A stretch of 64,000 nucleotides of DNA. Origin: Planctomycetota bacterium (GTDB lineage: Bacteria > Planctomycetota > Planctomycetia > Pirellulales > PLA5). A program made the position numbers and the translations under genes. Each line of letters starts with the position of its first letter. The stretch's first letter is position 1. The notes under the pieces were generated by a model. It was not told the origin of the DNA and ran no database searches. It was given only the letters and a program-made list of their open reading frames with translations. Positions 1 to 64,000 of this stretch are shown one piece after another. The DNA is taken from the NCBI GenBank assembly GCA_003576845.1, contig QEVJ01000013.1, positions 1 through 64,000 on the forward strand. The letters run 5' to 3'.

Positions 1-253
1 CTCCACGCTTCACCGGGTTGACTGGCTTCGCCAAACTCCACGCGCCTCGTTGTAAACCACCCCCCCTCTTAGAAAACAACCCGAATTCTTTTGCAAACCC
101 TGTCCTGCACCCTGTCGTTACCGATATGGCAAGTGAATGGGAAGTGTACGAAATGGGCGTCGCGCACGATCAAACGGCGATGTTGCATCGCAGAGAGCTT
201 ACCGGCCGAAGCATGCCGGACATTTCCGGGTTGCGTTCCGACGTACTTGGCGG
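1..253. other. Left-edge non-coding stretch
   Basis: This stretch lies downstream of the metalloprotease gene, which ends at 254 on the minus strand. No reading frame here has protein-like composition, and I see no RNA gene or clear hairpin. It may be the spacer to a gene beyond the left edge. Confidence 0.4.
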
Positions 254-3111
254 TCACGCATGTCGCGGCGCGACGCGCGATACGCGGTGGACACGCATTA
301 TCAGGCCGGCGCGGGTTGGCGTTTGCGGCGATGGAGAGTCGATTGCCGCTTGGCCTGACCTACGAGTTGCCGTCGCGGGTTTTGGTTGCTGCGACGTGCG
401 GGAACGCGAATGGGCCGGATTGCGGGACAAGCGCGGCGCCGCCGCGTCCGCCGTCGGCAGCGCTCGCGCGGCGAACACGGCATCCGCGGCTTGCGGGGCG
501 ATCGCTTCGCCGAACCGCGACGTCAAGCTCGCCAGGTCGCTGCGGTCGACGACGGAATCCTGGTTCAAGTCGGCGCGGGCGACGACGTCCGCTTCGAGCG
601 AACCGAGCAGATTGCGCAACACGAGCGCGTCGCGAATTCCGACGCGGCCGTCGCCATCGAGGTCGCCGCCAAGCGGAGGCGTCATCGGCAGAACGTGGAT
701 CGACACGGTCGCTTGCCCGGCGGACGGCAACGGGTTCGCCGCTTCATACGTGAACGTGTCGAAACCCACGAAGCCGGGCGCGGGCGTGTAGTCGAAGCCA
801 CCGTCGGGACGCAGCACCAACGTGCCGTGCTGGACGCCCGCGGCAATGCTTGCCCCGTACACGGGCGATGCCGAGCCGGAGGCATCGTTCGCCAACACGC
901 CGGCGACGGTCGGAACGTGGAGCGCGCCGTCCTGCACGGCGGCGTACACGTCGCTCTGCAATTGCGGAGCGGCCGAGGTTTGCGTTGCGTTCCAGTACCA
1001 CGACCACCAATCGCCGGCGATCGTCGAGAGCAACTCGGACGGCGTCAGGTCGGGAAGCGGCGGCAGATTGCCGAGATACTCGCTCCAGAGAAACGGGTCC
1101 GGCGAGGTCGTGCCGTTGGGATAGCAGAACAGGTCGGGGTTTTCGGGGCATTCGTAAGTCGGATCGCCGGTCGGGTCGACGAGCGCCGGTCCCGTCGGGT
1201 CCGCCAGCGAGGCATCGTGGATCCGATATCCGATCGCGGGAACCGGCGAACCGGGTCCCCGCATGGCGGCCACTTGCCACGTGTATTCGCCGGGGGGCAA
1301 CAACAACGCCTGCGCCGTGCGAACGTTGCCGGGCGGCGACGCGAGGCGCAGCAACGTTTGGCCTTGGGCATCGCGCAACGTCGCGATCACCAGATCGGCG
1401 TTGCCGTTGCCGCTCGTCGCATCGACGTCGAGCGCGACGTGCATCAACTGCGTTTCGCCGACATAGAGCGCGTGAGCCTGCTGCGGCGTTTGCGCATCGA
1501 GCGTGCCCGCGGCGACTTGCGTGCGCTCGGCCGTCTGCGAGCCGAAGGAAATCGACAGGCGGTAGTTGCCCGTGGCGAATGGGCCGGTCGGGTCGGCTGC
1601 GGAGATTCGGACGAAATGGTTGCGGTCGCGGTCGATGCCGGCGAGTTGCAGGATCAACTGTCCGCCGCCGTTGGCGAGCACCGTCGCGGGCAGCGGGTTC
1701 GCGTTGCGATCGAGGATCTGCACCGCGGGAATCAGGCCGCCGGACTCGTACGATTCGACGAGCACCGTCATCACGTCGGCCCCGGCCACGTCGGGCGAGC
1801 GAAACTCATAGACGTCGACGTCCGCGGCGTCGACCAGGCCCGCCGTGTGGCTGTAGCGGGACGATTCGACGAAGCCTTCGCTCGTTTTGAGCCGCGGCGC
1901 ATCGAAGGGCGCGTCGTCGGCGTGCATGTCGTCGTTGAACGACGGCGGCTCGCCCGGAAAGAACAGGTCTTGAATGTCGTCCTGGTCGACGTCCCGATAG
2001 GCGCCGCTGGACGCCTTGTCGATCAGCTCGGGCGGCACGATCAAGGCGTCGTCGAAGGTCGTAACCAGCGCGTAGCCGCCGACGCCGTATAGATCGGCTG
2101 CCGCGGCGCGAACGGCGACGTAGTAGGTTGCGCCTTCGTCGGAACTTGGCAGGTGTACCGAGATGCGATCGCCTGCGCGGCTCGTGGAAGCGCTTTCGTC
2201 GAGTGCGGTGCCGGCCTCATCGTACAGCGCAATCCGCGGCGCGAGCAGACTGATGCCGGCGGTGCGGACCGCGAACGTGATGGAGCCGGAGTAGTTCGAT
2301 CTTGCGGGAAGATAGTAATAGTCGACGTCGTCGGCGGCGGTCGTGATGTCGCCGTGGACGATCAGCGGCGTTTCACCGTGAAAACTCTCGAGGTTCGAGG
2401 TCAGGCGGATACGCGAGGCATTCGGTCGCGTATCGTTCCTCGTTTCGGCGTCGAACACGTCGTCGCCGCGCCGTCCGTGAAGCGCTTGCAACGCGGCGAT
2501 ATCGGCCGCCGTCGGCACGATCGCGCCCGAGACGCCGTGGACGTGCATCGGCGACGCCGGGTCGTCGCTGTGGCCGAGGCCGAGAACGTGGCCGGCTTCG
2601 TGCAGCGCGACGGAGAACAAGGCGTCGCGGCTCGGAAACTCGCCGAGCGCGTTGAACAGAAAATCGCCGGCCCACGTCGTGGGAATGGCGGCGTCGTGTG
2701 GCGGCGCCGCGGCGAGCACTTGCGACGACATCGGCACGGCGGCGACGCGCACGTCGCCGAAGCGCTCGTCGCGCGCGGCGGCGCCCGGCGAACCGAACGG
2801 ATGACCGCCGTCGGAAACGAGGCCGACGTCGGCGTTCGTGTGTGCGGCCCAGGTCTGAAACGCGGCGAGGATCGCCTCTTGCCACTCGGCGACATCGCCG
2901 AGCGAGCTCATCTTCGCGTGCAAGCTCGATGCGAGCGAGGCGACGTCCGTACCGTCGGGGGCGAAACTCACGGTGAGCCGCGGTGCGCTGCCCCAGATGC
3001 CGGACGTTGCCGACAGGGTGATCTTGGGTTCGAGCGATTCCAGCGACAGCCGTCGCAGAGTGCAGCGCCTACATTGCCCGGCTCGATCGCGTGCCTTGCT
3101 TAGCGGGAAGG

Positions 3112-3115
<4 letters not shown>
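254..3115 (-). CDS. Secreted matrixin-like zinc metalloprotease with PPC-like, cadherin-like and dockerin domains
   Basis: 953 residues. The N-terminus is a planctomycete LEPR-XLL-type sorting segment (LSLESLEPKITLSA, residues 23-36), so the protein is probably exported. A full zinc-protease motif HEAGHVLGLGH (H172, H176, H182) with a following SPMH Met-turn places the N-terminal third in the matrixin-like metzincins, so it should cleave peptides outside the cytoplasm. Then come two or three beta-sandwich segments resembling pre-peptidase C-terminal (PPC) domains (about 240-620), a VLAND-type cadherin-like repeat (about 715-800), and a dockerin type I pair (GDLDGDGRVGIRDALVL, then DLNQDSVVDRSDLASL, about 808-878). 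The tail is Arg/Ser/Pro rich. The ATG overlaps the stop of the kinase gene (ATGA) and is preceded by GGAGG, which supports this start and translational coupling. The substrate is unknown. Confidence 0.85.
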
Positions 3116-6173
<3,058 letters not shown>

Positions 6174-6177
<4 letters not shown>

Positions 6178-6788
6178 TCGCGCTCATCGCACAACAGGTG
6201 CTGGAGTTGATCGCGGAACTGTTGGAGGACGCGCTCGACGGTCCGTTTCGAGCGCTGCGTGCGGGCGGCGATGGCAGCCACCTCGTGCCCCTCGATCCGC
6301 AACTCGACCATCTGCCGCTGAACGTCGGGCAGCGCGGCGAGGATATCGTCGATCACCGATTGCAGCGTGCCGAGGGCTTCGCCGTCGTTCGAGACGGCCT
6401 GTGCGGGCGGGCCGGCAGCGACCCCGACGGTTGCCGACACATCGCGTTTCGCGGCGCGGTGGAACGCAGCCAGATCGCGAATCTTATTGAGCGAGATCAC
6501 CAGGAACAGCCGCCAAAGTTCGTCGCCCGCCGGGATGTCGTAATGTCCTTGCGACACGCGGCGGAAGAACGTCCGAAACACCGACTGGACCACATCCTCC
6601 GGATCGAACCGCCGTGCCAGGTCCGCCGCGGTCTGCTTGCGGGCCAGCACTTGGAGCCGCTTCGCATAACGCAGATACAGCGCCGTGGCCGCGTCTTGTT
6701 CGCCTTGCCGGAAGCGGACCAGAAGCGAACGGTCTGAGCGTTCGGGCAAGCGGGTCGCGGCGTCCGGGGCCTCGGGAGGATTCGTCAC
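6174..6788 (-). CDS. ECF-family RNA polymerase sigma factor
   Basis: About 204 residues from a GTG start at 6788. An ATG at 6926 would add about 46 residues translated through two short palindromic repeats, which do not look like sigma factor sequence, so I prefer the GTG. Region 2 is clear (RRFDPEDVVQSVFRTFFRRV, core RNA polymerase and -10 recognition), followed by a loop and a region 4 helix-turn-helix (VAAIAARTQRSKRTVERVL). The planctomycete type with DPEDVVQSVF is typically encoded beside Ser/Thr kinases. First gene of the operon: its stop overlaps the kinase start. No anti-sigma gene is adjacent, so the kinase or an unlinked factor may be the regulator (inference). Confidence 0.9.
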
Positions 6789-7286
6789 GTTGCGTCTCAC
6801 GCAGTGCGGCGATTGGCCGCAACAGAGTTTTGAGTGGGCAGTGGGTGGGGCAGTGGAAAGGACGCAGCCCCATAGCGGAAGCCGCCGAGACTTCCCGTGG
6901 TCGCGAGAACATCGGAAGTGTGACAACTTCCGCTACGCGCTTTTGGGGCGGTTCGTGCGGTACGGAGAGAGGAGCGGCGTTCTTTCATCATATCCGCCAA
7001 GAAATCCACCGGCACACGAGAAAGGACGTGGTTCTAGTCGGCATCGAGAGGTACGGTCGCCGGCAAGCGGGGCCTGTGACCGGTTGCCTCACCGGTGTTG
7101 GGGGCTGGCGCGTCGATCGCGGGTGAGTGTTTGCCGAGTGCGTCGCGAACAAATGAATCGTTCGGCGGCCCGTGGCGGATTTCGCCGTGCGTCGCCGCTT
7201 TCCTTCGTTGAAGGCCCGCAGAACACCGGTGAGCGGCCTCGCACATCCGCCTCGATTCCCTTATTTCCCGCACGGAGCCGACCACC
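6789..7286. other. Divergent intergenic region with two short palindromes
   Basis: This 498-base spacer separates the leftward sigma operon from the rightward PPC-repeat gene and must hold both promoters, though no convincing -35/-10 pair stands out. Two copies of a GCGGAAG...CTTCC-type palindrome lie at about 6872-6897 and 6913-6932. No protein-like frame was found. Confidence 0.5.
6871..6936. repeat. Two copies of short palindromic element (TAGCGGAA...TTCCG)
   Basis: The first copy spans about 6872-6897 (TAGCGGAAG, then CTTCCCG). The second spans 6913-6935 with perfect 7-base arms CGGAAGT (6913-6919) and ACTTCCG (6926-6932), followed by CTACG. Read on the minus strand, the second gives GTAGCGGAAGT..., closely matching the element at 46287-46310, so this is a dispersed family. 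Confidence 0.6.
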
Positions 7287-9803
7287 ATGTCTCGTTCGTT
7301 GCCATTTCGTTCCGCGGCGTCCCGAACGTCGCCGTTTCGCAAAGCCCGCCGTCTGAACTTGGAACCGCTCGAATACCGCTCGCTGCTGTCGGTCACGGTT
7401 ATGGAGTCCGAGCCCAACGATGGGAAGTCGTCGGCGGACGATTTCGCCTTCGAGGCGGACGGTCTGGCCCAACTCGTTGGAACTTCGACGAGCGACGGCG
7501 ACAAGGACTACTTCACGTTCGTCGCCCCCGCCGATGCGACGCTGAACGTCGACGTTCAATCGCCCAACGACAACGTTCCCGGCTTGCAAGTCGAGAACGC
7601 GGCCGGCGATGCGATCTTTCAGACCGACCCCAACGACGGCGTGAACGCGGGCAGCGTGCAACTGACCGCCGGCAGCCGCTACTTCGTGCGGCTCCGCGCC
7701 AAGGACGCCCAGGCCGCCCAATACAACGCCGCGCTCTCGTTAACGGACGGCAGCGGTGATCCAGGCGGCGGTGATCCCGGCGGCGGCATTCCCGGCGGCA
7801 CTCCCACGAGCGTCGACGAAATCGAACCCAACGACATCAAATCGCAAGCCACGGCGTTCTCGCTGGCGGTCGGCCAATCGGTCGCCCTCAACGGCGTTTC
7901 GCAGAACTCGAACGACAAGGACTTCTTCAAGTTCACGCCGACCGAGAACAGCACGCTCCGCGCGGCCGTCACGTCCTCGAACGGCAACGTCGCGTCGCTC
8001 GAAGTCGAAGACCCCGCCGGCAACGACGTGCTCGAAACCGAGCCGCACGACGGCCAGAACATCGCCGTCGGCCAGGTGTTCGCCGGCACGGCCTACACGG
8101 TCCGCCTGCGCAGCACGAACGCTTCTCCGGCCGCGTATCAAGCCACGCTGAGCCTCGGCGCCGGCACGGGCGGCGATCCCGGCGGACAACCCGGCGGCGA
8201 ACCGGGCGTCGAACCGGCCGATCTCGTCGTCGAGGCCGAACCCAACGACGCGCGGTCGCAAGCGACGCCCTTCGCCCTCGGGAGCGACGGCGAAGTGCAG
8301 CTCTCGGGAACGTCGGCCAGCGACGACGACAAGGACTTCTTCCGCTTCACGGCCAGCGAAAGCGGCGTGCTCCGCATCAACGTGCTCGCCCAGAACGCGA
8401 ATCTCGCCGCGCTGCAAATCGAAGACGCCGGCGGCAACAAGCTGTTCGAGACCGAGCCGAACGACGGCGTGCAGTCCGGCGCGTTCCACGTCGCGGCGGG
8501 CACGAGCTATTCGTTGCGAATGCGAAGCAAGACGAACGCCCCGGCCGAGTATCTCGTCGAACTGAAGATGACCCGCGAAGGCGACCTGACCGCCGACACG
8601 GTGATCGACCGCCGCGACGTGATCGAGGCCATGTACGGCTGGCTGCATCGCGGCAACGGAGGCCACGGCGCCGACGACAACTACGACGGCCGCGTGTCGC
8701 TCGACGAAATCCTCCGCGTTCGCAATATGCAAGACGCGCCCGGCACGGAGCCGGCGAGCGTCCTCACCGAAACCGAGTCGAACGACAGCCAGTCGAGCGC
8801 CAACCGCTTTAGCCTGGGCACGGACGGCTCGATCCAATTGCAGGGCACGTCGCGGAGCGATCGCGACAACGACTACTTCACGTTCACGCCGGCGACGAAT
8901 GGCACGCTGACGATCAACGTCGCATCGCCCAACGGCAACTTCGCGGCGCTCGAAATCGAAGACGCGGCCAGCGTCGACGTGTTCGAGACCGAGCCGAACG
9001 ACGACGTGAACTCGGGCACGGCCCAGGTCGTCGCCGGCACGCAGTATTTCATCCGCTTGCGAAGCAAGACCGAAACGGCCGCGGACTACGAAGCGAATCT
9101 GAACCTTGCCGCGGGCGAGGGCAACCCCGGCGGCGATCCCAGCGATCCGGGCAACCCGCCCGCCGAGCCGGCTAATCTCGTGATCGAAACCGAGCCCAAC
9201 AGCGAGAAGGAAGAGGCCAACCCGTTCGCCCTCGGCAGCGACAACCTTGCGCAGCTTCAGGGCGTTTCGGCCGACTCGACCGGTGACGAGGAAGACTTCT
9301 TCCGGTTCACGGCGGAAAAGAGCGGCACGCTCGCCGCGAACGTGCTCTCGCGGAGCGGCCCGCACGCCCAGTTGCAGATCGAAGACGCGGACAGCAACGT
9401 CGTGCTCGAAACGCAGCCCGGCAATGGTGTTAACACCGCGAGCGGGCGAGTCGCGGCTGGAACGACCTACTTCGTGCGGCTTAAGGGAACGTTTGCTTAC
9501 TACAACGTGGGTAACCACTCCGAGTATCTCGTCAACCTGAGCCTGACGCCCGACGCGGCAAGCCCCGCGGCGCCGGCGTCGGTCGTGGCCGCAGCGCCGT
9601 CGGCTTCCCAAACGCCGCGATCGTCGCGAGCGCGGGGTGCGGCCTCGGCGCCAAGCATCGCCGCGACGCCGCGATTCCGGCGAAGCATCGATGCCACGCC
9701 CGCGACAAGTGCAAACGGATCGAGCGTGCGGAGCGTCGCTCGTCGGCTGTCGGCCGCGAGCGTCGATCGGTTCTTCGCACGGTCGGCGACTCTGGCCGAC
9801 TGA
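7287..9803 (+). CDS. Secreted protein with five PPC-like repeats and an internal dockerin-like EF-hand pair
   Basis: 838 residues. LEPR-XLL-type sorting segment near the N-terminus (LNLEPLEYRSLLS, about 26-38). The body holds five homologous modules of about 115-125 residues, each starting near E-(T/S/A)-EPND, with a DKDFF-type segment and ending in a Y-x-V/I-RLR strand. They resemble pre-peptidase C-terminal domains. Gly-Pro linkers (GGDPGG type) separate some modules. Between modules three and four is a calcium-binding pair (GDLTADTVIDRRDVIEAM then DDNYDGRVSLDEILRVR) resembling dockerin or EF-hands. The tail is Ala/Ser/Arg rich. No catalytic domain is visible, so a structural or binding role on the cell surface is likely. 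Transcribed away from the sigma-kinase-protease operon. Confidence 0.85.
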   Translation: MSRSLPFRSAASRTSPFRKARRLNLEPLEYRSLLSVTVMESEPNDGKSSADDFAFEADGLAQLVGTSTSDGDKDYFTFVAPADATLNVDVQSPNDNVPGLQVENAAGDAIFQTDPNDGVNAGSVQLTAGSRYFVRLRAKDAQAAQYNAALSLTDGSGDPGGGDPGGGIPGGTPTSVDEIEPNDIKSQATAFSLAVGQSVALNGVSQNSNDKDFFKFTPTENSTLRAAVTSSNGNVASLEVEDPAGNDVLETEPHDGQNIAVGQVFAGTAYTVRLRSTNASPAAYQATLSLGAGTGGDPGGQPGGEPGVEPADLVVEAEPNDARSQATPFALGSDGEVQLSGTSASDDDKDFFRFTASESGVLRINVLAQNANLAALQIEDAGGNKLFETEPNDGVQSGAFHVAAGTSYSLRMRSKTNAPAEYLVELKMTREGDLTADTVIDRRDVIEAMYGWLHRGNGGHGADDNYDGRVSLDEILRVRNMQDAPGTEPASVLTETESNDSQSSANRFSLGTDGSIQLQGTSRSDRDNDYFTFTPATNGTLTINVASPNGNFAALEIEDAASVDVFETEPNDDVNSGTAQVVAGTQYFIRLRSKTETAADYEANLNLAAGEGNPGGDPSDPGNPPAEPANLVIETEPNSEKEEANPFALGSDNLAQLQGVSADSTGDEEDFFRFTAEKSGTLAANVLSRSGPHAQLQIEDADSNVVLETQPGNGVNTASGRVAAGTTYFVRLKGTFAYYNVGNHSEYLVNLSLTPDAASPAAPASVVAAAPSASQTPRSSRARGAASAPSIAATPRFRRSIDATPATSANGSSVRSVARRLSAASVDRFFARSATLAD

Positions 9804-10058
9804 TGCCGGGAACCACGCGACGCCCTCTCGACGCGGTTCGCACAAAAGTGCTCCGCGGCGGAGAGGGCGTCGCCGTTTTATTGCGCCGCGGCGCTCGCGT
9901 GTGGCGAAATCTGCCGTGCTGCTTGCCGCAGGTCTCCGAGATATACTGGCGTTGGGCGCGAGGCCAAGCGAACGTGGCCGGGCGCGCCGTCGAACGAATT
10001 CGCCTCGAATGCGACCGCAAACGAAGCTGCAAGTCGCCACCACACTCCGGAGGCCACC

Positions 10059-11378
10059 ATGAAAGTTCCCATCGCTACGACGCTACTTGGACTCTGGCTG
10101 TGCATTGCGGTGCTCGAAGCGCGGGCTGCGGAGCGACCGCCGCTGCCGCTCGATCGGTTCGAGAAGTTGCACGGATTGCTGCAACGCCAGCCGCACGAAT
10201 CGCGGTGGATGGAAATCGAGTGGCATCCGAGCGTGTGGGAAGCGCGGAAAAAAGCAGCGGCCGAGGGTAAGCCATTGTTCATCTGGGCGGGAAGCGGCGG
10301 AGCGCCCGCCGCGGGCTGCTGAACGGCGGGACGCCTGGGCCGTGAGCCCGGATTGTGGACCGACGAAAACATTCGCCGCATCCGCGAGCATTTCATCGCC
10401 GTCGTCGTGCCGACCGAGTTATGCCGCGACGACGGGCCGGAAGGCGCGTTTCTCCGCGCCGCCGGCATCGACAAGCATTGGGTCACGTCGTCCGGATACA
10501 TGGACGCCGTCTCCGCCGGCGGCAAGTCGCTCGGCCAGGGAATGGTGTCCGACGAGACGCTCGCCGCGTTTCGGAAGTTGCCGGAGACCGAACGCGCCGC
10601 CGGCGCGATCGAAGTTCCCGAAATCGAACCGGCGGACGAGCGAATTCCCGCCCCGCCGAAAAACGGGCTCATCTTGCGGGTCCACGGCCGGTTCTTGAGC
10701 CGCACGGCCGACGGCGAGCTTCGCCACACGACGGGCGAGGACTTCGCGCAGCTTCGCGGCGACCCGGAACGGCTGCGGGCTTTTCGCATGTTGTTCGAGC
10801 CGAACGTCGAGTACTTATGGCTTGCGGAGGCCGAGTGGAAAGCACTCGTGCCGAAGACGCCGCGCGCGGGCGACGTGGTCGAAGTCGATCCGGCGATTGC
10901 CGTGCGGATGGCGCGGTTTCATTTGAGTCCGCGGCGAGCGCTGACCAGCGAAGACGGAATCGTGCCGCGCCGCGAGGTGAAGGCGGCCAAGCTGCGGCTC
11001 GTCGTGGATCAGGTCACCGAAAGTCGCGTCCGGATGCGGATGGCAGGCTTCGTCCACACGGGAACCGATTACGACGCCGCGAAGGCAACGACGCCGAACG
11101 GGCCGCTCGGCTTCGGATTTGCATCGGACATCGACGGCGTGCTCGAATACGACCGCCGCAGCGGGAAGTTCGTGCGGTTCGACATGATCGCGCCCGGCGA
11201 TGTCTGGGGCCGCTGGGGCGACGCCAACAACAACAGCCAGGCCATCGAACGCCCCGGACGGTCGCCGATCGGGTTTGCGTTCGAACTGGCCGTCGGCGAT
11301 TCGCCCAGCAATCGGATTCCGCCCGGCGGACACGGAGGTCGGGCGCTCAGAAACGGGTATTTTGCGGCGGAAGAATGA
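10059..11378 (+). CDS. Thioredoxin-like secreted protein with in-frame UGA (candidate selenoprotein)
   Basis: One frame of 440 codons is interrupted only by a TGA at 10320-10322 (codon 88). Upstream are a signal peptide (ATTLLGLWLCIAVLEARAA) and a thioredoxin-like beta strand (AAAEGKPLFIWAGSGG) leading into APAAGC. The TGA follows that Cys directly, giving a Cys-Sec pair at the spot where thioredoxin-fold proteins keep their redox centre. Downstream, in the same frame, a coherent protein of about 350 residues continues (LWTDENIRRIREHFIAVVVP...). A hairpin with its loop 18 bases after the TGA fits the bacterial SECIS rules. The reading is one protein of 439 amino acids if UGA is decoded as selenocysteine. 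Alternatives are a nonsense mutation, or two separate polypeptides with the second starting at TTG 10353. The C-terminal domain is unrecognised. RBS: GGAGG before the ATG. Confidence 0.7.
10335..10351 (+). promoter_or_regulatory. Putative bSECIS hairpin
   Basis: Stem CTGGGC (10335-10340) pairs with GCCCGG (10346-10351), six pairs including one G-U. The loop CGTGA (10341-10345) has a G at its second position. The distance from the TGA to the loop is 18 bases. Published bacterial SECIS rules ask for a 16-37 base distance, a 3-14 base loop, a stem of at least four pairs and a G in the first two loop positions; all are met. Confidence 0.5.
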
Positions 11379-11397
11379 GCGGTGCGCTCCGCGTCGG

Positions 11398-12807
11398 CTA
11401 CTTGCCTTCGCGCAGCGCCTGGGGAAGTTTCGCATCCTCGGGAATCTCGGCCCGATCGAGCTTGCGGGCGTCGGCGAGCAGCGCGGCGAGCTCCCGGGCA
11501 AGCTGCGGCTCGCTCGCGAAGAGATCCCGCTTCTCCGACGCGTCGGCGGCGAGGTCGAACAGTTCGCGCTTGCCGTTGCGGCGCTCGATGAGCTTCCAAT
11601 CGCCGCGGCGAATCGCCGAAGCGTTGTCGTAGGCCCAGTAGATTGTCCGCGCCGCCGGCTGCACGTCCGTGGAGAGCAGCGGCCAGATATCGCGTCCGTC
11701 CCACTTCGGATCGCCCTCGATTTCGCATCCGGCGAGCTTCGCGAGCGTGGGCATCCAATCGACGGCGTGCAGCGGCGCGGTCACCTTGCGCGGAGCGAGT
11801 CTTGCCGGCCAGTTGACGAACGCCGGCACGCGGATGCCGCCTTCGTAAAGCTGGCCTTTCTGTCCGCGGAGCGGCGCATTGCTCGACAGGACCGGCGTCG
11901 GCGCGACGTTGCTGACGTAGGGATTGCCGCCGGAGAGCAGGCCGCCGTTGTCGGACGTAAACACGATGAGCGTATTCTCGCGCTGGCCCGTTTCGTCGAC
12001 GGCGCGCACGAGTTCGCCGATCTTGGCGTCGAGTTGCGAGACGAACGCGGCGAAGCGTCGTGCGGCGTCGTTCTTCTTCGCGTCCTCGTGGAACGTCGCG
12101 CCGTCGTAGAGCCGTTTGTATTCCTCCGGCGCGTCGATCGGAATGTGGACCGCCTGAAACGGCACGTACACGAACCACGGCCGTTTGGCTTCGCGGATCC
12201 ACGCAATCGCTTGCCGCGCGACGAGTTCCGTGGCATTGCCCTCTTCTTCGAACAACTGGCCGTCGCGGTGCCACGTTTTGGCGTATGGCCCCGCGCGGTA
12301 TTGATGCGTCCAAGGATCGGCCGCGCCGGCGAGCGAGCCGTAGCTGCGATCGAAACCGTAATGGTTCGGTCCCCACTCGGGCAACACGCCGAGATGCCAC
12401 TTGCCGGAGAGATACGTCGCATAGCCGCGGGATTTGAGCGCCGAGGCGAGCGTCAGCGTACCGGGCGGCAAAGCGCGGAGGTTGCTCGGCGTGAGCGTGT
12501 GTGGACCGAAGCGGCTCGGATAGCGGCCAGTGAGCAACGCCACGCGGGTCGGCGTGCAAACGGGTTGCACGTAGTGCTGATCGAGATCGACGCCCTCGCG
12601 GGCCAAACGGTCCATCTGCGGCGTGCGAATCTTGTCCGCCCCGTGCCAACCGACGTCGCGCCAGCCGAGATCGTCGGCGACGACGAGCAGGATATTGGGC
12701 GGTTGGACGGCTTTCTCGTCGTCGGCGGCCGCGCGAAGCGACGGCTCATGAGCGAGCGCTGCGAACGCGGCCACCGCCCAAAGGAAACCCAGGGTGCGGC
12801 AACGCAT
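11398..12807 (-). CDS. Secreted sulfatase (formylglycine-dependent, arylsulfatase-like)
   Basis: 469 residues from ATG 12807, chosen because GGAG lies eight bases upstream and a signal peptide follows (LGFLWAVAAFAALAHEPSLRAAA). The sulfatase signature CTPTR is at residues 84-88; Cys84 would be converted to formylglycine by FGE or another maturase. Metal-binding Asp pair at ADD (44-46), and HLGV/GKWHLG-type motif (GKWHLGV). The later sequence ends in a typical C-terminal region (WKLIERRNGKRELFDLAADASE). It likely cleaves sulfate esters from polysaccharides or related molecules in the periplasm; planctomycetes encode many such enzymes. Convergent with the candidate selenoprotein gene. Confidence 0.93.
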   Translation of the reverse strand: MRCRTLGFLWAVAAFAALAHEPSLRAAADDEKAVQPPNILLVVADDLGWRDVGWHGADKIRTPQMDRLAREGVDLDQHYVQPVCTPTRVALLTGRYPSRFGPHTLTPSNLRALPPGTLTLASALKSRGYATYLSGKWHLGVLPEWGPNHYGFDRSYGSLAGAADPWTHQYRAGPYAKTWHRDGQLFEEEGNATELVARQAIAWIREAKRPWFVYVPFQAVHIPIDAPEEYKRLYDGATFHEDAKKNDAARRFAAFVSQLDAKIGELVRAVDETGQRENTLIVFTSDNGGLLSGGNPYVSNVAPTPVLSSNAPLRGQKGQLYEGGIRVPAFVNWPARLAPRKVTAPLHAVDWMPTLAKLAGCEIEGDPKWDGRDIWPLLSTDVQPAARTIYWAYDNASAIRRGDWKLIERRNGKRELFDLAADASEKRDLFASEPQLARELAALLADARKLDRAEIPEDAKLPQALREGK

Positions 12808-12936
12808 GGTAAAGCTCCGGCGCGAGAATGCTACGATACGTTCCTCGACGACGCTTGGAAGTATCGAGCCGCGCGGAAGCGGCGTCAACATTGCGGCGGC
12901 GAGCCGCAAACGATCGCACGAGGCGGTCGGACCGGC

Positions 12937-13737
12937 TTAAGTTCCGTCCATGATGGCGACGGGCTGATCGGATACGATCCGCCGATCCGCTTCGAGGCTC
13001 GCCGCGCGTTGCGCGTCGACCATGTTGACGCACTCGACGTACTTGGGCACGGAAATCCGCTTCAGGCTGAACCGCTGGACGACTTCGTTCATCCAGTCGG
13101 GCCGCCGGTCGGTGAACTTGAGCTCGACCACCGTGCCGTTGATCTGCGGCTTGGCCCATTGGGCGAGGTCGCCGATGCCGAGGTGATCGCGAAACGCGCC
13201 GGCCTTGAGCTCCGTGTCGAACGTGACGCGGTAGCGGTTGTCCGACGGCGGCTCGTAGGCGGCCCGGATGTACGACGTATAGGCCGACGGAACGGCGTTG
13301 AGGGACCGCGCCAGTTCGTGAAAATCCTTGATCGCCCGAGCGCTCTTTTCGCTGGCCTTGACGAGCATCGACATGGTGGGCAGCCCGCCGGCGAGAATAT
13401 CCGGCACGGCGGACCGCCAAACCGCCGCCCGCTGCTTGAGAATCACATCGGTCACGCGCCGCTTGATTTCAAAGAAGACCGGGCTTTCCGGCCGGTCGTC
13501 GTAAAACCGGATGCGAAGTTTGAAGCGGTTCTTTTCGCCTTGGAGCGTTTGCCGGCAGAGCTTGAGGTCTTTGCTGTCCAGATACAGGCTGTGCACGGGA
13601 TAGCCGCGGCCCGTTAGTGGGTCGGTGAACTCGTCCGGCTCGAGATAGACCGAGATGAAGTCGCGAATCCGCTCGGCCGTTTCATCCGGCACGAGGTATT
13701 TGAATTCATACCGGCAGGCCTGCATTCCGCCGCTCAT
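12937..13737 (-). CDS. VTC-domain (CYTH-like) polyphosphate polymerase-type protein
   Basis: 266 residues from ATG 13737, which has GGAG nine bases upstream. The start RYEFKYLVP and later basic motifs (YLDSKDLKLC, KLRIRFYDD, FFEIKRRV, ELKFTDRRPDWM) form the alternating Lys/Arg/Glu strands of a VTC or CYTH-like tunnel fold that holds polyphosphate and nucleotide. In yeast VTC4 this domain makes polyphosphate from ATP; bacterial stand-alone versions are less studied. No SPX domain or membrane segment is present, so it is a soluble, stand-alone form. In bacteria such genes often pair with a DUF4956 membrane protein; none is seen here. Confidence 0.8.
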   Translation of the reverse strand: MSGGMQACRYEFKYLVPDETAERIRDFISVYLEPDEFTDPLTGRGYPVHSLYLDSKDLKLCRQTLQGEKNRFKLRIRFYDDRPESPVFFEIKRRVTDVILKQRAAVWRSAVPDILAGGLPTMSMLVKASEKSARAIKDFHELARSLNAVPSAYTSYIRAAYEPPSDNRYRVTFDTELKAGAFRDHLGIGDLAQWAKPQINGTVVELKFTDRRPDWMNEVVQRFSLKRISVPKYVECVNMVDAQRAASLEADRRIVSDQPVAIMDGT

Positions 13738-14042
13738 GTCGGTCTGCTCCGAATCGTGCCAGAGTCCGTCGGGGCGTGCGGCCGCAGCGAGCCGCAGGCT
13801 AGTCCTTATTTTCAGCAACAGACGGCAATCGGTCAAATCGCCTTTGGCGAATCGACATATCGGGTTTTTCAATGAGTACCCCGCGTGCGTTTGGGCGCGC
13901 CGATGGATGCGCACCGCGCGCGGCGAGATTTTCCGCGACTGGCCCCGGCGGAAATCACGCGCCGCTGGGCCGCGAACCTGGCGCCGTCCCGCCCCGTCTT
14001 GAAGAGCGGCGGGTCGTAACCTATAAAGACCTTACGGTCACT
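13738..14042. other. Spacer between VTC gene and tRNA-Leu
   Basis: 305 bases. No protein-like frame. A TATAAAG box about 15-20 bases before the tRNA (near 14022) could be the -10 element of the tRNA promoter, but the -35 is not clear. Confidence 0.3.
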
Positions 14043-14126
14043 GCTCGAGTGGCGGAATTGGCAGACGCGCAAGATTCAGGTTCTTGTGCCCGCAAGGGCG
14101 TGGAGGTTCAAGTCCTCTCTCGAGCA
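14043..14126 (+). tRNA. tRNA-Leu (CAG anticodon)
   Basis: The cloverleaf is complete: acceptor GCTCGAG pairs with CTCGAGC, the anticodon stem is CAAGA/TCTTG with loop TTCAGGT (anticodon CAG, reads CUG), there is a long variable arm (TGCCCGCAAGGGCGT) typical of class II tRNAs, and the T arm is GGAGG-TTCAAGT-CCTCT. The discriminator is A. CCA is not encoded. Confidence 0.96.
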
Positions 14127-14175
14127 CTTCTCTAGGCCGGGAACCGCCTCCTTCCCGAAGCCGCGTCATTCTCGG

Positions 14176-15006
14176 TCACCCACGCCGACGCCCGTTCGGA
14201 ATTTCCCGCAATGAGCGATCTTCGGTTTCCTTTGGGTGAATGTCGTCCTCTGTGCCGGACACTCCGTCCGGTCCCTTCGACCAGAGGCGATAACCGCGTT
14301 CCGAATCGTTTAGACGCTCGTATTCGAACCGGTTGTTCCACGCATCGACCGTGAGATCGGCAGACGCGTCGGCATCTTCCGCGCGCCTCGCGGGCAAATC
14401 TTCCAGCCGGTCGGGATACCTTCCGTTCTTGAGTAGGTAGTCCTGCAGCGCGTCCTGGAGTTCTAGCATCCGCTGCTCGGTTCCATTCATTCGGACCGCT
14501 TCAAGAACTGCTCCGAGCGAGGTGAAAAGCACCGGAATAAGCAGAACACTGACTACAAGTCCCAATGTCGCGAGTACGCCGCCGATAACCGAGAACGCCG
14601 TGCCACCGCGGCCTTGCTTGGCGCCGACGAAGCCCACGATCGAAAGTACGAGCGCCACGAGGCAAAACACGATTCCAACAAGCGGCACCCAGCATAGCAA
14701 AATACTCAGGATGCCCAGCGCGAACGCGACGACGGCCGTCTTATTGGATTGGTGTTGCTGAATCGCCATGCCGGGCGTCGATGAATATGAATAACTCGGC
14801 GCCGCTGCTGCGGCGGTTAGGCCCAAGGGCGATGCCGGTCCGGCGACCTCGGCTGCCAGCGGCTCGGCGAAACCCTCGAACGTGGGCAGCTCGAAGACTT
14901 CGCCGCATTTCCTGCACTTCATTCGTTTTCCCGAGAAACTTACGGGAATATCGACCACGACGAGTCCACAGTGCGGACAGGAAAAACTGGGCATTTGCCG
15001 CTCCAT
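14176..15006 (-). CDS. Membrane protein: zinc ribbon, DUF4190-like membrane pair and GspG-like C-terminal domain
   Basis: 276 residues. The N-terminus is a zinc ribbon (CPHC at 10-13, CRKC at 31-34). After a flexible Ala/Ser linker come hydrophobic segments (about 91-127 and 137-165) resembling DUF4190 membrane proteins, with a GAKQGRGG turn between them. The C-terminal part (about 178-256: ELQDALQDYLLKNGRYP...LWSKGPDGVSGTEDDI) resembles the globular domain of type II secretion pseudopilin GspG, including its calcium-loop-like end. No prepilin peptidase site is visible because the order is ribbon, membrane, GspG-like. The start could also be Met5. Function is unknown; such architecture is seen in planctomycetes. 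Confidence 0.75.
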   Translation of the reverse strand: MERQMPSFSCPHCGLVVVDIPVSFSGKRMKCRKCGEVFELPTFEGFAEPLAAEVAGPASPLGLTAAAAAPSYSYSSTPGMAIQQHQSNKTAVVAFALGILSILLCWVPLVGIVFCLVALVLSIVGFVGAKQGRGGTAFSVIGGVLATLGLVVSVLLIPVLFTSLGAVLEAVRMNGTEQRMLELQDALQDYLLKNGRYPDRLEDLPARRAEDADASADLTVDAWNNRFEYERLNDSERGYRLWSKGPDGVSGTEDDIHPKETEDRSLREIPNGRRRG

Positions 15007-15159
15007 GCAGAAAACGCACCGATACGAAACCTAACCCCGCTCGACTCCCTCTGGTGTAATGGATTTCCACACCAGCGTCAATCTGGGCCGGAAGTACGCT
15101 TGGCTGGAAAGACGCTGGGCCGGAACGACGCAACATCAATCGGCATCGTTGGCAAGAAA

Positions 15160-15894
15160 CTATTCTGCCCGCGTGATATAGCCTTTCAGCAAGAACCCGC
15201 ATACGAGTCCGGCCGCCAGCAACGTCACGAACGGTCCCGGCCCTGGTGCATTCTCCCAGCCGTGCTGTAGATTCACGCCGAACACGGCGCTGAGCGTGGC
15301 GATCGGGAAGAAGAACGCGGCGAGCACGTTGAGCCGATGCGCCGCGACGGACATTTTGTGCGCCGCCGCGGCCTGCTCTTCCGCGCGGCGCGCCAACGCG
15401 TAATCCAGACCGTTCTTCGTGTCGGTATAGAGCAACTCCGCGTTGCGCTCGATGTCGTACGCACGGTCGCGAAAGTCGATCAGGTCCCGGTCTTCGGGCA
15501 CGGCCTTGCGGGCGTCTTGGAGCACCTGATGCAGATTGCGGGCCGCGCGGTGGATCGGCGTGACCGCCTGGATTACGTCGAAGTATTCCGCCGCCGTAGT
15601 CGCCCGCTCTTCCCTCTGGTCGTAGCGCTCGACGAGGTCGGCGTACTCCTGGATGTGCGCTTCGAGCGACGCGAGCCCGCCGCCCGACTCGGACGAAAGC
15701 CACGTACCGTCGGGCTTGCGCCAGAAGAATCGGCCCTCGCGCTGCTCTTCGTCGGGCTTGGGCGGGCGGTGGAGCACGAGCAGCACGTGGCCCTCGTGAA
15801 TCATCGCCCTTTGGCGGCCGGCTCGCGTCCCGAGCCGGTCGCGGAATACCGCCGGAATTTCCCATACGGCTGGAAGGATGGAGCGGTGAGGCAT
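15160..15894 (-). CDS. CorA-like divalent cation transporter family protein
   Basis: 244 residues. A short N-terminal domain is followed by long amphipathic helices (about 75-185) and two membrane segments near the C-terminus (189-208 and 221-239), the CorA layout. The signature after TM1 is GVN (206-208) instead of the GMN that is nearly invariant in Mg2+-transporting CorA, so ion selectivity may differ or transport may be lost. It is shorter than typical CorA (about 316). A heptanucleotide tandem tract (15902-15929) sits just upstream of the start codon and leaves no clear Shine-Dalgarno sequence. An alternative start is Met31. Confidence 0.75.
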   Translation of the reverse strand: MPHRSILPAVWEIPAVFRDRLGTRAGRQRAMIHEGHVLLVLHRPPKPDEEQREGRFFWRKPDGTWLSSESGGGLASLEAHIQEYADLVERYDQREERATTAAEYFDVIQAVTPIHRAARNLHQVLQDARKAVPEDRDLIDFRDRAYDIERNAELLYTDTKNGLDYALARRAEEQAAAAHKMSVAAHRLNVLAAFFFPIATLSAVFGVNLQHGWENAPGPGPFVTLLAAGLVCGFLLKGYITRAE

Positions 15895-15901
15895 GGGTCG
15901 G

Positions 15902-15929
15902 GGTTCGGGATTCGGGATTCGGGATTCGG
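15902..15929 (-). repeat. Heptanucleotide tandem repeat (GATTCGG)4
   Basis: Four tandem 7-base units, the first with one change (GGTTCGG), starting eight bases upstream of the CorA-like start codon. One of four heptamer tracts in the window. Confidence 0.85.
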
Positions 15930-16115
15930 GGAGTTGCGCAATTCGTTTTACTTAGAAGGGTACGTTGCAGCTCGCTTGTGCTCGCCCCGCATTGTCTAGT
16001 TGCGGCGCGTTACGATCGTTAGAATCGGCCGCGGTTGGAAATCGAACTCAAGACGACTCAGTGCGAACGCGTCCGCGCGAACCGCTCGGTTTTGGAGTCC
16101 CAGGGAGTCGCTGCG

Positions 16116-16628
16116 ATGAACGCCGCCGAATTGCGAGAACTTCAGGCGCCGCTCAAGGCCAAATACAAGGAAGACCCTTCGGCGGCGAAGTATACCATCC
16201 GCGCCGTGGGCCGCGTCGATGCCGCTTCGCTCGATTGCCGCGTCGCGACGCCGCGGGGCGACATCGTGGCGGGCCTGCATCCCGCGACGGGCGGCGACGG
16301 CAGCGCCGCCTGTTCCGCCGACATGCTGCTCGAATCGCTCGTCGCCTGCGCGGGCGTCACGCTCCGCGCCGTCGCCACCGCCCTCGAAATCTCGCTGCGC
16401 AACGCCACGATCGCGGCCGAGGGCGATCTCGATTTTCGCGGGACGCTCGGCGTCGACCGGCAAACGCCGATCGGTTTTTCGGCGATCCGCTTGCGGTACG
16501 AAATCGACGCCGACGCCACGGACGAGCAACTCGCAACGCTGCTCAAATTGTCGGAGCGCTATTGCGTGATTTTCCAGACGCTCAAGACGCCGCCGGCGAT
16601 GACGGCCGTGTGCGTCCGCGCTTCGTGA
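16116..16628 (+). CDS. OsmC family protein (peroxiredoxin-like)
   Basis: 170 residues from ATG 16116, which has GGGAG eight bases upstream; an earlier in-frame ATG at 16035 lacks a site. OsmC fold with both conserved cysteines: Cys78 in LLESLVACAG and Cys150 in SERYCVIFQTLK. Family members reduce organic hydroperoxides through these thiols, often using lipoylated or low-molecular-weight donors. Cytosolic, no signal peptide. It stands alone between a CorA-like gene and a UVR-motif gene, and nothing here reveals its regulation. Confidence 0.88.
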   Translation: MNAAELRELQAPLKAKYKEDPSAAKYTIRAVGRVDAASLDCRVATPRGDIVAGLHPATGGDGSAACSADMLLESLVACAGVTLRAVATALEISLRNATIAAEGDLDFRGTLGVDRQTPIGFSAIRLRYEIDADATDEQLATLLKLSERYCVIFQTLKTPPAMTAVCVRAS

Positions 16629-17001
16629 GTACTTTGACAACGCGAAGAATTGGGTGCCACTGCCGGCTTGTTCAGCAGTGCGATTCGCGAGGCAACGTCA
16701 AACCGCAGCGCTCACTGCTGGACAAGCCAGCAGCGGCGCCCAGCGTCCAACACCCGGCGGATGGTATGCTTGTGAGGTGGGCCCGGAGGCGAACGCGCCG
16801 GTCGGTAGCCTCGCTTTGCGGACGTGAATATAATCAAGGCGTCGGGCCTGGAGGGTCCGATTTCGGTATGGTTTACGGAGATCGGTCACGTCACGATTTC
16901 ACATCCTGGGAGCTGCCCCGAAATGTCGGAGGGTGTCCGCGGCCGTCGGTCGCCCACGATACCCTGGCGTGACCTGCCCCACGGCGACAGCGAGAGCGAC
17001 T
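16629..17001. other. Spacer with inverted repeat element
   Basis: 373 bases without a protein-like frame. It contains the inverted repeat at 16652-16741; the remaining part before the UVR-motif gene shows nothing recognisable. Confidence 0.5.
16652..16741. repeat. Inverted repeat element with about 31-base arms (GGCTTGTCCAGCAG type)
   Basis: Left arm 16652-16682 (GGGTGCCACTGCCGGCTTGT, then TCAGCAGTGCG). The right arm 16708-16741 is its near-perfect reverse complement, containing CACTGCTGGACAAGCCAGCA. The arms differ at only a few bases and enclose about 25 bases. It follows the OsmC gene and could act as a terminator; I regard it as a dispersed planctomycete element on the basis of its shape. 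Confidence 0.75.
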
Positions 17002-17748
17002 ATGGCCCGGCGTAAGAACCGGCAGCACATCGACGACCTTCTGCGAGCCTGGCCCCACGAAGCGGGCGAGCTTTCGGCGCGGATCGTCGCGGGCGACGAT
17101 GGCCGCCCCGTGCTTCAGATGCGGCTCGACATGGGCCTGTTACAGATGGAAACCACCGGCCGGCCCGACGGACTGCGTCCGCAGGGCGCCGAGACGTTTT
17201 ACGACGTCCTGGCCGAGCAGGCGTTTCGCGACGGCGAATTCACGCTCTCCGACGAGCAGTGCAACGAAGTCGACCGCGAGTTCGTGCAGTATTACCACCG
17301 CCGCACGTGCTGGCTCGCCCTCCGCGAGTTTCGCCGGGCCGTCGAAGACGCGGACCACACCCTCGCGCTCATGGACATCACGCGGAAACACTCCGACGAC
17401 CAGGAGTGGACGCTCTCGCACGAGCAATACCGGCCGTTCGTGCTGTTCCATCGCACCCAGGCCGACGCGCTCGCCGAGCTTGAAGAAAAGGGCCCCGACG
17501 CGGCCATCGACGCCATCAACCGCGGCCTCGAAGACATCCGCAAGGTGTTCGTCGAGTACGACGCCGAGGAACACTTCGACGACGACGACCTTGTCGTAAA
17601 GCTCAACGAGCTGCGCGAGTCGATCCGCGAGCATTACGAAATCGGCGCGACGCTCGACGAGCAACTGGCCGAAGCGGTCGCCAAGGAAGATTATGAACGG
17701 GCCGCGACGCTCCGCGACCAGATGGCGAAGCGCAAATCGAAGAGCTGA
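17002..17748 (+). CDS. UVR-motif (UvrB/UvrC motif) protein
   Basis: 248 residues from ATG 17002; an earlier start at 16933 would only add poorly conserved-looking sequence. The C-terminus holds a UVR motif (LAEAVAKEDYERAATLRDQM), the helical pair that lets UvrB bind UvrC and that also occurs in ClpC and McsA. The rest is acidic and helical (HRTQADALAELEEKGPDAAI; YDAEEHFDDDDLVVKLNELR), with no nuclease or helicase motifs. Probably a soluble protein that binds a partner through the UVR motif; partner and process are unknown. Confidence 0.8.
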   Translation: MARRKNRQHIDDLLRAWPHEAGELSARIVAGDDGRPVLQMRLDMGLLQMETTGRPDGLRPQGAETFYDVLAEQAFRDGEFTLSDEQCNEVDREFVQYYHRRTCWLALREFRRAVEDADHTLALMDITRKHSDDQEWTLSHEQYRPFVLFHRTQADALAELEEKGPDAAIDAINRGLEDIRKVFVEYDAEEHFDDDDLVVKLNELRESIREHYEIGATLDEQLAEAVAKEDYERAATLRDQMAKRKSKS

Positions 17749-17773
17749 CCCGGCGGCGTAGGAACGGTATTCA

Positions 17774-17799
17774 TAGGGTGGGTCGAACGAAGTGAGGCC
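17774..17799 (+). repeat. Dispersed repeat R1 (GGGTGGGTCGAACGAAGTGA)
   Basis: Sequence TAGGGTGGGTCGAACGAAGT then GAGGCC. The same 26 bases recur at 27931-27960 (+), 27990-28019 (-), 18116-18143 (-) and, cut short, at 17949-17969 (-), so it is a dispersed element usually found as an inverted pair. Confidence 0.85.
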
Positions 17800-17886
17800 T
17801 GCCGGCGTTTGGGACCGAACGCGCGTAATCCTGAACGGAAAATGGTGAACGGTGAATTGCGCACCACGAGCGCCGCGCCTATTCCC

Positions 17887-17928
17887 ATTTACAATTTACA
17901 ATTCGCCATATTCCATTCACAATTTTCG
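17887..17928 (+). repeat. Degenerate heptanucleotide tract (ATTTACA type)
   Basis: Six 7-base units in register: ATTTACA, ATTTACA, ATTCGCC, ATATTCC, ATTCACA, ATTTTCG. Two are identical and the others have drifted. The tract is AT-rich, unlike its surroundings. Confidence 0.55.
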
Positions 17929-17966
17929 ACGCTTGCTGCTACTCTGGTGGGCCTCACTTGGTTCGA

Positions 17967-18118
17967 CCCCATACGCATAAAGTTAAGCGAGATGCCTTTG
18001 GTTTTATTGGACTTACGATCGAACAAAGTGGTTGTGCTAGCAGTGTGTTTCCCGTAGTTCCACGTGCTAGCAGCCTAATGATTCGCCCGTGACAGTCCTT
18101 AACTTTATGCGTATGGGG
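17967..18118. mobile_element. MITE-like element with 21-base perfect terminal inverted repeats
   Basis: Left end CCCCATACGCATAAAGTTAA+G (17967-17987) and right end 18098-18118 are perfect reverse complements. The 152-base element contains no protein frame but has two direct copies of GTGCTAGCAG (18034-18043 and 18064-18073). On both sides lies a 21-base direct repeat of R1 sequence (17949-17969 and 18116-18136, one mismatch), as if the element had inserted into an R1 copy and duplicated it. It would need a transposase encoded elsewhere. Confidence 0.6.
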
Positions 18119-18143
18119 CCTCACTTCGTTCGACCCACCCTAC
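18116..18143 (-). repeat. R1 repeat copy forming the end of a gene
   Basis: Reverse-strand R1 copy. Its minus-strand reading supplies the last residues (RVGRTK) and the TGA stop of the lamin-tail protein gene. Confidence 0.8.
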
Positions 18144-20277
18144 GGTTTGCGCCCGTCCGTAGCGATGCCGTGTCAATCGCGAGAATCGCCGAGTCTACGG
18201 CCCCTGTATGGCCAGCGGCGCGCGTTGCCCGGCGGGCTTGTAGGCGCGATGCACGGTCGGCCCGCGCCGTGATCGCCGCAGCCGCGCTGGGAGACGATCC
18301 GACCGGCGAGATGCCGGCAATCGCTGCGGCGGCTTTGGCCGACGCCGCGGGCGCCTGCGAAGCGGAGGTTGCCCCGAAGCGATGGGCGAGCCGGGCAGCA
18401 TCGGCGCGGTCCACTGTGCCGTTTCCGTCCAGATCGCCTTGCGACGCGGGGGCGCCAGACAGCGCGCCGAAGTGCCGCTGCAAAATGGCGAGATCGGCGA
18501 GGCCCACCCGCGCGTCGCCGTTGAGATCGCCTTCAAGGATTGGCGTTGATTGACCGGGCGAACGGCTCGTGCGATGGAAGTAATACAGCGGCGGATCGCG
18601 GCCTTCGCCGATCGTGTAATAGTGGTTCCCGGCCGCGTCGAACGTGATGCCCTCGCCGTTCGGCTCGGTTGGCGTGCCGACGACCGGCACAACGAGCGGC
18701 GTACCTGCCAAAGCAGCGGCCACCGACTGCCCAGCAGCGCGCACGAAGAGCCGGGCGCCGTCCTCGTCGCGGACGAGAATCTCATTCCCCAAGGGCGAAA
18801 TCGCCGCCGACGACGGCCGCCCGAAGGCGACGTTGCCCACGTGCGCCAGCGGCACGACGGCGCCCCCGACAAGACTTCCCGCCGCGGCCCAGAACAGCCG
18901 GCTCGTTGGGACTTCCTTCGAGAGCACGTACAGGTCGCCCGATAGCGGGTCGATCATCAGCGCTTCGGCATCGACCGGTCCCGTCGGATAGACGAAGTGG
19001 ATTACGTCGATTTCGCTGCCGGCGATCGTTTGCGATTGACCGCCGACCGCCGCGCCGACGACGGGTTCGCGGATGCGAATGACGGCGACGCTTGGACGGT
19101 CGGCGTTGTTGTCGCCGATGTCACCGAGATAGACGTAGCTTTCGCCCGCAGCCGGTCCCGGCCCGACGGCAATGTCTTCGATATCCAGGCCCGTCACGCC
19201 CGACAGGGTCATCGTGCCCAAGACCTGTCCCTGGGCGTTGATGGCGTAGAAGCGGTTCTGCTCGCCGTCGTTGTGGATCCAGAACACGCCCGGGTTGCGC
19301 TGGCTGGCGGCAATGCCGGAAGTTTCGCGACCGGGCAAGGCCGCATAACCGAAATTTTGCGCCGGTGCGAACGCGGGCGTTTCGCCGACGAAAGGAAGCG
19401 TTATCGACGCCTGATTGCTCGGCCCGCCCGCCATTGAGGCGCCGTTCACGGCGACCACCCAGTATTCATAGGTCACGTTGGCCGGAGCCGGATCGGTGAA
19501 CGCCGTCGCAGTGGTCGAGCCGACGAGGCGGCCGTCGCGATACACGCGATAGGCCCAAATGTCCGTTTCCGGATCGTCCGCGGCGGACCAGGAGAGGTGC
19601 ACTCCGCCGCTGTCGGCCAAGGCTTCGAGATCGGCCGGCGCCGTCGGCCGTGTGGCGTCCGCCGGGCCTTCCGCGCGGCCCGGCGAGCCATTCGTCGCCG
19701 TGCTGACGGTCCAACTCGCGGCATTGCTCCACTGGACCGGCGTTCCGAACGGATCGACGATTACCAGCGAAAGGCCATTGCCGTCGGTTGCCGGCTGCCA
19801 TCCGTCGTCGTACGTGAAATTCAGGACGACCGCACCGGCGGAGTCTTCGAGGATGAGTTGCTCGCCGCTGTTCGACAGCGAACCGGAAAAGGCCCCGGCG
19901 ACGCCGATGCTCTGACCATACCGCATTACGAACGCCGGGACGCGGGCAGCAACGACGACGAATTCGCCGGGTGCAAGCGAGCCGCCGCCGAACGTGAAGT
20001 CGATCCCCTGCGAAAACCGCACGCCGGTAAGGTCGATCGCGGACGCTCCGACGTTCTGGAGTTCGATGAAGTCAAAATCCGACTCGATGAAGCCCGCCGC
20101 CGTTTCGGCCGCCGTCGGCGCGGGAGCGTGATACATGAGTTCAGTGACGACCAGGCCGGCGGCGCTCAGCGCGTGGCGCGGCTCGCAGGTTTCGATCGAC
20201 CTTGGGGGCCGCGTACGCAGCGGATTTCGTCCGGGCTTTGAGTGAACCCGTCGCCACGGACGCCACGATAACCGCAT
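18121..20277 (-). CDS. Secreted lamin-tail/Fn3/dockerin protein
   Basis: 718 residues. N-terminal LEPR-XLL-like variant (SIETCEPRHALSA), then a lamin-tail domain (VVTELMYHAPAPTAAE...FDFIELQNVGASAIDLTGV, about 44-190), which in bacteria occurs in secreted proteins. A fibronectin type III domain follows (about 205-290: ADLEALADSGGVHLSWSAAD...). A beta-propeller-like region lies at about 310-590 (FWIHNDGEQNRFYAINAQGQ; DIEDIAVGPGPAAGESYVYL), resembling SdiA-regulated or esterase-like phytase propellers. A dockerin pair follows (GDLNGDARVGLADLAILQRH, then GDLDGNGTVDRADAARLAHR, about 600-660). The last residues and stop come from an R1 repeat, so the original C-terminus may have been replaced. Extracellular or surface-bound, function unknown. 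Confidence 0.82.
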   Translation of the reverse strand: MRLSWRPWRRVHSKPGRNPLRTRPPRSIETCEPRHALSAAGLVVTELMYHAPAPTAAETAAGFIESDFDFIELQNVGASAIDLTGVRFSQGIDFTFGGGSLAPGEFVVVAARVPAFVMRYGQSIGVAGAFSGSLSNSGEQLILEDSAGAVVLNFTYDDGWQPATDGNGLSLVIVDPFGTPVQWSNAASWTVSTATNGSPGRAEGPADATRPTAPADLEALADSGGVHLSWSAADDPETDIWAYRVYRDGRLVGSTTATAFTDPAPANVTYEYWVVAVNGASMAGGPSNQASITLPFVGETPAFAPAQNFGYAALPGRETSGIAASQRNPGVFWIHNDGEQNRFYAINAQGQVLGTMTLSGVTGLDIEDIAVGPGPAAGESYVYLGDIGDNNADRPSVAVIRIREPVVGAAVGGQSQTIAGSEIDVIHFVYPTGPVDAEALMIDPLSGDLYVLSKEVPTSRLFWAAAGSLVGGAVVPLAHVGNVAFGRPSSAAISPLGNEILVRDEDGARLFVRAAGQSVAAALAGTPLVVPVVGTPTEPNGEGITFDAAGNHYYTIGEGRDPPLYYFHRTSRSPGQSTPILEGDLNGDARVGLADLAILQRHFGALSGAPASQGDLDGNGTVDRADAARLAHRFGATSASQAPAASAKAAAAIAGISPVGSSPSAAAAITARADRASRLQARRATRAAGHTGAVDSAILAIDTASLRTGANRRVGRTK

Positions 20278-20748
20278 GCCGCACTCTCCCCAAGTCGCCC
20301 CGCAGACATCGCCGCGCTGGCTCGCGGCACGCCGATTTCGGCCTCATTGGCCGGCGTCCTACGCCGCGGACCCGTCCCAAGGGTCGGAACCCGCACGCGA
20401 CGAGCCCCGCAAAACCCAATGGCGACGCAAAACGAATCAAACCCTAACAATTCGTCCGCGACAAGATCGCCGCCTCACGCCGAACCGCGCTCGTGGAGCG
20501 GCCTTCCTGCTATTTTACGCCGAGCGGCCGTTGCGACCAAGGAATTTGTCGCCGTTCATGCAAGAACGCGATGCCGAGGCGCCGCCAGACGGTCCGCGGC
20601 GGATTGAGAAATCGCCCGATTTCGCGGCGAAACCGCGATCACGAGCCGCTGGAGGATTACCCGGTCGCGTGGCTCGCGTTTGCCACGTCGGCGCGGCCCG
20701 ACCCTTCGTCGTCGCGGCGAGTGTGCCGCCGGATGGGCAACGCCGAAG
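20278..20748. other. Non-coding spacer, nothing recognised
   Basis: 471 bases between the lamin-tail gene and the BON gene. Several open frames cross it, but all have Arg/Ser-rich shadow composition. No RNA, repeat or strong hairpin was seen. Confidence 0.4.
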
Positions 20749-20985
20749 TCAAGCCACCTCGACTGCGTCGATCATGTGCAGTACGCCGGGCACCCGGCGG
20801 CAGCATTGCACCGCGAGTTGCCGCTCGTAGAACGACCTGACGCAGCCGCTGAGCGTGACGATGCCCTGGGCCACGTCGACGTGCAGCCGCTTAAGCGTAG
20901 GCCGTTGATTGCGGGAAAGCTCCGATTGTAGGCGGCTTTCCAGTTCCAGGTCGGCATCGACGTAAGCGGGGCGATCGGCCAACAT
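20749..20985 (-). CDS. Small BON-domain protein
   Basis: 78 residues from ATG 20985, fixed by a very strong Shine-Dalgarno sequence (AAAGGAGGAG, six bases upstream). The whole protein is one BON domain: an alpha helix (DADLELESRLQSELSRNQRP) and the beta part LHVDVAQGIVTLSGCVRSFY with the conserved Gly in V-x-L-x-G, then a closing helix-strand (VPGVLHMIDAVEV). BON domains bind phospholipid or other ligands, often in the periplasm, but no signal peptide is present here, so this one is probably cytosolic. It lies downstream of the PII gene in the same direction with about 95 bases between. Confidence 0.85.
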   Translation of the reverse strand: MLADRPAYVDADLELESRLQSELSRNQRPTLKRLHVDVAQGIVTLSGCVRSFYERQLAVQCCRRVPGVLHMIDAVEVA

Positions 20986-20990
20986 GACGG

Positions 20991-21000
20991 CTCCTCCTTT
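20991..21000 (-). promoter_or_regulatory. Strong Shine-Dalgarno sequence of the BON gene
   Basis: AAAGGAGGAG on the minus strand, spaced five bases from the ATG. It decides the start against an upstream in-frame ATG at 21081. Confidence 0.85.
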
Positions 21001-21081
21001 GGGCGGCCACGGGATCCCGGGCAAATACCAACTCGATTTCAAAACACGAGAGCCGTTCCGCCGCGGCTGCGACTCGTTCAC

Positions 21082-21985
<904 letters not shown>

Positions 21986-23428
21986 CTACGTCAACCCGCC
22001 GACCGGCTCGCCGTAAAAGACGTGGTGCGGGCGGTCGACCTCGTCCCGCCACACCGCTGTCGCCGGAAGGCCCAAGGCCCGATAGATCGTCGCCGCCATG
22101 TTCTCCGGCAGTTGGGGATCGCCGGCCGGATGGCCGCCGAGCTTGTCCGAGCTGCCGACGACGGTTCCGCCGCGAACGCCGCCGCCTGCGAAAAAGACCG
22201 TCTGCACCGCGCCCCAGTGGTCGCGGCCCGGCAGTTTGGCCTTGGGAAGGCTGAAAATCTTTGGCGTGCGGCCGAATTCGCCCCCCATCACCACAAGCGT
22301 GCTTTCAAGCAGCCCTCGATCCGCCAAGTCGTCGAGCAGAGCCGAAACCGCGCGGTCCATCGGCGGCAGCAGAAAGTTCTTGAGGTTCGGAAAGGCGTTC
22401 TGGTGCGTATCCCAGGTCTCGTTGTTCCCCAAATTGACCTGCACGAGGCTCACGCCCGCCTCGACGAGTTGTCGGGCCATTAGCAGCGACCAACCGAACG
22501 AATTGCGGCCGTAACGCTCCTGCGTCCTTTCGTCGGCCGCCGTGACGTCGAACGCCCGCTGGGTTGTCGGATCGTTGAGCAAGCCGATGGCCGATTGCCG
22601 GTGGCGATCGAACTGCTCGCTTTCGGCCGCCGCATCCCAATCGCGCCGCTGGCGGTTGAGATGCTCGACGAGCGCAAGCCGATCGACGAATCGCCCGCGA
22701 GCCAAGCCGTGCGGCAAGGTCAGGTTCGGGGCCTGGAAGCGGATTTTCGAGTCTTCGCGGCCCCGTTCGTGGTGAAACTCATATTCGCCGTACGCCCCGT
22801 AAGTCTTGGCGTTGTACGGCACGGCCTCGGTGAACCACGGGTCGCGCCGCGCGCCCATCTGGCCGGCAAACTGGCCCGGAATCACCCGGCCCGTGTTGTG
22901 GACGAGCCGTTCCGGCAGCACGACGGCCGGCGGCAGGTTGTTCGCGGGCGGCAGCATGGCGCCGGCCACCGCCGCGATCGACGGCCAGTCGCTCGGCTTC
23001 GGCCGGTTCGGATCGAACGCCGGCGGCCGCTCGCTCCGGCCGCTGAGCATCACCATGTGTCCGTCGGAGTGCTCGTTGTACGGATGCGTGAGCGAGCGGA
23101 CGAGCGCCCAACGATCGCTCCGTTCGGCCAGCATCGGCAGATGCTCGCAGACGTGAATACCCGGCGTCCGCGTGGCGATCGGCCGGAACTCGCCGCGGAC
23201 GTTATCCGGCGCGTCGGGCTTCGGGTCGAAGCTGTCGTGTTGGGCGAGTCCGCCGGAGAGAAAGATGTAGATGACGGCCTTCGCCCGAGGCTTCGCATCG
23301 GTCGCCGCAGCCGCGCGAAGCGGCGCCAGGTGGTTCATGCCCAGGCCGAGCAGCCCGATCGCGCCGGCTTCGATCGCGGCGCGGCGGCTCAGCCGCGGGT
23401 GCGCGAAAGGTAAGGCGGCGCGGGACAT
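21986..23428 (-). CDS. DUF1501 family protein, Tat-exported
   Basis: 480 residues. It starts with a twin-arginine-type signal (SRRAAIEAGAIGLLGLG) and continues with the DUF1501 pattern: AVIYIFLSGGLAQHDSFDPKPDAP, then RWALVRSLTHPYNEHSDGH, and near the end VVMGGEFGRTPKI. DUF1501 proteins have an alkaline phosphatase/sulfatase-like fold but lack a proven reaction. In planctomycetes they are usually encoded with a DUF1549/DUF1553 (PSD1) cytochrome partner; no such gene lies next to this one, making it a stand-alone copy. Confidence 0.9.
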   Translation of the reverse strand: MSRAALPFAHPRLSRRAAIEAGAIGLLGLGMNHLAPLRAAAATDAKPRAKAVIYIFLSGGLAQHDSFDPKPDAPDNVRGEFRPIATRTPGIHVCEHLPMLAERSDRWALVRSLTHPYNEHSDGHMVMLSGRSERPPAFDPNRPKPSDWPSIAAVAGAMLPPANNLPPAVVLPERLVHNTGRVIPGQFAGQMGARRDPWFTEAVPYNAKTYGAYGEYEFHHERGREDSKIRFQAPNLTLPHGLARGRFVDRLALVEHLNRQRRDWDAAAESEQFDRHRQSAIGLLNDPTTQRAFDVTAADERTQERYGRNSFGWSLLMARQLVEAGVSLVQVNLGNNETWDTHQNAFPNLKNFLLPPMDRAVSALLDDLADRGLLESTLVVMGGEFGRTPKIFSLPKAKLPGRDHWGAVQTVFFAGGGVRGGTVVGSSDKLGGHPAGDPQLPENMAATIYRALGLPATAVWRDEVDRPHHVFYGEPVGGLT

Positions 23429-23583
23429 GGCACTTCCCTCGCGGCGCGGGCGAAAGAGCGAGACAACGATACGACGCCGGCTCGGCGCGAACGGATCAAA
23501 CGCATCGAAAACCGCTTACGCTTCGCGGCTATCGTAATCGCGCCGCCAACCGCCGGTCAAGCTGCCAGCTCGCTCGTCGCCCT

Positions 23584-23862
23584 TCACGAAACCGTCGCCC
23601 GCCGCGATCCGCCCAAGTCGAGCGTGGCCGTCAGCACCATCACCGCCAGCAAGACGCTGGACAGCAGCCAGAACGTCGTGTTCACGGCAAGCGCCGCGAC
23701 GTTGGCCATGCCAGCCAGTGCCAGAAGGCCGTAGAACACCGCGTAGAGGATGCCCGGCGAACGCATCGCGGCCGCGGAGCGGGCAAGGCAGGCGCTGCCG
23801 ATGCCCGCGGTCTGAATAATGGCGAGCAACACGACAAACGTCTTCGGATCGGCGTTCCACAT
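23584..23862 (-). CDS. Small predicted membrane protein
   Basis: 92 residues from ATG 23862 (or 97 from ATG 23877). Three hydrophobic segments: TFVVLLAIIQTAGIGSACLA, ILYAVFYGLLALAGMANVAA and TTFWLLSSVLLAVMVLTATL. No family is recognised. Upstream sequence in the same frame is Arg-rich and not convincing. Composition and three clean membrane segments suggest a real gene, but the start is unsure. Confidence 0.55.
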   Translation of the reverse strand: MWNADPKTFVVLLAIIQTAGIGSACLARSAAAMRSPGILYAVFYGLLALAGMANVAALAVNTTFWLLSSVLLAVMVLTATLDLGGSRRATVS

Positions 23863-23877
23863 GGCGTTGGGTCCCAT

Positions 23878-24286
23878 CCCTGGGATGCGAGAAACTGGGT
23901 CTGCCCGACGAGTCGCGGCCGATCGCTTCCTGCGCGGCCACGGGGAAAGCGTCGGCAAGAGCGAGCGGCGTGCCAAAGCTCCGTAGCTCCCGCCAGGCCG
24001 ATCCCCCGGCACGCACGCAACGCCAGCCACGACTTGAACTTGCGCCGCATCTCGATGAGCAACGCATCGCCGCTTCGCGGTCCGCATCGAACCGTCAGAA
24101 TTACCGCCGCCCTGCATTTTCTACAATTCCCGCCGCTCCCGCCGCCCCAAGCAAACACCGCAACCCGCAAGGTCACACGCCACCATCAAGTTCTCTAACC
24201 TCCAACCTCTAACCTCCAACCTCTAACCTCCAACCTCTAACCTCCAACCTCCAACCTCCAACCTCTAACCTCCAACCTCCCGCCGG
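23878..24286. other. Spacer with heptanucleotide tandem array
   Basis: About 400 bases between the small membrane protein gene and queE. The right part is the heptamer array at 24193-24276; nothing else was recognised. Confidence 0.5.
24193..24276. repeat. Heptanucleotide tandem array, 12 units of CTCTAAC/CTCCAAC
   Basis: Twelve 7-base units in perfect register, alternating mostly between CTCTAAC and CTCCAAC, ending six to ten bases from the queE stop codon. No spacers of CRISPR type. Copy number is likely unstable through slippage. Confidence 0.92.
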
Positions 24287-24973
24287 CTAAGTCCCCCGAA
24301 CCAGCCCGAACCATTCGATATGCTTCCGCGGGCAGAACACTAACCCGTGCGCCTCGCACAGTGGCGCCATCCAGGCTTCGTGTTGGGCCAGCGTCGCCGG
24401 GTCGACGCCCTGCGGCATGAGCGTCGCCCGGCCGCGGTCGATCTCGGGAAACTCGTCCAGATACCGCAGCACGTCCTCCGCATCCTCCGGCGAGTCGACG
24501 ACGAACTTGAATTGATACGCAAACTCCGCCACGAGCCGCCGAATCACGTCCGGCGCATGCCGCGTCCGCTCGTGACGCCGCCGCCACCGCGGGTCGCGCT
24601 CCGCTGCCGGCGTCGAGTTGGCGCGCTTCGGACTGATCGACATCAAGTCGCACGCCACGGGCAGATACAGCGTGCCCGCGGTCTCGATCGTGATATGCCG
24701 CCCCCGCGCGGAAAGCTGCTCGCTAAGCGGAATCAACTCGGCGAACAGCATCGGCTCGCCGCCGGTCAGCACGACGTGCCGCGCGTCCCACTCTTCGCAC
24801 TCGGCCAGAATCTCATCGACGGTCAAATCCTGCCCTTCGGGGTTCCACGACGTGTACGGCGTATCGCAGAACCAGCACCGCAAGTTGCAACCGCTCGCGC
24901 GCACGAACACGCTGTCGGTTCCGGTCAGGAACCCTTCGCCTTGGACACTACGGTAGATTTCGGAGATTTGCAC
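24287..24973 (-). CDS. queE: 7-carboxy-7-deazaguanine synthase QueE
   Basis: 228 residues from a GTG start. Radical SAM enzyme that converts 6-carboxytetrahydropterin to 7-carboxy-7-deazaguanine in queuosine precursor synthesis. The start ISEIYRSVQGEGFLTGTDSV is the QueE substrate-binding signature. Cys29, Cys33 and Cys36 (CNLRCWFC) form the Cx3Cx2C iron-sulfur motif, and VVLTGGEPML carries the SAM-binding GGEP. Near the end LVFCPRKHIEWFG is typical of the longer QueE subgroup. It follows the Gfo/Idh/MocA gene by only six bases on the same strand, so the two are probably cotranscribed although their functions look unrelated. No queC, queD or queF is nearby. Confidence 0.95.
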   Translation of the reverse strand: MQISEIYRSVQGEGFLTGTDSVFVRASGCNLRCWFCDTPYTSWNPEGQDLTVDEILAECEEWDARHVVLTGGEPMLFAELIPLSEQLSARGRHITIETAGTLYLPVACDLMSISPKRANSTPAAERDPRWRRRHERTRHAPDVIRRLVAEFAYQFKFVVDSPEDAEDVLRYLDEFPEIDRGRATLMPQGVDPATLAQHEAWMAPLCEAHGLVFCPRKHIEWFGLVRGT

Positions 24974-24979
24974 GGTTTC

Positions 24980-26281
24980 TCAGAAGGTCGGATACACCCA
25001 CGGCGAGCGATACTCGCGCCGCAGCAGCTTGTTCGCCGCTTCGTCGCCGACGACTCGCTCCTTTTCGCCGTCCCATGCGACGCTCCGCCCCAATTTTAGC
25101 GCGAGCATGCCCAACAGGCTCATATTCGTCGAGCGGTGGCCGATTTCGATATCGGAGACCGGGCGGCGTTTGGCCTCGATCGCATCCAGAAAATCGGCGA
25201 ACAGCTCGCGGATGTTCTGCTGATCCGGTTCGTTGAGCTTCGGGTCCTCGTGGACGATCTTGCCGGATTTCGACGACGGATAAAACGTCCACCCGTCGAG
25301 CCAGCCCATGTGAAATGTCCCCTTCGTGCCGTAAAAATAGCAGCCGATGCTGTGTTTCTCGGCGTTGTTGTCGGCGTATTGGCGATGCTCCCAACAGGCC
25401 GAGAACGACTCGAACTCGAACGACGTGATTTGCGTGTCCGGCGCGTCGGTCGAATCGCGTTTGATGTGCCGGCCACCGACGCTGGACACCTTGCGCGGAA
25501 ACTTCTCCTCGGTCCACCACAGAATCTGGTCCATCCAGTGGATGCCCCAGTCGCCGAGCGTGCCGTTGGCGTAGTTGAGAAAGTTGCGAAAGCCCTTGGG
25601 ATGAATCGCCGGATTGAACGGCCGCAGCGGCGCGGGGCCGCACCACATGTCCCAGTCGAGTCCCTTGGGCGGCTCCGCGTCGGGCGTTTTCTCGCCGGCG
25701 TCGCCCGGATAGTGGACGAAGGCCCGAACCATGCCGATCTTGCCGGCGTGGCCTTCCTTCAAAAACTTCTGGCCCGACACGTTGTGCGGCGAGACGCGGC
25801 GATGCGTGCCCACCTGCACGACCCTGTCCGCGTCGCGGGCCGCCTTGATCATCGCCCGGCCTTCGCCGATCGTGTGCCCCACCGGCTTCTCGACGTACAC
25901 GTGCGCGCCCGATTGCACCGCGGCGATCGTAATCAGCGGATGCCAATGGTCCGGCGTGCCGATGATGACGATCTCGGGCTTCTGCTCCTTGAGCACGTCG
26001 CGGAAGTCGCGGTAGTGCTTGGGCTGGTCGCTGGTGACTTTGCCAATGTCGGCGGCGCAAATCTTGAGTTGGTTCTCGTCGACGTCGCAGAGCGCGACAA
26101 GTTCGCATTGCTCGCTCCGCATCGCCTCGCGAAGGATGTTCGTGCCCCACCACCCGCTGCCGATGAGCGCGGCGCGATAGCGCTTCGCGCGGCGGGCGGC
26201 ATGTACGGCGGGGCCAAGCAACGTCGCGCCGGTAGCCAGCGCGGCGGAAGTCGTCAAAAACTTGCGGCGATGGAGAGACAT
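24980..26281 (-). CDS. Gfo/Idh/MocA family oxidoreductase, Tat-exported
   Basis: 433 residues from ATG 26281, chosen because a twin-arginine signal follows at once (HRRKFLTTSAALATGATLLG). The NAD(P)-binding motif reads GSGWWG (41-46), and the catalytic EKPVGH motif (VYVEKPVGHTIGEG) is present. The C-terminal half is the substrate domain (WIHWMDQILWW-type segment GDWGIHWMDQILWW). The family oxidises sugars and related alcohols; exported forms are very common in planctomycetes. The substrate cannot be told. It is upstream of queE in the same direction. Confidence 0.92.
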   Translation of the reverse strand: MSLHRRKFLTTSAALATGATLLGPAVHAARRAKRYRAALIGSGWWGTNILREAMRSEQCELVALCDVDENQLKICAADIGKVTSDQPKHYRDFRDVLKEQKPEIVIIGTPDHWHPLITIAAVQSGAHVYVEKPVGHTIGEGRAMIKAARDADRVVQVGTHRRVSPHNVSGQKFLKEGHAGKIGMVRAFVHYPGDAGEKTPDAEPPKGLDWDMWCGPAPLRPFNPAIHPKGFRNFLNYANGTLGDWGIHWMDQILWWTEEKFPRKVSSVGGRHIKRDSTDAPDTQITSFEFESFSACWEHRQYADNNAEKHSIGCYFYGTKGTFHMGWLDGWTFYPSSKSGKIVHEDPKLNEPDQQNIRELFADFLDAIEAKRRPVSDIEIGHRSTNMSLLGMLALKLGRSVAWDGEKERVVGDEAANKLLRREYRSPWVYPTF

Positions 26282-27014
26282 GGGAGGACCTCTGGGCTCG
26301 CGACGTGAGCGAGACACACGTTTCGCTTCTTCGCCGATTTTCGTCTGCCGCGTTCGGCATGGCAAGCGGCGCAATGCGGGCGAAGTTCGGCCTTGCCCCA
26401 TTTTACATCCAGCACGGGCGCACGAAAAAAAATGCCCAATGCGGGTTGACGATTCTTCCGCGAGCCGCGTAGAACCACAAGATCGGATTGTCACGGAGGA
26501 TGCGGCGCGCCGGCCTGCTTCGCCGGGTGTCGCCGCAACGCAAGGGCTGCCCTCTAGCCAATAAGGGCTCTCATGTGAATCGGACGCGAACGCGATTCCG
26601 CTGTGTTGCGGCTTCCTGCTAAGGATGCTGGCGACGCGGCTGCACCCCGAGGAGTCTCATCCGGTGCGGCCGGAAGCGGATTTGCCTTCGCCCAAAGCAC
26701 ATCCCCAGTTTCTCGCCCCGACCGTGGGCATCGTTCGTCGCTTCGTCGCCGGCGCCTCGCGCAGCATCCCGTAACGTAGGACCGATTTCCAAATCCGTCC
26801 GATCGGGACGGCCGCGCGACCGCAGCACGATTGCGCCGCGATGCACCCGTGGTCCGAACGCGGCCGCGCTCCAAGTTCGCAGTCCGCGGATCGTTGCAGT
26901 CATCGTCGCACATTTCTCGTTACGCCTCACCCTTTGACGCTCCGGCGCGCGCGGAGTGCGCCGGTCGGTCGTTGCCACATTCGAACTTTCGCAACTCTCG
27001 TAGCAAAGGTGCTG
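26282..27014. other. Long divergent spacer, nothing firmly recognised
   Basis: 733 bases between the leftward oxidoreductase gene and the rightward PEP-CTERM gene. Open frames here are Arg-rich and not protein-like. Promoters for both genes must lie here. No repeat or RNA gene was recognised. Confidence 0.4.
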
Positions 27015-27926
27015 ATGATTATGAAAACCCGACTTTTCTCCCGCCAACGTGGTCTGTCGTCGCTTGCCCGTCGCGTTGCCGCAGCCATCGTTGCCGCGTC
27101 GGCCGCGAGCGCGTCCCCCGCGTCGGCTACGCTCATCACGCTCGAAAACTTCAACGCCGTCGCCGAATTCGCCACCGAATCCAGCGACGCGCCGGCCACC
27201 AAGGGCCTGTACTCTTGGAAGGTCGACGGCGTCGAGCACATCACGCAGCAATGGTTCTGGTATCGCGCCGGGACGACCGGCGGCGAACGGCCGATCGACA
27301 CGCTGACGCCAGTGCAGGCCGTTACGCTCGACGTCGACGGCACGCCCGGCCAGGACGCGCTCTTGTTGCGCTATCGCGACTCGGCCGCCACGTTCGAGGT
27401 GTCGGTGCGCTACACGCTCACCGGCGGCGCTACGAGCAGCGGCGGGGCAAGCCTCGAAGAAGTCATCCGCGTCGTCAATCTCACCGACAACCCGATCGAC
27501 TTCAGTATGTTCCAATACGTCGACTTCGACCTCAACGGCACGGCGGCCGACGACACGGTGTCGCTTTCGGGCACGCCGATCAACACCGCCTTGCAGGTCG
27601 ACCCGTTCGCGGAGATTTCTGAAACGGTCGTCACGCCGCCGCCGACGCGGTACGAGGTCAGCGAGTTCGGCGTGGCCGGGAGTTTGGAAGAGCGGCTCAA
27701 CGATGGCTTGCCGACGACGCTGGCCAACACCCTCGGGCCGCTTACCAACGCCGACGCCACGTGGGCATTCGAGTGGGACTTTCGGCTCGCCCCGCGCGGT
27801 TCGTACTTGATCAGCAAGAACAAGTCGCTCCGCGGCACGGTCGCCGTGCCGGAGCCGCGGTCGCTGTTGCTCGTGGGGCTGGCGATGTTGCCCTTCGTCG
27901 CAATAGCCGTAGCGCGAGTCAAGTAA
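27015..27926 (+). CDS. PEP-CTERM sorted extracellular protein
   Basis: 303 residues from ATG 27015 (AAAGG six bases upstream; Met at 27021 is an alternative). Signal peptide ARRVAAAIVAASAASASPASA. The body is beta-rich with no enzyme motif (LITLENFNAVAEF; EEVIRVVNLTDNPIDFSMFQ). It ends VPEPRSLLLVGLAMLPFVAI then AVARVK, a PEP-CTERM signal: PEP motif, membrane helix, basic end. Exosortase would cut it and attach or release the protein at the surface. The function of the mature part is unknown. An R1 inverted pair follows the stop codon. Confidence 0.85.
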   Translation: MIMKTRLFSRQRGLSSLARRVAAAIVAASAASASPASATLITLENFNAVAEFATESSDAPATKGLYSWKVDGVEHITQQWFWYRAGTTGGERPIDTLTPVQAVTLDVDGTPGQDALLLRYRDSAATFEVSVRYTLTGGATSSGGASLEEVIRVVNLTDNPIDFSMFQYVDFDLNGTAADDTVSLSGTPINTALQVDPFAEISETVVTPPPTRYEVSEFGVAGSLEERLNDGLPTTLANTLGPLTNADATWAFEWDFRLAPRGSYLISKNKSLRGTVAVPEPRSLLLVGLAMLPFVAIAVARVK

Positions 27927-27930
27927 CAAC

Positions 27931-28019
27931 GTAGGGTGGGTCGAACGAAGTGAGGCCCACAGGAAATGACGTGAGTTTCGCGGTGGTTGGTGGGCCTCAC
28001 TTCGTTCGACCCACCCTAC
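27931..28019. repeat. R1 inverted pair with perfect 30-base arms
   Basis: The arms 27931-27960 and 27990-28019 are perfect reverse complements (GTAGGGTGGGTCGAACGAAG then TGAGGCCCAC) around a 29-base loop. It lies between the convergent PEP-CTERM and RND genes, where such a hairpin could end transcription from both sides (inference). Confidence 0.9.
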
Positions 28020-28042
28020 CGTTCTTCGCGCAGCCGCCAATG

Positions 28043-31000
28043 TCAAGCGCGCGAGCGGCGAATGAGCCAATACACGACGGGAATCACGAACAGCGTGAAC
28101 ACCGTCGACGCCAGCAGTCCGAAGATCAGCGACCATCCCAGGCCGGAAAAGATCGGATCGAGCGTGATCGGAATGCTCGACAGCATCGCCGCGCCGGCGG
28201 TAAGCAGAATCGGCCGCAACCGAACCACGCGGCTTTCGAGAATCGCGTCGAACAACGGCCGGCCGTGGCGCTCGGCGAGCTGCATGAAGTCGACGAGGAT
28301 GATCGAATCGCGCGTCACGATTCCGGACAGCGCAATCATGCCGATCATCGCCGTGGCGGTAAAAAACACGCTGTCGGCGTAGCCGCCCACGTCTTGTCCA
28401 AACATTGCGTTGAGCGCCCAAAAGCCCGGCATCACGCCGAGCACGGTCAGCGGAATGGCCAGCATGACGACGAGCGGAATCAAGAACGAGCCGGTCTGCG
28501 CGACGAGAATGATGTAGATCATCAGCATCGCCGCGCCGAACGCCAGGCCCAGGTCGCGGAACACGTCGAGCGTAATGTTCCATTCCCCTTCGCCGGAGAA
28601 TCGCACGTCGACGCCGTGGGGCACGCTCCAGGCGATCCCGCTGCCGTTGTCGAAGTAGGTTCGCGCGGCGACGGGTCGCGGCTCGGCATCGGCGACATAA
28701 CCGCTCTCCGCGGATAGCGTAGCTTGGGTCTTGGCGCGGTCGGCAGCGGAGACTTCGGCCCAGTCGATCCGGTCGGCTTGAATGTCGACCACGCATTCGG
28801 CCGGAGGCCGGCCCGCGCACTCACCCAAAACATACGCCACGCGCCGCAGGTTCTTGTGATAGATCGTCTGATCGACGCGGGTGGATCGCCAGGCGCCAAT
28901 TTCGGCGAGCGGCACGAGTTGGCCGACGCTTCCTTTCACCCGCAACAGCGACAGGGCTTGATGACTGGAACGATCGGCCCGTGGCAAACGGACGACGATC
29001 CGCAGCGGAGCACGCTCCCGTTCGACGCGCAGCGTTTCGTCGTTCGCCCCGCCCAGGGCAACGCGAATCGTCTCGGCCACGTCGGCCGCCGACACGCCGG
29101 CGAGCGCGGCTTTCTCTTGATCGACTTCGAAAACCAGCTTGGCGACGGCGGCCTCGCGGAAATCGTCGACATCCTCGACTCCCGGCTCGGCCCGCATCCG
29201 CCGCGCGACCGTGGCGGCCGCCGCGAGCAACTCGTCGTAGGTCTGATCCGGCCGGCCGTAAACCTCCGCGACGAGCGTGGCGAGCACCGGCGGACCGGGC
29301 GGAAGCTCGACGATTTGCAGCACGGCACCGTGGCGCTCGGCGAGCTTCGCCAGTGCATCGCGATGCCGCAAGCCGAGGGCGTGGCTCTGCTCGCGGCGAT
29401 GCTTCTTGCCCACCAGGTTCAGCCGCAACTCCGCCTGATGCGCGCCCCGGCGGAGGTAATAGTGCCGCACCAGGCCGTTGAAATCCATCGGGCTCGACAG
29501 GCCGACGTAGCTCGTGTAATCGGTCGCTTCCGGAATGCCGGCCACGTACCGCTCGAAGTCGGCGACGACCGCCGCCGTCCGTTCGAGCGTCGTTCCTTCC
29601 GGCATGTCGAGGACGAGCAGCAACTCGTTCTTGTTGTCGAACGGCAGCATCTTGAGCGGCACGGAGCGCGTGGCGGCAAGCCCCGCGGCCGCGGCGGTCA
29701 GCGCTGCCATCGCGAGCAAAAAGCCCCACGCGCGAAGCCGCGTGGCCAACAGCGGCGTCATCAGCGGGCGAAATACGCGGTACAAAAGCGATTGCTGCAC
29801 GACCTGCGGATCGTAGATTTCGTGCGCCGTGGTTTGCTCGGCGCTCCGTTCGCTGCTCGGCTCGCCGGTCGCGGGCGCGGCGGTGCTTACGCCGGTTGCT
29901 GGGCCGATGAATCGCCGCTTGAGCACGTGATACGTGAGCCACGGTGTGATCGTGAACGCCACGACCATCGACATCAGCATCGCGACAGGCACGTTGAGCG
30001 CCATCGGCGACATGTACGGTCCCATCATGCCGGTGATGAAGAACATCGGCAAAAAGCTGACGATCACGGCAAGCGTCGCGCTGATAAGCGGCGGGCGAAT
30101 CTCCGCCACTGCGGCCAGCACGATGTCGCGCGACGCTCGCCGCTTTTCCTCGAAGTGCCGGGCAATGTTCTCCACGTCCACGATCGGGTCGTCGACCAGC
30201 AGGCCCAGCGACAGGATCAGCGCGAACAGCGTCACGCGGTTGATCGTGTACCCCGCCAGCAGGTTCACGGCGAGCGTCAAACCGAACACGACGGGAATCG
30301 CCACGGCGACGATCAGCGCCTCGCGCCAGCCGAGGCTGATCGTGAGCAACGCAATCACGATCACGATCGCCACGCCAAGCGCCTCGACCAGTTCGTTCAC
30401 CTTCTCGTCGGCCGTGAGACCGTAGTTCCGCGTCACGACCACTTCGACGTCGTCGGGAACGACGTCCGCGCGAATCTGCTTGGCGGCCGCGAGCACGGCG
30501 TCGGCCACCGCAACCGCATTCGCCCCTTTTTGCTTCGAGATGGCGACCGTCACTGCCGGAATCGCGGGCGGCGGGTCCGACGTCGCGGCAACTTCCGTCG
30601 ACAATGGTCCGGCGAGCACCGTGCCGGGACTGCCCGCATGATCGGCAAACCCGCGGGCCATTCCCCAACCGTGCCGCACATAGCTCGTCGCTTCGGCGGG
30701 ACCATCGCGAACTTCAGCCACGTTGCCGAGCGCAACCGGCCGTTCGTTGAACACGCCGACGACGATTTCGCCCAGTTCGCGCGGGTCGCGGATCGTCGCG
30801 CCCGCATCGACCCGCGCCGTGGCGTCGCCGCGCGTGAATTCGCCCGCGGGAACGGTCACGTTCGCCCCCCGCAGCGCCCGGTGGACCTCGGCGGGAGTGA
30901 CGCTGTACGCCTGCAATCGCTCGGCGCCGAGTTCGATGCGAACTTCGCGCGGTTCGCCGCCGAATACCGCCGTGCGCGACACTTTCGGCACGACGGCCAG

Positions 31001-31531
31001 ACGCTCGACCAGCTCTTCGCCCACGCGCCGCAGCACGTGGCTGTCGCCGGCGGCGCCCGTGAGCGTCAGCGTAACGACCGGCACGTCGTCGATCTCGATC
31101 GGCTTAACGACCCAGCCCGCCACGCCGGGCGGCACGGCGTCGAGATTCTCGTCGAGCTTCTTCTGAATCTTGACGATGCTCCGCTCGCGATCCTCGCCCA
31201 CGTAGAACCGCACCGTCACGATCGCGCCATTCTCGCGCGACATGCTATAGACGTATTCGACGCCGTCGATCTGATAGAGCAACCGTTCGAGCGGCGTGGC
31301 CACGAGTTGCTCGACTTCCGCCGCCGAGCGGCCGGGAAAGCTGACGTGAATATCGGCCAGCGGCACCACGATCTGCGGATCTTCTTCCCGCGCCGTGACC
31401 AACAGCGCCGCCGCGCCCAAGAGCAGCGAGAACACGATCAGGATGATCGACAGATTCGAGTCGAGAAAGATCCGCACGATCCGCGACAACGCATCGTGCG
31501 GGCTGGGCGCGGCATCGAGATCGTGACGCAT
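28043..31531 (-). CDS. RND efflux transporter permease (AcrB/HAE1 type)
   Basis: 1162 residues. Twelve-segment RND pump with two large periplasmic loops. TM1 follows LSRIVRIFLDSNLSIILIVF. In TM4, GLLVDDPIVDVENIARHFEE contains the paired Asp residues of the proton relay. The second half repeats the fold (LGLAFGAAMLMIYIILVAQT; TRDSIILVDFMQLAERHGRP). It drives export across the envelope using proton import, together with the adaptor encoded just upstream (two-base gap). No outer membrane channel gene is adjacent, so a TolC partner must come from elsewhere. Whether the substrate is organic or metal cannot be told. Confidence 0.94.
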   Translation of the reverse strand: MRHDLDAAPSPHDALSRIVRIFLDSNLSIILIVFSLLLGAAALLVTAREEDPQIVVPLADIHVSFPGRSAAEVEQLVATPLERLLYQIDGVEYVYSMSRENGAIVTVRFYVGEDRERSIVKIQKKLDENLDAVPPGVAGWVVKPIEIDDVPVVTLTLTGAAGDSHVLRRVGEELVERLAVVPKVSRTAVFGGEPREVRIELGAERLQAYSVTPAEVHRALRGANVTVPAGEFTRGDATARVDAGATIRDPRELGEIVVGVFNERPVALGNVAEVRDGPAEATSYVRHGWGMARGFADHAGSPGTVLAGPLSTEVAATSDPPPAIPAVTVAISKQKGANAVAVADAVLAAAKQIRADVVPDDVEVVVTRNYGLTADEKVNELVEALGVAIVIVIALLTISLGWREALIVAVAIPVVFGLTLAVNLLAGYTINRVTLFALILSLGLLVDDPIVDVENIARHFEEKRRASRDIVLAAVAEIRPPLISATLAVIVSFLPMFFITGMMGPYMSPMALNVPVAMLMSMVVAFTITPWLTYHVLKRRFIGPATGVSTAAPATGEPSSERSAEQTTAHEIYDPQVVQQSLLYRVFRPLMTPLLATRLRAWGFLLAMAALTAAAAGLAATRSVPLKMLPFDNKNELLLVLDMPEGTTLERTAAVVADFERYVAGIPEATDYTSYVGLSSPMDFNGLVRHYYLRRGAHQAELRLNLVGKKHRREQSHALGLRHRDALAKLAERHGAVLQIVELPPGPPVLATLVAEVYGRPDQTYDELLAAAATVARRMRAEPGVEDVDDFREAAVAKLVFEVDQEKAALAGVSAADVAETIRVALGGANDETLRVERERAPLRIVVRLPRADRSSHQALSLLRVKGSVGQLVPLAEIGAWRSTRVDQTIYHKNLRRVAYVLGECAGRPPAECVVDIQADRIDWAEVSAADRAKTQATLSAESGYVADAEPRPVAARTYFDNGSGIAWSVPHGVDVRFSGEGEWNITLDVFRDLGLAFGAAMLMIYIILVAQTGSFLIPLVVMLAIPLTVLGVMPGFWALNAMFGQDVGGYADSVFFTATAMIGMIALSGIVTRDSIILVDFMQLAERHGRPLFDAILESRVVRLRPILLTAGAAMLSSIPITLDPIFSGLGWSLIFGLLASTVFTLFVIPVVYWLIRRSRA

Positions 31532-31533
31532 GG

Positions 31534-32655
31534 CTACCTCGCCTCGACGACCAGGAGCACCCGCTCGCCCGGACGCAAGCCGGCGAGAACTTCGACGTCC
31601 GCATCCAGCGTGCGTCCAAGCTGAACGACACGGCGCACCGCGGCATCGCCTTCGACAACGTCGACCATTGCGAGTTGTCCGACGCGGCGAATCGCCCCCG
31701 CCGCGACGACGACGATGGTTTCATCTTCGAGCGGCAAGTGGAGCCGGCCGAACATCCCGCTATACACGCCCGGCGGACAGGGGCCGGTCACCTTGACGTT
31801 GAACGTGCGGCTGGCCGCTTGGGCTTCGGGCACGATCTCGCTGACGGTCGCCTCGCATTCAATGCCGAGCGATTCGAGCGATGCGGGAAGCTTTTGGCCG
31901 ACCTCCAGTTGCGTCGCCAGCGATTCGCGGACCGAAGCGATCATCTGCATCCGGTTCGGATCGTAGAGCGTGACCAGCGGCTGTCCCGGCGAAATGGTGT
32001 CGCCGACGTCGACGCGCTTGTCGATCACCCGGCCGGCCAGCGGCGCGCGGATCGTGGCGAATTCGAGCAGCACTTTCGCTTCGCGGACGCTTTGACCGGC
32101 GCGGTCGAATTCGGCCTGAGCCGTGCGCAGCGCGGCCGTCAAGGCGTCGAACTCACCCTGCGAGATGACGTTCGTTTGCCGCAGCTTCTTGCCGCGTTCG
32201 AATTCGGTGGAAGCTTGCTCGCGTTTCGCGTCGGCTAGCCGAATCGCAGCCTCCGCCTGTTCGAGCCGGGCCCTGAGGTCGGCGTCGTCGAGCCGCACGA
32301 GCACGTCGCCCTCCGCGACGTGCTGGCCCGCCGTGGCTTTCACCTCCAACACGCGGGCCAAAAGCCGCGACGAGACGGTCGTTTCATAGATCGGTTTGAT
32401 CGTGCCGATGGCCGTTTCGAATCGCGGCCGCTTGAGCTCGCGGACTTCGACGACCGTTGCCCCAGCGGGTATCGCTCGCTTGAATGCCGTGAATTCGCTG
32501 GCGACTTTCGGCTTAAACACGCCCGCGAGCACGACGAGCAGAACCCCGACGCCGGCCACCAGCACGAGGCCGAGAGCGATTCTCGCGACGGCGCTCAGCC
32601 ACGCGGCATTTCGCCAGGAGAAGCTGCCGGGCTTGGCCGCCGTGGGCTTGGACAT
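31534..32655 (-). CDS. RND efflux periplasmic adaptor subunit (HlyD/AcrA type)
   Basis: 373 residues from ATG 32655, fixed by GGAGG at 32661-32665. A single N-terminal membrane helix (about 24-46: RIALGLVLVAGVGVLLVVLA) anchors it; there is no lipobox. Then a lipoyl-like half (AGQHVAEGDVLVRLDDADLR), an alpha-hairpin coiled coil (about 125-200, Glu/Ala/Arg rich), and beta-barrel and membrane-proximal domains (ISPGQPLVTLYDPNRM; LAGLRPGERVLLVVEAR). It links the pump to an outer membrane channel. It is cotranscribed with the permease, whose ATG follows after two bases. Confidence 0.93.
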   Translation of the reverse strand: MSKPTAAKPGSFSWRNAAWLSAVARIALGLVLVAGVGVLLVVLAGVFKPKVASEFTAFKRAIPAGATVVEVRELKRPRFETAIGTIKPIYETTVSSRLLARVLEVKATAGQHVAEGDVLVRLDDADLRARLEQAEAAIRLADAKREQASTEFERGKKLRQTNVISQGEFDALTAALRTAQAEFDRAGQSVREAKVLLEFATIRAPLAGRVIDKRVDVGDTISPGQPLVTLYDPNRMQMIASVRESLATQLEVGQKLPASLESLGIECEATVSEIVPEAQAASRTFNVKVTGPCPPGVYSGMFGRLHLPLEDETIVVVAAGAIRRVGQLAMVDVVEGDAAVRRVVQLGRTLDADVEVLAGLRPGERVLLVVEAR

Positions 32656-32660
32656 TTCGA

Positions 32661-32665
32661 CCTCC
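32661..32665 (-). promoter_or_regulatory. Shine-Dalgarno sequence of the efflux adaptor gene
   Basis: GGAGG, five bases upstream of ATG 32655. It decides the start against a long open stretch further upstream. Confidence 0.8.
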
Positions 32666-32912
32666 GATGCATTCCACAAAGCGAACCCGTGCACCGCAGC
32701 ACGAAAGCGCGACGAACCGCACATCCGCCTCGCCCGCGGACGCACGTTTTCCTCGTGCGCCGGCCGGCAACTCCAACCGAAGCAAGATGCGTACCGATCT
32801 CGGGCCGCGTCGGGTTCGCGTTGGCCAATAAGATAACCCGAGATTGAGAGCCGAACATCCCGTCCGTCGCGCGGTTCGAGGCGTCCGTTCTCCGCGACCG
32901 CGAAGCCGCCGT

Positions 32913-34067
32913 TCAACGACGCCGCGGCTTCGCGCGTGGGAGAGTTCGCATCGCGAGAACCAGTGCGCAAGCCGCTGAGATCGCAAGTTGTCGCCAAGCG
33001 GCCGGTTCCGGCACGGCCGCGCTCAACTCATACCCATCGATGACGGTCGGCGTGAACCCGCCGGCATCGTCCGGCACGGCGGCGAGAAACTCGAACGACA
33101 CCGACCGCGCGTCGAACGACACGCGCATCGCGCCGTGGTTTTCGTTGTAGCGCACGACGCTTTCGGCAAGAATGTTGTTGAACGGGTAAGCCGCCTGACC
33201 CCCCAAGCCGTTGACGAAATACGGAATGCCCGTGTGCGACACGCGCTCGTAGGTGTGGTCGTGCCCGGTCAGCACGGCCGAGATTCCCCACGCGGCGAAG
33301 GGCCATTGCATGTGATCCTGGCTGCCGTGCGAACCCGACGAATACGATGGGTGATGAAAGAAGACGAACTTCCACGCGGCGTCGGACGCGAGTGCCCGGG
33401 TTTGCAGCCACGTCGCCTGCTGCTGCGCCGACGCGGAATCGAAGAACGCCGACTCCGAATCGAGCGCAAAGAAGTGGGCCTCGTTCCAGCGGAATTCGTA
33501 AAAACTTCGCTCCGGCTGATGGAAGCCGCTCGGCAAGCGACCGCCCGGTCGGCCAGGGTCCGTGTGAAAGTAGTCGAGGTAGCCCGGGCGAATCGCTGCG
33601 CCGGAGCCGGTATAATACGGCGGGCCCGGCGAAGGCTCGGCGCCGTCGCTCACGGGGTCGATCACGTCGTGATTGCCCACGCTGGGAAAGAACCGCTGCG
33701 TCGGGCTGGTCTGGCTCGGATAGCGATTGTCCGTGCGGCCCAAAATGAACTCGCCGTAGTTCTGGCCGATGCGCCGCTCCCATTCCGCGACGTTGATGTT
33801 CGGGTCGCCATAGGTGTTGTCGCCGACCGTAATCACGAAGTCGGGGTTCCAGCCGCGGACCATTTCCGCCACGCGCGTGGCTTCGGGCGTGTCGCTGCCA
33901 TAGTCGCCGATTACGGCAAACGTCGTCCGCGCCGCGCAGACCTCAAACGCCGCCAAGAACATGGAACTGCCACATACCGCGACCAATGCCAATCGCGGTA
34001 GCCGCCAAAGTGCGGCGCTACCCGCCCGGAGCCCGCAATCGGACTCGATTCGCGGCTGTACAAGCAT
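32913..34067 (-). CDS. Secreted metallophosphoesterase with PEP-CTERM tail
   Basis: 384 residues from ATG 34067 (start uncertain). Hydrophobic signal LALVAVCGSSMFLAAFEVCA. The calcineurin-like metal motifs are complete: FAVIGDYGSD, FVITVGDNTYGD, PSVGNHDVIDP, FVFFHHPSYSS and LTGHDHTYER. This is the purple acid phosphatase-like subgroup, a two-metal phosphatase outside the cytoplasm. The tail AAVPEPAAWRQLAISAACAL then VLAMRTLPRAKPRRR is a PEP-CTERM signal. A short palindrome (33998-34021, GTAGC...GCTAC) lies within the 5' coding region before the signal peptide, hinting that the true start could be a downstream TTG at 33992 or 33986. Confidence 0.87.
   Translation of the reverse strand: MLVQPRIESDCGLRAGSAALWRLPRLALVAVCGSSMFLAAFEVCAARTTFAVIGDYGSDTPEATRVAEMVRGWNPDFVITVGDNTYGDPNINVAEWERRIGQNYGEFILGRTDNRYPSQTSPTQRFFPSVGNHDVIDPVSDGAEPSPGPPYYTGSGAAIRPGYLDYFHTDPGRPGGRLPSGFHQPERSFYEFRWNEAHFFALDSESAFFDSASAQQQATWLQTRALASDAAWKFVFFHHPSYSSGSHGSQDHMQWPFAAWGISAVLTGHDHTYERVSHTGIPYFVNGLGGQAAYPFNNILAESVVRYNENHGAMRVSFDARSVSFEFLAAVPDDAGGFTPTVIDGYELSAAVPEPAAWRQLAISAACALVLAMRTLPRAKPRRR
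33998..34021. repeat. Short palindromic element GTAGCCGCC...GCGGCGCTAC
   Basis: 24 bases with GTAGC and GCTAC ends and complementary GC-rich inner arms around AAAGT. It falls inside the N-terminal coding part of the phosphoesterase. It resembles other small dispersed palindromes in the window in its GTAG start. Confidence 0.5.
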
Positions 34068-34191
34068 GGTCCGCCCGTAGAAATGTCTGCGATGCACCGA
34101 AGACCGCCGGCATCGCCGAAGAAGTGCGTCCACTTTGGGACACGATAGGCCCCCAGAGGAACCAAGTCAAGCGAATTCGCCGCGTCTTGCC

Positions 34192-35397
34192 CTACGCCCC
34201 CGGTCGCCGCCGTTCAGCGAGCACGTCGCGATACACGGCCGCCACTTTCGCCGCCATCGCCGCGTCGGAGAATTCGGTCCCATGCCGCTCGAACGCCGCC
34301 CGGCGAATCGTCTGCCAATCGACCTGACCATCGAGAAACCGCCGAATTGCCGCGCTCAAATCGACCGCATCGCCCGGCGCCGCGAGCACGCCCTCCGCAC
34401 CGTCGCGGACCGCTTCGGGAACGCCCTCGACGCGCGTCCCCACGACGGGAACGCCATGCGCCATCGCTTCGAGCACGACCATCGGCAAGCCTTCGCCGAA
34501 CAGACTCGGCAGCACGAACAGGTCCATTCGCCGCATCTCCGCCGGGACGTCGCGCGTAAACCCGGTCCAGTCGATCGCCTCGGCGATTTGCAGCCGCGCG
34601 GCCCGGCCTTTGATTTCGGCTTCGTACTCGGGCGTTTCGAACTTGCCGACCGCCCGCAGGCGAACGTCGTAATCGTGCGAGCGCAAGATCGAAACGGCAT
34701 CGAGAAGCACTTCGAGTCCTTTCCGCGGCCGAAAGAGCGCCACGACGCCGAGCGTCCATTCGCCCGAAGGAGTTGCGCGCTCGATGAGTCGTTCCGGTCC
34801 CGGCACGCCGTTGTGCACGACGGTCAAGCGGCGGGCCGAAATGCCGTACTTTCGCATGTGCGCGGCGAGGCTATGCGACACGGTAATCAATCGCGGCACG
34901 CCGACGAGGCTCGCGCGCTCGACGATCGTGTTCAAGACGTTTGCCGCGCGGTTCGTCGTATTGCGGATCGTCGGGCTGTGGACGTGATACACCATCGGTA
35001 CGCCCGCCATCGACGCGGCGAGCCGCCCGATCATCGCCGAGCGGGCCGTGTGGGCGTGAATGAGAGCATACTCCTCGCGGCGGACGATTTCGGCGATGTG
35101 CCGAATCTGCCGCACGTCGAGTCGGCCGCGCATCGGCGTGTCGTAGAGCTTCGCCGACTTGCATGCCCGCGCTTCCGCAAACGCGCCGCCCTTGAGCAAT
35201 GCGAACGCGGCCTCAAACCCGAATTCCGGCAACCGCGCGGCGAGCAAGTCCTGTACCCGCTCCGCCCCCGCATAGTGGTCGCCGTTGATGATATGCAGCA
35301 CGCGGACGAGGCGGGGAGCTGGGGGCTGGGGGCTGGGGACTAGGGACTGGGGAGTCGGGGCATCACTGGCGGGTTCTGCAAGAAGCTCAACGGACAT
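34192..35397 (-). CDS. Glycosyltransferase family 4
   Basis: 401 residues. GT-B fold of the GT4 family: N-terminal acceptor half begins VRVLHIINGDHYAGAERVQD with the Gly/Glu pattern typical of the family; the C-terminal donor half has LGVVALFRPRKGLEVLLDAV, FVLPSLFGEGLPMVVLEAMA (the E-x7-E nucleotide-sugar motif) and GVPVVGTRVEGVPEAV. It transfers sugar from a nucleotide donor, probably in exopolysaccharide or O-glycan synthesis; no other glycan genes are adjacent. Residues about 10-27 (SDAPTPQSLVPSPQPPAP) are encoded by a heptanucleotide tandem tract, which may vary in length; the first Met inside the conserved fold comes later, so a shorter start is possible but none is obvious. Confidence 0.88.
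   Translation of the reverse strand: MSVELLAEPASDAPTPQSLVPSPQPPAPRLVRVLHIINGDHYAGAERVQDLLAARLPEFGFEAAFALLKGGAFAEARACKSAKLYDTPMRGRLDVRQIRHIAEIVRREEYALIHAHTARSAMIGRLAASMAGVPMVYHVHSPTIRNTTNRAANVLNTIVERASLVGVPRLITVSHSLAAHMRKYGISARRLTVVHNGVPGPERLIERATPSGEWTLGVVALFRPRKGLEVLLDAVSILRSHDYDVRLRAVGKFETPEYEAEIKGRAARLQIAEAIDWTGFTRDVPAEMRRMDLFVLPSLFGEGLPMVVLEAMAHGVPVVGTRVEGVPEAVRDGAEGVLAAPGDAVDLSAAIRRFLDGQVDWQTIRRAAFERHGTEFSDAAMAAKVAAVYRDVLAERRRPGA
35314..35355. repeat. Heptanucleotide tract inside glycosyltransferase gene
   Basis: Six 7-base units (GGGAGCT, GGGGGCT twice, GGGGACT, AGGGACT, GGGGAGT). They lie in the 5' coding part of the glycosyltransferase and encode its Pro/Ser-rich N-terminal extension. 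Confidence 0.85.
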
Positions 35398-35500
35398 GGC
35401 AGCGGCTCGAAGTGGGCGACAAACTTGGACCCACCAAGCTTAGCTCCTTGGCTTCGATCGCCAGCGACCTTATACGCGCCAAAGCGCCTCGATCCGAATC

Positions 35501-35541
35501 CTCTCTGCGACCTCTGCGAAACCTCCGCGCCCTCTGCGTTA
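35501..35541. repeat. CTCTGCG-type direct repeats
   Basis: Four imperfect units (CTCTGCGAC, CTCTGCGAA, CTCCGCGCC, CTCTGCGTT) in the 217-base spacer between the glycosyltransferase and FIST genes. No gene is seen in this spacer. Confidence 0.6.
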
Positions 35542-35614
35542 AGAATGTACCAGCCCACCATTATCTACCGTTTCGGAATCGGCGATTGACCCGGCACAAT
35601 CGTCGCCACCGGCA

Positions 35615-36826
35615 TCACTCGGCCTTGTCGAACACCGCCAGGCTCGCCGTAAAGCCGTGCAAGAAGTTCCGGCCGCCGACCGGGCCGATTTCGCCTTGGG
35701 CGAAGAACCCGGCGACCGGAATCGGCCCCAGCGCCGCGCGCACCGCGGCGGCGTCGTGATTCGGTACGTCGAAGAGCCGCGTGCCGCGCCCATTGCAGGT
35801 GAACAACAGCGCCCCGCTCGCACCTCCTTCGATCTTGACCGCCGCGAGCATCTCGTGCAAGTCCTCGTCGGCCGATGCCGCGTCGCGGAGGTGAAACTGC
35901 ACGGTCTGGCCGGGGCGCACGTACTCGCCGACCGCGATCGCGCCGCTTTCGCCGTCGACGCCGATCACGTTGCGGACCAGAAAATCGCCGCGGCGAAACG
36001 CATCGCGGTATTCGTTCGTCACGCGGCCCAGGTGCAAGCCCGATTGCATCATTCGCTGGTCTTCGGGACCGAGCGTTGCATAGAGTTCCTTGAGAATCGC
36101 GAGCGGCGCGCGTCCGCCGAGTTCGTGTACGATGTTGCGCTCGGCCTTGGTGATGACCATCGGCTTGCCGATCGGCCGGCACCCTTGCGAGACGACCGGC
36201 CGCACGCGCACCGCTGCGCCGTCGAGCACCGCGGCCACCGCTCCTTGCCGCACTTCACCGCGGCGAAACAACAACCGGTTCTCGCCCGGCCCATGTCCGC
36301 CGCCGGCCATCCCGCCGATCACGTTCGCGCCCGGATGCTCGTCGGAAATCTGCTCCAAGAGCACGTCGGTCGGAAAGCTGAACGGCTCGCCCAAGAGCAG
36401 CAGCGTCGCGTTGTCGGGCCAAGATTCGACGAGCGCGTCGGGCCAGCCCACGAACGAACCGCCGTCGGCCGATCGGGCGTATTCTAAGTGCATCACTTCG
36501 ACGTTCGCGCCCGGCAGCCACGCCGCCCAGATCGCGAGCGCCGGACCGTCTTCGATCTCCAATTCGCCGCCGACGATCGACTCGGCCATGCAGCCGAGGA
36601 GCGCGTCGGTCTTCAAGCGATCGCAAATTGCCCCGGCAATCGCCGCCGACTTCGTGCCGTGGTGTGGCGAGAGAAAGGCGAACGCGAGCGCGGGCGACGA
36701 GCCGCCGGCCGACAAGACCTGCTCGCACGCCTCGCGAACCGCGTCGTCTGTGTTGCCCGCCCGCGACACGCCTGCGGCAAAACGAAGCCCAGTCTTACTC
36801 TCGACATCGTCAACACGACCACTCAT
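35615..36826 (-). CDS. FIST domain protein (FIST_N and FIST_C)
   Basis: 403 residues from ATG 36826 (GGAG nine bases upstream). FIST_N occupies about residues 10-200 (GSSPALAFAFLSPHHGTKSA; TDALLGCMAESIVGGELEIE; HPGANVIGGMAGGGHGPGEN) and FIST_C the rest (VRPVVSQGCRPIGKPMVITK; GRGTRLFDVPNHDAAAVRAA; PVAGFFAQGEIGPVGGRNFL). FIST is a proposed small-ligand sensor domain, often thought to bind amino acids, and usually sits beside kinases or GGDEF proteins. Here it is a stand-alone soluble protein with no partner next to it. Divergent from a small membrane protein gene. Confidence 0.9.
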   Translation of the reverse strand: MSGRVDDVESKTGLRFAAGVSRAGNTDDAVREACEQVLSAGGSSPALAFAFLSPHHGTKSAAIAGAICDRLKTDALLGCMAESIVGGELEIEDGPALAIWAAWLPGANVEVMHLEYARSADGGSFVGWPDALVESWPDNATLLLLGEPFSFPTDVLLEQISDEHPGANVIGGMAGGGHGPGENRLLFRRGEVRQGAVAAVLDGAAVRVRPVVSQGCRPIGKPMVITKAERNIVHELGGRAPLAILKELYATLGPEDQRMMQSGLHLGRVTNEYRDAFRRGDFLVRNVIGVDGESGAIAVGEYVRPGQTVQFHLRDAASADEDLHEMLAAVKIEGGASGALLFTCNGRGTRLFDVPNHDAAAVRAALGPIPVAGFFAQGEIGPVGGRNFLHGFTASLAVFDKAE

Positions 36827-36974
36827 GCGAACGCGCTCCAAGACGACAGGGAAACTGCGACCATCATACGCCTCGGTCCGGTACGCCGACAGGGACGCCG
36901 CGTGCGCCACCGATTGCTCGCAGGACTCGGCATGCGGTACGATAGCCGATACACCCGCCCACGAGGCCAACGCC

Positions 36975-37265
36975 ATGTCCAACGTCGCGCGCTCCGCCGA
37001 GCATCGTCTCGCCACATTTGTTGCTATTTGCGTTGCGACCGCCGCGTGCATCTCGCCGGCGGCGGCCGCGGGCCCAATCGGCAACTTCCCCCGGAGCGCG
37101 CTGCGGTCGAGCGCGCTCGAAGCCAGGCCCGCAGACGACGCATCCGACAAAGCCGCCGACGACCGGCGCTTGCGATACGCGATCAAAGCGAGCGCCGCGG
37201 CAATCGTGATGCTCGTGCTCGTCGGCGGCGCCTGGTTAGTCATCCGGGCGATGCGGCCGCGGTGA
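36975..37265 (+). CDS. Small secreted or membrane protein, unknown function
   Basis: 96 residues from ATG 36975 with GAGG eight bases upstream. It has an N-terminal signal or membrane segment (LATFVAICVATAACISPAAA) and a C-terminal membrane helix (AAAIVMLVLVGGAWLVIRAM) followed by a basic end (RPR). The middle is charged. No family is recognised. It ends seven bases before the stop of the convergent sugar dehydrogenase gene. Confidence 0.6.
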   Translation: MSNVARSAEHRLATFVAICVATAACISPAAAAGPIGNFPRSALRSSALEARPADDASDKAADDRRLRYAIKASAAAIVMLVLVGGAWLVIRAMRPR

Positions 37266-37272
37266 ACCGACC

Positions 37273-39333
37273 TTACGCCGCAGTTCGCCGGAGCGATCGA
37301 CGTCGCCCACCGAGCACGACGGCCAAGGCGGCAACGATCGAGGCGAACGCCGATGGCTCGGGTATCGGCGCCGCGTTCGAGGCCGCGGCGGGCGAAGTGA
37401 GGTGGGCTTGCAGGATCGCCAGGTCGGTAAGCCCGACGGCGCCGTCCGCGTCGAAGTCTCCGTCGATCCACAGCGCGCCCTCGGCGAGGCCGAAATTCGC
37501 CGCCAGCGTCGCGGCATCGTTCGCATCGACGACGCCGTCAAAGTTCGTATCTCCGGCCGCTGGCGTCCGCATGACGGCGAGCAGCCGCAGATCGAAGCTC
37601 ACGTCGCTGCTCGTGGCCGAGGCCTGATGTACTTCCGCCGCGATGACCGTGGTTCCCGTAATCGCGTCGGGCAGCAAGATCATCGGGTCGATCGGCACGG
37701 AGTCGAAGACGTTCTCCGTCGCCGTCCCATTCGTCGGCGTGTTGAATCCGGCGTTGGCGGCGAGATTCTCACTGCGAAACACTTCGTCGCCGTTGATGTA
37801 CACGGCCGCGCCGTCGTCGGCCAAGACTTGCAGCGTCAATTCGGCGACCAGCGACGGATCGACCCGCTCGCCCAGCGTGTGCCGGAAGTAGCTAGTGATG
37901 AAATTGTTCACATTGCAGTTGGGGGCGGAGGACCCGCACGGAATCTCCGTCGCTTCATCGTCGTCGCCATAACCCAACTGCGATGGCCCGGCGGGCCATT
38001 CCGCATCGTCGAACGCCGCCGCCCGCCACGCGGTTCCCTGATTCGAACCGTTGGCGAGATACTTCCACTGCGCCCCCGTGTCGACGATCGCCGCGACTTC
38101 GCCCGCGCTGCGGACGCGGTGAATTTCGCCGTCGAGCGACACGAGGTACAGGTTGCCGGCGTTGTCCTCGCCGAAGGACGAGAGGCTCGTCGCCGAGCCG
38201 GCGTCGGTCACGAACCGGGACGTCCATTCGGCGAAGTCGGTCTTTGTCGCGCCGTCGTAGCGGAACGCCCAAATCTTGCTGCTCACGTAGTCGGTGAAGA
38301 AGTAAAGACCATCGAGCGCGTCCACGGGTCCGCGATAGACGTATCCGCCAGTGATCGAAAACCCGCCGCTGGCGTCGTGGTTGTACTCGTGAATCGGCGG
38401 CGTAAAGCTGGCGTCGTTGCAGGGAATCGGATCGCCGGAACTGTTGCACCGCGTCGCCTCCATCACGCGCCAGCCATAATTCTCTCCGCCCGCGGAACCG
38501 GCCCCTTGGAAATTGACTTCCTCGCGGACGTTCTGCCCCACGTCGCCGATCCACAAGTCGCCCGTCGTGCGGTCGAAGCTGTTCCGCCACGGGTTTCTCA
38601 AGCCGTATGCCCAGATTTCATCGTCGCCGTCTACGCCGACGAACGGATTCGACGCCGGAATCGCGTAGTTCCGATTCGCGTCGGCCGGAAAGTCGTCGCC
38701 GTTGACGTCGATCCGCAGCATCTTGCCCAAGAGATTGCTCGTGAGGTCTTGGGCGTTGCCGGTTCCGCTGGTGTGGCCCGTGCCCGTGTCGCCGCCTCCG
38801 CCGCCGTCCCCCGAGGCAATGTAGAGATACTGCGGCTCGCCCGGGATTATCTCGGGATTGAACGCCATCCAGCCGGCGTTGTGGTTCGATTGCGGCTGCG
38901 TGTAGCTGAGCAACCGCGTGAACGCCGTCGACGCGACGTTGGGGTTCGCCGACCGCTGATACTCGCGAATCTCCGTCGTGCCGGAGCCACTGACGGTCAG
39001 GTTCACGAAGAACCGCCCGTTGGCGGCGTAGTCCGGATGGAACGCGAGCCCCAGCAAACCCTGCTCGTTCCCCGTCGCCAGGCCGTCGATATCCAAGAAC
39101 GGCGTGGCGTTGATCGAGTCGTCCGCCGTGTTGAGAATCTTGATCTGGCCCGTGTGCTGCTCGACGATGAACAACCGGCTGTTGTCGCCGGGCGCAGGCG
39201 CGACGAACACGGGCCGCGCCAGGCCGGACGCGATCCGTTCGAGAAACACGGTCGTTTCGCCGCGGGCCATCGCCGCGACGATCGTGACCGCCAGGCAAGT
39301 CGCGGCTGCAAACCTCGGTGCTCGGCGGATCAT
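37273..39333 (-). CDS. PQQ-type sugar dehydrogenase with jelly-roll, dockerin and PEP-CTERM parts
   Basis: 686 residues from ATG 39333 (AGGAG upstream). Signal peptide AATCLAVTIVAAMARGE. The first 400 residues are a six-bladed Glu/sorbosone dehydrogenase propeller: ARPVFVAPAPGDNSRLFIVE, GLLGLAFHPDYAANGRFFVN and NLLGKMLRIDVNGDDF are family hallmarks. Such enzymes oxidise aldoses with PQQ in the periplasm. Next is a jelly-roll-like domain (about 410-590: SYFRHTLGERV; DDGAAVYINGDEVFRSENLA), then dockerin repeats (GDTNFDGVVDANDAATLAAN; DGDFDADGAVGLTDLAILQA), and finally PIPEPSAFASIVAALAVVLG with basic end GRRRSLRR, a PEP-CTERM-like tail. Having both dockerin and PEP-CTERM is notable. Confidence 0.87.
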   Translation of the reverse strand: MIRRAPRFAAATCLAVTIVAAMARGETTVFLERIASGLARPVFVAPAPGDNSRLFIVEQHTGQIKILNTADDSINATPFLDIDGLATGNEQGLLGLAFHPDYAANGRFFVNLTVSGSGTTEIREYQRSANPNVASTAFTRLLSYTQPQSNHNAGWMAFNPEIIPGEPQYLYIASGDGGGGGDTGTGHTSGTGNAQDLTSNLLGKMLRIDVNGDDFPADANRNYAIPASNPFVGVDGDDEIWAYGLRNPWRNSFDRTTGDLWIGDVGQNVREEVNFQGAGSAGGENYGWRVMEATRCNSSGDPIPCNDASFTPPIHEYNHDASGGFSITGGYVYRGPVDALDGLYFFTDYVSSKIWAFRYDGATKTDFAEWTSRFVTDAGSATSLSSFGEDNAGNLYLVSLDGEIHRVRSAGEVAAIVDTGAQWKYLANGSNQGTAWRAAAFDDAEWPAGPSQLGYGDDDEATEIPCGSSAPNCNVNNFITSYFRHTLGERVDPSLVAELTLQVLADDGAAVYINGDEVFRSENLAANAGFNTPTNGTATENVFDSVPIDPMILLPDAITGTTVIAAEVHQASATSSDVSFDLRLLAVMRTPAAGDTNFDGVVDANDAATLAANFGLAEGALWIDGDFDADGAVGLTDLAILQAHLTSPAAASNAAPIPEPSAFASIVAALAVVLGGRRRSLRRTAA

Positions 39334-39455
39334 GGCGCTGCTCCTGTCGGTTGGGGGAAGCTCAAGCTGTCGTTCGTCGTTGGCGCACGTCTGCCCCGCG
39401 CATGTACTATCCTCGTACCGCCGTCCAATCCATGTCGTTTTGGCTTGGGTGTTCG

Positions 39456-40325
39456 TCATTCGGCAGCCGCTTCTCGAAGCCGGAGGTCCGCTTCGCTCAC
39501 GTCGACTTTCAAGCCGCCCTCCGGCACATCCATCTTCAGCGTCCAGAGCGCGGCCTGTGCGGCGAGGCGGCGGTATTCGGCCAGTTTCCAGTTGTCGTGA
39601 AAGTGCATGCCGACGTACGCGAACGATCGTCCACCGTCGGGCCGCTCCCACGCCCAGGCCACCGTTTCCTCGCGTCCCTCGATCTGAGCCGCGAAAATGC
39701 GGTCGAAATTCAGCGGCTTCGCGCTTGTCGCAGACTTGCCCTCAAGCGCGCCTGGCAAGAAGTCGAGCCGGTAATACAGTTCGTCGCGCATCGCGAACGG
39801 CCTGATTCCGCGCACGACCGGATGATCGGGCGTCGGCAAACGAACCTCGAAGTCGGCGACGGTGTACTTCCGCTGCGGACCGCCGCGCGAGCCGCCGAGC
39901 AACTTCAACTGCCCGTCGACGTACTTCGCCTCCTTCGCGCCGACCGACCAATGCAGCGCGACGAGACCGCCGCCGCGAGCCGCGAACGCCGCAAACGCAT
40001 CGTACAGTCCCGCGTCGGCCTGCATCCACTTCGCGCCCTGCGAAACGTAGAGCACGACGCCGTCGGCCTGCTTGAGCATCCGCGGACCTTCCTTCCACGG
40101 CTCGTCCGCTTTCACCTTCGTGACTTTCAAGCCCTCGACGCCGGCAAGGCACTTTTCGATGACGTTGAGTCCGGCCATGAACTCGTGCGTGGCGGGCGGA
40201 TGGCCATCGGGACCTTGGCCCACGAGCAATAGCCGCTTCGGCTCGACCGCGCGGGCCACGCCCGGCGTCAGCGCAAGCATCGGCGCGATCGCCAGCGCAA
40301 TATATCCAATACATCGAAGACTCAT
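39456..40325 (-). CDS. ThuA domain protein, secreted
   Basis: 289 residues from ATG 40325 (GGAG nine bases upstream). Signal peptide GYIALAIAPMLALTPGVARA. The rest is a ThuA/trehalose-utilisation-like fold related to class I glutamine amidotransferases: LLLVGQGPDGHPPATHEFMA, ADGVVLYVSQGAKWMQAD, GGGLVALHWSVGA and a final GRSFAYVGMHFHDNWKLAEY. Catalytic activity has not been shown for most members; many planctomycete copies are exported and linked to sugar metabolism. It is upstream of and codirectional with the sugar dehydrogenase gene (about 120 bases between), so both may act on carbohydrates (inference). Confidence 0.87.
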   Translation of the reverse strand: MSLRCIGYIALAIAPMLALTPGVARAVEPKRLLLVGQGPDGHPPATHEFMAGLNVIEKCLAGVEGLKVTKVKADEPWKEGPRMLKQADGVVLYVSQGAKWMQADAGLYDAFAAFAARGGGLVALHWSVGAKEAKYVDGQLKLLGGSRGGPQRKYTVADFEVRLPTPDHPVVRGIRPFAMRDELYYRLDFLPGALEGKSATSAKPLNFDRIFAAQIEGREETVAWAWERPDGGRSFAYVGMHFHDNWKLAEYRRLAAQAALWTLKMDVPEGGLKVDVSEADLRLREAAAE

Positions 40326-40612
40326 GGGACACGGCTCCTTGGGGATACGCTACCCAGCCATTTGGCGAACTGTGGCTAGGCTAACATGAGTCCCGCGGCC
40401 AATCCACCACCACGCCGCGAAACGTGATGTCTTGGCCGCGATGAGCAAGATCCGCGCCGCGAGGCAAGCCCATCCATGAATTGCTGAATCGCCGTCGTTC
40501 CTTGGGCCACGGATCAACGCGCACCCATCCGTATCGCGCGCCTTCGTGGTCGACGCCGTTCCAGCGGGAACGATGGAAAGCCAGCCGCCCTTGCGCCGGC
40601 CGGCGATGAAAC

Positions 40613-42508
40613 CTATGCGTCGCGCTTCGCGCGCCGATTCTTCCGCCGCGGCCAGCGCTCGAAAATCGCCCGCAGCTTCGCGACGGGACCCTTGCGGCGG
40701 AGCGACAGCCCTGCCGAGAGCACGACGGCCGACGCGGCGGCGATGGCCATGTTCGAGTCGACCGTTGCTTCTTCGACGCGTGCGTCGTGCGAATCCGCCG
40801 GCTTCTGCTCGTGGGCTTCGTCCCCCGCGACGCTCAGTCCCGAAATCGACGGAAACAGCGAGGCCATCGCGAACGTCGGGTGCGGGGCCGAGTCGAGCTT
40901 TTCGTGCGCGGCCGTCACGGCGGGCAGCGCCGCCGCCACATCGAACACCTGGAACAGGCCCACGCTGCTTTCGAGCGCCGGCGACTCGGAAGTCGCCAAA
41001 TCGCGCGGCCGGGCGTCCTCGACGAACCACGGTTCCGCGGCCGCTTGCACCGTAATCGGTTCGCTGGGCAGTTCCGACACCGCCAGCGCGATCAATCCGC
41101 CCTCGCCGTCGGCCTGCGCCAAAACTTCCGCATCCGACTCCACGGTCGCGGCTGGATCGGCGTCCGCTGCGTTCGCAAGCTGGTTGGGATCGGGACGCGA
41201 TTCCACAGTCGCGGGATTCGAATCGGTATCGGTCGTCCGAGTCGCGGTTTCGCTACCGGATTCCGATGCCGCTGGGAAGCTATCGGACCGCGTAATGGAT
41301 CGTTCGAGCGCCTTCGAGCCCCGCGCCGCATCCGTTTCGGTTCCCACGACGCGGCTCGGCCCAATCGCGGGCGGCGCCGCGGTCGTTTGATCGGCGTCGA
41401 GCGCGCCGGGCACGGTGAAGGGCGTTTCGGTTTCGGGCGCCGCGTCGAAACCGCCCAACTCGGAGGACTCTCTCGGCGCGAGTTGCGCGAATCCGTTCGT
41501 CGCGGCGCGTTCGACCGCGTCCGTAAACGCATTCGTGACCGACGGCGCGAAATCGCTCATCGTCGACAATCCGATGAACCCGCCTTCGTCGCCGCCCGCG
41601 TAGTATCCGTGGCTTTCGTCGCCGCCGCGGCCGACATTCACCGTACCGCCAATTGCGGGCGGCGCGAGGACCGGCAATCCGCCGAGCGGCCGTTCGCGCC
41701 CCGCGACCAAATTCCCGTCGCCGCCGGGATCGCGGGCAACGAAGTCGAAGTAGCGAGAAGCATCTTCGAATCCGACCGCCCCATCGGCGATCCACGCATC
41801 GTGCGGCTTGCCGTCGCGCGGCGAAAGCCCGGTCACGCGGAACACCGACAAGTCGTTGGCCGACAACGCGTCGAACGCCCGGTCGATCCGCAAGAAACGG
41901 TCGCCGCCGCGGTCCGTAAGCGAGAACCGGCTGACGCTGATGCTCGCGCTCGTTTCACCCGAGGGCGACGACGAGCACACGACGACGCAAAACATGCCCG
42001 CGCCGCTTGCCGAGTCCACGAACAAGGCCTTGGCGACGAGCGGCTCGCCGAAATACGGCAACGAAATGCCGACTTGCGGCAGCGAAACGACGATCGACTC
42101 GAACTGCGGACCGAAGAATGCGTCCGGTTTCGGCCACGAAAAGCGATTGGCTTCGCTCCCGATACCGGCGAACGTCGTCGACCCGAACAGCGCGCCGCCA
42201 AGCGCCGCCGAGTCGAAGGCCGAAACATCGAACGTCGACACGTCGAACGTCGACGGAAGCAGCAACCGGCCCCACATCGCCGCGGTCATCAACCGCTGTG
42301 GACTCGCGGAGAACAGTGCGTCGCGCGTCGTCTCGACCGGAGGCAGTGCCGTAGCCACCGGCGCGGTCCACGCCGGTTCGTACGTCGCGCCGAAGCCATC
42401 GCCCGACAGCAGCGACCGGCCTTCGAGCGGCTCGAACGAAAACGCTCGCCGCATCGAGCCGCTTCGGGCTTTCCGTCGTTCGCGATATTCGGAGCGTCGC
42501 GGAAACAT
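40613..42508 (-). CDS. LEPR-XLL secreted/membrane-anchored protein of unknown function
   Basis: 631 residues from ATG 42508 (Met19, just before the sorting motif, is an alternative start). The N-terminal sorting motif is FEPLEGRSLLSG. The body is Ser/Thr/Ala/Glu rich with a short beta-rich N-terminal half (SIVVSLPQVGISLPYFGEPL; FCVVVCSSSPSGETSASISV) and a low-complexity, acidic second half (DAARGSKALERSITRSD; ESDAEVLAQADGEGGLIALA). The end has a hydrophobic helix (NMAIAAASAVVLSAGLSL) and a strongly basic tail (RWPRRKNRRAKRDA), so it is likely anchored in the membrane with the basic tail inside. It lies 64 bases downstream of the kinase gene on the same strand and is probably in the same operon. 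Confidence 0.8.
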   Translation of the reverse strand: MFPRRSEYRERRKARSGSMRRAFSFEPLEGRSLLSGDGFGATYEPAWTAPVATALPPVETTRDALFSASPQRLMTAAMWGRLLLPSTFDVSTFDVSAFDSAALGGALFGSTTFAGIGSEANRFSWPKPDAFFGPQFESIVVSLPQVGISLPYFGEPLVAKALFVDSASGAGMFCVVVCSSSPSGETSASISVSRFSLTDRGGDRFLRIDRAFDALSANDLSVFRVTGLSPRDGKPHDAWIADGAVGFEDASRYFDFVARDPGGDGNLVAGRERPLGGLPVLAPPAIGGTVNVGRGGDESHGYYAGGDEGGFIGLSTMSDFAPSVTNAFTDAVERAATNGFAQLAPRESSELGGFDAAPETETPFTVPGALDADQTTAAPPAIGPSRVVGTETDAARGSKALERSITRSDSFPAASESGSETATRTTDTDSNPATVESRPDPNQLANAADADPAATVESDAEVLAQADGEGGLIALAVSELPSEPITVQAAAEPWFVEDARPRDLATSESPALESSVGLFQVFDVAAALPAVTAAHEKLDSAPHPTFAMASLFPSISGLSVAGDEAHEQKPADSHDARVEEATVDSNMAIAAASAVVLSAGLSLRRKGPVAKLRAIFERWPRRKNRRAKRDA

Positions 42509-42572
42509 GGGTCGTGTCGCCGTGCGAAGCAAGGTCGAGATTGCTGGGGAAACTACCGACTTATAATACGCA

Positions 42573-45533
42573 TCAAAGCGACGGTTGCATCAATTTGGTG
42601 AATTCGGGCCGCTCGATCAATCCCGAAAACGCCGGGTTGCCCGTCAGTTCGTGGGCCAAACTTACCTTATCGCTTGCCTTCGCCAAAGTGTCCAGGATAT
42701 AGCTGACGCACGCATCGGCCTCTTTGGCCAGCTCCGGCCGCGCGGCCATCTGCCGCCACACGAGGGCCAACTCCTCGGCCACGGACAATAGCCGCTGGGC
42801 ATCGTCCGGCCAAAGCTTCCCCCGCTCCAGGGCGGCCTCCATCGCTTCGACGGGCCGGTCCAAGTTGCGCAGGACCTGGCCGTAGTTGTAGTAGTGCTTG
42901 CTGAGGAACTCGCGGTACTGGTCCACCTTCGGCGCGCGATGCACGGCCTGCTGCTGATATTCGATCGCCCAGCGGAACTGCTCGGCGGCTTCCCGCTGGC
43001 GGCGCAAGCTCATGTATAGGAACCCCAAGTTATTGTAAACACCGCCGACATTGCTCGCGAGCGCGTGGTCGTCTTCATACATGCCGACCATCGGCCGGTA
43101 AAGTTCCTGTGCCGTGCGAAACGCGGCTTCCGCGGCGGCCGACTGTTTGAGCCGCGTCATCAGCAGACCGAGATTGTTGTGGCTGACGGCCAGGTCGCGG
43201 CGGAAGGTCTTGTTCTCCCTCGCCGCTTTGTAAAGTTGCTCCTGAATGCGGATGCCGCTCTGGTAGGATGCCGCCGCGTCGTCGAGCTTGTCGGCCCCCG
43301 CCTCCAGCGATCCCATGTTGCTGTACATGTTCGCCAGCCGCGCTTTGTAGTCGACGTTGCGCGGCTCCGCGTCGCGGGCCCGCGTCATAAAGTCGACCGC
43401 CCGGCGACAGGCCGCCAGCGCCTCGTCCGGTTTGCTGTTGGCGTACACCGCCACGAAGTTGTTGTGCGTCGTCGCCAGGTTCTTCAGATACTCGCCGCTG
43501 CGCGGTTCGGCTTTGACGAGCGTCTCTTGAATCGAGAGCGCCTCATGGAACAGGCGTTCGGCCTCGGCCGGTTGTCCTGCCCGTTCGTGGAGCAGGCCGC
43601 GATTGACGAGCGTCAGCGCCAGTTCGCTCTGCATCGTTCGGTCGTCCGGAACCGACTTCGCCAGTTGCCTCCGCAGCGCGAGCGCGGCGTCGAAGGCCAT
43701 CCGCGCGTCGTCCAACTCTCCGGCCCGGTCGAGAGCCAGGCCAAGATTGTTGAGTGCCGAACCCCAGCTTTGCCGATAGTCGCGCGACGCAGGATCGGCC
43801 TCGACGAGGTCCTGGAGAGACTGGCATGCCTTTCGGTGCAACGACAGCGACGCCTGCGCGCCGTCGGCGTGTTCCGTCAGCGTGGCCATCTTGCCGTAGG
43901 CCAGCGCGATATCGAACTGGACGTGTGGATCGTCGCGTTCGTCGTCCGATCGCTCCTTCTTTACGAATTCGTCGTAGTAGTCGATAACCTCGCCGAGCAG
44001 TTCGCGGCGGAAGTGTGCCGCGCCCGGCTCGTTCCTCAGACGATGCACCATCTTGATGCCGAGCCGATCGACGGCCGACCGTGCGTCTTTGTAGTAATTC
44101 TCGGCCCGTGCAAAGTTTCGCTCGGCCCTCGCCTTTTCCCGCAGGATCAGCGCGGTTCCCACCGCCAGCGAGACCACGGCACACAGCAAGACGACCGACG
44201 CCGCCACGACCACGCTGCGATGCCGCCGCGTCCATTTCGTCAGGCGATCGACGACCGACGGCGGCTTGGCCAGCGTCGGTTGACCTTCGAGCACGCGCCG
44301 CAGATCGTCGGCAAAGTCCGTGGCGGTCTGATACCGCTCCGCCGGCGATTTGGCCATCGCCTTGTGGATCACCGTTTCCAAATCGGCGGGCACGCGCGGC
44401 TGCAACTGCCGCAAGGGCCGCGGCTCTTCTTGCTCGATCCGCCGAAGCAGCGTCGGGCCGTCTTCGCCCTCGAACGCGTGCCGCAGCGTAACGAGTTCGT
44501 ACAGCGTCGCCCCGAGCGAATAGACGTCCGTCCGCTGATCGACCACCGCCGCCCGGCCCGCCGCTTGTTCGGGACTCATGTACCGCATCGTGCCGACGAG
44601 ATCGCCCGTCTTCGTGAGCGAAGCATTCGATTGAAATCGCGCCAGGCCGAAGTCGGTGACCCACACCTTGCCCTCGGAATCGAGGAGCAAATTGGACGGC
44701 TTCACGTCGCGGTGGATCACGCCGTATTCGTGGGCAGCGTGCAGCGCCTCGGCCGCATCGATCCCAAGCCGGACCGCGGTGCGATAGTCGCCCCGCTTGG
44801 CCAGATCGTGCTTGACCTGCGAGCCTTGCAGCGTTCGCTCGCAGCGCTGCGTTTCGGCCGAACCGGCGACGCCGACCCGCGTCGCCGGAGAGTGCGCCTG
44901 CGGATAGATGGCCGTTTCGTCGGGCCGCTGCGAAGGACTGCCGCCTTGCGCCGCGCGGAGCTCGTCGATGGCTTGGTCGAGCGGCTGGCCGTCGATGAAC
45001 TGCATGGCGTAAAAGTGCACGCCCCGCTCGACGCCGACTGCGAACACCGGCACGATGTTCGAATGGTGCAACTGCGCGGCGGCCTGCGCCTCGTTGCGGA
45101 ACCGGGCAATCTGCTTGCTGTCGAGCACGGCGGCGAACGGCAGCACTTTGAGCGCTACCCGCCGCCCGAGCGAAACCTGCCAGGCTTCGTAGACGACGCC
45201 CATGCCGCCGCGGCCGATTTCGCGGATCAACTGAAAGTCGCCGATCCGCTTGTCGCCGTCGACTTGTGGCGCCGGCGCTGACCTGGGTTTGTCGCCCCCG
45301 GCAAAACCCGCCGCCGCGTCGTGCAGCTCGTCCAAACGGTCGAGATACGCGGAAAGCGGTTCGGCCAGGTCCGGATGGGACCCCAAGATCGCCACCCGAT
45401 CGAGTGGGACGGCCTCGTCGAGCGACGATAAATAACGATCGAGGACGTCGGTAAGCCGCTCGCGCTGCTCCTCCGTGAGTGCCGCAAGCGACGTCGTGGC
45501 CAGGCTCGGGTCGTCTACGTCGATCGATCGCAT
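42573..45533 (-). CDS. Membrane Ser/Thr protein kinase with TPR domain
   Basis: 986 residues from ATG 45533, two bases after the sigma factor stop. The kinase domain is canonical: FQLIREIGRGGMGVVYEAWQ (about 95), ALKVLPF with the ATP lysine, HRDVKPSNLLL (about 275) and TDFGLARF with an intact DFG. One membrane helix at about 441-468 (VVVAASVVLLCAVVSLAVGT). The rest is at least eight TPR units (for example LNNLGLALDRAGELDDARMA; HNNLGLLMTRLKQSAAAEAA; YNNLGFLYMSLRRQREAAEQ), likely outside the membrane as sensor or scaffold. The N-terminal 90 residues are an acidic, helical region. Cotranscribed with the sigma factor upstream and probably with the LEPR-XLL protein downstream. Confidence 0.93.
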   Translation of the reverse strand: MRSIDVDDPSLATTSLAALTEEQRERLTDVLDRYLSSLDEAVPLDRVAILGSHPDLAEPLSAYLDRLDELHDAAAGFAGGDKPRSAPAPQVDGDKRIGDFQLIREIGRGGMGVVYEAWQVSLGRRVALKVLPFAAVLDSKQIARFRNEAQAAAQLHHSNIVPVFAVGVERGVHFYAMQFIDGQPLDQAIDELRAAQGGSPSQRPDETAIYPQAHSPATRVGVAGSAETQRCERTLQGSQVKHDLAKRGDYRTAVRLGIDAAEALHAAHEYGVIHRDVKPSNLLLDSEGKVWVTDFGLARFQSNASLTKTGDLVGTMRYMSPEQAAGRAAVVDQRTDVYSLGATLYELVTLRHAFEGEDGPTLLRRIEQEEPRPLRQLQPRVPADLETVIHKAMAKSPAERYQTATDFADDLRRVLEGQPTLAKPPSVVDRLTKWTRRHRSVVVAASVVLLCAVVSLAVGTALILREKARAERNFARAENYYKDARSAVDRLGIKMVHRLRNEPGAAHFRRELLGEVIDYYDEFVKKERSDDERDDPHVQFDIALAYGKMATLTEHADGAQASLSLHRKACQSLQDLVEADPASRDYRQSWGSALNNLGLALDRAGELDDARMAFDAALALRRQLAKSVPDDRTMQSELALTLVNRGLLHERAGQPAEAERLFHEALSIQETLVKAEPRSGEYLKNLATTHNNFVAVYANSKPDEALAACRRAVDFMTRARDAEPRNVDYKARLANMYSNMGSLEAGADKLDDAAASYQSGIRIQEQLYKAARENKTFRRDLAVSHNNLGLLMTRLKQSAAAEAAFRTAQELYRPMVGMYEDDHALASNVGGVYNNLGFLYMSLRRQREAAEQFRWAIEYQQQAVHRAPKVDQYREFLSKHYYNYGQVLRNLDRPVEAMEAALERGKLWPDDAQRLLSVAEELALVWRQMAARPELAKEADACVSYILDTLAKASDKVSLAHELTGNPAFSGLIERPEFTKLMQPSL

Positions 45534-45535
45534 GG

Positions 45536-46219
45536 CTACTCGACCTTTTTCTCGACGAGTTGATTGAGTTTCTCGATCGCCCGCAGCCACAACATCCGCA
45601 CGGCGCCGGTGCGTTTACCGAGCCGCTCGGCGACTTCGTCAAACGACAGGCCCTGGAGGCTCCGCAGGACTATCACGTCACGGTACTCGGATCGCAACTG
45701 GGCCAGCTTGTCGGCGAGGGCGGCCACGCTTTCCCTCCGGCGGACGGGGGCGCTGGGCGACGGCCCGCGATCGGCCAAGACCTGAGCGAAGTTGACGATC
45801 GACCGATCGAGCGCCGCACTAACTTGATCGAGGGAAATCTCGCACCGAACGTCACGCCGCTTGGCCTGCATGTGCGTCTCGTAGGCGTGGTGCAGACAGT
45901 TAATCAGGATTTGCCGCATCCACGCCAGGAATTCCCGCTCGTGTTGCCCCCGAAAGCGGAGAAAATCACGATGGGCCGCTAGCAGTGCATCCTGGACCAC
46001 GTCCGAAGGGCTGACTCGCCGGCGGAGGCGGTGATCGAGCTGCGTCGTCGCCAGGATCGTCAAATAGTTGCGGTACAACTGCATCAAGCTGCCGAGGGCC
46101 TCCGTTTCGCCCTCGCGCGCACGGCGGATCAAGTCCTCGGTCGAACTCTGGGTGTCGCAGGAATCGTCGATGGATTCGATCATGGTCGTCGTAGGTTGCA
46201 CGCCAGGTTCCACGCCCAT
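45536..46219 (-). CDS. ECF-family RNA polymerase sigma factor
   Basis: 227 residues from ATG 46219 (AAGGGA upstream; Met13 is an alternative). Region 2: RVSPSDVVQDALLAAHRDFL then FLAWMRQILINCLHHAYETH. Region 4 helix-turn-helix: YRDVIVLRSLQGLSFDEVAE then RLGKRTGAVRMLWLRAIEKL. It recruits RNA polymerase to alternative promoters. It differs clearly from the first sigma factor (6174-6788), so the two loci are not a recent duplication. Its stop is two bases from the kinase start; no anti-sigma gene is present, and the kinase is the likely regulator. Confidence 0.92.
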   Translation of the reverse strand: MGVEPGVQPTTTMIESIDDSCDTQSSTEDLIRRAREGETEALGSLMQLYRNYLTILATTQLDHRLRRRVSPSDVVQDALLAAHRDFLRFRGQHEREFLAWMRQILINCLHHAYETHMQAKRRDVRCEISLDQVSAALDRSIVNFAQVLADRGPSPSAPVRRRESVAALADKLAQLRSEYRDVIVLRSLQGLSFDEVAERLGKRTGAVRMLWLRAIEKLNQLVEKKVE

Positions 46220-46286
46220 GCCAATCCCTTCATCGTATACCAGGCCGCCGGTTTGACCAGCATTTTACACGCACTGCACCCACCCC

Positions 46287-46310
46287 GTAGCGGAACTCGC
46301 CAGAGTTCCG
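46287..46310. repeat. Short palindromic element GTAGCGGAACTC...GAGTTCCG
   Basis: Perfect 8-base arms CGGAACTC (46291-46298) and GAGTTCCG (46303-46310) around GCCA, preceded by GTAG. It matches the elements at 6871-6936. It lies between the giant surface protein gene and the sigma factor gene. Confidence 0.7.
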
Positions 46311-46418
46311 ACACCGCGACGGGCGGTTCATTTTTTTCGCCGTTCTCTCGCCGCCAGTTTCACCTTCGACGACCGGAAGTCTCGGCGCCTGCCGCTACGG
46401 CGAACCTCATGCTAGCAG

Positions 46419-49400
46419 CTAGACGTCGAGCCAGTCCTCGGCTTCTTCCATGACGGCGTCGACCAGCGCTTCGGCATACGATTCGGCGTCGTTCTCGCCC
46501 TGTTCCGCGTCCCCTTCCTCGGTCTGGTCCAGGTTGTCCTCTCCGGCCTCCGCCGTGATGGCGGACGCACTTCCCGCCGCGGCGACCGTAATCGTCGCCG
46601 TGGCATTCGCCGACGTGTGCGTGGCGTCCTTGGCGACGTAGGTAAACGTGTCGGTCCCCGTGAAGCCGTTGTTCGGCGTGTACGTGAATGACCCGTTGGG
46701 GTTAAGCGTTAGCGACCCATTCGCCGGCCCGGACACGAGCTGCACCGTCATCGGATCGTCGTCCGGATCGTCGTCGTTGGCCAAAAGGCCCATCGCCGGG
46801 TTGATGGTCAACGTTGTGTTCGTCGTGGCGCTGTACGAGTCGTTGGCCGCCACCGGCGCACTGTTCGTCACGTTGATCGTGACGGCGACGGTTTGCGTTT
46901 GCCCGGCCGCGTTCGTGAGCAGCACGTTGAACGTCACCGTCGGCGTCGCAACCGCGTCGAGCGCCGCCGGGTTGTTGACGAAGATCTGTCCGGTCTCGCG
47001 ATTGATGCCAAACGGCTCGTCGGCCTCGAGAAACGCATCCACGAGCACCTCGGCGAATGCTTGCGTCGTCCCGGGATTCTCCGTCGCTTCGCCGTTGACG
47101 AAGAACGACGGAGTCGACGACAGCCCCAGCGCGGTCGCCGCCGTGCGGTCGCGGTTGATCCGCGTATCGATCGCCGGGTCGACGCGGTCCGTGCCGAACT
47201 GCGTCATGTTGAGGCCGATTTCCTGGGCGTACTGGTCGAACAGCGCCGTCGGGTCGGTCACGGTCCGCCAAGTGTCCTGATTGTCGAACAGCTTGTCGAC
47301 CATTTCGTCGAACTTGCCCTGCCGAGCCGCCGCCTCCGCAGCGCGGGCCGCCGCCTGGCTGTTCGGAAACACGAAGCTGCTCGTCGACGTGTTGAACAGC
47401 AGCAAGTGCCGCCGCACGACCAGCAGCTCGCCCTCGAAGTCGTCGAGCAACTCCTCGATCACGGGATGAATGTCGCGGCAGTGCGGACACGACAGGTCCA
47501 TGTACTCGATGAGCACGAGCGCCGCGTCCGGCTCGCCCGTGAAGTGGTCGTCGGCCGCCAGACGAAGCTGCGTCGCGAGTCCGGCCACGTCGACTTGAAA
47601 CCCTTGCACGGCGCCGAAACCGTTTTCGGAAGCGACCTGACCGACGATCGCGCTCGCTTGGGCCGACTCGCTGATCGAGAAGGTATTCTTCGGCGAAACG
47701 GTGATCGAAACGGTGGTGATGCTCGACTGAGCCTCGCCGTCGCTCGCCCGATAGGTGAACGAGTCCGGTCCGCTGTAACCGACGGTCGGCGTGTAGGTGA
47801 AGGAGCCGTTGGCGTTGAGCGTCAGCGTGCCGTGGCTCGGCTGAGCGACGAGCTGAGCCGTGAGTTGGTCCTGGTCGGCGTCGGAATCGTTGACGAGCAC
47901 GCCCGGAACACCGATCGACAGCGTGCCGTCCTCCTGCACGGTGTAATTGTCGGCCTGCGTCACCGGGGCCACGTTCATTCCCGTGACGGTGATCGTGACG
48001 GCGACCGATTCGGAGTTCGCCGTCCCGTCGGTGGCCATGTACGTGAATGTGTCCGTGCCCGAGAAGTTCGAATCCGGCACGTAGGTGAACGAACCATTGG
48101 CGTTGAGCGTCAGAGTCCCATGCGTCGGTTGGGCGACGAGCACGGCGGTGAGCGTGTCGCCGTTCGGATCGCTGTCGTTGGCGAGCACGCCGCTTGCCGC
48201 ATTGACGGTTAACGTCGTATCTTCGGTTGCCGTGTACGAGTTGGCGACGGCGACCGGCGCGTGGTTCACGTTGGCGATCGTGATCGTCACGGTCACGGTG
48301 TTCGAGTTGGTCGTGCCGTCGTTGGCCCGATAGGTGAACGTATCGGTGCCGATAAAGCCCGCGTTCGGCGTGTAGGTGAACGATCCATTGGGGTTGAGCG
48401 TTAGCGTGCCGTTGGTGGCGTTGGCGACGAGTTGTGCGGTGAGCGTGTCGCCGTTGGCGTCCGTGTCGTTGTTGAGCACGCCCTGAGCGACGGCCACGGT
48501 AAGCGGCACGCCGCGGTTGGTCGTGTACGAGTCGGCCACGGCGGCCGGCGTTTGATTGTTGTTGAGCACGCTGATCGACACGATGACCGCCGCGGACGAC
48601 GACACGCCGTCGCTCGCCCGGTACGTGAACGTGTCGGTGCCGACGAAGCCCGTGTTCGGCACGTAGGTGAACGAGCCGTTAGCATTGAGCGTCAGTGTGC
48701 CGTTGGTGGGATTCGTAACGAGTTGGGCGGTCAAATTGGTCGAGTCGGGATCGCTGTCGTTGGCCAAGAGCCCGCCCGCCTGATCGACCGTGAGCGTCGT
48801 GTTGCGATTCACGACGTACGTATCGACGACGGCGACGGGTGCGATCGTGCTCGAACTGACCATAATGGTCACGGTCGCGTTATTCGAGTTTGCCGTGCCG
48901 TCGTTGGCGCGGTAGGTGAACGCGTCCGTGCCGGTGAAGCTCGCGTTGGGCGTGTAGGTGAACGAGCCGTTGGCGTTGAGCGTCAGCGTGCCGTTGGTCG
49001 GCTGCGCGACGACGGCCGCGGTGAGTGTGTCGCCGTCCGCGTCCGTGTCGTTCGTCAGCACGCCAGTCACGACGGGCACGCTCAGCACGCCGCCGGATGC
49101 GACCGTGTAGGTGTTCGCCACCGCGACCGGGGCGTTGTTCGGGCCGTCGCCATCGTCGCCGGCGCGGATCATCGCCGCAAGCTGCGCGTTGCCCGCCAGT
49201 TCCTCGCCGCGGGCGACCGCCTCGCGGAGCATGTCGGCGACCGGCGGCGTCGACGCCAGGAACAGCCGGATCGAAACGTACTCCGGCCGCAGCCCCCGCT
49301 CGCCGAAGTTCAGCTCGCCCCGCGATGTCCCGCCCGAAAGCACGATGTTCGTGAACCGGTCGCTGCCGACGACGATGCCATTGGCCGCCGTCGAGATCGA

Positions 49401-52400
49401 CTCGACGCTGTCGAGCATCGCCTCGGGCTGGTCTTGCACGATCTGATACGTGCCGGCGAGAAGATTGTCGAAGCGGTACGAGCCGTTGCTGGTCGACAGC
49501 GCGGTGCGGGTGACGCCGCCGCTGCCGTTCGTCGGCGTGCCGGTGAGCGTAATCATCGCGCCCGGAATACCCGGCTCGCCGCTGTCGCGGACGCCGTTGC
49601 CGTTGGCGTCGACGAACACGAAACCAAACACGCTGTTGCCGGCCGCTTCCGTTACCGTAACCGTAACGGTCGCCGTGTCGGTCAGTCCGTCGGTGTCGCG
49701 GATCGTATACGTGAACGTCTCCGTGCCGACAAACGACGTGGCCGGCGTATAGCTGATCGCATTGCCCGCGATCGTCACCGTGCCGCCGTTGTTGCCCTGC
49801 GTGACGGCGGTGATCGTGAGCGTCTGGGCCGGGTCGGGATTCGACGTGTCGTTCGTTAGCACGTTGATCGTCTGCGCCGTGCCGTTGTTGGTTACGTTTG
49901 CGGTGTCGTCGGTTGCCGTCGGCGCGTCGGGTTGTGCGTTGACCGTGATCGTCACGGTCGTTACGGCCGATTGCCCCGTGCCGTCGCTGGCGCGATAGGT
50001 AAACGTGTCCGTGCCGGAGAAGTTGGCGTTCGGCGTGTACGTGAACGAGCCGTTCGCGTTGAACGACAGCGTGCCGTTGGTGGGATTGGCGACGACGCTG
50101 GCCGTGAGCGTCGTGCCTTCCGCGTCCGTATCGTTGACGAGAACGCCTTGCCCCACGGCCACTGTCAACACTGCGTCTTCGTTGACCGAGTACGCATCGG
50201 CCACGCCGACCGGCGGGTCGTTCACCGCCGTTACCGTGAGCGTCACCGTCACCGGGTCCGAAGTCGTCGTGCCATCGCTCACGCGGTACGTGAACGAATC
50301 CGTGCCGCTGAAGTTCGCGTTCGGCGTATAGGTGAACGAGCCATCGGCATTGAGCGTCAACGTGCCGTTGGTGGTCGAGGTCGCCAGCGTCGCGGTCAGC
50401 GTGTCGTTGTCGGGATCGTCGTCGTTAGCCAGCACGCCGTTCGCCGCGTTCACCGTCAGCGCGGTATCTTCCGTCGTCGTGTACGAATCCGGCGTCGTGT
50501 CGACCGGGTCGTTCACGCCGGTTACGGTGATCGTCACTTGGGCAACGTTCGACTCGTCCTCGCTGTCGGAGGCGCGATACGTGAACGTGTCGGTTCCGAA
50601 GAAGTCGGCGGCCGGCGTATACGTGAACGAACCGTCGGCGTTGAGGGTCAGTGTACCGTGGGTCGGCTGCGCTACGACGACCGCGGTGAGCGTGCCCGAG
50701 CTTTCGTCGCCGTCGTTCGCGAGCACGCCGTTGGCCGCATTGACCGTCAGCGGCGTGTCTTCGGCCGTCGTGTAAGCATCCGGCAGCGCGGGAATCTCGC
50801 CGAGCACCGTCAGCGTCGTGGCGCGGTCGGTGACGTTGCCCGCCGCGTCGCTCACGCGAATCGAGAACGCATGGGGCATCGCCTGCGCGAGCGTCGGCGT
50901 CCACGAAATCACGCCTGAGGCCGAGTCGATCGTCATGCCGCTCGGGGCATTGACCAGCGAGTAGGCGACGCCGGTCTGGCCTTCGCTCGGGCTGTCCGCG
51001 TCGAACGTAAACGCTTCGTCGAACGGTGTGGTCGAAGCGACGTTCGACGCAATCGCCGCGGGCGCAGTCGCATCGACGGTAATCGCGAGCGCGGGCGACG
51101 CATTGCTCTCGCCGCCGCCGATCGTCTGCCGCGCCGTAATGTTGCGTGCTCCGTCGGCGAGCGTAACCGTGCCGTTGGTGGTGATCGTAACCGTCGAGCC
51201 CGTGGCCGTCGCCGCGCCGATCAAGACGCCGTCGCTGAAGAGCCGCACTTCCGCGCCGCTGGTCACGCCGCTGACCAGGAATTGCAGCGTTGCGGTCGCC
51301 GATGCGTTGTTGAGACGCGTAAGATTGTCGTCTGACGCCGTGCCCGTGTCCGACGATGCGACGAGATCGACGCCGGTCGGCGCGGCGAGCGGGATCTCGC
51401 CGAAGTCGCGGTCGCCCGACTCGATGCCGATCGCGACGGTCACGGAATATCCGTTGTTCGACGCCGGTTCGCTCTGCACGTGGCCGGGCGAATTGAGCGC
51501 GCGGATCGTGTACGTGCCCGGCTCGACTTGGAGCAGATAGCGGCCGGTGGAGTCGGTCGACGTGGAGATTTCGCCGGCATCGAGGACGCCGTTGTTGTTG
51601 GCGTCGACGTACACGGTAATGCCCGCGACGCCCGTTTCGCCCGAGTCGCGGTTGCCGCTGCCGTTGGCGTCGACGTACTTGATGCCGCTGATGTCGCCCA
51701 AGCCTTCGATCGACTGGATCACGACGAGCTGGTTGCTCGCGCTCACCGGCAGTTCGCCGTAGGGCGACGGATTCGACGTGTTGCGCGGCAGCGCGGCGAT
51801 CGTGTCGGCCGTCGTCATGTCGAGCACCTGGGCGAACACCGTAAAGCGGCCGCTCGCCTCGGAATCGAGAAACACGTTGTCGTCGTTGAGGTTAACGAAG
51901 AACTGGCTGGTGGCGCTGTTCGGCTGGCCGCCGAGCTTGGCCATCGCCACAGTGCCGCGGACGTTCGAGATACCCGGTTCGTTCTGAATCTGGCCCTCAG
52001 TCGGAACATTCGTGAACTGGGCCGTGCTCGTGAACGTCGTCGAGGAAGTCTTGAAGCCGCCGCCTTGAATGACGAACTCTTCGCCGCCGCTTTCGGCCGC
52101 GCGGTGGAAGAACGAATTGATGTAGTCGCCGTCGTTGATGTAGTCCAGGAAGTTCGCCACCGTGATCGGCGTCTGCTGCTCGAACAGTTCCATCACGATC
52201 GGGCCGAAGTTCGTGTTGATCGACACCACCGGATTCGAGCCGAAGACGAGCACGATCTGGTCGTTGTTCTGAACGACGTAATCTTCGTAGTCGGTGCGAA
52301 GCTGCCCGTTGACGAACATCTTGACGGTCTTGGTCGTATCCTCGACGCTTCCCATCAGCCGCGAGTCGCTGAAGAAAGCGTTGGCGTTATTGCCTGCCTG

Positions 52401-54083
52401 GCCGGCGCTGGTGCGCCACGTCTCGAAGAAGTCGCCGAGCGTGACCGAACCCAGCGCTTCGCTGCCGATCGGTTCGACGCGGATCGTGTTCGCGGCGGTG
52501 GTCGTGATCTGCGAGAGCTTCGTGCCGCCGCTCGTGCGGCCGATGTTGGCGGGAATGGCGACCGGCTGGCTATCGACGTAGATCGTCAGCCGCGCGGTCG
52601 CGAGTCCGGCTTGCGCTTGCGGGTCGACGGTCCACAGCTCGCGGCCGGCGGTCAGATTGTCGGCCGAGAAGAGCAGCGTGCCGTTCAGATTGGAGAGGCT
52701 CTGTGGGGCGGCGCCACTCGGGCCAGCCACGAGGTCCGCGACGCGGACCGTGCCCGCCGCCGTGCCGTCGCTCTGCCACAGTTCGTTGCCGGCCGTCGCG
52801 TCGAAGGCGTTGAAGTACAGCGTGCCGTCGACGTTGGTCAGCAGCGTCGGCGACGAGTTGGCGCTTCCGGCGGCGAGATTGGCGACCATCGTCGTGCCGG
52901 CGGTCGTGCCGTCGCTTTTCCACAGTTCCGTGCCGTTCGTGCCGTCCGTCGCGGAAAAGTAGACGACGCCGTTGATGTGCACGAGCTCGCTGCCGAGAAT
53001 GCCGCTCGCCGTGCCGGAAGCGATATCGCGGACGCGGACCGTTCCCGCGGCCGTGCCGTTTGTCTTCCACAGCTCGCGGCCGTTGGTATCGTCGGTGGCG
53101 GTGAAGAACAGCGTGCCGTTGACGTCGAGCAGGTCGTCATTGTTCGCGAAGGCGTCGGCCGTTCCGCCGCGGATGTTCGTCACGAGCACGGTTCCGGCCG
53201 CCGTACCGTCGGTCTTCCACAACTCGCGCCCGTTCTGCTCGTCGGCGGCCGTGAAGTAAAGCACGTCGCCCGAAACGGTCAGTTTGTCGGGCGTGGCATT
53301 GTTGGGGTAGTAAATGCCATCGTATTCGTACTCGCCGGGAAAGATGTCTTTGACGAGCACGGTGCCTGCGGCGGTGCCATCGCTCTTCCACAATTCGCGG
53401 CCGCTGTCCTCGTCTCCCGCCGTGAAGAAAAGTGTGCCGTTGAGACTGGTCAACTGGACGGGAAACGACGAATACGCCTGCGTCGTGCCATTGTAGGACC
53501 CTGGAAAGATGTCCTTGACGAGCACCGTTCCGCCCAGGGTTCCATCGGATTTCCAAAGTTCGCGGCCATTCGTGCCGTCGTCTGCCGAAAAATAGAACGT
53601 GCCGTTGACGTTGGTAAGATTCTGCGGCGACGACGCGGTGCTGCCCGAGCCGATGTTGCTCACCAGCACGGTGCCGCCGCTGGTGCCGTCGCTCTTCCAG
53701 AGCTCGATGCCGTTCGTGCCGTCGTCGGCGGTGAAGTAGAGCGTGCCGTTGACGTTCGTAAGGTTCTGCGGATTCGAGCCGGACGCGCCGCTGCGAATGT
53801 CGCGGACCATCGACGTGCCTGCCGCCGTGCCGTCCGTGCGCCAGAGTTCGCGGCCGCTTGTGCCATTGTCGGCGGTGAAGAACGCGATCGCGCCGACTTG
53901 GACAAAATCGGCCGGCGCGGACGCGCCGGTCGCGTTGAGATCGATCAATTGCGGCGTGCCGGAGAGCACGACCCGCGCGTCGAGCACTTCGAGCGACAAT
54001 CGCAACGGCGACCGTAGCTTGGGCGATTTCGAGCGGGGCTTGCGGCGAAGGGACGAGGAACGAAACGGTTGCAAATAGCTCAT
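46419..54083 (-). CDS. Giant surface protein with embedded cyclophilin and DsbA-like domains among adhesin repeats
   Basis: 2554 residues in one uninterrupted frame from ATG 54083. LEPR-XLL-like motif LSLEVLDARVVLSG (29-42). About 50-540: eight full and one partial ELW(K/R)(S/T)DGTAAGT repeats. About 615-790: a cyclophilin peptidyl-prolyl isomerase domain with FFHRAAESGG, FVIQGGGF and SQFFVNL, keeping the catalytic Arg, Phe and Gln. Then an SdrD/Cna-B-like module (YVDANGSGNRDSGETGVAGI), Ig-like domains, four tandem-95/Big_9 cadherin-like repeats (EDTPLTVNAANGVLAND), a second SdrD-like module (about 1482-1552) and five more repeats. About 2160-2350: a DsbA-like thioredoxin domain with CPHC at 2199-2202 and a cis-Pro segment GLSSTPSFFVNG. 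One last repeat and an acidic tail (GDAEQGENDAESYAEALVDA) follow. Probably a surface adhesin or sheath component carrying its own folding activities. It is in the same direction as the sigma factor, kinase and TIGR03032-like genes. Confidence 0.9.
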   Translation of the reverse strand: MSYLQPFRSSSLRRKPRSKSPKLRSPLRLSLEVLDARVVLSGTPQLIDLNATGASAPADFVQVGAIAFFTADNGTSGRELWRTDGTAAGTSMVRDIRSGASGSNPQNLTNVNGTLYFTADDGTNGIELWKSDGTSGGTVLVSNIGSGSTASSPQNLTNVNGTFYFSADDGTNGRELWKSDGTLGGTVLVKDIFPGSYNGTTQAYSSFPVQLTSLNGTLFFTAGDEDSGRELWKSDGTAAGTVLVKDIFPGEYEYDGIYYPNNATPDKLTVSGDVLYFTAADEQNGRELWKTDGTAAGTVLVTNIRGGTADAFANNDDLLDVNGTLFFTATDDTNGRELWKTNGTAAGTVRVRDIASGTASGILGSELVHINGVVYFSATDGTNGTELWKSDGTTAGTTMVANLAAGSANSSPTLLTNVDGTLYFNAFDATAGNELWQSDGTAAGTVRVADLVAGPSGAAPQSLSNLNGTLLFSADNLTAGRELWTVDPQAQAGLATARLTIYVDSQPVAIPANIGRTSGGTKLSQITTTAANTIRVEPIGSEALGSVTLGDFFETWRTSAGQAGNNANAFFSDSRLMGSVEDTTKTVKMFVNGQLRTDYEDYVVQNNDQIVLVFGSNPVVSINTNFGPIVMELFEQQTPITVANFLDYINDGDYINSFFHRAAESGGEEFVIQGGGFKTSSTTFTSTAQFTNVPTEGQIQNEPGISNVRGTVAMAKLGGQPNSATSQFFVNLNDDNVFLDSEASGRFTVFAQVLDMTTADTIAALPRNTSNPSPYGELPVSASNQLVVIQSIEGLGDISGIKYVDANGSGNRDSGETGVAGITVYVDANNNGVLDAGEISTSTDSTGRYLLQVEPGTYTIRALNSPGHVQSEPASNNGYSVTVAIGIESGDRDFGEIPLAAPTGVDLVASSDTGTASDDNLTRLNNASATATLQFLVSGVTSGAEVRLFSDGVLIGAATATGSTVTITTNGTVTLADGARNITARQTIGGGESNASPALAITVDATAPAAIASNVASTTPFDEAFTFDADSPSEGQTGVAYSLVNAPSGMTIDSASGVISWTPTLAQAMPHAFSIRVSDAAGNVTDRATTLTVLGEIPALPDAYTTAEDTPLTVNAANGVLANDGDESSGTLTAVVVAQPTHGTLTLNADGSFTYTPAADFFGTDTFTYRASDSEDESNVAQVTITVTGVNDPVDTTPDSYTTTEDTALTVNAANGVLANDDDPDNDTLTATLATSTTNGTLTLNADGSFTYTPNANFSGTDSFTYRVSDGTTTSDPVTVTLTVTAVNDPPVGVADAYSVNEDAVLTVAVGQGVLVNDTDAEGTTLTASVVANPTNGTLSFNANGSFTYTPNANFSGTDTFTYRASDGTGQSAVTTVTITVNAQPDAPTATDDTANVTNNGTAQTINVLTNDTSNPDPAQTLTITAVTQGNNGGTVTIAGNAISYTPATSFVGTETFTYTIRDTDGLTDTATVTVTVTEAAGNSVFGFVFVDANGNGVRDSGEPGIPGAMITLTGTPTNGSGGVTRTALSTSNGSYRFDNLLAGTYQIVQDQPEAMLDSVESISTAANGIVVGSDRFTNIVLSGGTSRGELNFGERGLRPEYVSIRLFLASTPPVADMLREAVARGEELAGNAQLAAMIRAGDDGDGPNNAPVAVANTYTVASGGVLSVPVVTGVLTNDTDADGDTLTAAVVAQPTNGTLTLNANGSFTYTPNASFTGTDAFTYRANDGTANSNNATVTIMVSSSTIAPVAVVDTYVVNRNTTLTVDQAGGLLANDSDPDSTNLTAQLVTNPTNGTLTLNANGSFTYVPNTGFVGTDTFTYRASDGVSSSAAVIVSISVLNNNQTPAAVADSYTTNRGVPLTVAVAQGVLNNDTDANGDTLTAQLVANATNGTLTLNPNGSFTYTPNAGFIGTDTFTYRANDGTTNSNTVTVTITIANVNHAPVAVANSYTATEDTTLTVNAASGVLANDSDPNGDTLTAVLVAQPTHGTLTLNANGSFTYVPDSNFSGTDTFTYMATDGTANSESVAVTITVTGMNVAPVTQADNYTVQEDGTLSIGVPGVLVNDSDADQDQLTAQLVAQPSHGTLTLNANGSFTYTPTVGYSGPDSFTYRASDGEAQSSITTVSITVSPKNTFSISESAQASAIVGQVASENGFGAVQGFQVDVAGLATQLRLAADDHFTGEPDAALVLIEYMDLSCPHCRDIHPVIEELLDDFEGELLVVRRHLLLFNTSTSSFVFPNSQAAARAAEAAARQGKFDEMVDKLFDNQDTWRTVTDPTALFDQYAQEIGLNMTQFGTDRVDPAIDTRINRDRTAATALGLSSTPSFFVNGEATENPGTTQAFAEVLVDAFLEADEPFGINRETGQIFVNNPAALDAVATPTVTFNVLLTNAAGQTQTVAVTINVTNSAPVAANDSYSATTNTTLTINPAMGLLANDDDPDDDPMTVQLVSGPANGSLTLNPNGSFTYTPNNGFTGTDTFTYVAKDATHTSANATATITVAAAGSASAITAEAGEDNLDQTEEGDAEQGENDAESYAEALVDAVMEEAEDWLDV

Positions 54084-54223
54084 GGAGGTGCTGCTCTCGA
54101 TGGGACAGGCCAAACGCGCGGCAAACCATCCATGACGATGCACGCGGAAGCAGATACTGCCTGGAGAAATGAGGAGATTGAATTGATGAGGGGTGTTGTG
54201 TTCTTTGGTCCGTCCACAGCCGG

Positions 54224-55369
54224 CTAGTGCCGGTGCTGCTCCGGCACGATCCAAACCGGCGGTTCGCCGTCGTCGCCGGCGAACGGGCCGCGAATCGCCG
54301 CGAACCGGCAGGCGGTGAGCAGCGTGACGTCGAAGATTTCCTCCACCGCGGATTTGAACTCGAACTGCCCGACCAGTTCGCCGGACTGGACGTCGACGAT
54401 CGCGACGCCGCACTTGAGCCGCTCGCGATGATCCGCGATCGGCACGCCGCCGAACGTCGAGGTCTCGCGAATCCGCGACAGTCCGACGAACGCCAGCCTT
54501 CCGTGCATTGCTAGCCCGCGCGTGTAACCGGGAAACCGAGCGACCGTCGATGCACGGCCCGTTTGTGGATCGACGCGAACGAGCGCCCCGCGCCCCGAAT
54601 CGCACAGCCAGATTTGTCCCAAATGAGCCCGCGGCGAATGCGGCATCGCAAAGCCGCGGGCAATCACGTCGCCAGAGTCGACATCGATCAAGCAGCCTCC
54701 CTGGGCCTTGTTCGCGCGCCAGCCGCCGGGCGAATCGGTTTCGCCCATCGCGGTGACGTACTTCGGCCGCCCATCGAGCAGGGCCAGGCCGTTCAAGTGG
54801 CAGCGATCCTCCGCGGCGAGCCGGCCGACGAACGGCGGCCGCCACCGCGGCACGAAGCTATAGGCCGGGTCGAGCGTCGAAAGGCACGAAAACAACGTGT
54901 TGACGATCCACAGTTCGCCGCCGGCAAACGCCATCTCATGGGCCTGGATCTCGCCGGTTACCTGGGCCGAATGCGTCAGAAAGCAGGCGTCGCATCCGCC
55001 CGAGGGATGCATCTCGGCGGCGATGTCGCGATTGTTCGATAGCATCCAAACCTTATTCCGCGCGGCCACGGCCATCCGGTTCGCGTGCCGGTCGATCGCC
55101 ACGCCCATCGGACGGTCGAAATTGTGAAAGCTGCGGGCCAGCCGGCCGTCGTGCGAGCCGATGACCGCCAGCTTCCCGGCCTGATACGTCGACACGAGGA
55201 GCGTGGCGTTGAGCGTCGCGAGCAGATCGGCCAGGTCGCGGGAATGTTCGTATGCGACGACCCGCTGCCGATCGGGCGACGTCTGGCCCGCATCGGCCAG
55301 ATGGGAATTGGTCTCGTTGCCCTCGGACTTCGCCGCGTCGTTGACTTTTGGCAACATGGCAAGTGGCAT
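54224..55369 (-). CDS. TIGR03032/DUF4915-like beta-propeller protein
   Basis: 381 residues (Met5 is an alternative start). Opening ATLNATLLVSTYQAGKLAVI, then NFDRPMGVAIDRHANRMAVA, CDACFLTHSAQVTGEIQAHE, ELWIVNTLFSCLSTLDPAYS, FVPRWRPPFVGRLAAEDRCH and LNGLALLDGRPKYVTAMGET are the family pattern. Predicted all-beta propeller, no signal peptide, so probably cytosolic. The family has no established reaction; members are often found near TPR proteins, sulfotransferases or large surface proteins. It lies upstream of the giant surface protein gene, 140 bases apart and codirectional. Confidence 0.85.
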   Translation of the reverse strand: MPLAMLPKVNDAAKSEGNETNSHLADAGQTSPDRQRVVAYEHSRDLADLLATLNATLLVSTYQAGKLAVIGSHDGRLARSFHNFDRPMGVAIDRHANRMAVAARNKVWMLSNNRDIAAEMHPSGGCDACFLTHSAQVTGEIQAHEMAFAGGELWIVNTLFSCLSTLDPAYSFVPRWRPPFVGRLAAEDRCHLNGLALLDGRPKYVTAMGETDSPGGWRANKAQGGCLIDVDSGDVIARGFAMPHSPRAHLGQIWLCDSGRGALVRVDPQTGRASTVARFPGYTRGLAMHGRLAFVGLSRIRETSTFGGVPIADHRERLKCGVAIVDVQSGELVGQFEFKSAVEEIFDVTLLTACRFAAIRGPFAGDDGEPPVWIVPEQHRH

Positions 55370-55594
55370 CGGGGCAACTCGACCGCGCGTAAGTTGGTTA
55401 TGTTCGCCGCAATGTGCTCCGCGTCCTGGGGATTGCGAACGGCGTGCCGCTAGAAATCCGGCAAGACCGCGCCACCCACGCCTATGGGCGTTACAGACGG
55501 TGGTGACGCGGCTTGCTCGGGGCCTGTAGGAAGGCTCACGCGCCTCCCTATTCCCATTGGGGGAATTCCCGTCGTCCGCGTCACACCGATTTTT

Positions 55595-56608
55595 CTAAAT
55601 CCGCCGGCCCAGGACTTCGGCGATCTGCCGGCAGCGGGCCATCGTCGTCGCGAATTGCTCGAAATTGAGCGTCTGATACCCGTCGCTCAGGGCGTTTTCC
55701 GGATCGGGGTGAACCTCGAGAATGATCCCGTCGGCGCCGACGGCCACGCTGGCGGCCGTCATATCCGGCACGAGATACGAGTGGCCCGTCCCGTGGCTCG
55801 GGTCAACGATCACCGGCAGGTGCGTCTTTTGCTTGAGATACGGCACGGTGGCCAGCGGCAGCGTGAACCGCGTGTGCGTCTCGAACGTCCGGATGCCGCG
55901 CTCGCAGAGCATGACATTTGGATTACCGGCATCGAGGATGTATTCCGCAGCGAGCAGCAACTCCTCCATCGTCGCGCTCGGACCGCGCTTGAGCAGCACC
56001 GGTTTGCCCGCCTTGCCGACCGCTTCCAGCAGCCGGTAGTTTTGCATGTTGCGCGCGCCGACTTGCAGCACGTCCGCATACCGGGCGACAAGGTCCGTAT
56101 CCTCCGACGCGACGACCTCGGTCACGACGGCCAGGCCCGTTTCCGCGCGGGCGGCGGCGAGCATTTCCAACCCGCGTTCTTTGAGTCCCTGGAAGCTATA
56201 GGGGCTCGTCCGCGGCTTGAACGCGCCGCCGCGGAGCGCCGTTCCTCCCGCGGCCTTTACCGCCTTGGCACAGGCGAGAATCTGCGCCTCCGTTTCGACC
56301 GAACACGGCCCGGCGATGACGCCGATCGTGTCGCCGCCCGCAGTGAGGCTGCCGGCGCGGATCACCGTCGGCTCAGGCTTCACCTCGCGGCTAGCGACTT
56401 TGTACGGCGCGAGGATCTTGACGACTTCGGCCACTCCGGGGCCGCTTTCGAGCGATTCCTTATGCTCGGGCCGCTTCTCGCCGACGGCCGCGATCACAGT
56501 CCGCTCGGCCCCGACGATGACGTGCGGCTTGAGCCCCAGGCTCGCAATCCGCTGGACCATGTGGTCGATCTGACTCTGGTCCGCGCCCTTCTTCATTACG
56601 ACGATCAT
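55595..56608 (-). CDS. aroF: 3-deoxy-7-phosphoheptulonate synthase (DAHP synthase, type I beta with N-terminal regulatory domain)
   Basis: 337 residues from ATG 56608, the usual length of this subfamily. First enzyme of the shikimate pathway: it joins phosphoenolpyruvate and erythrose 4-phosphate. Residues 1-70 ([20 protein letters not shown]) form the ferredoxin-like regulatory domain. The TIM barrel holds IAGPCSVE (98-105), [16 protein letters not shown] (126-141), [24 protein letters not shown] and [12 protein letters not shown], all PEP- or metal-binding motifs. The frame stays open upstream through the tRNA-His gene, but that part is not protein. A pair of short palindromes lies upstream (56651-56788). 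It stands alone; other aro genes are not in the window. Confidence 0.95.
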
Positions 56609-56650
56609 GATCCACCCGAATGCGAAACACGTAGCCCAAATCGTAGAATC

Positions 56651-56788
56651 GTAGGTCAGGCACTCCCGTGCCTGACAAGTGCGGCTATCCAAGCCCAAAC
56701 GCGGCAGAACAGCCGGGCAATCTGCCGAACCGCCGAGGAATCGGCGGCCGCTCGGCGATTCCGTCAGGCACGCGAGTGCCTGACCTAC
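56651..56788. repeat. Inverted pair of GTAGGTCAGGCAC palindromes
   Basis: Left copy 56651-56676 (GTAGGTCAGGCACTCCCGTG CCTGAC), right copy 56763-56788 (its reverse complement with two changes). Each copy is itself a hairpin (GTCAGGCAC/GTGCCTGAC), so the pair can fold locally or with each other. It lies just upstream of the DAHP synthase gene. Confidence 0.85.
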
Positions 56789-56888
56789 GCCGCGCCGCCG
56801 TATCATTTCATCATCATCACCGCCGGGCGTTTCGACAACAAAAATGGCCGCGCTTTTCGCGCGGCCAGTTCGTGGACGTTCGGCCAAG

Positions 56889-56963
56889 GGTGGCTGAGGG
56901 GACTTGAACCCCCGACTTCCAGAACCACAATCTGGCGCTCTAACCAACTGAGCTACAGCCACC
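56889..56963 (-). tRNA. tRNA-His (GTG anticodon)
   Basis: Minus-strand cloverleaf: acceptor GTGGCTG pairs with CAGCCAC, D arm TAGCTCAGTTGGTTAGAGC, anticodon stem CCAGA/TCTGG with loop TTGTGGT (anticodon GTG), and T arm CGGGG-GTTCAAGT-CCCCT. The extra G at position -1 opposite C73, the hallmark of tRNA-His, is encoded. CCA is not encoded. Confidence 0.96.
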
Positions 56964-57126
56964 GTCGTTGCAAGCCGTTCGCTGCCAACCGCTTGCGCCG
57001 CCGGATCGCCGCCCGCGACGGGCTAGCACGAACGAGAGATTGCCGCACTCAATTTACCAACCGACCGCGTGCGTCGCAATGCACGCGCGATAAGAGACAT
57101 CGGCCGGCAAGAGAGGTTCGCCCCCC

Positions 57127-60100
57127 TTACGGCGCGGGCCGCGTTACCTTGGTGTCCGTAGACAGACGTTCGGCCGCTTGTTGCTTGTACGACGCTTGCT
57201 CGGCCGGCCATTCGCCGTCGGCGAGCCGCCGATACAGCGCGCGGGCTTCCGCGAACCGGGCGTGCTTCTCCAACAGTTGGGCGCGATCCCACACCAGCCG
57301 GGCGTTCTTCGGCTCCGCCGCTTCCGCGGCCGCGTAGGCGCGAATCGCCAGCGCCACTTCGCCACGCTCGGCAAGCTGCCGGGCAAGCGCGGCATACGGC
57401 GATTCGGCCGGCTGCCCGCCCGGTTGACCCGGTTGCGGCGCCGCGGTGCTCGCCAGGGGCGTCGTCGCATACGCCCAGGCCAGGTCTTCCTTGCCGAGCG
57501 TGGCCAAAATCTTCGCCGCGCTCAGACAGGCCGCCGACGGATCGGCATCAAGCGTCCGCCAGCGATCGGCCGCGCGGACGACGTTGGCGACGAGCTCGCC
57601 GGTCGCGGGTTGAGACGTGGCCGCGATCGCCGTCGCGAGCTTTTCGTAGCGCTGCATGAGCGATTCGAATGGCTCGCGGGCCGTCGCCACTTCATACGAT
57701 TCGCCGAGCCGCGAATACTCCATTTCCGCGACTTTTTCCCACCGGGCGACGCTTTCGGCCAGCCGTCCGCGCTTCTCGGCCAAATCCGCGGCCAGCCGCC
57801 AGAGCGACACGGAACCGGCGAAGGCATCGTCGTCGAGCAGCGGCGTGAGCAGCACATCCGCCCGGTCGTAATGCCCGGCGTGATACAAGACGCGAATCGC
57901 CAAAAGCGTCGTGTAGGTCGATTCGTTCTTGTCGAGCGCTGCGAGCGTGCGGTTCACGATCTCGTCGCCTAACTCCGTTTGTTCCAGTTGATAAGCTTGC
58001 CAGGCGATGAGCAGCGCCGCCGAAGGCGATTGCCGCGAGGAGAACGTCTTTGCAGCATCGAGCAGCTTCCGCGTGAATACGTTATCGGTCCGCGTGTCGT
58101 TCGGGTTCGCGAGCGTCACGTCATCGCCCGTGAAAGCCTCGCGGAAACCCTGTTCAATAAGCGGCACCTGCCCGGCCGAGAGCACGTCGTCGTACCATGC
58201 TGCGAAGGCTTCGCGGGCCCGCCGACGGTCGCGACTCTTGAGCCAAGCGCGGCCGCCTTCGTAACGCGTCAGCCTATTCCAAGCGGGGTTCTTCGCCCAG
58301 CGTTCGTACCCGAGAGCAAGGTGCGTCCACCGAGCCGGGTTCGTTTCAGCCGCCTGCTGCATCGTTTGCAACACCGCCATCGCCAGTAGCGGCGACCGCG
58401 TATGCTGAACGAAGGCGTTGGCCCTTTGCCAGTTCGCAAGGAAGCGAGCCGCGACCTGGTCCGGCGCCGTTTCGGCAACCGCCGTCGCGGGATCGTCGGC
58501 GCGATAGAGCCGCCGCAGCGTAATCAGCGTCGCCGCGAGCGACCGGCCCGCTTTATCGCCCGCCACGCTCGCGTTGTCGGGCATCGCCGGCGGTTCTGGA
58601 TGCCCGATGCCGCGGTCGGCCAATTCGCGGGCCAACAGCCACGCAATCGGCGAATTCGGATGATCGGCCAACACGGAGGCGGGAATCGGTTTTTCGACGA
58701 TGCCGCCGACCGACGTGATGCTGTCGACTTGCCAATTGCAGCCGGCCAGACAGAGCAGCACATAAAAGCCCAAGCGCCGATCCGCCGCCGTCTGCTTGCC
58801 GCGGACTTGCTCCGGCGAGGCGAAGTACCGCCGGGCGATCAGATCTTGCATGGCCGAAGCGTCGCCGTCGGCCAAAAACGCCGAGAGCGCGTGCATCGCT
58901 TCTTCGTCAGTGTAATTGACATAATCCAGCCCCTTGCCTTCCTTGAGCTTCTCGGTCCGTCCCGTGCCCCAGCGCCGCCACGGCAGCGGGAGCACGACGA
59001 GTTGCTTCGTGTCGGGCGAAACGTTCGGGCCTTTCGTCGGCCGCGCGGCGAGCATCCGTTCGGCCAGGTTCTTTCCCTCGGCGTCGCTCCAAACGATCGA
59101 ACCGCTCGGGCCATACGTAACGCGCAAGAGCAGCTTGCCGTCAACGAGCCATTGCCGCTCGGACAAACGTCCGTCGTCCACGAACACGAGCCGCATTTCA
59201 TACCGCGTCGTGTGCTTTTCGCGCTCGGCGTCCGCAAGCAGTTTGGCGACGTCGATCTTGGCGCGCTTCGCGGCTTCCTTTGCATCTTCCACGACATTCG
59301 CGCCGGCGGAAGATGGTTGCGTGGCGGGCTTGCCGGCGATGGGTCGGTCTTGCACCGCGGCGGCCGCGTCGCTGGCATCGACCTCCGCCGCTTCGACGAT
59401 CTTATCGAGTTCGACCTTCACGACTTCCCACTCGACCTCGCGGACCACGGCCACGGTCCGGTTGTCGACGCGAACCACGTCGCCGCCGACCGCCAAATCT
59501 TCCGCCGTCGGCACGAGCCACGGCACGAGTTGCTCGATCGCCGCGAGGTGGTAGCGCGACATTTTCCGCTTCGCGCCCAAACCCAACTCCGCATAGAGCC
59601 GCCATTCGTGCTCGCCGTCGCAGACGACTTCCTCGGCCAGACCATACTCGGTGTAGCGCGCGTAGCGATGCCGGCCCGCGCCGTCGACGTACACGGTGAG
59701 CGGTTCGTATGGCTCCGCGAGCGGAATCGTCACTTGCTGCCAACCGCGCGACCGCGCCCGGTCGATCAGCTTGCGGGCCGCGTCGTCGATCTTGCCCAAG
59801 GTCGGCCGATGTTCCGGCACTTCCGCCTCGAGCACTGCCTGGGCGTCGACCGCGGTCGTGTACATACCGGGAGCGTAGGAAGCGAGACTCTGTGCCGTGT
59901 GCAGCAGTAGCGGCACGTAGGCGAGGTTCGGATGCTCGTAAAGCAGATTCAGCTTTTCGCCGGGCAGATTCGGCTCGGCAAGAACGGCGTTTTCATAAAG
60001 CTGCTGCTCGGCCAGCGCTTCGCCGCGCACGCCGCGCTCGGCACCGGCCCGCCGCTTGAGCCGTTCGGCTTCCGTCCGCCCGAGCGACGCAACCGACAAG

Positions 60101-63100
60101 CCGAGCGATTGCTTCTTGTCGAGTTCTTCGATGAGCTTAAGCACGGTTTCCGTATCCTGGGGACGGCCCGAAACGATGAGCTTGTCGAGCGCGTCGTTGT
60201 ATTCGATCCGCACCGGACCGATTCCTTGCGTCCGGTTTTCGACCCTGCCGCGGCCCGACCGGCCGAGCATCCATCCGAAGCGATCGACGTCGTACCGGGT
60301 CACGCCGCGGTACTCGACCCAACGTGTGTCGAGGGCGCCGTTGACGTTGACATCCACGCCATTGCCGAACGGGCGATCCCACGTTGGCACAACAGGCCAA
60401 CCGCTGTAGCTCCAAATGCGATCCGGCCTGCCGTCGCGGTTGTTGTCGACGCCCCACAACGCGAAGTCATTATCGAAGTCCGTCACGCTGAGACCGGTAA
60501 GGGGCACGCCATCGCGAACGACTACGACGGGCGGCAGACTGGCGAGCGGATCGAAGTCGAAATGGGCCCAGCCCGTCGAATCGGGACGCGGCGTCAACTT
60601 GATCTGCCGGCTTTGGCCCAAATTCTGAATCCGCCGCGAACCGACCACGGCCAACTCGCCGGGCCGGATCGGGCGCGTGCCATCCGCCACCATCCACGGC
60701 ATCGGGGCCGCTCCGCCCGCCTGCAACTGCGGCGCAGCGAAGTAATAGTCGACGTTCTTACCGGCCACACCGGCGTCTAACTGCCGGTACAAATACAACT
60801 GCTTCTGTTCCGCGACGGCGCCGAGGGCCGTTAGCCGGTCGACGTTGTCGCTGAGCTGTTTGACGTACCGGTTCCTACGTTCAAGTCTCAGGTCGACGCT
60901 CGCCAATTGCTTCCGGCGAACGGTCATGTCTTCCCAAAACGCCGCGTCGGGATACGTGATCGGCGCGTTTTCCGAGAATGGGATTTCTCCGAGTGCCTCG
61001 CGAGAGAATTGATAGACCGCGCCGCCGGCGGGAGCGTTCCACGCAAAACCCGACGCCCGCCCACCGAAGCCCTCGAACTCGACCGCAACCTGTTCCGGCA
61101 TCGCCTCGTAGTACATCCGCCCTTCGACGCCGAAGCTCGGCGGCGTAAAGCGATACGCGAGAGCACTCGGCAGCGAACCGTTCAGGCCCAATGCCGGCGA
61201 AAAAAGCCGTACGTCGTGCTCGACAAGGTCCTCCGCAAGATGCCGCACGGGCCGGCCGAACGTGGTCAGATAGTTGTCCGCCCGCAACACGGTGATGCCG
61301 TCGAACTCCGCCGATCCCGTGGCCAAGCCATACCCGCCGCGCGCCCAATACCGCCCGTTCCACGCCGGCGCGCTCATGTACGATGCCAAAAACCGCGGCT
61401 GTGCGGCGAGCGACCCCAACGTCTCCTCCGTCTTGGCCCGAAACTCCGCAACCTTCTTTTCGAGCTTGTTCTCGGCATCCGTCAGTCCAGCCACCGGTAT
61501 GTCGGACGTCGGCGACGCGGCCACTTGTTCGAGCGGCTCGCGAACCACCGGAATGCTCTCCGGGCAGGGGTACATCGCCCAATGGTCCTTCCGTCCGCGA
61601 TCGACGTTGTACTGCGTGTACATTTCGTCGTTTTCGAGCACCAAGAGCGACGTGAATGGCGACATGACGTACATCGCCTTGCTGAGCGTCGTGATCCGCT
61701 CTTTGTTCGCTTCCGCGTTTTCGGCGAGCAGCCGGTCGATTTCGAGCTTCGCCCACATCCGCGGCAGATAGCCGGCGTTGTCGGCGACGTTGGCGATCGG
61801 GTAAGTCCGTGCGAATGGTTTTCCGTCGAGCGTGCCGGAGAGCGTCACCGATTTCGGCTCGGCATCGACCTTGGCGGCGGCGCCGAGCGCTTTCGTTGCG
61901 GCGGCGCTGTCGAGCCGCACGATCGCACACACCTCTTCGCCATCGGCCACGGTGTCGTCGAACGCCAGCCACGTCCGGCCGGCGTCGTCGGTCACCTTTA
62001 CGTCCAACAGCCGCGGCGTGTTGAGCGTGGCGACCAGATCGAGCGACCGCCAGGCGATGTCCTCGTCGGGATTGATTTGCGTGAAGTAACCGCCGCTCTT
62101 CGCGGCGGCGAGCTTCATCAGCGCACGGTTCCAGCGCTTGCCGACGCCGATGCCGACGTACTTGGCCTTTTCTGGCAGCGCCGCGACGAGTTGCGCCGGG
62201 TCCTGCGGGCCGAGCGCCGCGTGTCCGCTGCCGATGTGGACCAGATATGGATTGCCGCACGCTTCGGCGATCGGTTTCACTGCGGCCAGCGTCGCCGCCA
62301 GATCGAGGGCGCCGAGAAGCTGCGTGTCTTCGAGCCGGGCGACCGCGTCGCGGACGTTCTCGACGGTTGCGGGCTGCATCACGTCGGTCAGGCGGTTCGT
62401 CGCGGCGGCCGCGGCGACGAGCGTGAACGTGTCGTCGTGCTCAATGTGCCCTAGCACACCGCGGGCGACTTCGATTTGCGCCCGCGCGAGAAGCGGATCG
62501 CGATCGGCGGACGTTTCGACCAGCACGATCCAGTCGCGCCGCTCGCGTTTCGCGGTCCGCGGCAGTTCCGGCCGCTGACGGAGCATGTAGTACCGCGACA
62601 ATTCGTGATCGGCCCGCGACAACTTCGCCGCGCGATCGACGGCGTTTGCTGCGGCGTCTTGGGATCGCACGTCTTCCTTGGCCGCTGCGGACTTCTCGGT
62701 CAACTCGACGACGATGTCGCGGTCGAGGCCCGCATCTTTGGCGATCGTCGTGAGCGTCAAGTCGTTGTCGTTCTTGACTGCGGCGAACGTGTGCGAGGGG
62801 CTGCCCCACGTCGTACCGCCGCTCCCTTTGACGTGCACCGTCGCCGACCAGAGGCCGACCTTGCCCAAGTTGTGCCCGGCGGGAAAGCGATACGTCGCCT
62901 TGCCGTAGAGCGAAGGAAGCCGCTGCGTGTAGGAGAGCACGATCCGCTTTTCTTCGCGGCCTTCGAGCGGGAACACGCGCATCCGGAACGTCGTGCCGTC
63001 GATCCATTCGAGCAGCGCCGGGTCTTGCATCTTCCGTTTGATCGACTCGAACACTTCCGCTGCGTGTTGCCGCTCGGCCATGCCCCCTTCCATCAGCTTG

Positions 63101-64000
63101 CCCGCCACGTACATCGCCAGCCGCGAAATCGACGCATCGGCCGGCAACGGGAAGAAAAACGTCCCTTCCTGCCGCGACGAAAGGTGATTGAAATACGTCT
63201 GGTCGATCGTGGTACGGGCAAAGCCGTCCTCGATATGCACGTCGACGTGATACTTGCGCATCGAAAGCCGCGTTTCCTGGCCGTCTTCGGCTTTGACGAC
63301 GAGCGCGCCGCCGGCGTGGTCGCTTGCGGGAACGAGCACGGGCGAGGTTTCACGGGAAAGCTCTTTGGCCCAATCGAGCACCGCGGAGACGCGCGGGGCG
63401 GCTCGCCGTTCGATCGACTCCGATGCGTCGCCGCCGCGACCGAGGACGTCCAGACTCGCCGTGAGCGGTTCGGCTTCGGCCAGCAACCGCTGGCCGACGG
63501 TCAGAGGATCCTCGACGCCGCCGACCGCGACCTTGCCTTGCGCCACGACGACTTCGGTTTCCTGAGGATCGACGCGGACGACGAACTTCGTGCCGAGCGC
63601 GGTCACTTCGCGCCGCGGCGTGGCGACGACGAACCGATCGCTGCTTTCGTTCAATGCTTTGGCATCAATGGGGCGGGCGGCGAGGCTGCGTGCCGCGAGC
63701 GATTGCGGCGCGACCTCGAAAAACGCTTCGCCTTTGGCCAGCGACAGCCGACGCGGACCGTCGACGCGAAGTTCGGTGTTCTCGTTGAGCCAGACGATCG
63801 AGCCGTCCGGCAATTGGGCTCGCTCGCGATCCTGAACGCCGGTCGCGAGCGAATCGCCGACCGCCAGCTTCACCGGGGCGGCGGTCTCCGGGCGCGGCTT
63901 GGGTAACAACCGATCCTTGACCAGCGCCATCATGCCCAACGTCTGCGCCGGCTCTTGCGTGGGAACGATCGGTCGACTCCTCTGCCCGCCAACGGCGAAT
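57127..64000 (-). CDS. Giant FecR-VIT-VWA protein with TPR-like C-terminus (5' end beyond the window)
   Basis: At least 2290 residues; the frame stays open to the right edge, so the true start lies outside. Domains by position: FecR-like (about 63480-63850: LPDGSIVWLNENTELRVDGP; FVVATPRREVTALGTKFVVR), VIT domain (about 62880-63285: YHVDVHIEDGFARTTIDQTY), and a VWA-like domain (about 62020-62540: DWIVLVETSADRDPLLARAQ). The usual MIDAS DxSxS reads ETSAD, so metal binding is doubtful. Further on are a secretin_N/NolW-like segment (about 60120-60240: VRIEYNDALDKLIVSGRPQD TETVLKLI) and a helical, TPR-like C-terminal third (57127-58400: EVALAIRAYAAAEAAEPKNA). Signal and anchor are not visible. FecR is normally an anti-sigma sensor domain; VIT-VWA pairs occur in surface and inter-alpha-trypsin-inhibitor-like proteins. 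The role is unknown. Confidence 0.8.
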   Translation of the reverse strand, partial: FAVGGQRSRPIVPTQEPAQTLGMMALVKDRLLPKPRPETAAPVKLAVGDSLATGVQDRERAQLPDGSIVWLNENTELRVDGPRRLSLAKGEAFFEVAPQSLAARSLAARPIDAKALNESSDRFVVATPRREVTALGTKFVVRVDPQETEVVVAQGKVAVGGVEDPLTVGQRLLAEAEPLTASLDVLGRGGDASESIERRAAPRVSAVLDWAKELSRETSPVLVPASDHAGGALVVKAEDGQETRLSMRKYHVDVHIEDGFARTTIDQTYFNHLSSRQEGTFFFPLPADASISRLAMYVAGKLMEGGMAERQHAAEVFESIKRKMQDPALLEWIDGTTFRMRVFPLEGREEKRIVLSYTQRLPSLYGKATYRFPAGHNLGKVGLWSATVHVKGSGGTTWGSPSHTFAAVKNDNDLTLTTIAKDAGLDRDIVVELTEKSAAAKEDVRSQDAAANAVDRAAKLSRADHELSRYYMLRQRPELPRTAKRERRDWIVLVETSADRDPLLARAQIEVARGVLGHIEHDDTFTLVAAAAATNRLTDVMQPATVENVRDAVARLEDTQLLGALDLAATLAAVKPIAEACGNPYLVHIGSGHAALGPQDPAQLVAALPEKAKYVGIGVGKRWNRALMKLAAAKSGGYFTQINPDEDIAWRSLDLVATLNTPRLLDVKVTDDAGRTWLAFDDTVADGEEVCAIVRLDSAAATKALGAAAKVDAEPKSVTLSGTLDGKPFARTYPIANVADNAGYLPRMWAKLEIDRLLAENAEANKERITTLSKAMYVMSPFTSLLVLENDEMYTQYNVDRGRKDHWAMYPCPESIPVVREPLEQVAASPTSDIPVAGLTDAENKLEKKVAEFRAKTEETLGSLAAQPRFLASYMSAPAWNGRYWARGGYGLATGSAEFDGITVLRADNYLTTFGRPVRHLAEDLVEHDVRLFSPALGLNGSLPSALAYRFTPPSFGVEGRMYYEAMPEQVAVEFEGFGGRASGFAWNAPAGGAVYQFSREALGEIPFSENAPITYPDAAFWEDMTVRRKQLASVDLRLERRNRYVKQLSDNVDRLTALGAVAEQKQLYLYRQLDAGVAGKNVDYYFAAPQLQAGGAAPMPWMVADGTRPIRPGELAVVGSRRIQNLGQSRQIKLTPRPDSTGWAHFDFDPLASLPPVVVVRDGVPLTGLSVTDFDNDFALWGVDNNRDGRPDRIWSYSGWPVVPTWDRPFGNGVDVNVNGALDTRWVEYRGVTRYDVDRFGWMLGRSGRGRVENRTQGIGPVRIEYNDALDKLIVSGRPQDTETVLKLIEELDKKQSLGLSVASLGRTEAERLKRRAGAERGVRGEALAEQQLYENAVLAEPNLPGEKLNLLYEHPNLAYVPLLLHTAQSLASYAPGMYTTAVDAQAVLEAEVPEHRPTLGKIDDAARKLIDRARSRGWQQVTIPLAEPYEPLTVYVDGAGRHRYARYTEYGLAEEVVCDGEHEWRLYAELGLGAKRKMSRYHLAAIEQLVPWLVPTAEDLAVGGDVVRVDNRTVAVVREVEWEVVKVELDKIVEAAEVDASDAAAAVQDRPIAGKPATQPSSAGANVVEDAKEAAKRAKIDVAKLLADAEREKHTTRYEMRLVFVDDGRLSERQWLVDGKLLLRVTYGPSGSIVWSDAEGKNLAERMLAARPTKGPNVSPDTKQLVVLPLPWRRWGTGRTEKLKEGKGLDYVNYTDEEAMHALSAFLADGDASAMQDLIARRYFASPEQVRGKQTAADRRLGFYVLLCLAGCNWQVDSITSVGGIVEKPIPASVLADHPNSPIAWLLARELADRGIGHPEPPAMPDNASVAGDKAGRSLAATLITLRRLYRADDPATAVAETAPDQVAARFLANWQRANAFVQHTRSPLLAMAVLQTMQQAAETNPARWTHLALGYERWAKNPAWNRLTRYEGGRAWLKSRDRRRAREAFAAWYDDVLSAGQVPLIEQGFREAFTGDDVTLANPNDTRTDNVFTRKLLDAAKTFSSRQSPSAALLIAWQAYQLEQTELGDEIVNRTLAALDKNESTYTTLLAIRVLYHAGHYDRADVLLTPLLDDDAFAGSVSLWRLAADLAEKRGRLAESVARWEKVAEMEYSRLGESYEVATAREPFESLMQRYEKLATAIAATSQPATGELVANVVRAADRWRTLDADPSAACLSAAKILATLGKEDLAWAYATTPLASTAAPQPGQPGGQPAESPYAALARQLAERGEVALAIRAYAAAEAAEPKNARLVWDRAQLLEKHARFAEARALYRRLADGEWPAEQASYKQQAAERLSTDTKVTRPAP

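What the first reader, a model, noticed from the sequence alone, without database searches (positions are those of the whole stretch)
10059..11378. Candidate selenoprotein: in-frame UGA right after Cys in a thioredoxin-like secreted protein
Seen: one frame spans a signal peptide, a thioredoxin-like strand (EGKPLFIWAGSGG), Cys87, then UGA (codon 88) and a further 351 codons with consistent protein-like composition in the same frame. A hairpin (10335-10351) with its loop 18 bases after the UGA and a G at the second loop position fits published bacterial SECIS rules. A Cys-UGA pair at the redox site is the classic context for selenocysteine. Inference: the protein is made as one chain with Cys-Sec.
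Basis: partly seen in the sequence, partly recalled or inferred. Interest (0 to 1): 0.82.

Follow-up and report, generated by a model that had tools for sequence, protein, structure and literature searches.

The report
Undescribed planctomycete thioredoxin-like selenoprotein family
The in-frame stop codon is real and almost certainly read as selenocysteine, making this one member of a large secreted redox-protein family across Planctomycetota that I could not find in current databases, in which selenocysteine is never seen replaced by ordinary cysteine.

Summary
The genome carries tRNA-Sec, SelA, SelB and a SelD that itself has an in-frame UGA. Homologues align over the whole chain. Of 80 distinct full-length relatives across Planctomycetota, 72 have UGA at exactly this codon. 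The other 8 have Ser (6), Asp (1) or Pro (1), and none has Cys. The SECIS hairpin is conserved in position and covaries: 94% of stem cells are paired, against 27-48% when the stem is slid. Family presence tracks SelA across 392 genomes (odds ratio 10, p about 1e-14).

A profile match to solved structure 3ira puts the UGA at the nucleophilic first Cys of a thioredoxin CxxC. The usual second Cys is replaced by Gly. A partner Cys sits next to Sec instead (CU or CxU), or occasionally at UxxC. Every sense-codon form has lost both Sec and its neighbouring Cys. The C-terminal domain is predicted confidently (pLDDT 90) and has no significant match in the PDB.

No Pfam or NCBIfam model covers the family, and a 2026 selenoprotein inventory lists no evident equivalent. 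I take it as a new family of a known kind: a secreted, Trx-fold selenol oxidoreductase with unknown substrate.

The parts
10049..10053 (+). Shine-Dalgarno-like GGAGG, 5 bases before the ATG
   Evidence: read directly
10059..11378 (+). Selenoprotein coding sequence, 439 residues with UGA at codon 88 read as selenocysteine; true stop TGA 11376-11378
   Evidence: translation; whole-length homologues with the same UGA
10059..10127 (+). Signal-peptide-like N-terminus, about residues 1-23
   Evidence: sequence; predicted helix 5-23; no dedicated signal-peptide program was run
10149..10583 (+). Thioredoxin-fold domain, about residues 31-175
   Evidence: profile match to PDB 3ira, E=4e-6; Foldseek DsbH 2ju5 prob 0.84; AlphaFold model mean pLDDT 86
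10317..10319 (+). Cys87, partner cysteine directly before Sec
   Evidence: 64 of 72 UGA forms have Cys at -1 or -2; 0 of 8 sense forms do
10320..10322 (+). UGA, codon 88, selenocysteine at the position of the first Cys of a CxxC
10335..10351 (+). Bacterial SECIS apical hairpin CUGGGC-CGUGA-GCCCGG
   Evidence: 99 of 105 stem cells paired in 21 relatives against 70.3 +/- 4.2 in synonymous shuffles; covariation 0.682 against 0.222
10668..11351 (+). C-terminal domain, residues about 204-431, mostly long antiparallel strands plus helices; no known relative
   Evidence: AlphaFold pLDDT 90, pTM 0.88; no PDB match with E<=0.001; no Pfam or NCBIfam family

Best explanation
The gene encodes one continuous, exported selenoprotein. 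SelB and Sec-tRNA(Sec), guided by the hairpin just after the UGA, insert selenocysteine at codon 88 (shown by comparative evidence; not by experiment). The residue lies at the nucleophile position of a thioredoxin-like fold (shown by alignment). Inferred: the selenolate attacks a disulfide or other oxidised sulfur substrate outside the cytoplasm. The mixed selenenylsulfide is then resolved by the adjacent Cys (CU here, CxU or UxxC in relatives) instead of the missing CxxC cysteine. The C-terminal domain probably supplies the substrate or partner site. Members with Ser, Asp or Pro have lost both redox residues and are probably non-catalytic paralogues. The stated confidence is for Sec insertion in a Trx-fold protein; the disulfide-reductase chemistry I hold at about 0.55.
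For: Sec machinery in the genome: tRNA-Sec 69.9 bits over cut-off and called tRNA-SeC(tca) by ARAGORN, SelA 1.9e-136, SelB over cut-off, SelD over cut-off with its own UGA in CAGU-AGK context. Of 80 distinct full-length relatives, 72 have UGA at the same column. SECIS covariation; synonymous-null pairing z=6.9; the Arg codon forming the loop is CGT in 19 of 21 against 71 of 543 Arg codons elsewhere, p=2e-14. A second subfamily keeps a hairpin in another register, 106 of 175 cells against 73.3 +/- 4.3. Co-occurrence with SelA: 95 of 104 family genomes against 147 of 288 others. In two genomes of one genus the gene lies beside a selB-selA-(FAD/selD) operon. Trx fold. Joint absence of Sec and partner Cys in all 8 sense forms, at least 4 independent changes on the tree.
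Against: No expression, selenium or protein data. Six UGA-bearing genomes (G001, G278, G359, G407, G457, G472) show no SelA; several are fragmented drafts, but this was not resolved. Six of 72 UGA forms have no partner Cys at CU, CxU or UxxC. Substrate, reductant and direction of the reaction rest on fold analogy only. Gene neighbours in the window (PPC-domain protein, sulfatase) give no functional hint.
Confidence: 0.93

Rival explanations
1. The UGA is an ordinary stop or a nonsense mutation / sequencing error: the 87-residue protein is the product, or the gene is a pseudogene.
For: Long open stretches around stops are common in this GC-rich window; automatic annotation would end the gene there.
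Against: Same UGA in 72 distinct relatives from many families of the phylum, with homology on both sides; covarying hairpin; complete Sec machinery.
Confidence: 0.01
2. UGA is read through as another amino acid (Trp by near-cognate decoding, or Cys/Ser on tRNA-Sec) and not as Sec.
For: Sense forms carry Ser, the amino acid first loaded on tRNA-Sec; decoding was not measured.
Against: No homologue has Trp or Cys; the hairpin, SelA and SelB association point to Sec; SelA converts Ser to Sec.
Confidence: 0.03
3. Sec is present, but the protein is not a disulfide oxidoreductase: it is a peroxidase or reductase of another oxidised or halogenated compound, or a metal-binding selenol protein.
For: No CxxC resolving cysteine; six members have no partner Cys at CU, CxU or UxxC; large uncharacterised C-terminal domain.
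Against: 66 of 72 UGA forms have Cys at -1, -2 or +3, and the neighbouring Cys is absent together with Sec in all 8 sense forms, pointing to a selenenylsulfide cycle; that would also fit a peroxidase.
Confidence: 0.35

Closest known systems
DUF255 / DsbH thioredoxin-like proteins (Pfam PF03190; PDB 3ira, 2ju5)
   Same: Trx fold; Sec aligns with the first Cys of CHWC; similar sequence after the active site
   Different: Second Cys replaced by Gly; Sec by UGA; extra C-terminal domain; only 3 of 24 members give a weak Pfam hit
VPGUxxT family thioredoxin-like (seleno)protein (NF041382, NF041383)
   Same: Trx-like selenoproteins; weak profile hits from a few members (best E 6e-4)
   Different: No VPGUxxT motif; the window protein itself has no hit; about 440 residues with a C-terminal domain that matches no NCBIfam model
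Trx7/PDZ domain-containing (seleno)protein (NF041199)
   Same: Thioredoxin_7-like domain with Sec; weak hit from 1 member
   Different: Motif there is CxxU, here CU, CxU or UxxC; no PDZ match here
Thioredoxin-like selenoproteins Sec.1 (CxU) and Sec.2 (UxC), listed in PMC13188914
   Same: Trx-like, Sec close to Cys; CxU resembles the commonest subfamily here
   Different: Assigned to PF13192, which none of these members matched
Mammalian thioredoxin reductase GCUG tail (own knowledge)
   Same: Vicinal Cys-Sec pair
   Different: Different fold and place; analogy of chemistry only

Membership tests
Bacterial selenoproteins | In-frame UGA conserved at one column with homology on both sides | tested here: met
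   72 of 80 distinct full-length relatives; alignment A1
Bacterial selenoproteins | SECIS hairpin shortly after UGA, G/GU in the apical loop | tested here: met
   bSECISearch itself not available
Bacterial selenoproteins | selA, selB, selD, tRNA-Sec in the genome | tested here: met
Bacterial selenoproteins | Cys homologues at the Sec position (usual supporting evidence, not a strict requirement) | tested here: not met
   None within the family; only a distant cousin domain in the same genome, L078, has Cys (ECSC-ANSR)
Bacterial selenoproteins | Selenium in the purified protein | not testable with these tools
   needs experiment
Thioredoxin fold | Trx-like fold with the active residue after the first core strand | tested here: met
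DUF255 / DsbH | Score over Pfam gathering cut-off and CxxC motif | tested here: not met
   no hit for the window protein, weak hits in 3 of 24 relatives; UxxG instead of CxxC
VPGUxxT and Trx7/PDZ selenoprotein families | Significant NCBIfam match and motif | tested here: not met
   window protein no hit; best relatives 6e-4 and 2e-3; motifs absent

The most novel reading that the evidence does not exclude
A phylum-wide family in which Sec is ancestral and is not exchangeable with Cys: it is lost to Ser, Asp or Pro together with its partner cysteine, never converted to Cys. The resolving cysteine has moved between CU, CxU and UxxC around a fixed Sec. It works with a C-terminal domain of a fold not yet in the PDB, in a dedicated extracytoplasmic planctomycete redox reaction.
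Probability: 0.5. Interest if true: 0.75.

Novelty: new variant of a known kind. Interest (0 to 1): 0.62.

Why it matters
It adds a large selenoprotein family that standard gene calling would cut in two at the UGA, present in about a quarter of sampled Planctomycetota genomes and often in several copies. Sec-to-Cys exchange is the pattern that many selenoprotein finders rely on; a family lacking Cys forms would be missed by them and offers a test of why some sites need selenium. The joint absence of Sec and partner Cys in the sense forms gives a direct mechanistic prediction.

Tried and rejected
Open-frame length as evidence: rejected, many comparable stretches in the window. Single-sequence folding of the SECIS: inconclusive, the fixed-register and covariation tests were needed. 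Alignment A2 had wrong minus-strand coordinates and was replaced by A3. Gene neighbourhood of the window gene: no hint. Fold search of the whole protein and of the C-terminal domain: no significant match in PDB; whole protein none in viral structures. Plasmid records: no match. Literature: no paper found naming this family. PMC4807772 reports Sec genes in planctomycetes, but its selenoprotein table is a supplement I could not open, so overlap is possible.

Full report
OBSERVATION. The frame, the UGA at 10320-10322, Cys87, the 351 codons after it and the hairpin at 10335-10351 are exactly as described. Taken alone these facts are not strong. The window is 65% GC and holds about 30 other stops flanked by comparably long open stretches, and the single hairpin does not beat synonymous-codon shuffles. 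Relatives decide the question.

MACHINERY. The window lies in a 7.05 Mb assembly, 99% complete. It holds a tRNA-Sec over the Rfam cut-off that ARAGORN also calls, SelA at 1.9e-136, SelB over its curated cut-off and SelD over its cut-off with one in-frame UGA in the sequence CAGU-AGK. The related loci with names are Planctomycetota MAGs, some Gemmataceae.

HOMOLOGUES. A protein search of genus and order found relatives over the whole chain, each with one TGA inside. The alignment of 24 shows the UGA column invariant, with W55, P72, R95 and G360 the only other invariant sites. A profile search of 197 genomes of the order found 23 strong matches (E below 1e-48), all with TGA. Of 392 genomes spread over the phylum, 104 matched at 1e-12. 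I fetched the best of these and merged them with the earlier loci: of 80 distinct full-length sequences, 72 have TGA at the column, six have Ser (TCA, TCG, TCC, AGC), one Asp, one Pro, none Cys. The profile had Cys in that column, so it does not select against Cys forms. On the tree the sense forms need at least four changes, all forced by well supported branches.

SECIS. In 21 relatives with the loop at +18 the five apical pairs form in 99 of 105 cells; 2000 synonymous-codon shuffles gave 70.3 +/- 4.2, at most 82. In the covariation test 94.3% of cells pair, 27-48% when slid, and four of five pairs change on both sides. The loop sits on an Arg codon that is CGT in 19 of 21 but in only 71 of 543 Arg codons elsewhere in these genes. 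A one-codon insertion moves the hairpin with the Arg (L011). Another subfamily uses a hairpin with loop at +23, in which not every member fits. Shuffles preserve the protein but not the relatedness of sequences, so the z-scores are optimistic; the slid control does keep relatedness.

CO-OCCURRENCE. SelA (TIGR00474) is in 95 of the 104 family genomes and in 147 of 288 others, odds ratio 10, p=1e-14, not corrected for phylogeny. Of the nine family genomes without SelA, three have sense forms only (G293 and G368 Ser, G488 Pro), one has only a weak match (G544), and five carry UGA forms in draft assemblies (G278, G359, G407, G457, G472). G001, in the order sample, also carries UGA forms without a SelA match. 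In two genomes of one genus (G113, G117) the gene is close to a selB-selA-(FAD oxidoreductase/SelD fusion) operon.

FOLD AND MECHANISM. The profile matches PDB 3ira (DUF255-like) at 4e-6; the UGA column aligns with the first Cys of CHWC and the +3 position is Gly. The AlphaFold model has mean pLDDT 86; DsbH is the best sensible structural neighbour of the N-terminal part. In UGA forms, Cys is at -1 in 18, at -2 in 46, and at +3 in 2; the remaining 6 have none of these. None of the eight sense forms has Cys at -1 or -2. I read this as a Sec-Cys redox pair in which Sec attacks the substrate and a nearby Cys resolves the intermediate; this step is inference. A signal-peptide-like start implies action outside the cytoplasm. 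The C-terminal domain is confidently predicted but has no significant solved match and no Pfam or NCBIfam family; a substrate or partner role is a guess.

COMPARISON. No Pfam or NCBIfam model covers the protein. Weak hits to VPGUxxT, Trx7/PDZ, DsbH and Thioredoxin_7 show superfamily kinship, not membership. The 2026 inventory of 119 prokaryotic selenoprotein families and subfamilies (PMC13188914) has no entry that fits by model or motif; I compared its listed models through NCBIfam and Pfam and its motifs by eye, not its representative sequences. Planctomycete Sec use is known (PMC4807772).

VERDICT. Sec at codon 88 is as certain as comparative evidence allows. The family appears undescribed in the resources I could reach. 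Its enzymatic role is open.

Noticed in passing
L086 (G001:C356:7000-10500), TGA at locus 856 and 1776: Two neighbouring genes, each with an in-frame UGA in a thioredoxin-like context (NGYSU-LGSNLMR, TRHCU-LAGYSMR) and a hairpin after it: further candidate selenoproteins of a shorter cousin group.
   Followed up: partly
L085 (G001:C92), L087 (G023:C229), L082 (G050:C94): More cousin genes with UGA in Trx-like context (EFTU-NNATKFR, GFTU-NNAQAFR, KFCU-TNARLAR) and hairpins; L078 in the window's own genome is a Cys counterpart (ECSC-ANSRFFR).
   Followed up: partly
L077 (G000:C27, minus strand): Another GRCU-GGAFAAR start in the window's genome, but the frame stops 18 codons later: a decayed copy or an assembly error.
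   Followed up: no
L076 (G000:C259:16-717): Fragment of the later part of the family with a TAG inside, at a contig end.
   Followed up: no
L012 (SHZY01000147.1, 1385-6703): Four family members in tandem in one Lake Baikal Gemmataceae MAG, all with UGA; the last is cut by the locus end.
   Followed up: partly
L124 and L132 (G356:C321): Paralogues on one contig, one with Asp and one with UGA at the Sec position: a good pair for studying loss of Sec.
   Followed up: partly
L093:6176-8323 (-), L092:4676-6832 (+): A protein with pyridine nucleotide-disulphide oxidoreductase and AIR-synthase (SelD-like) domains, next to selA and selB.
   Followed up: no
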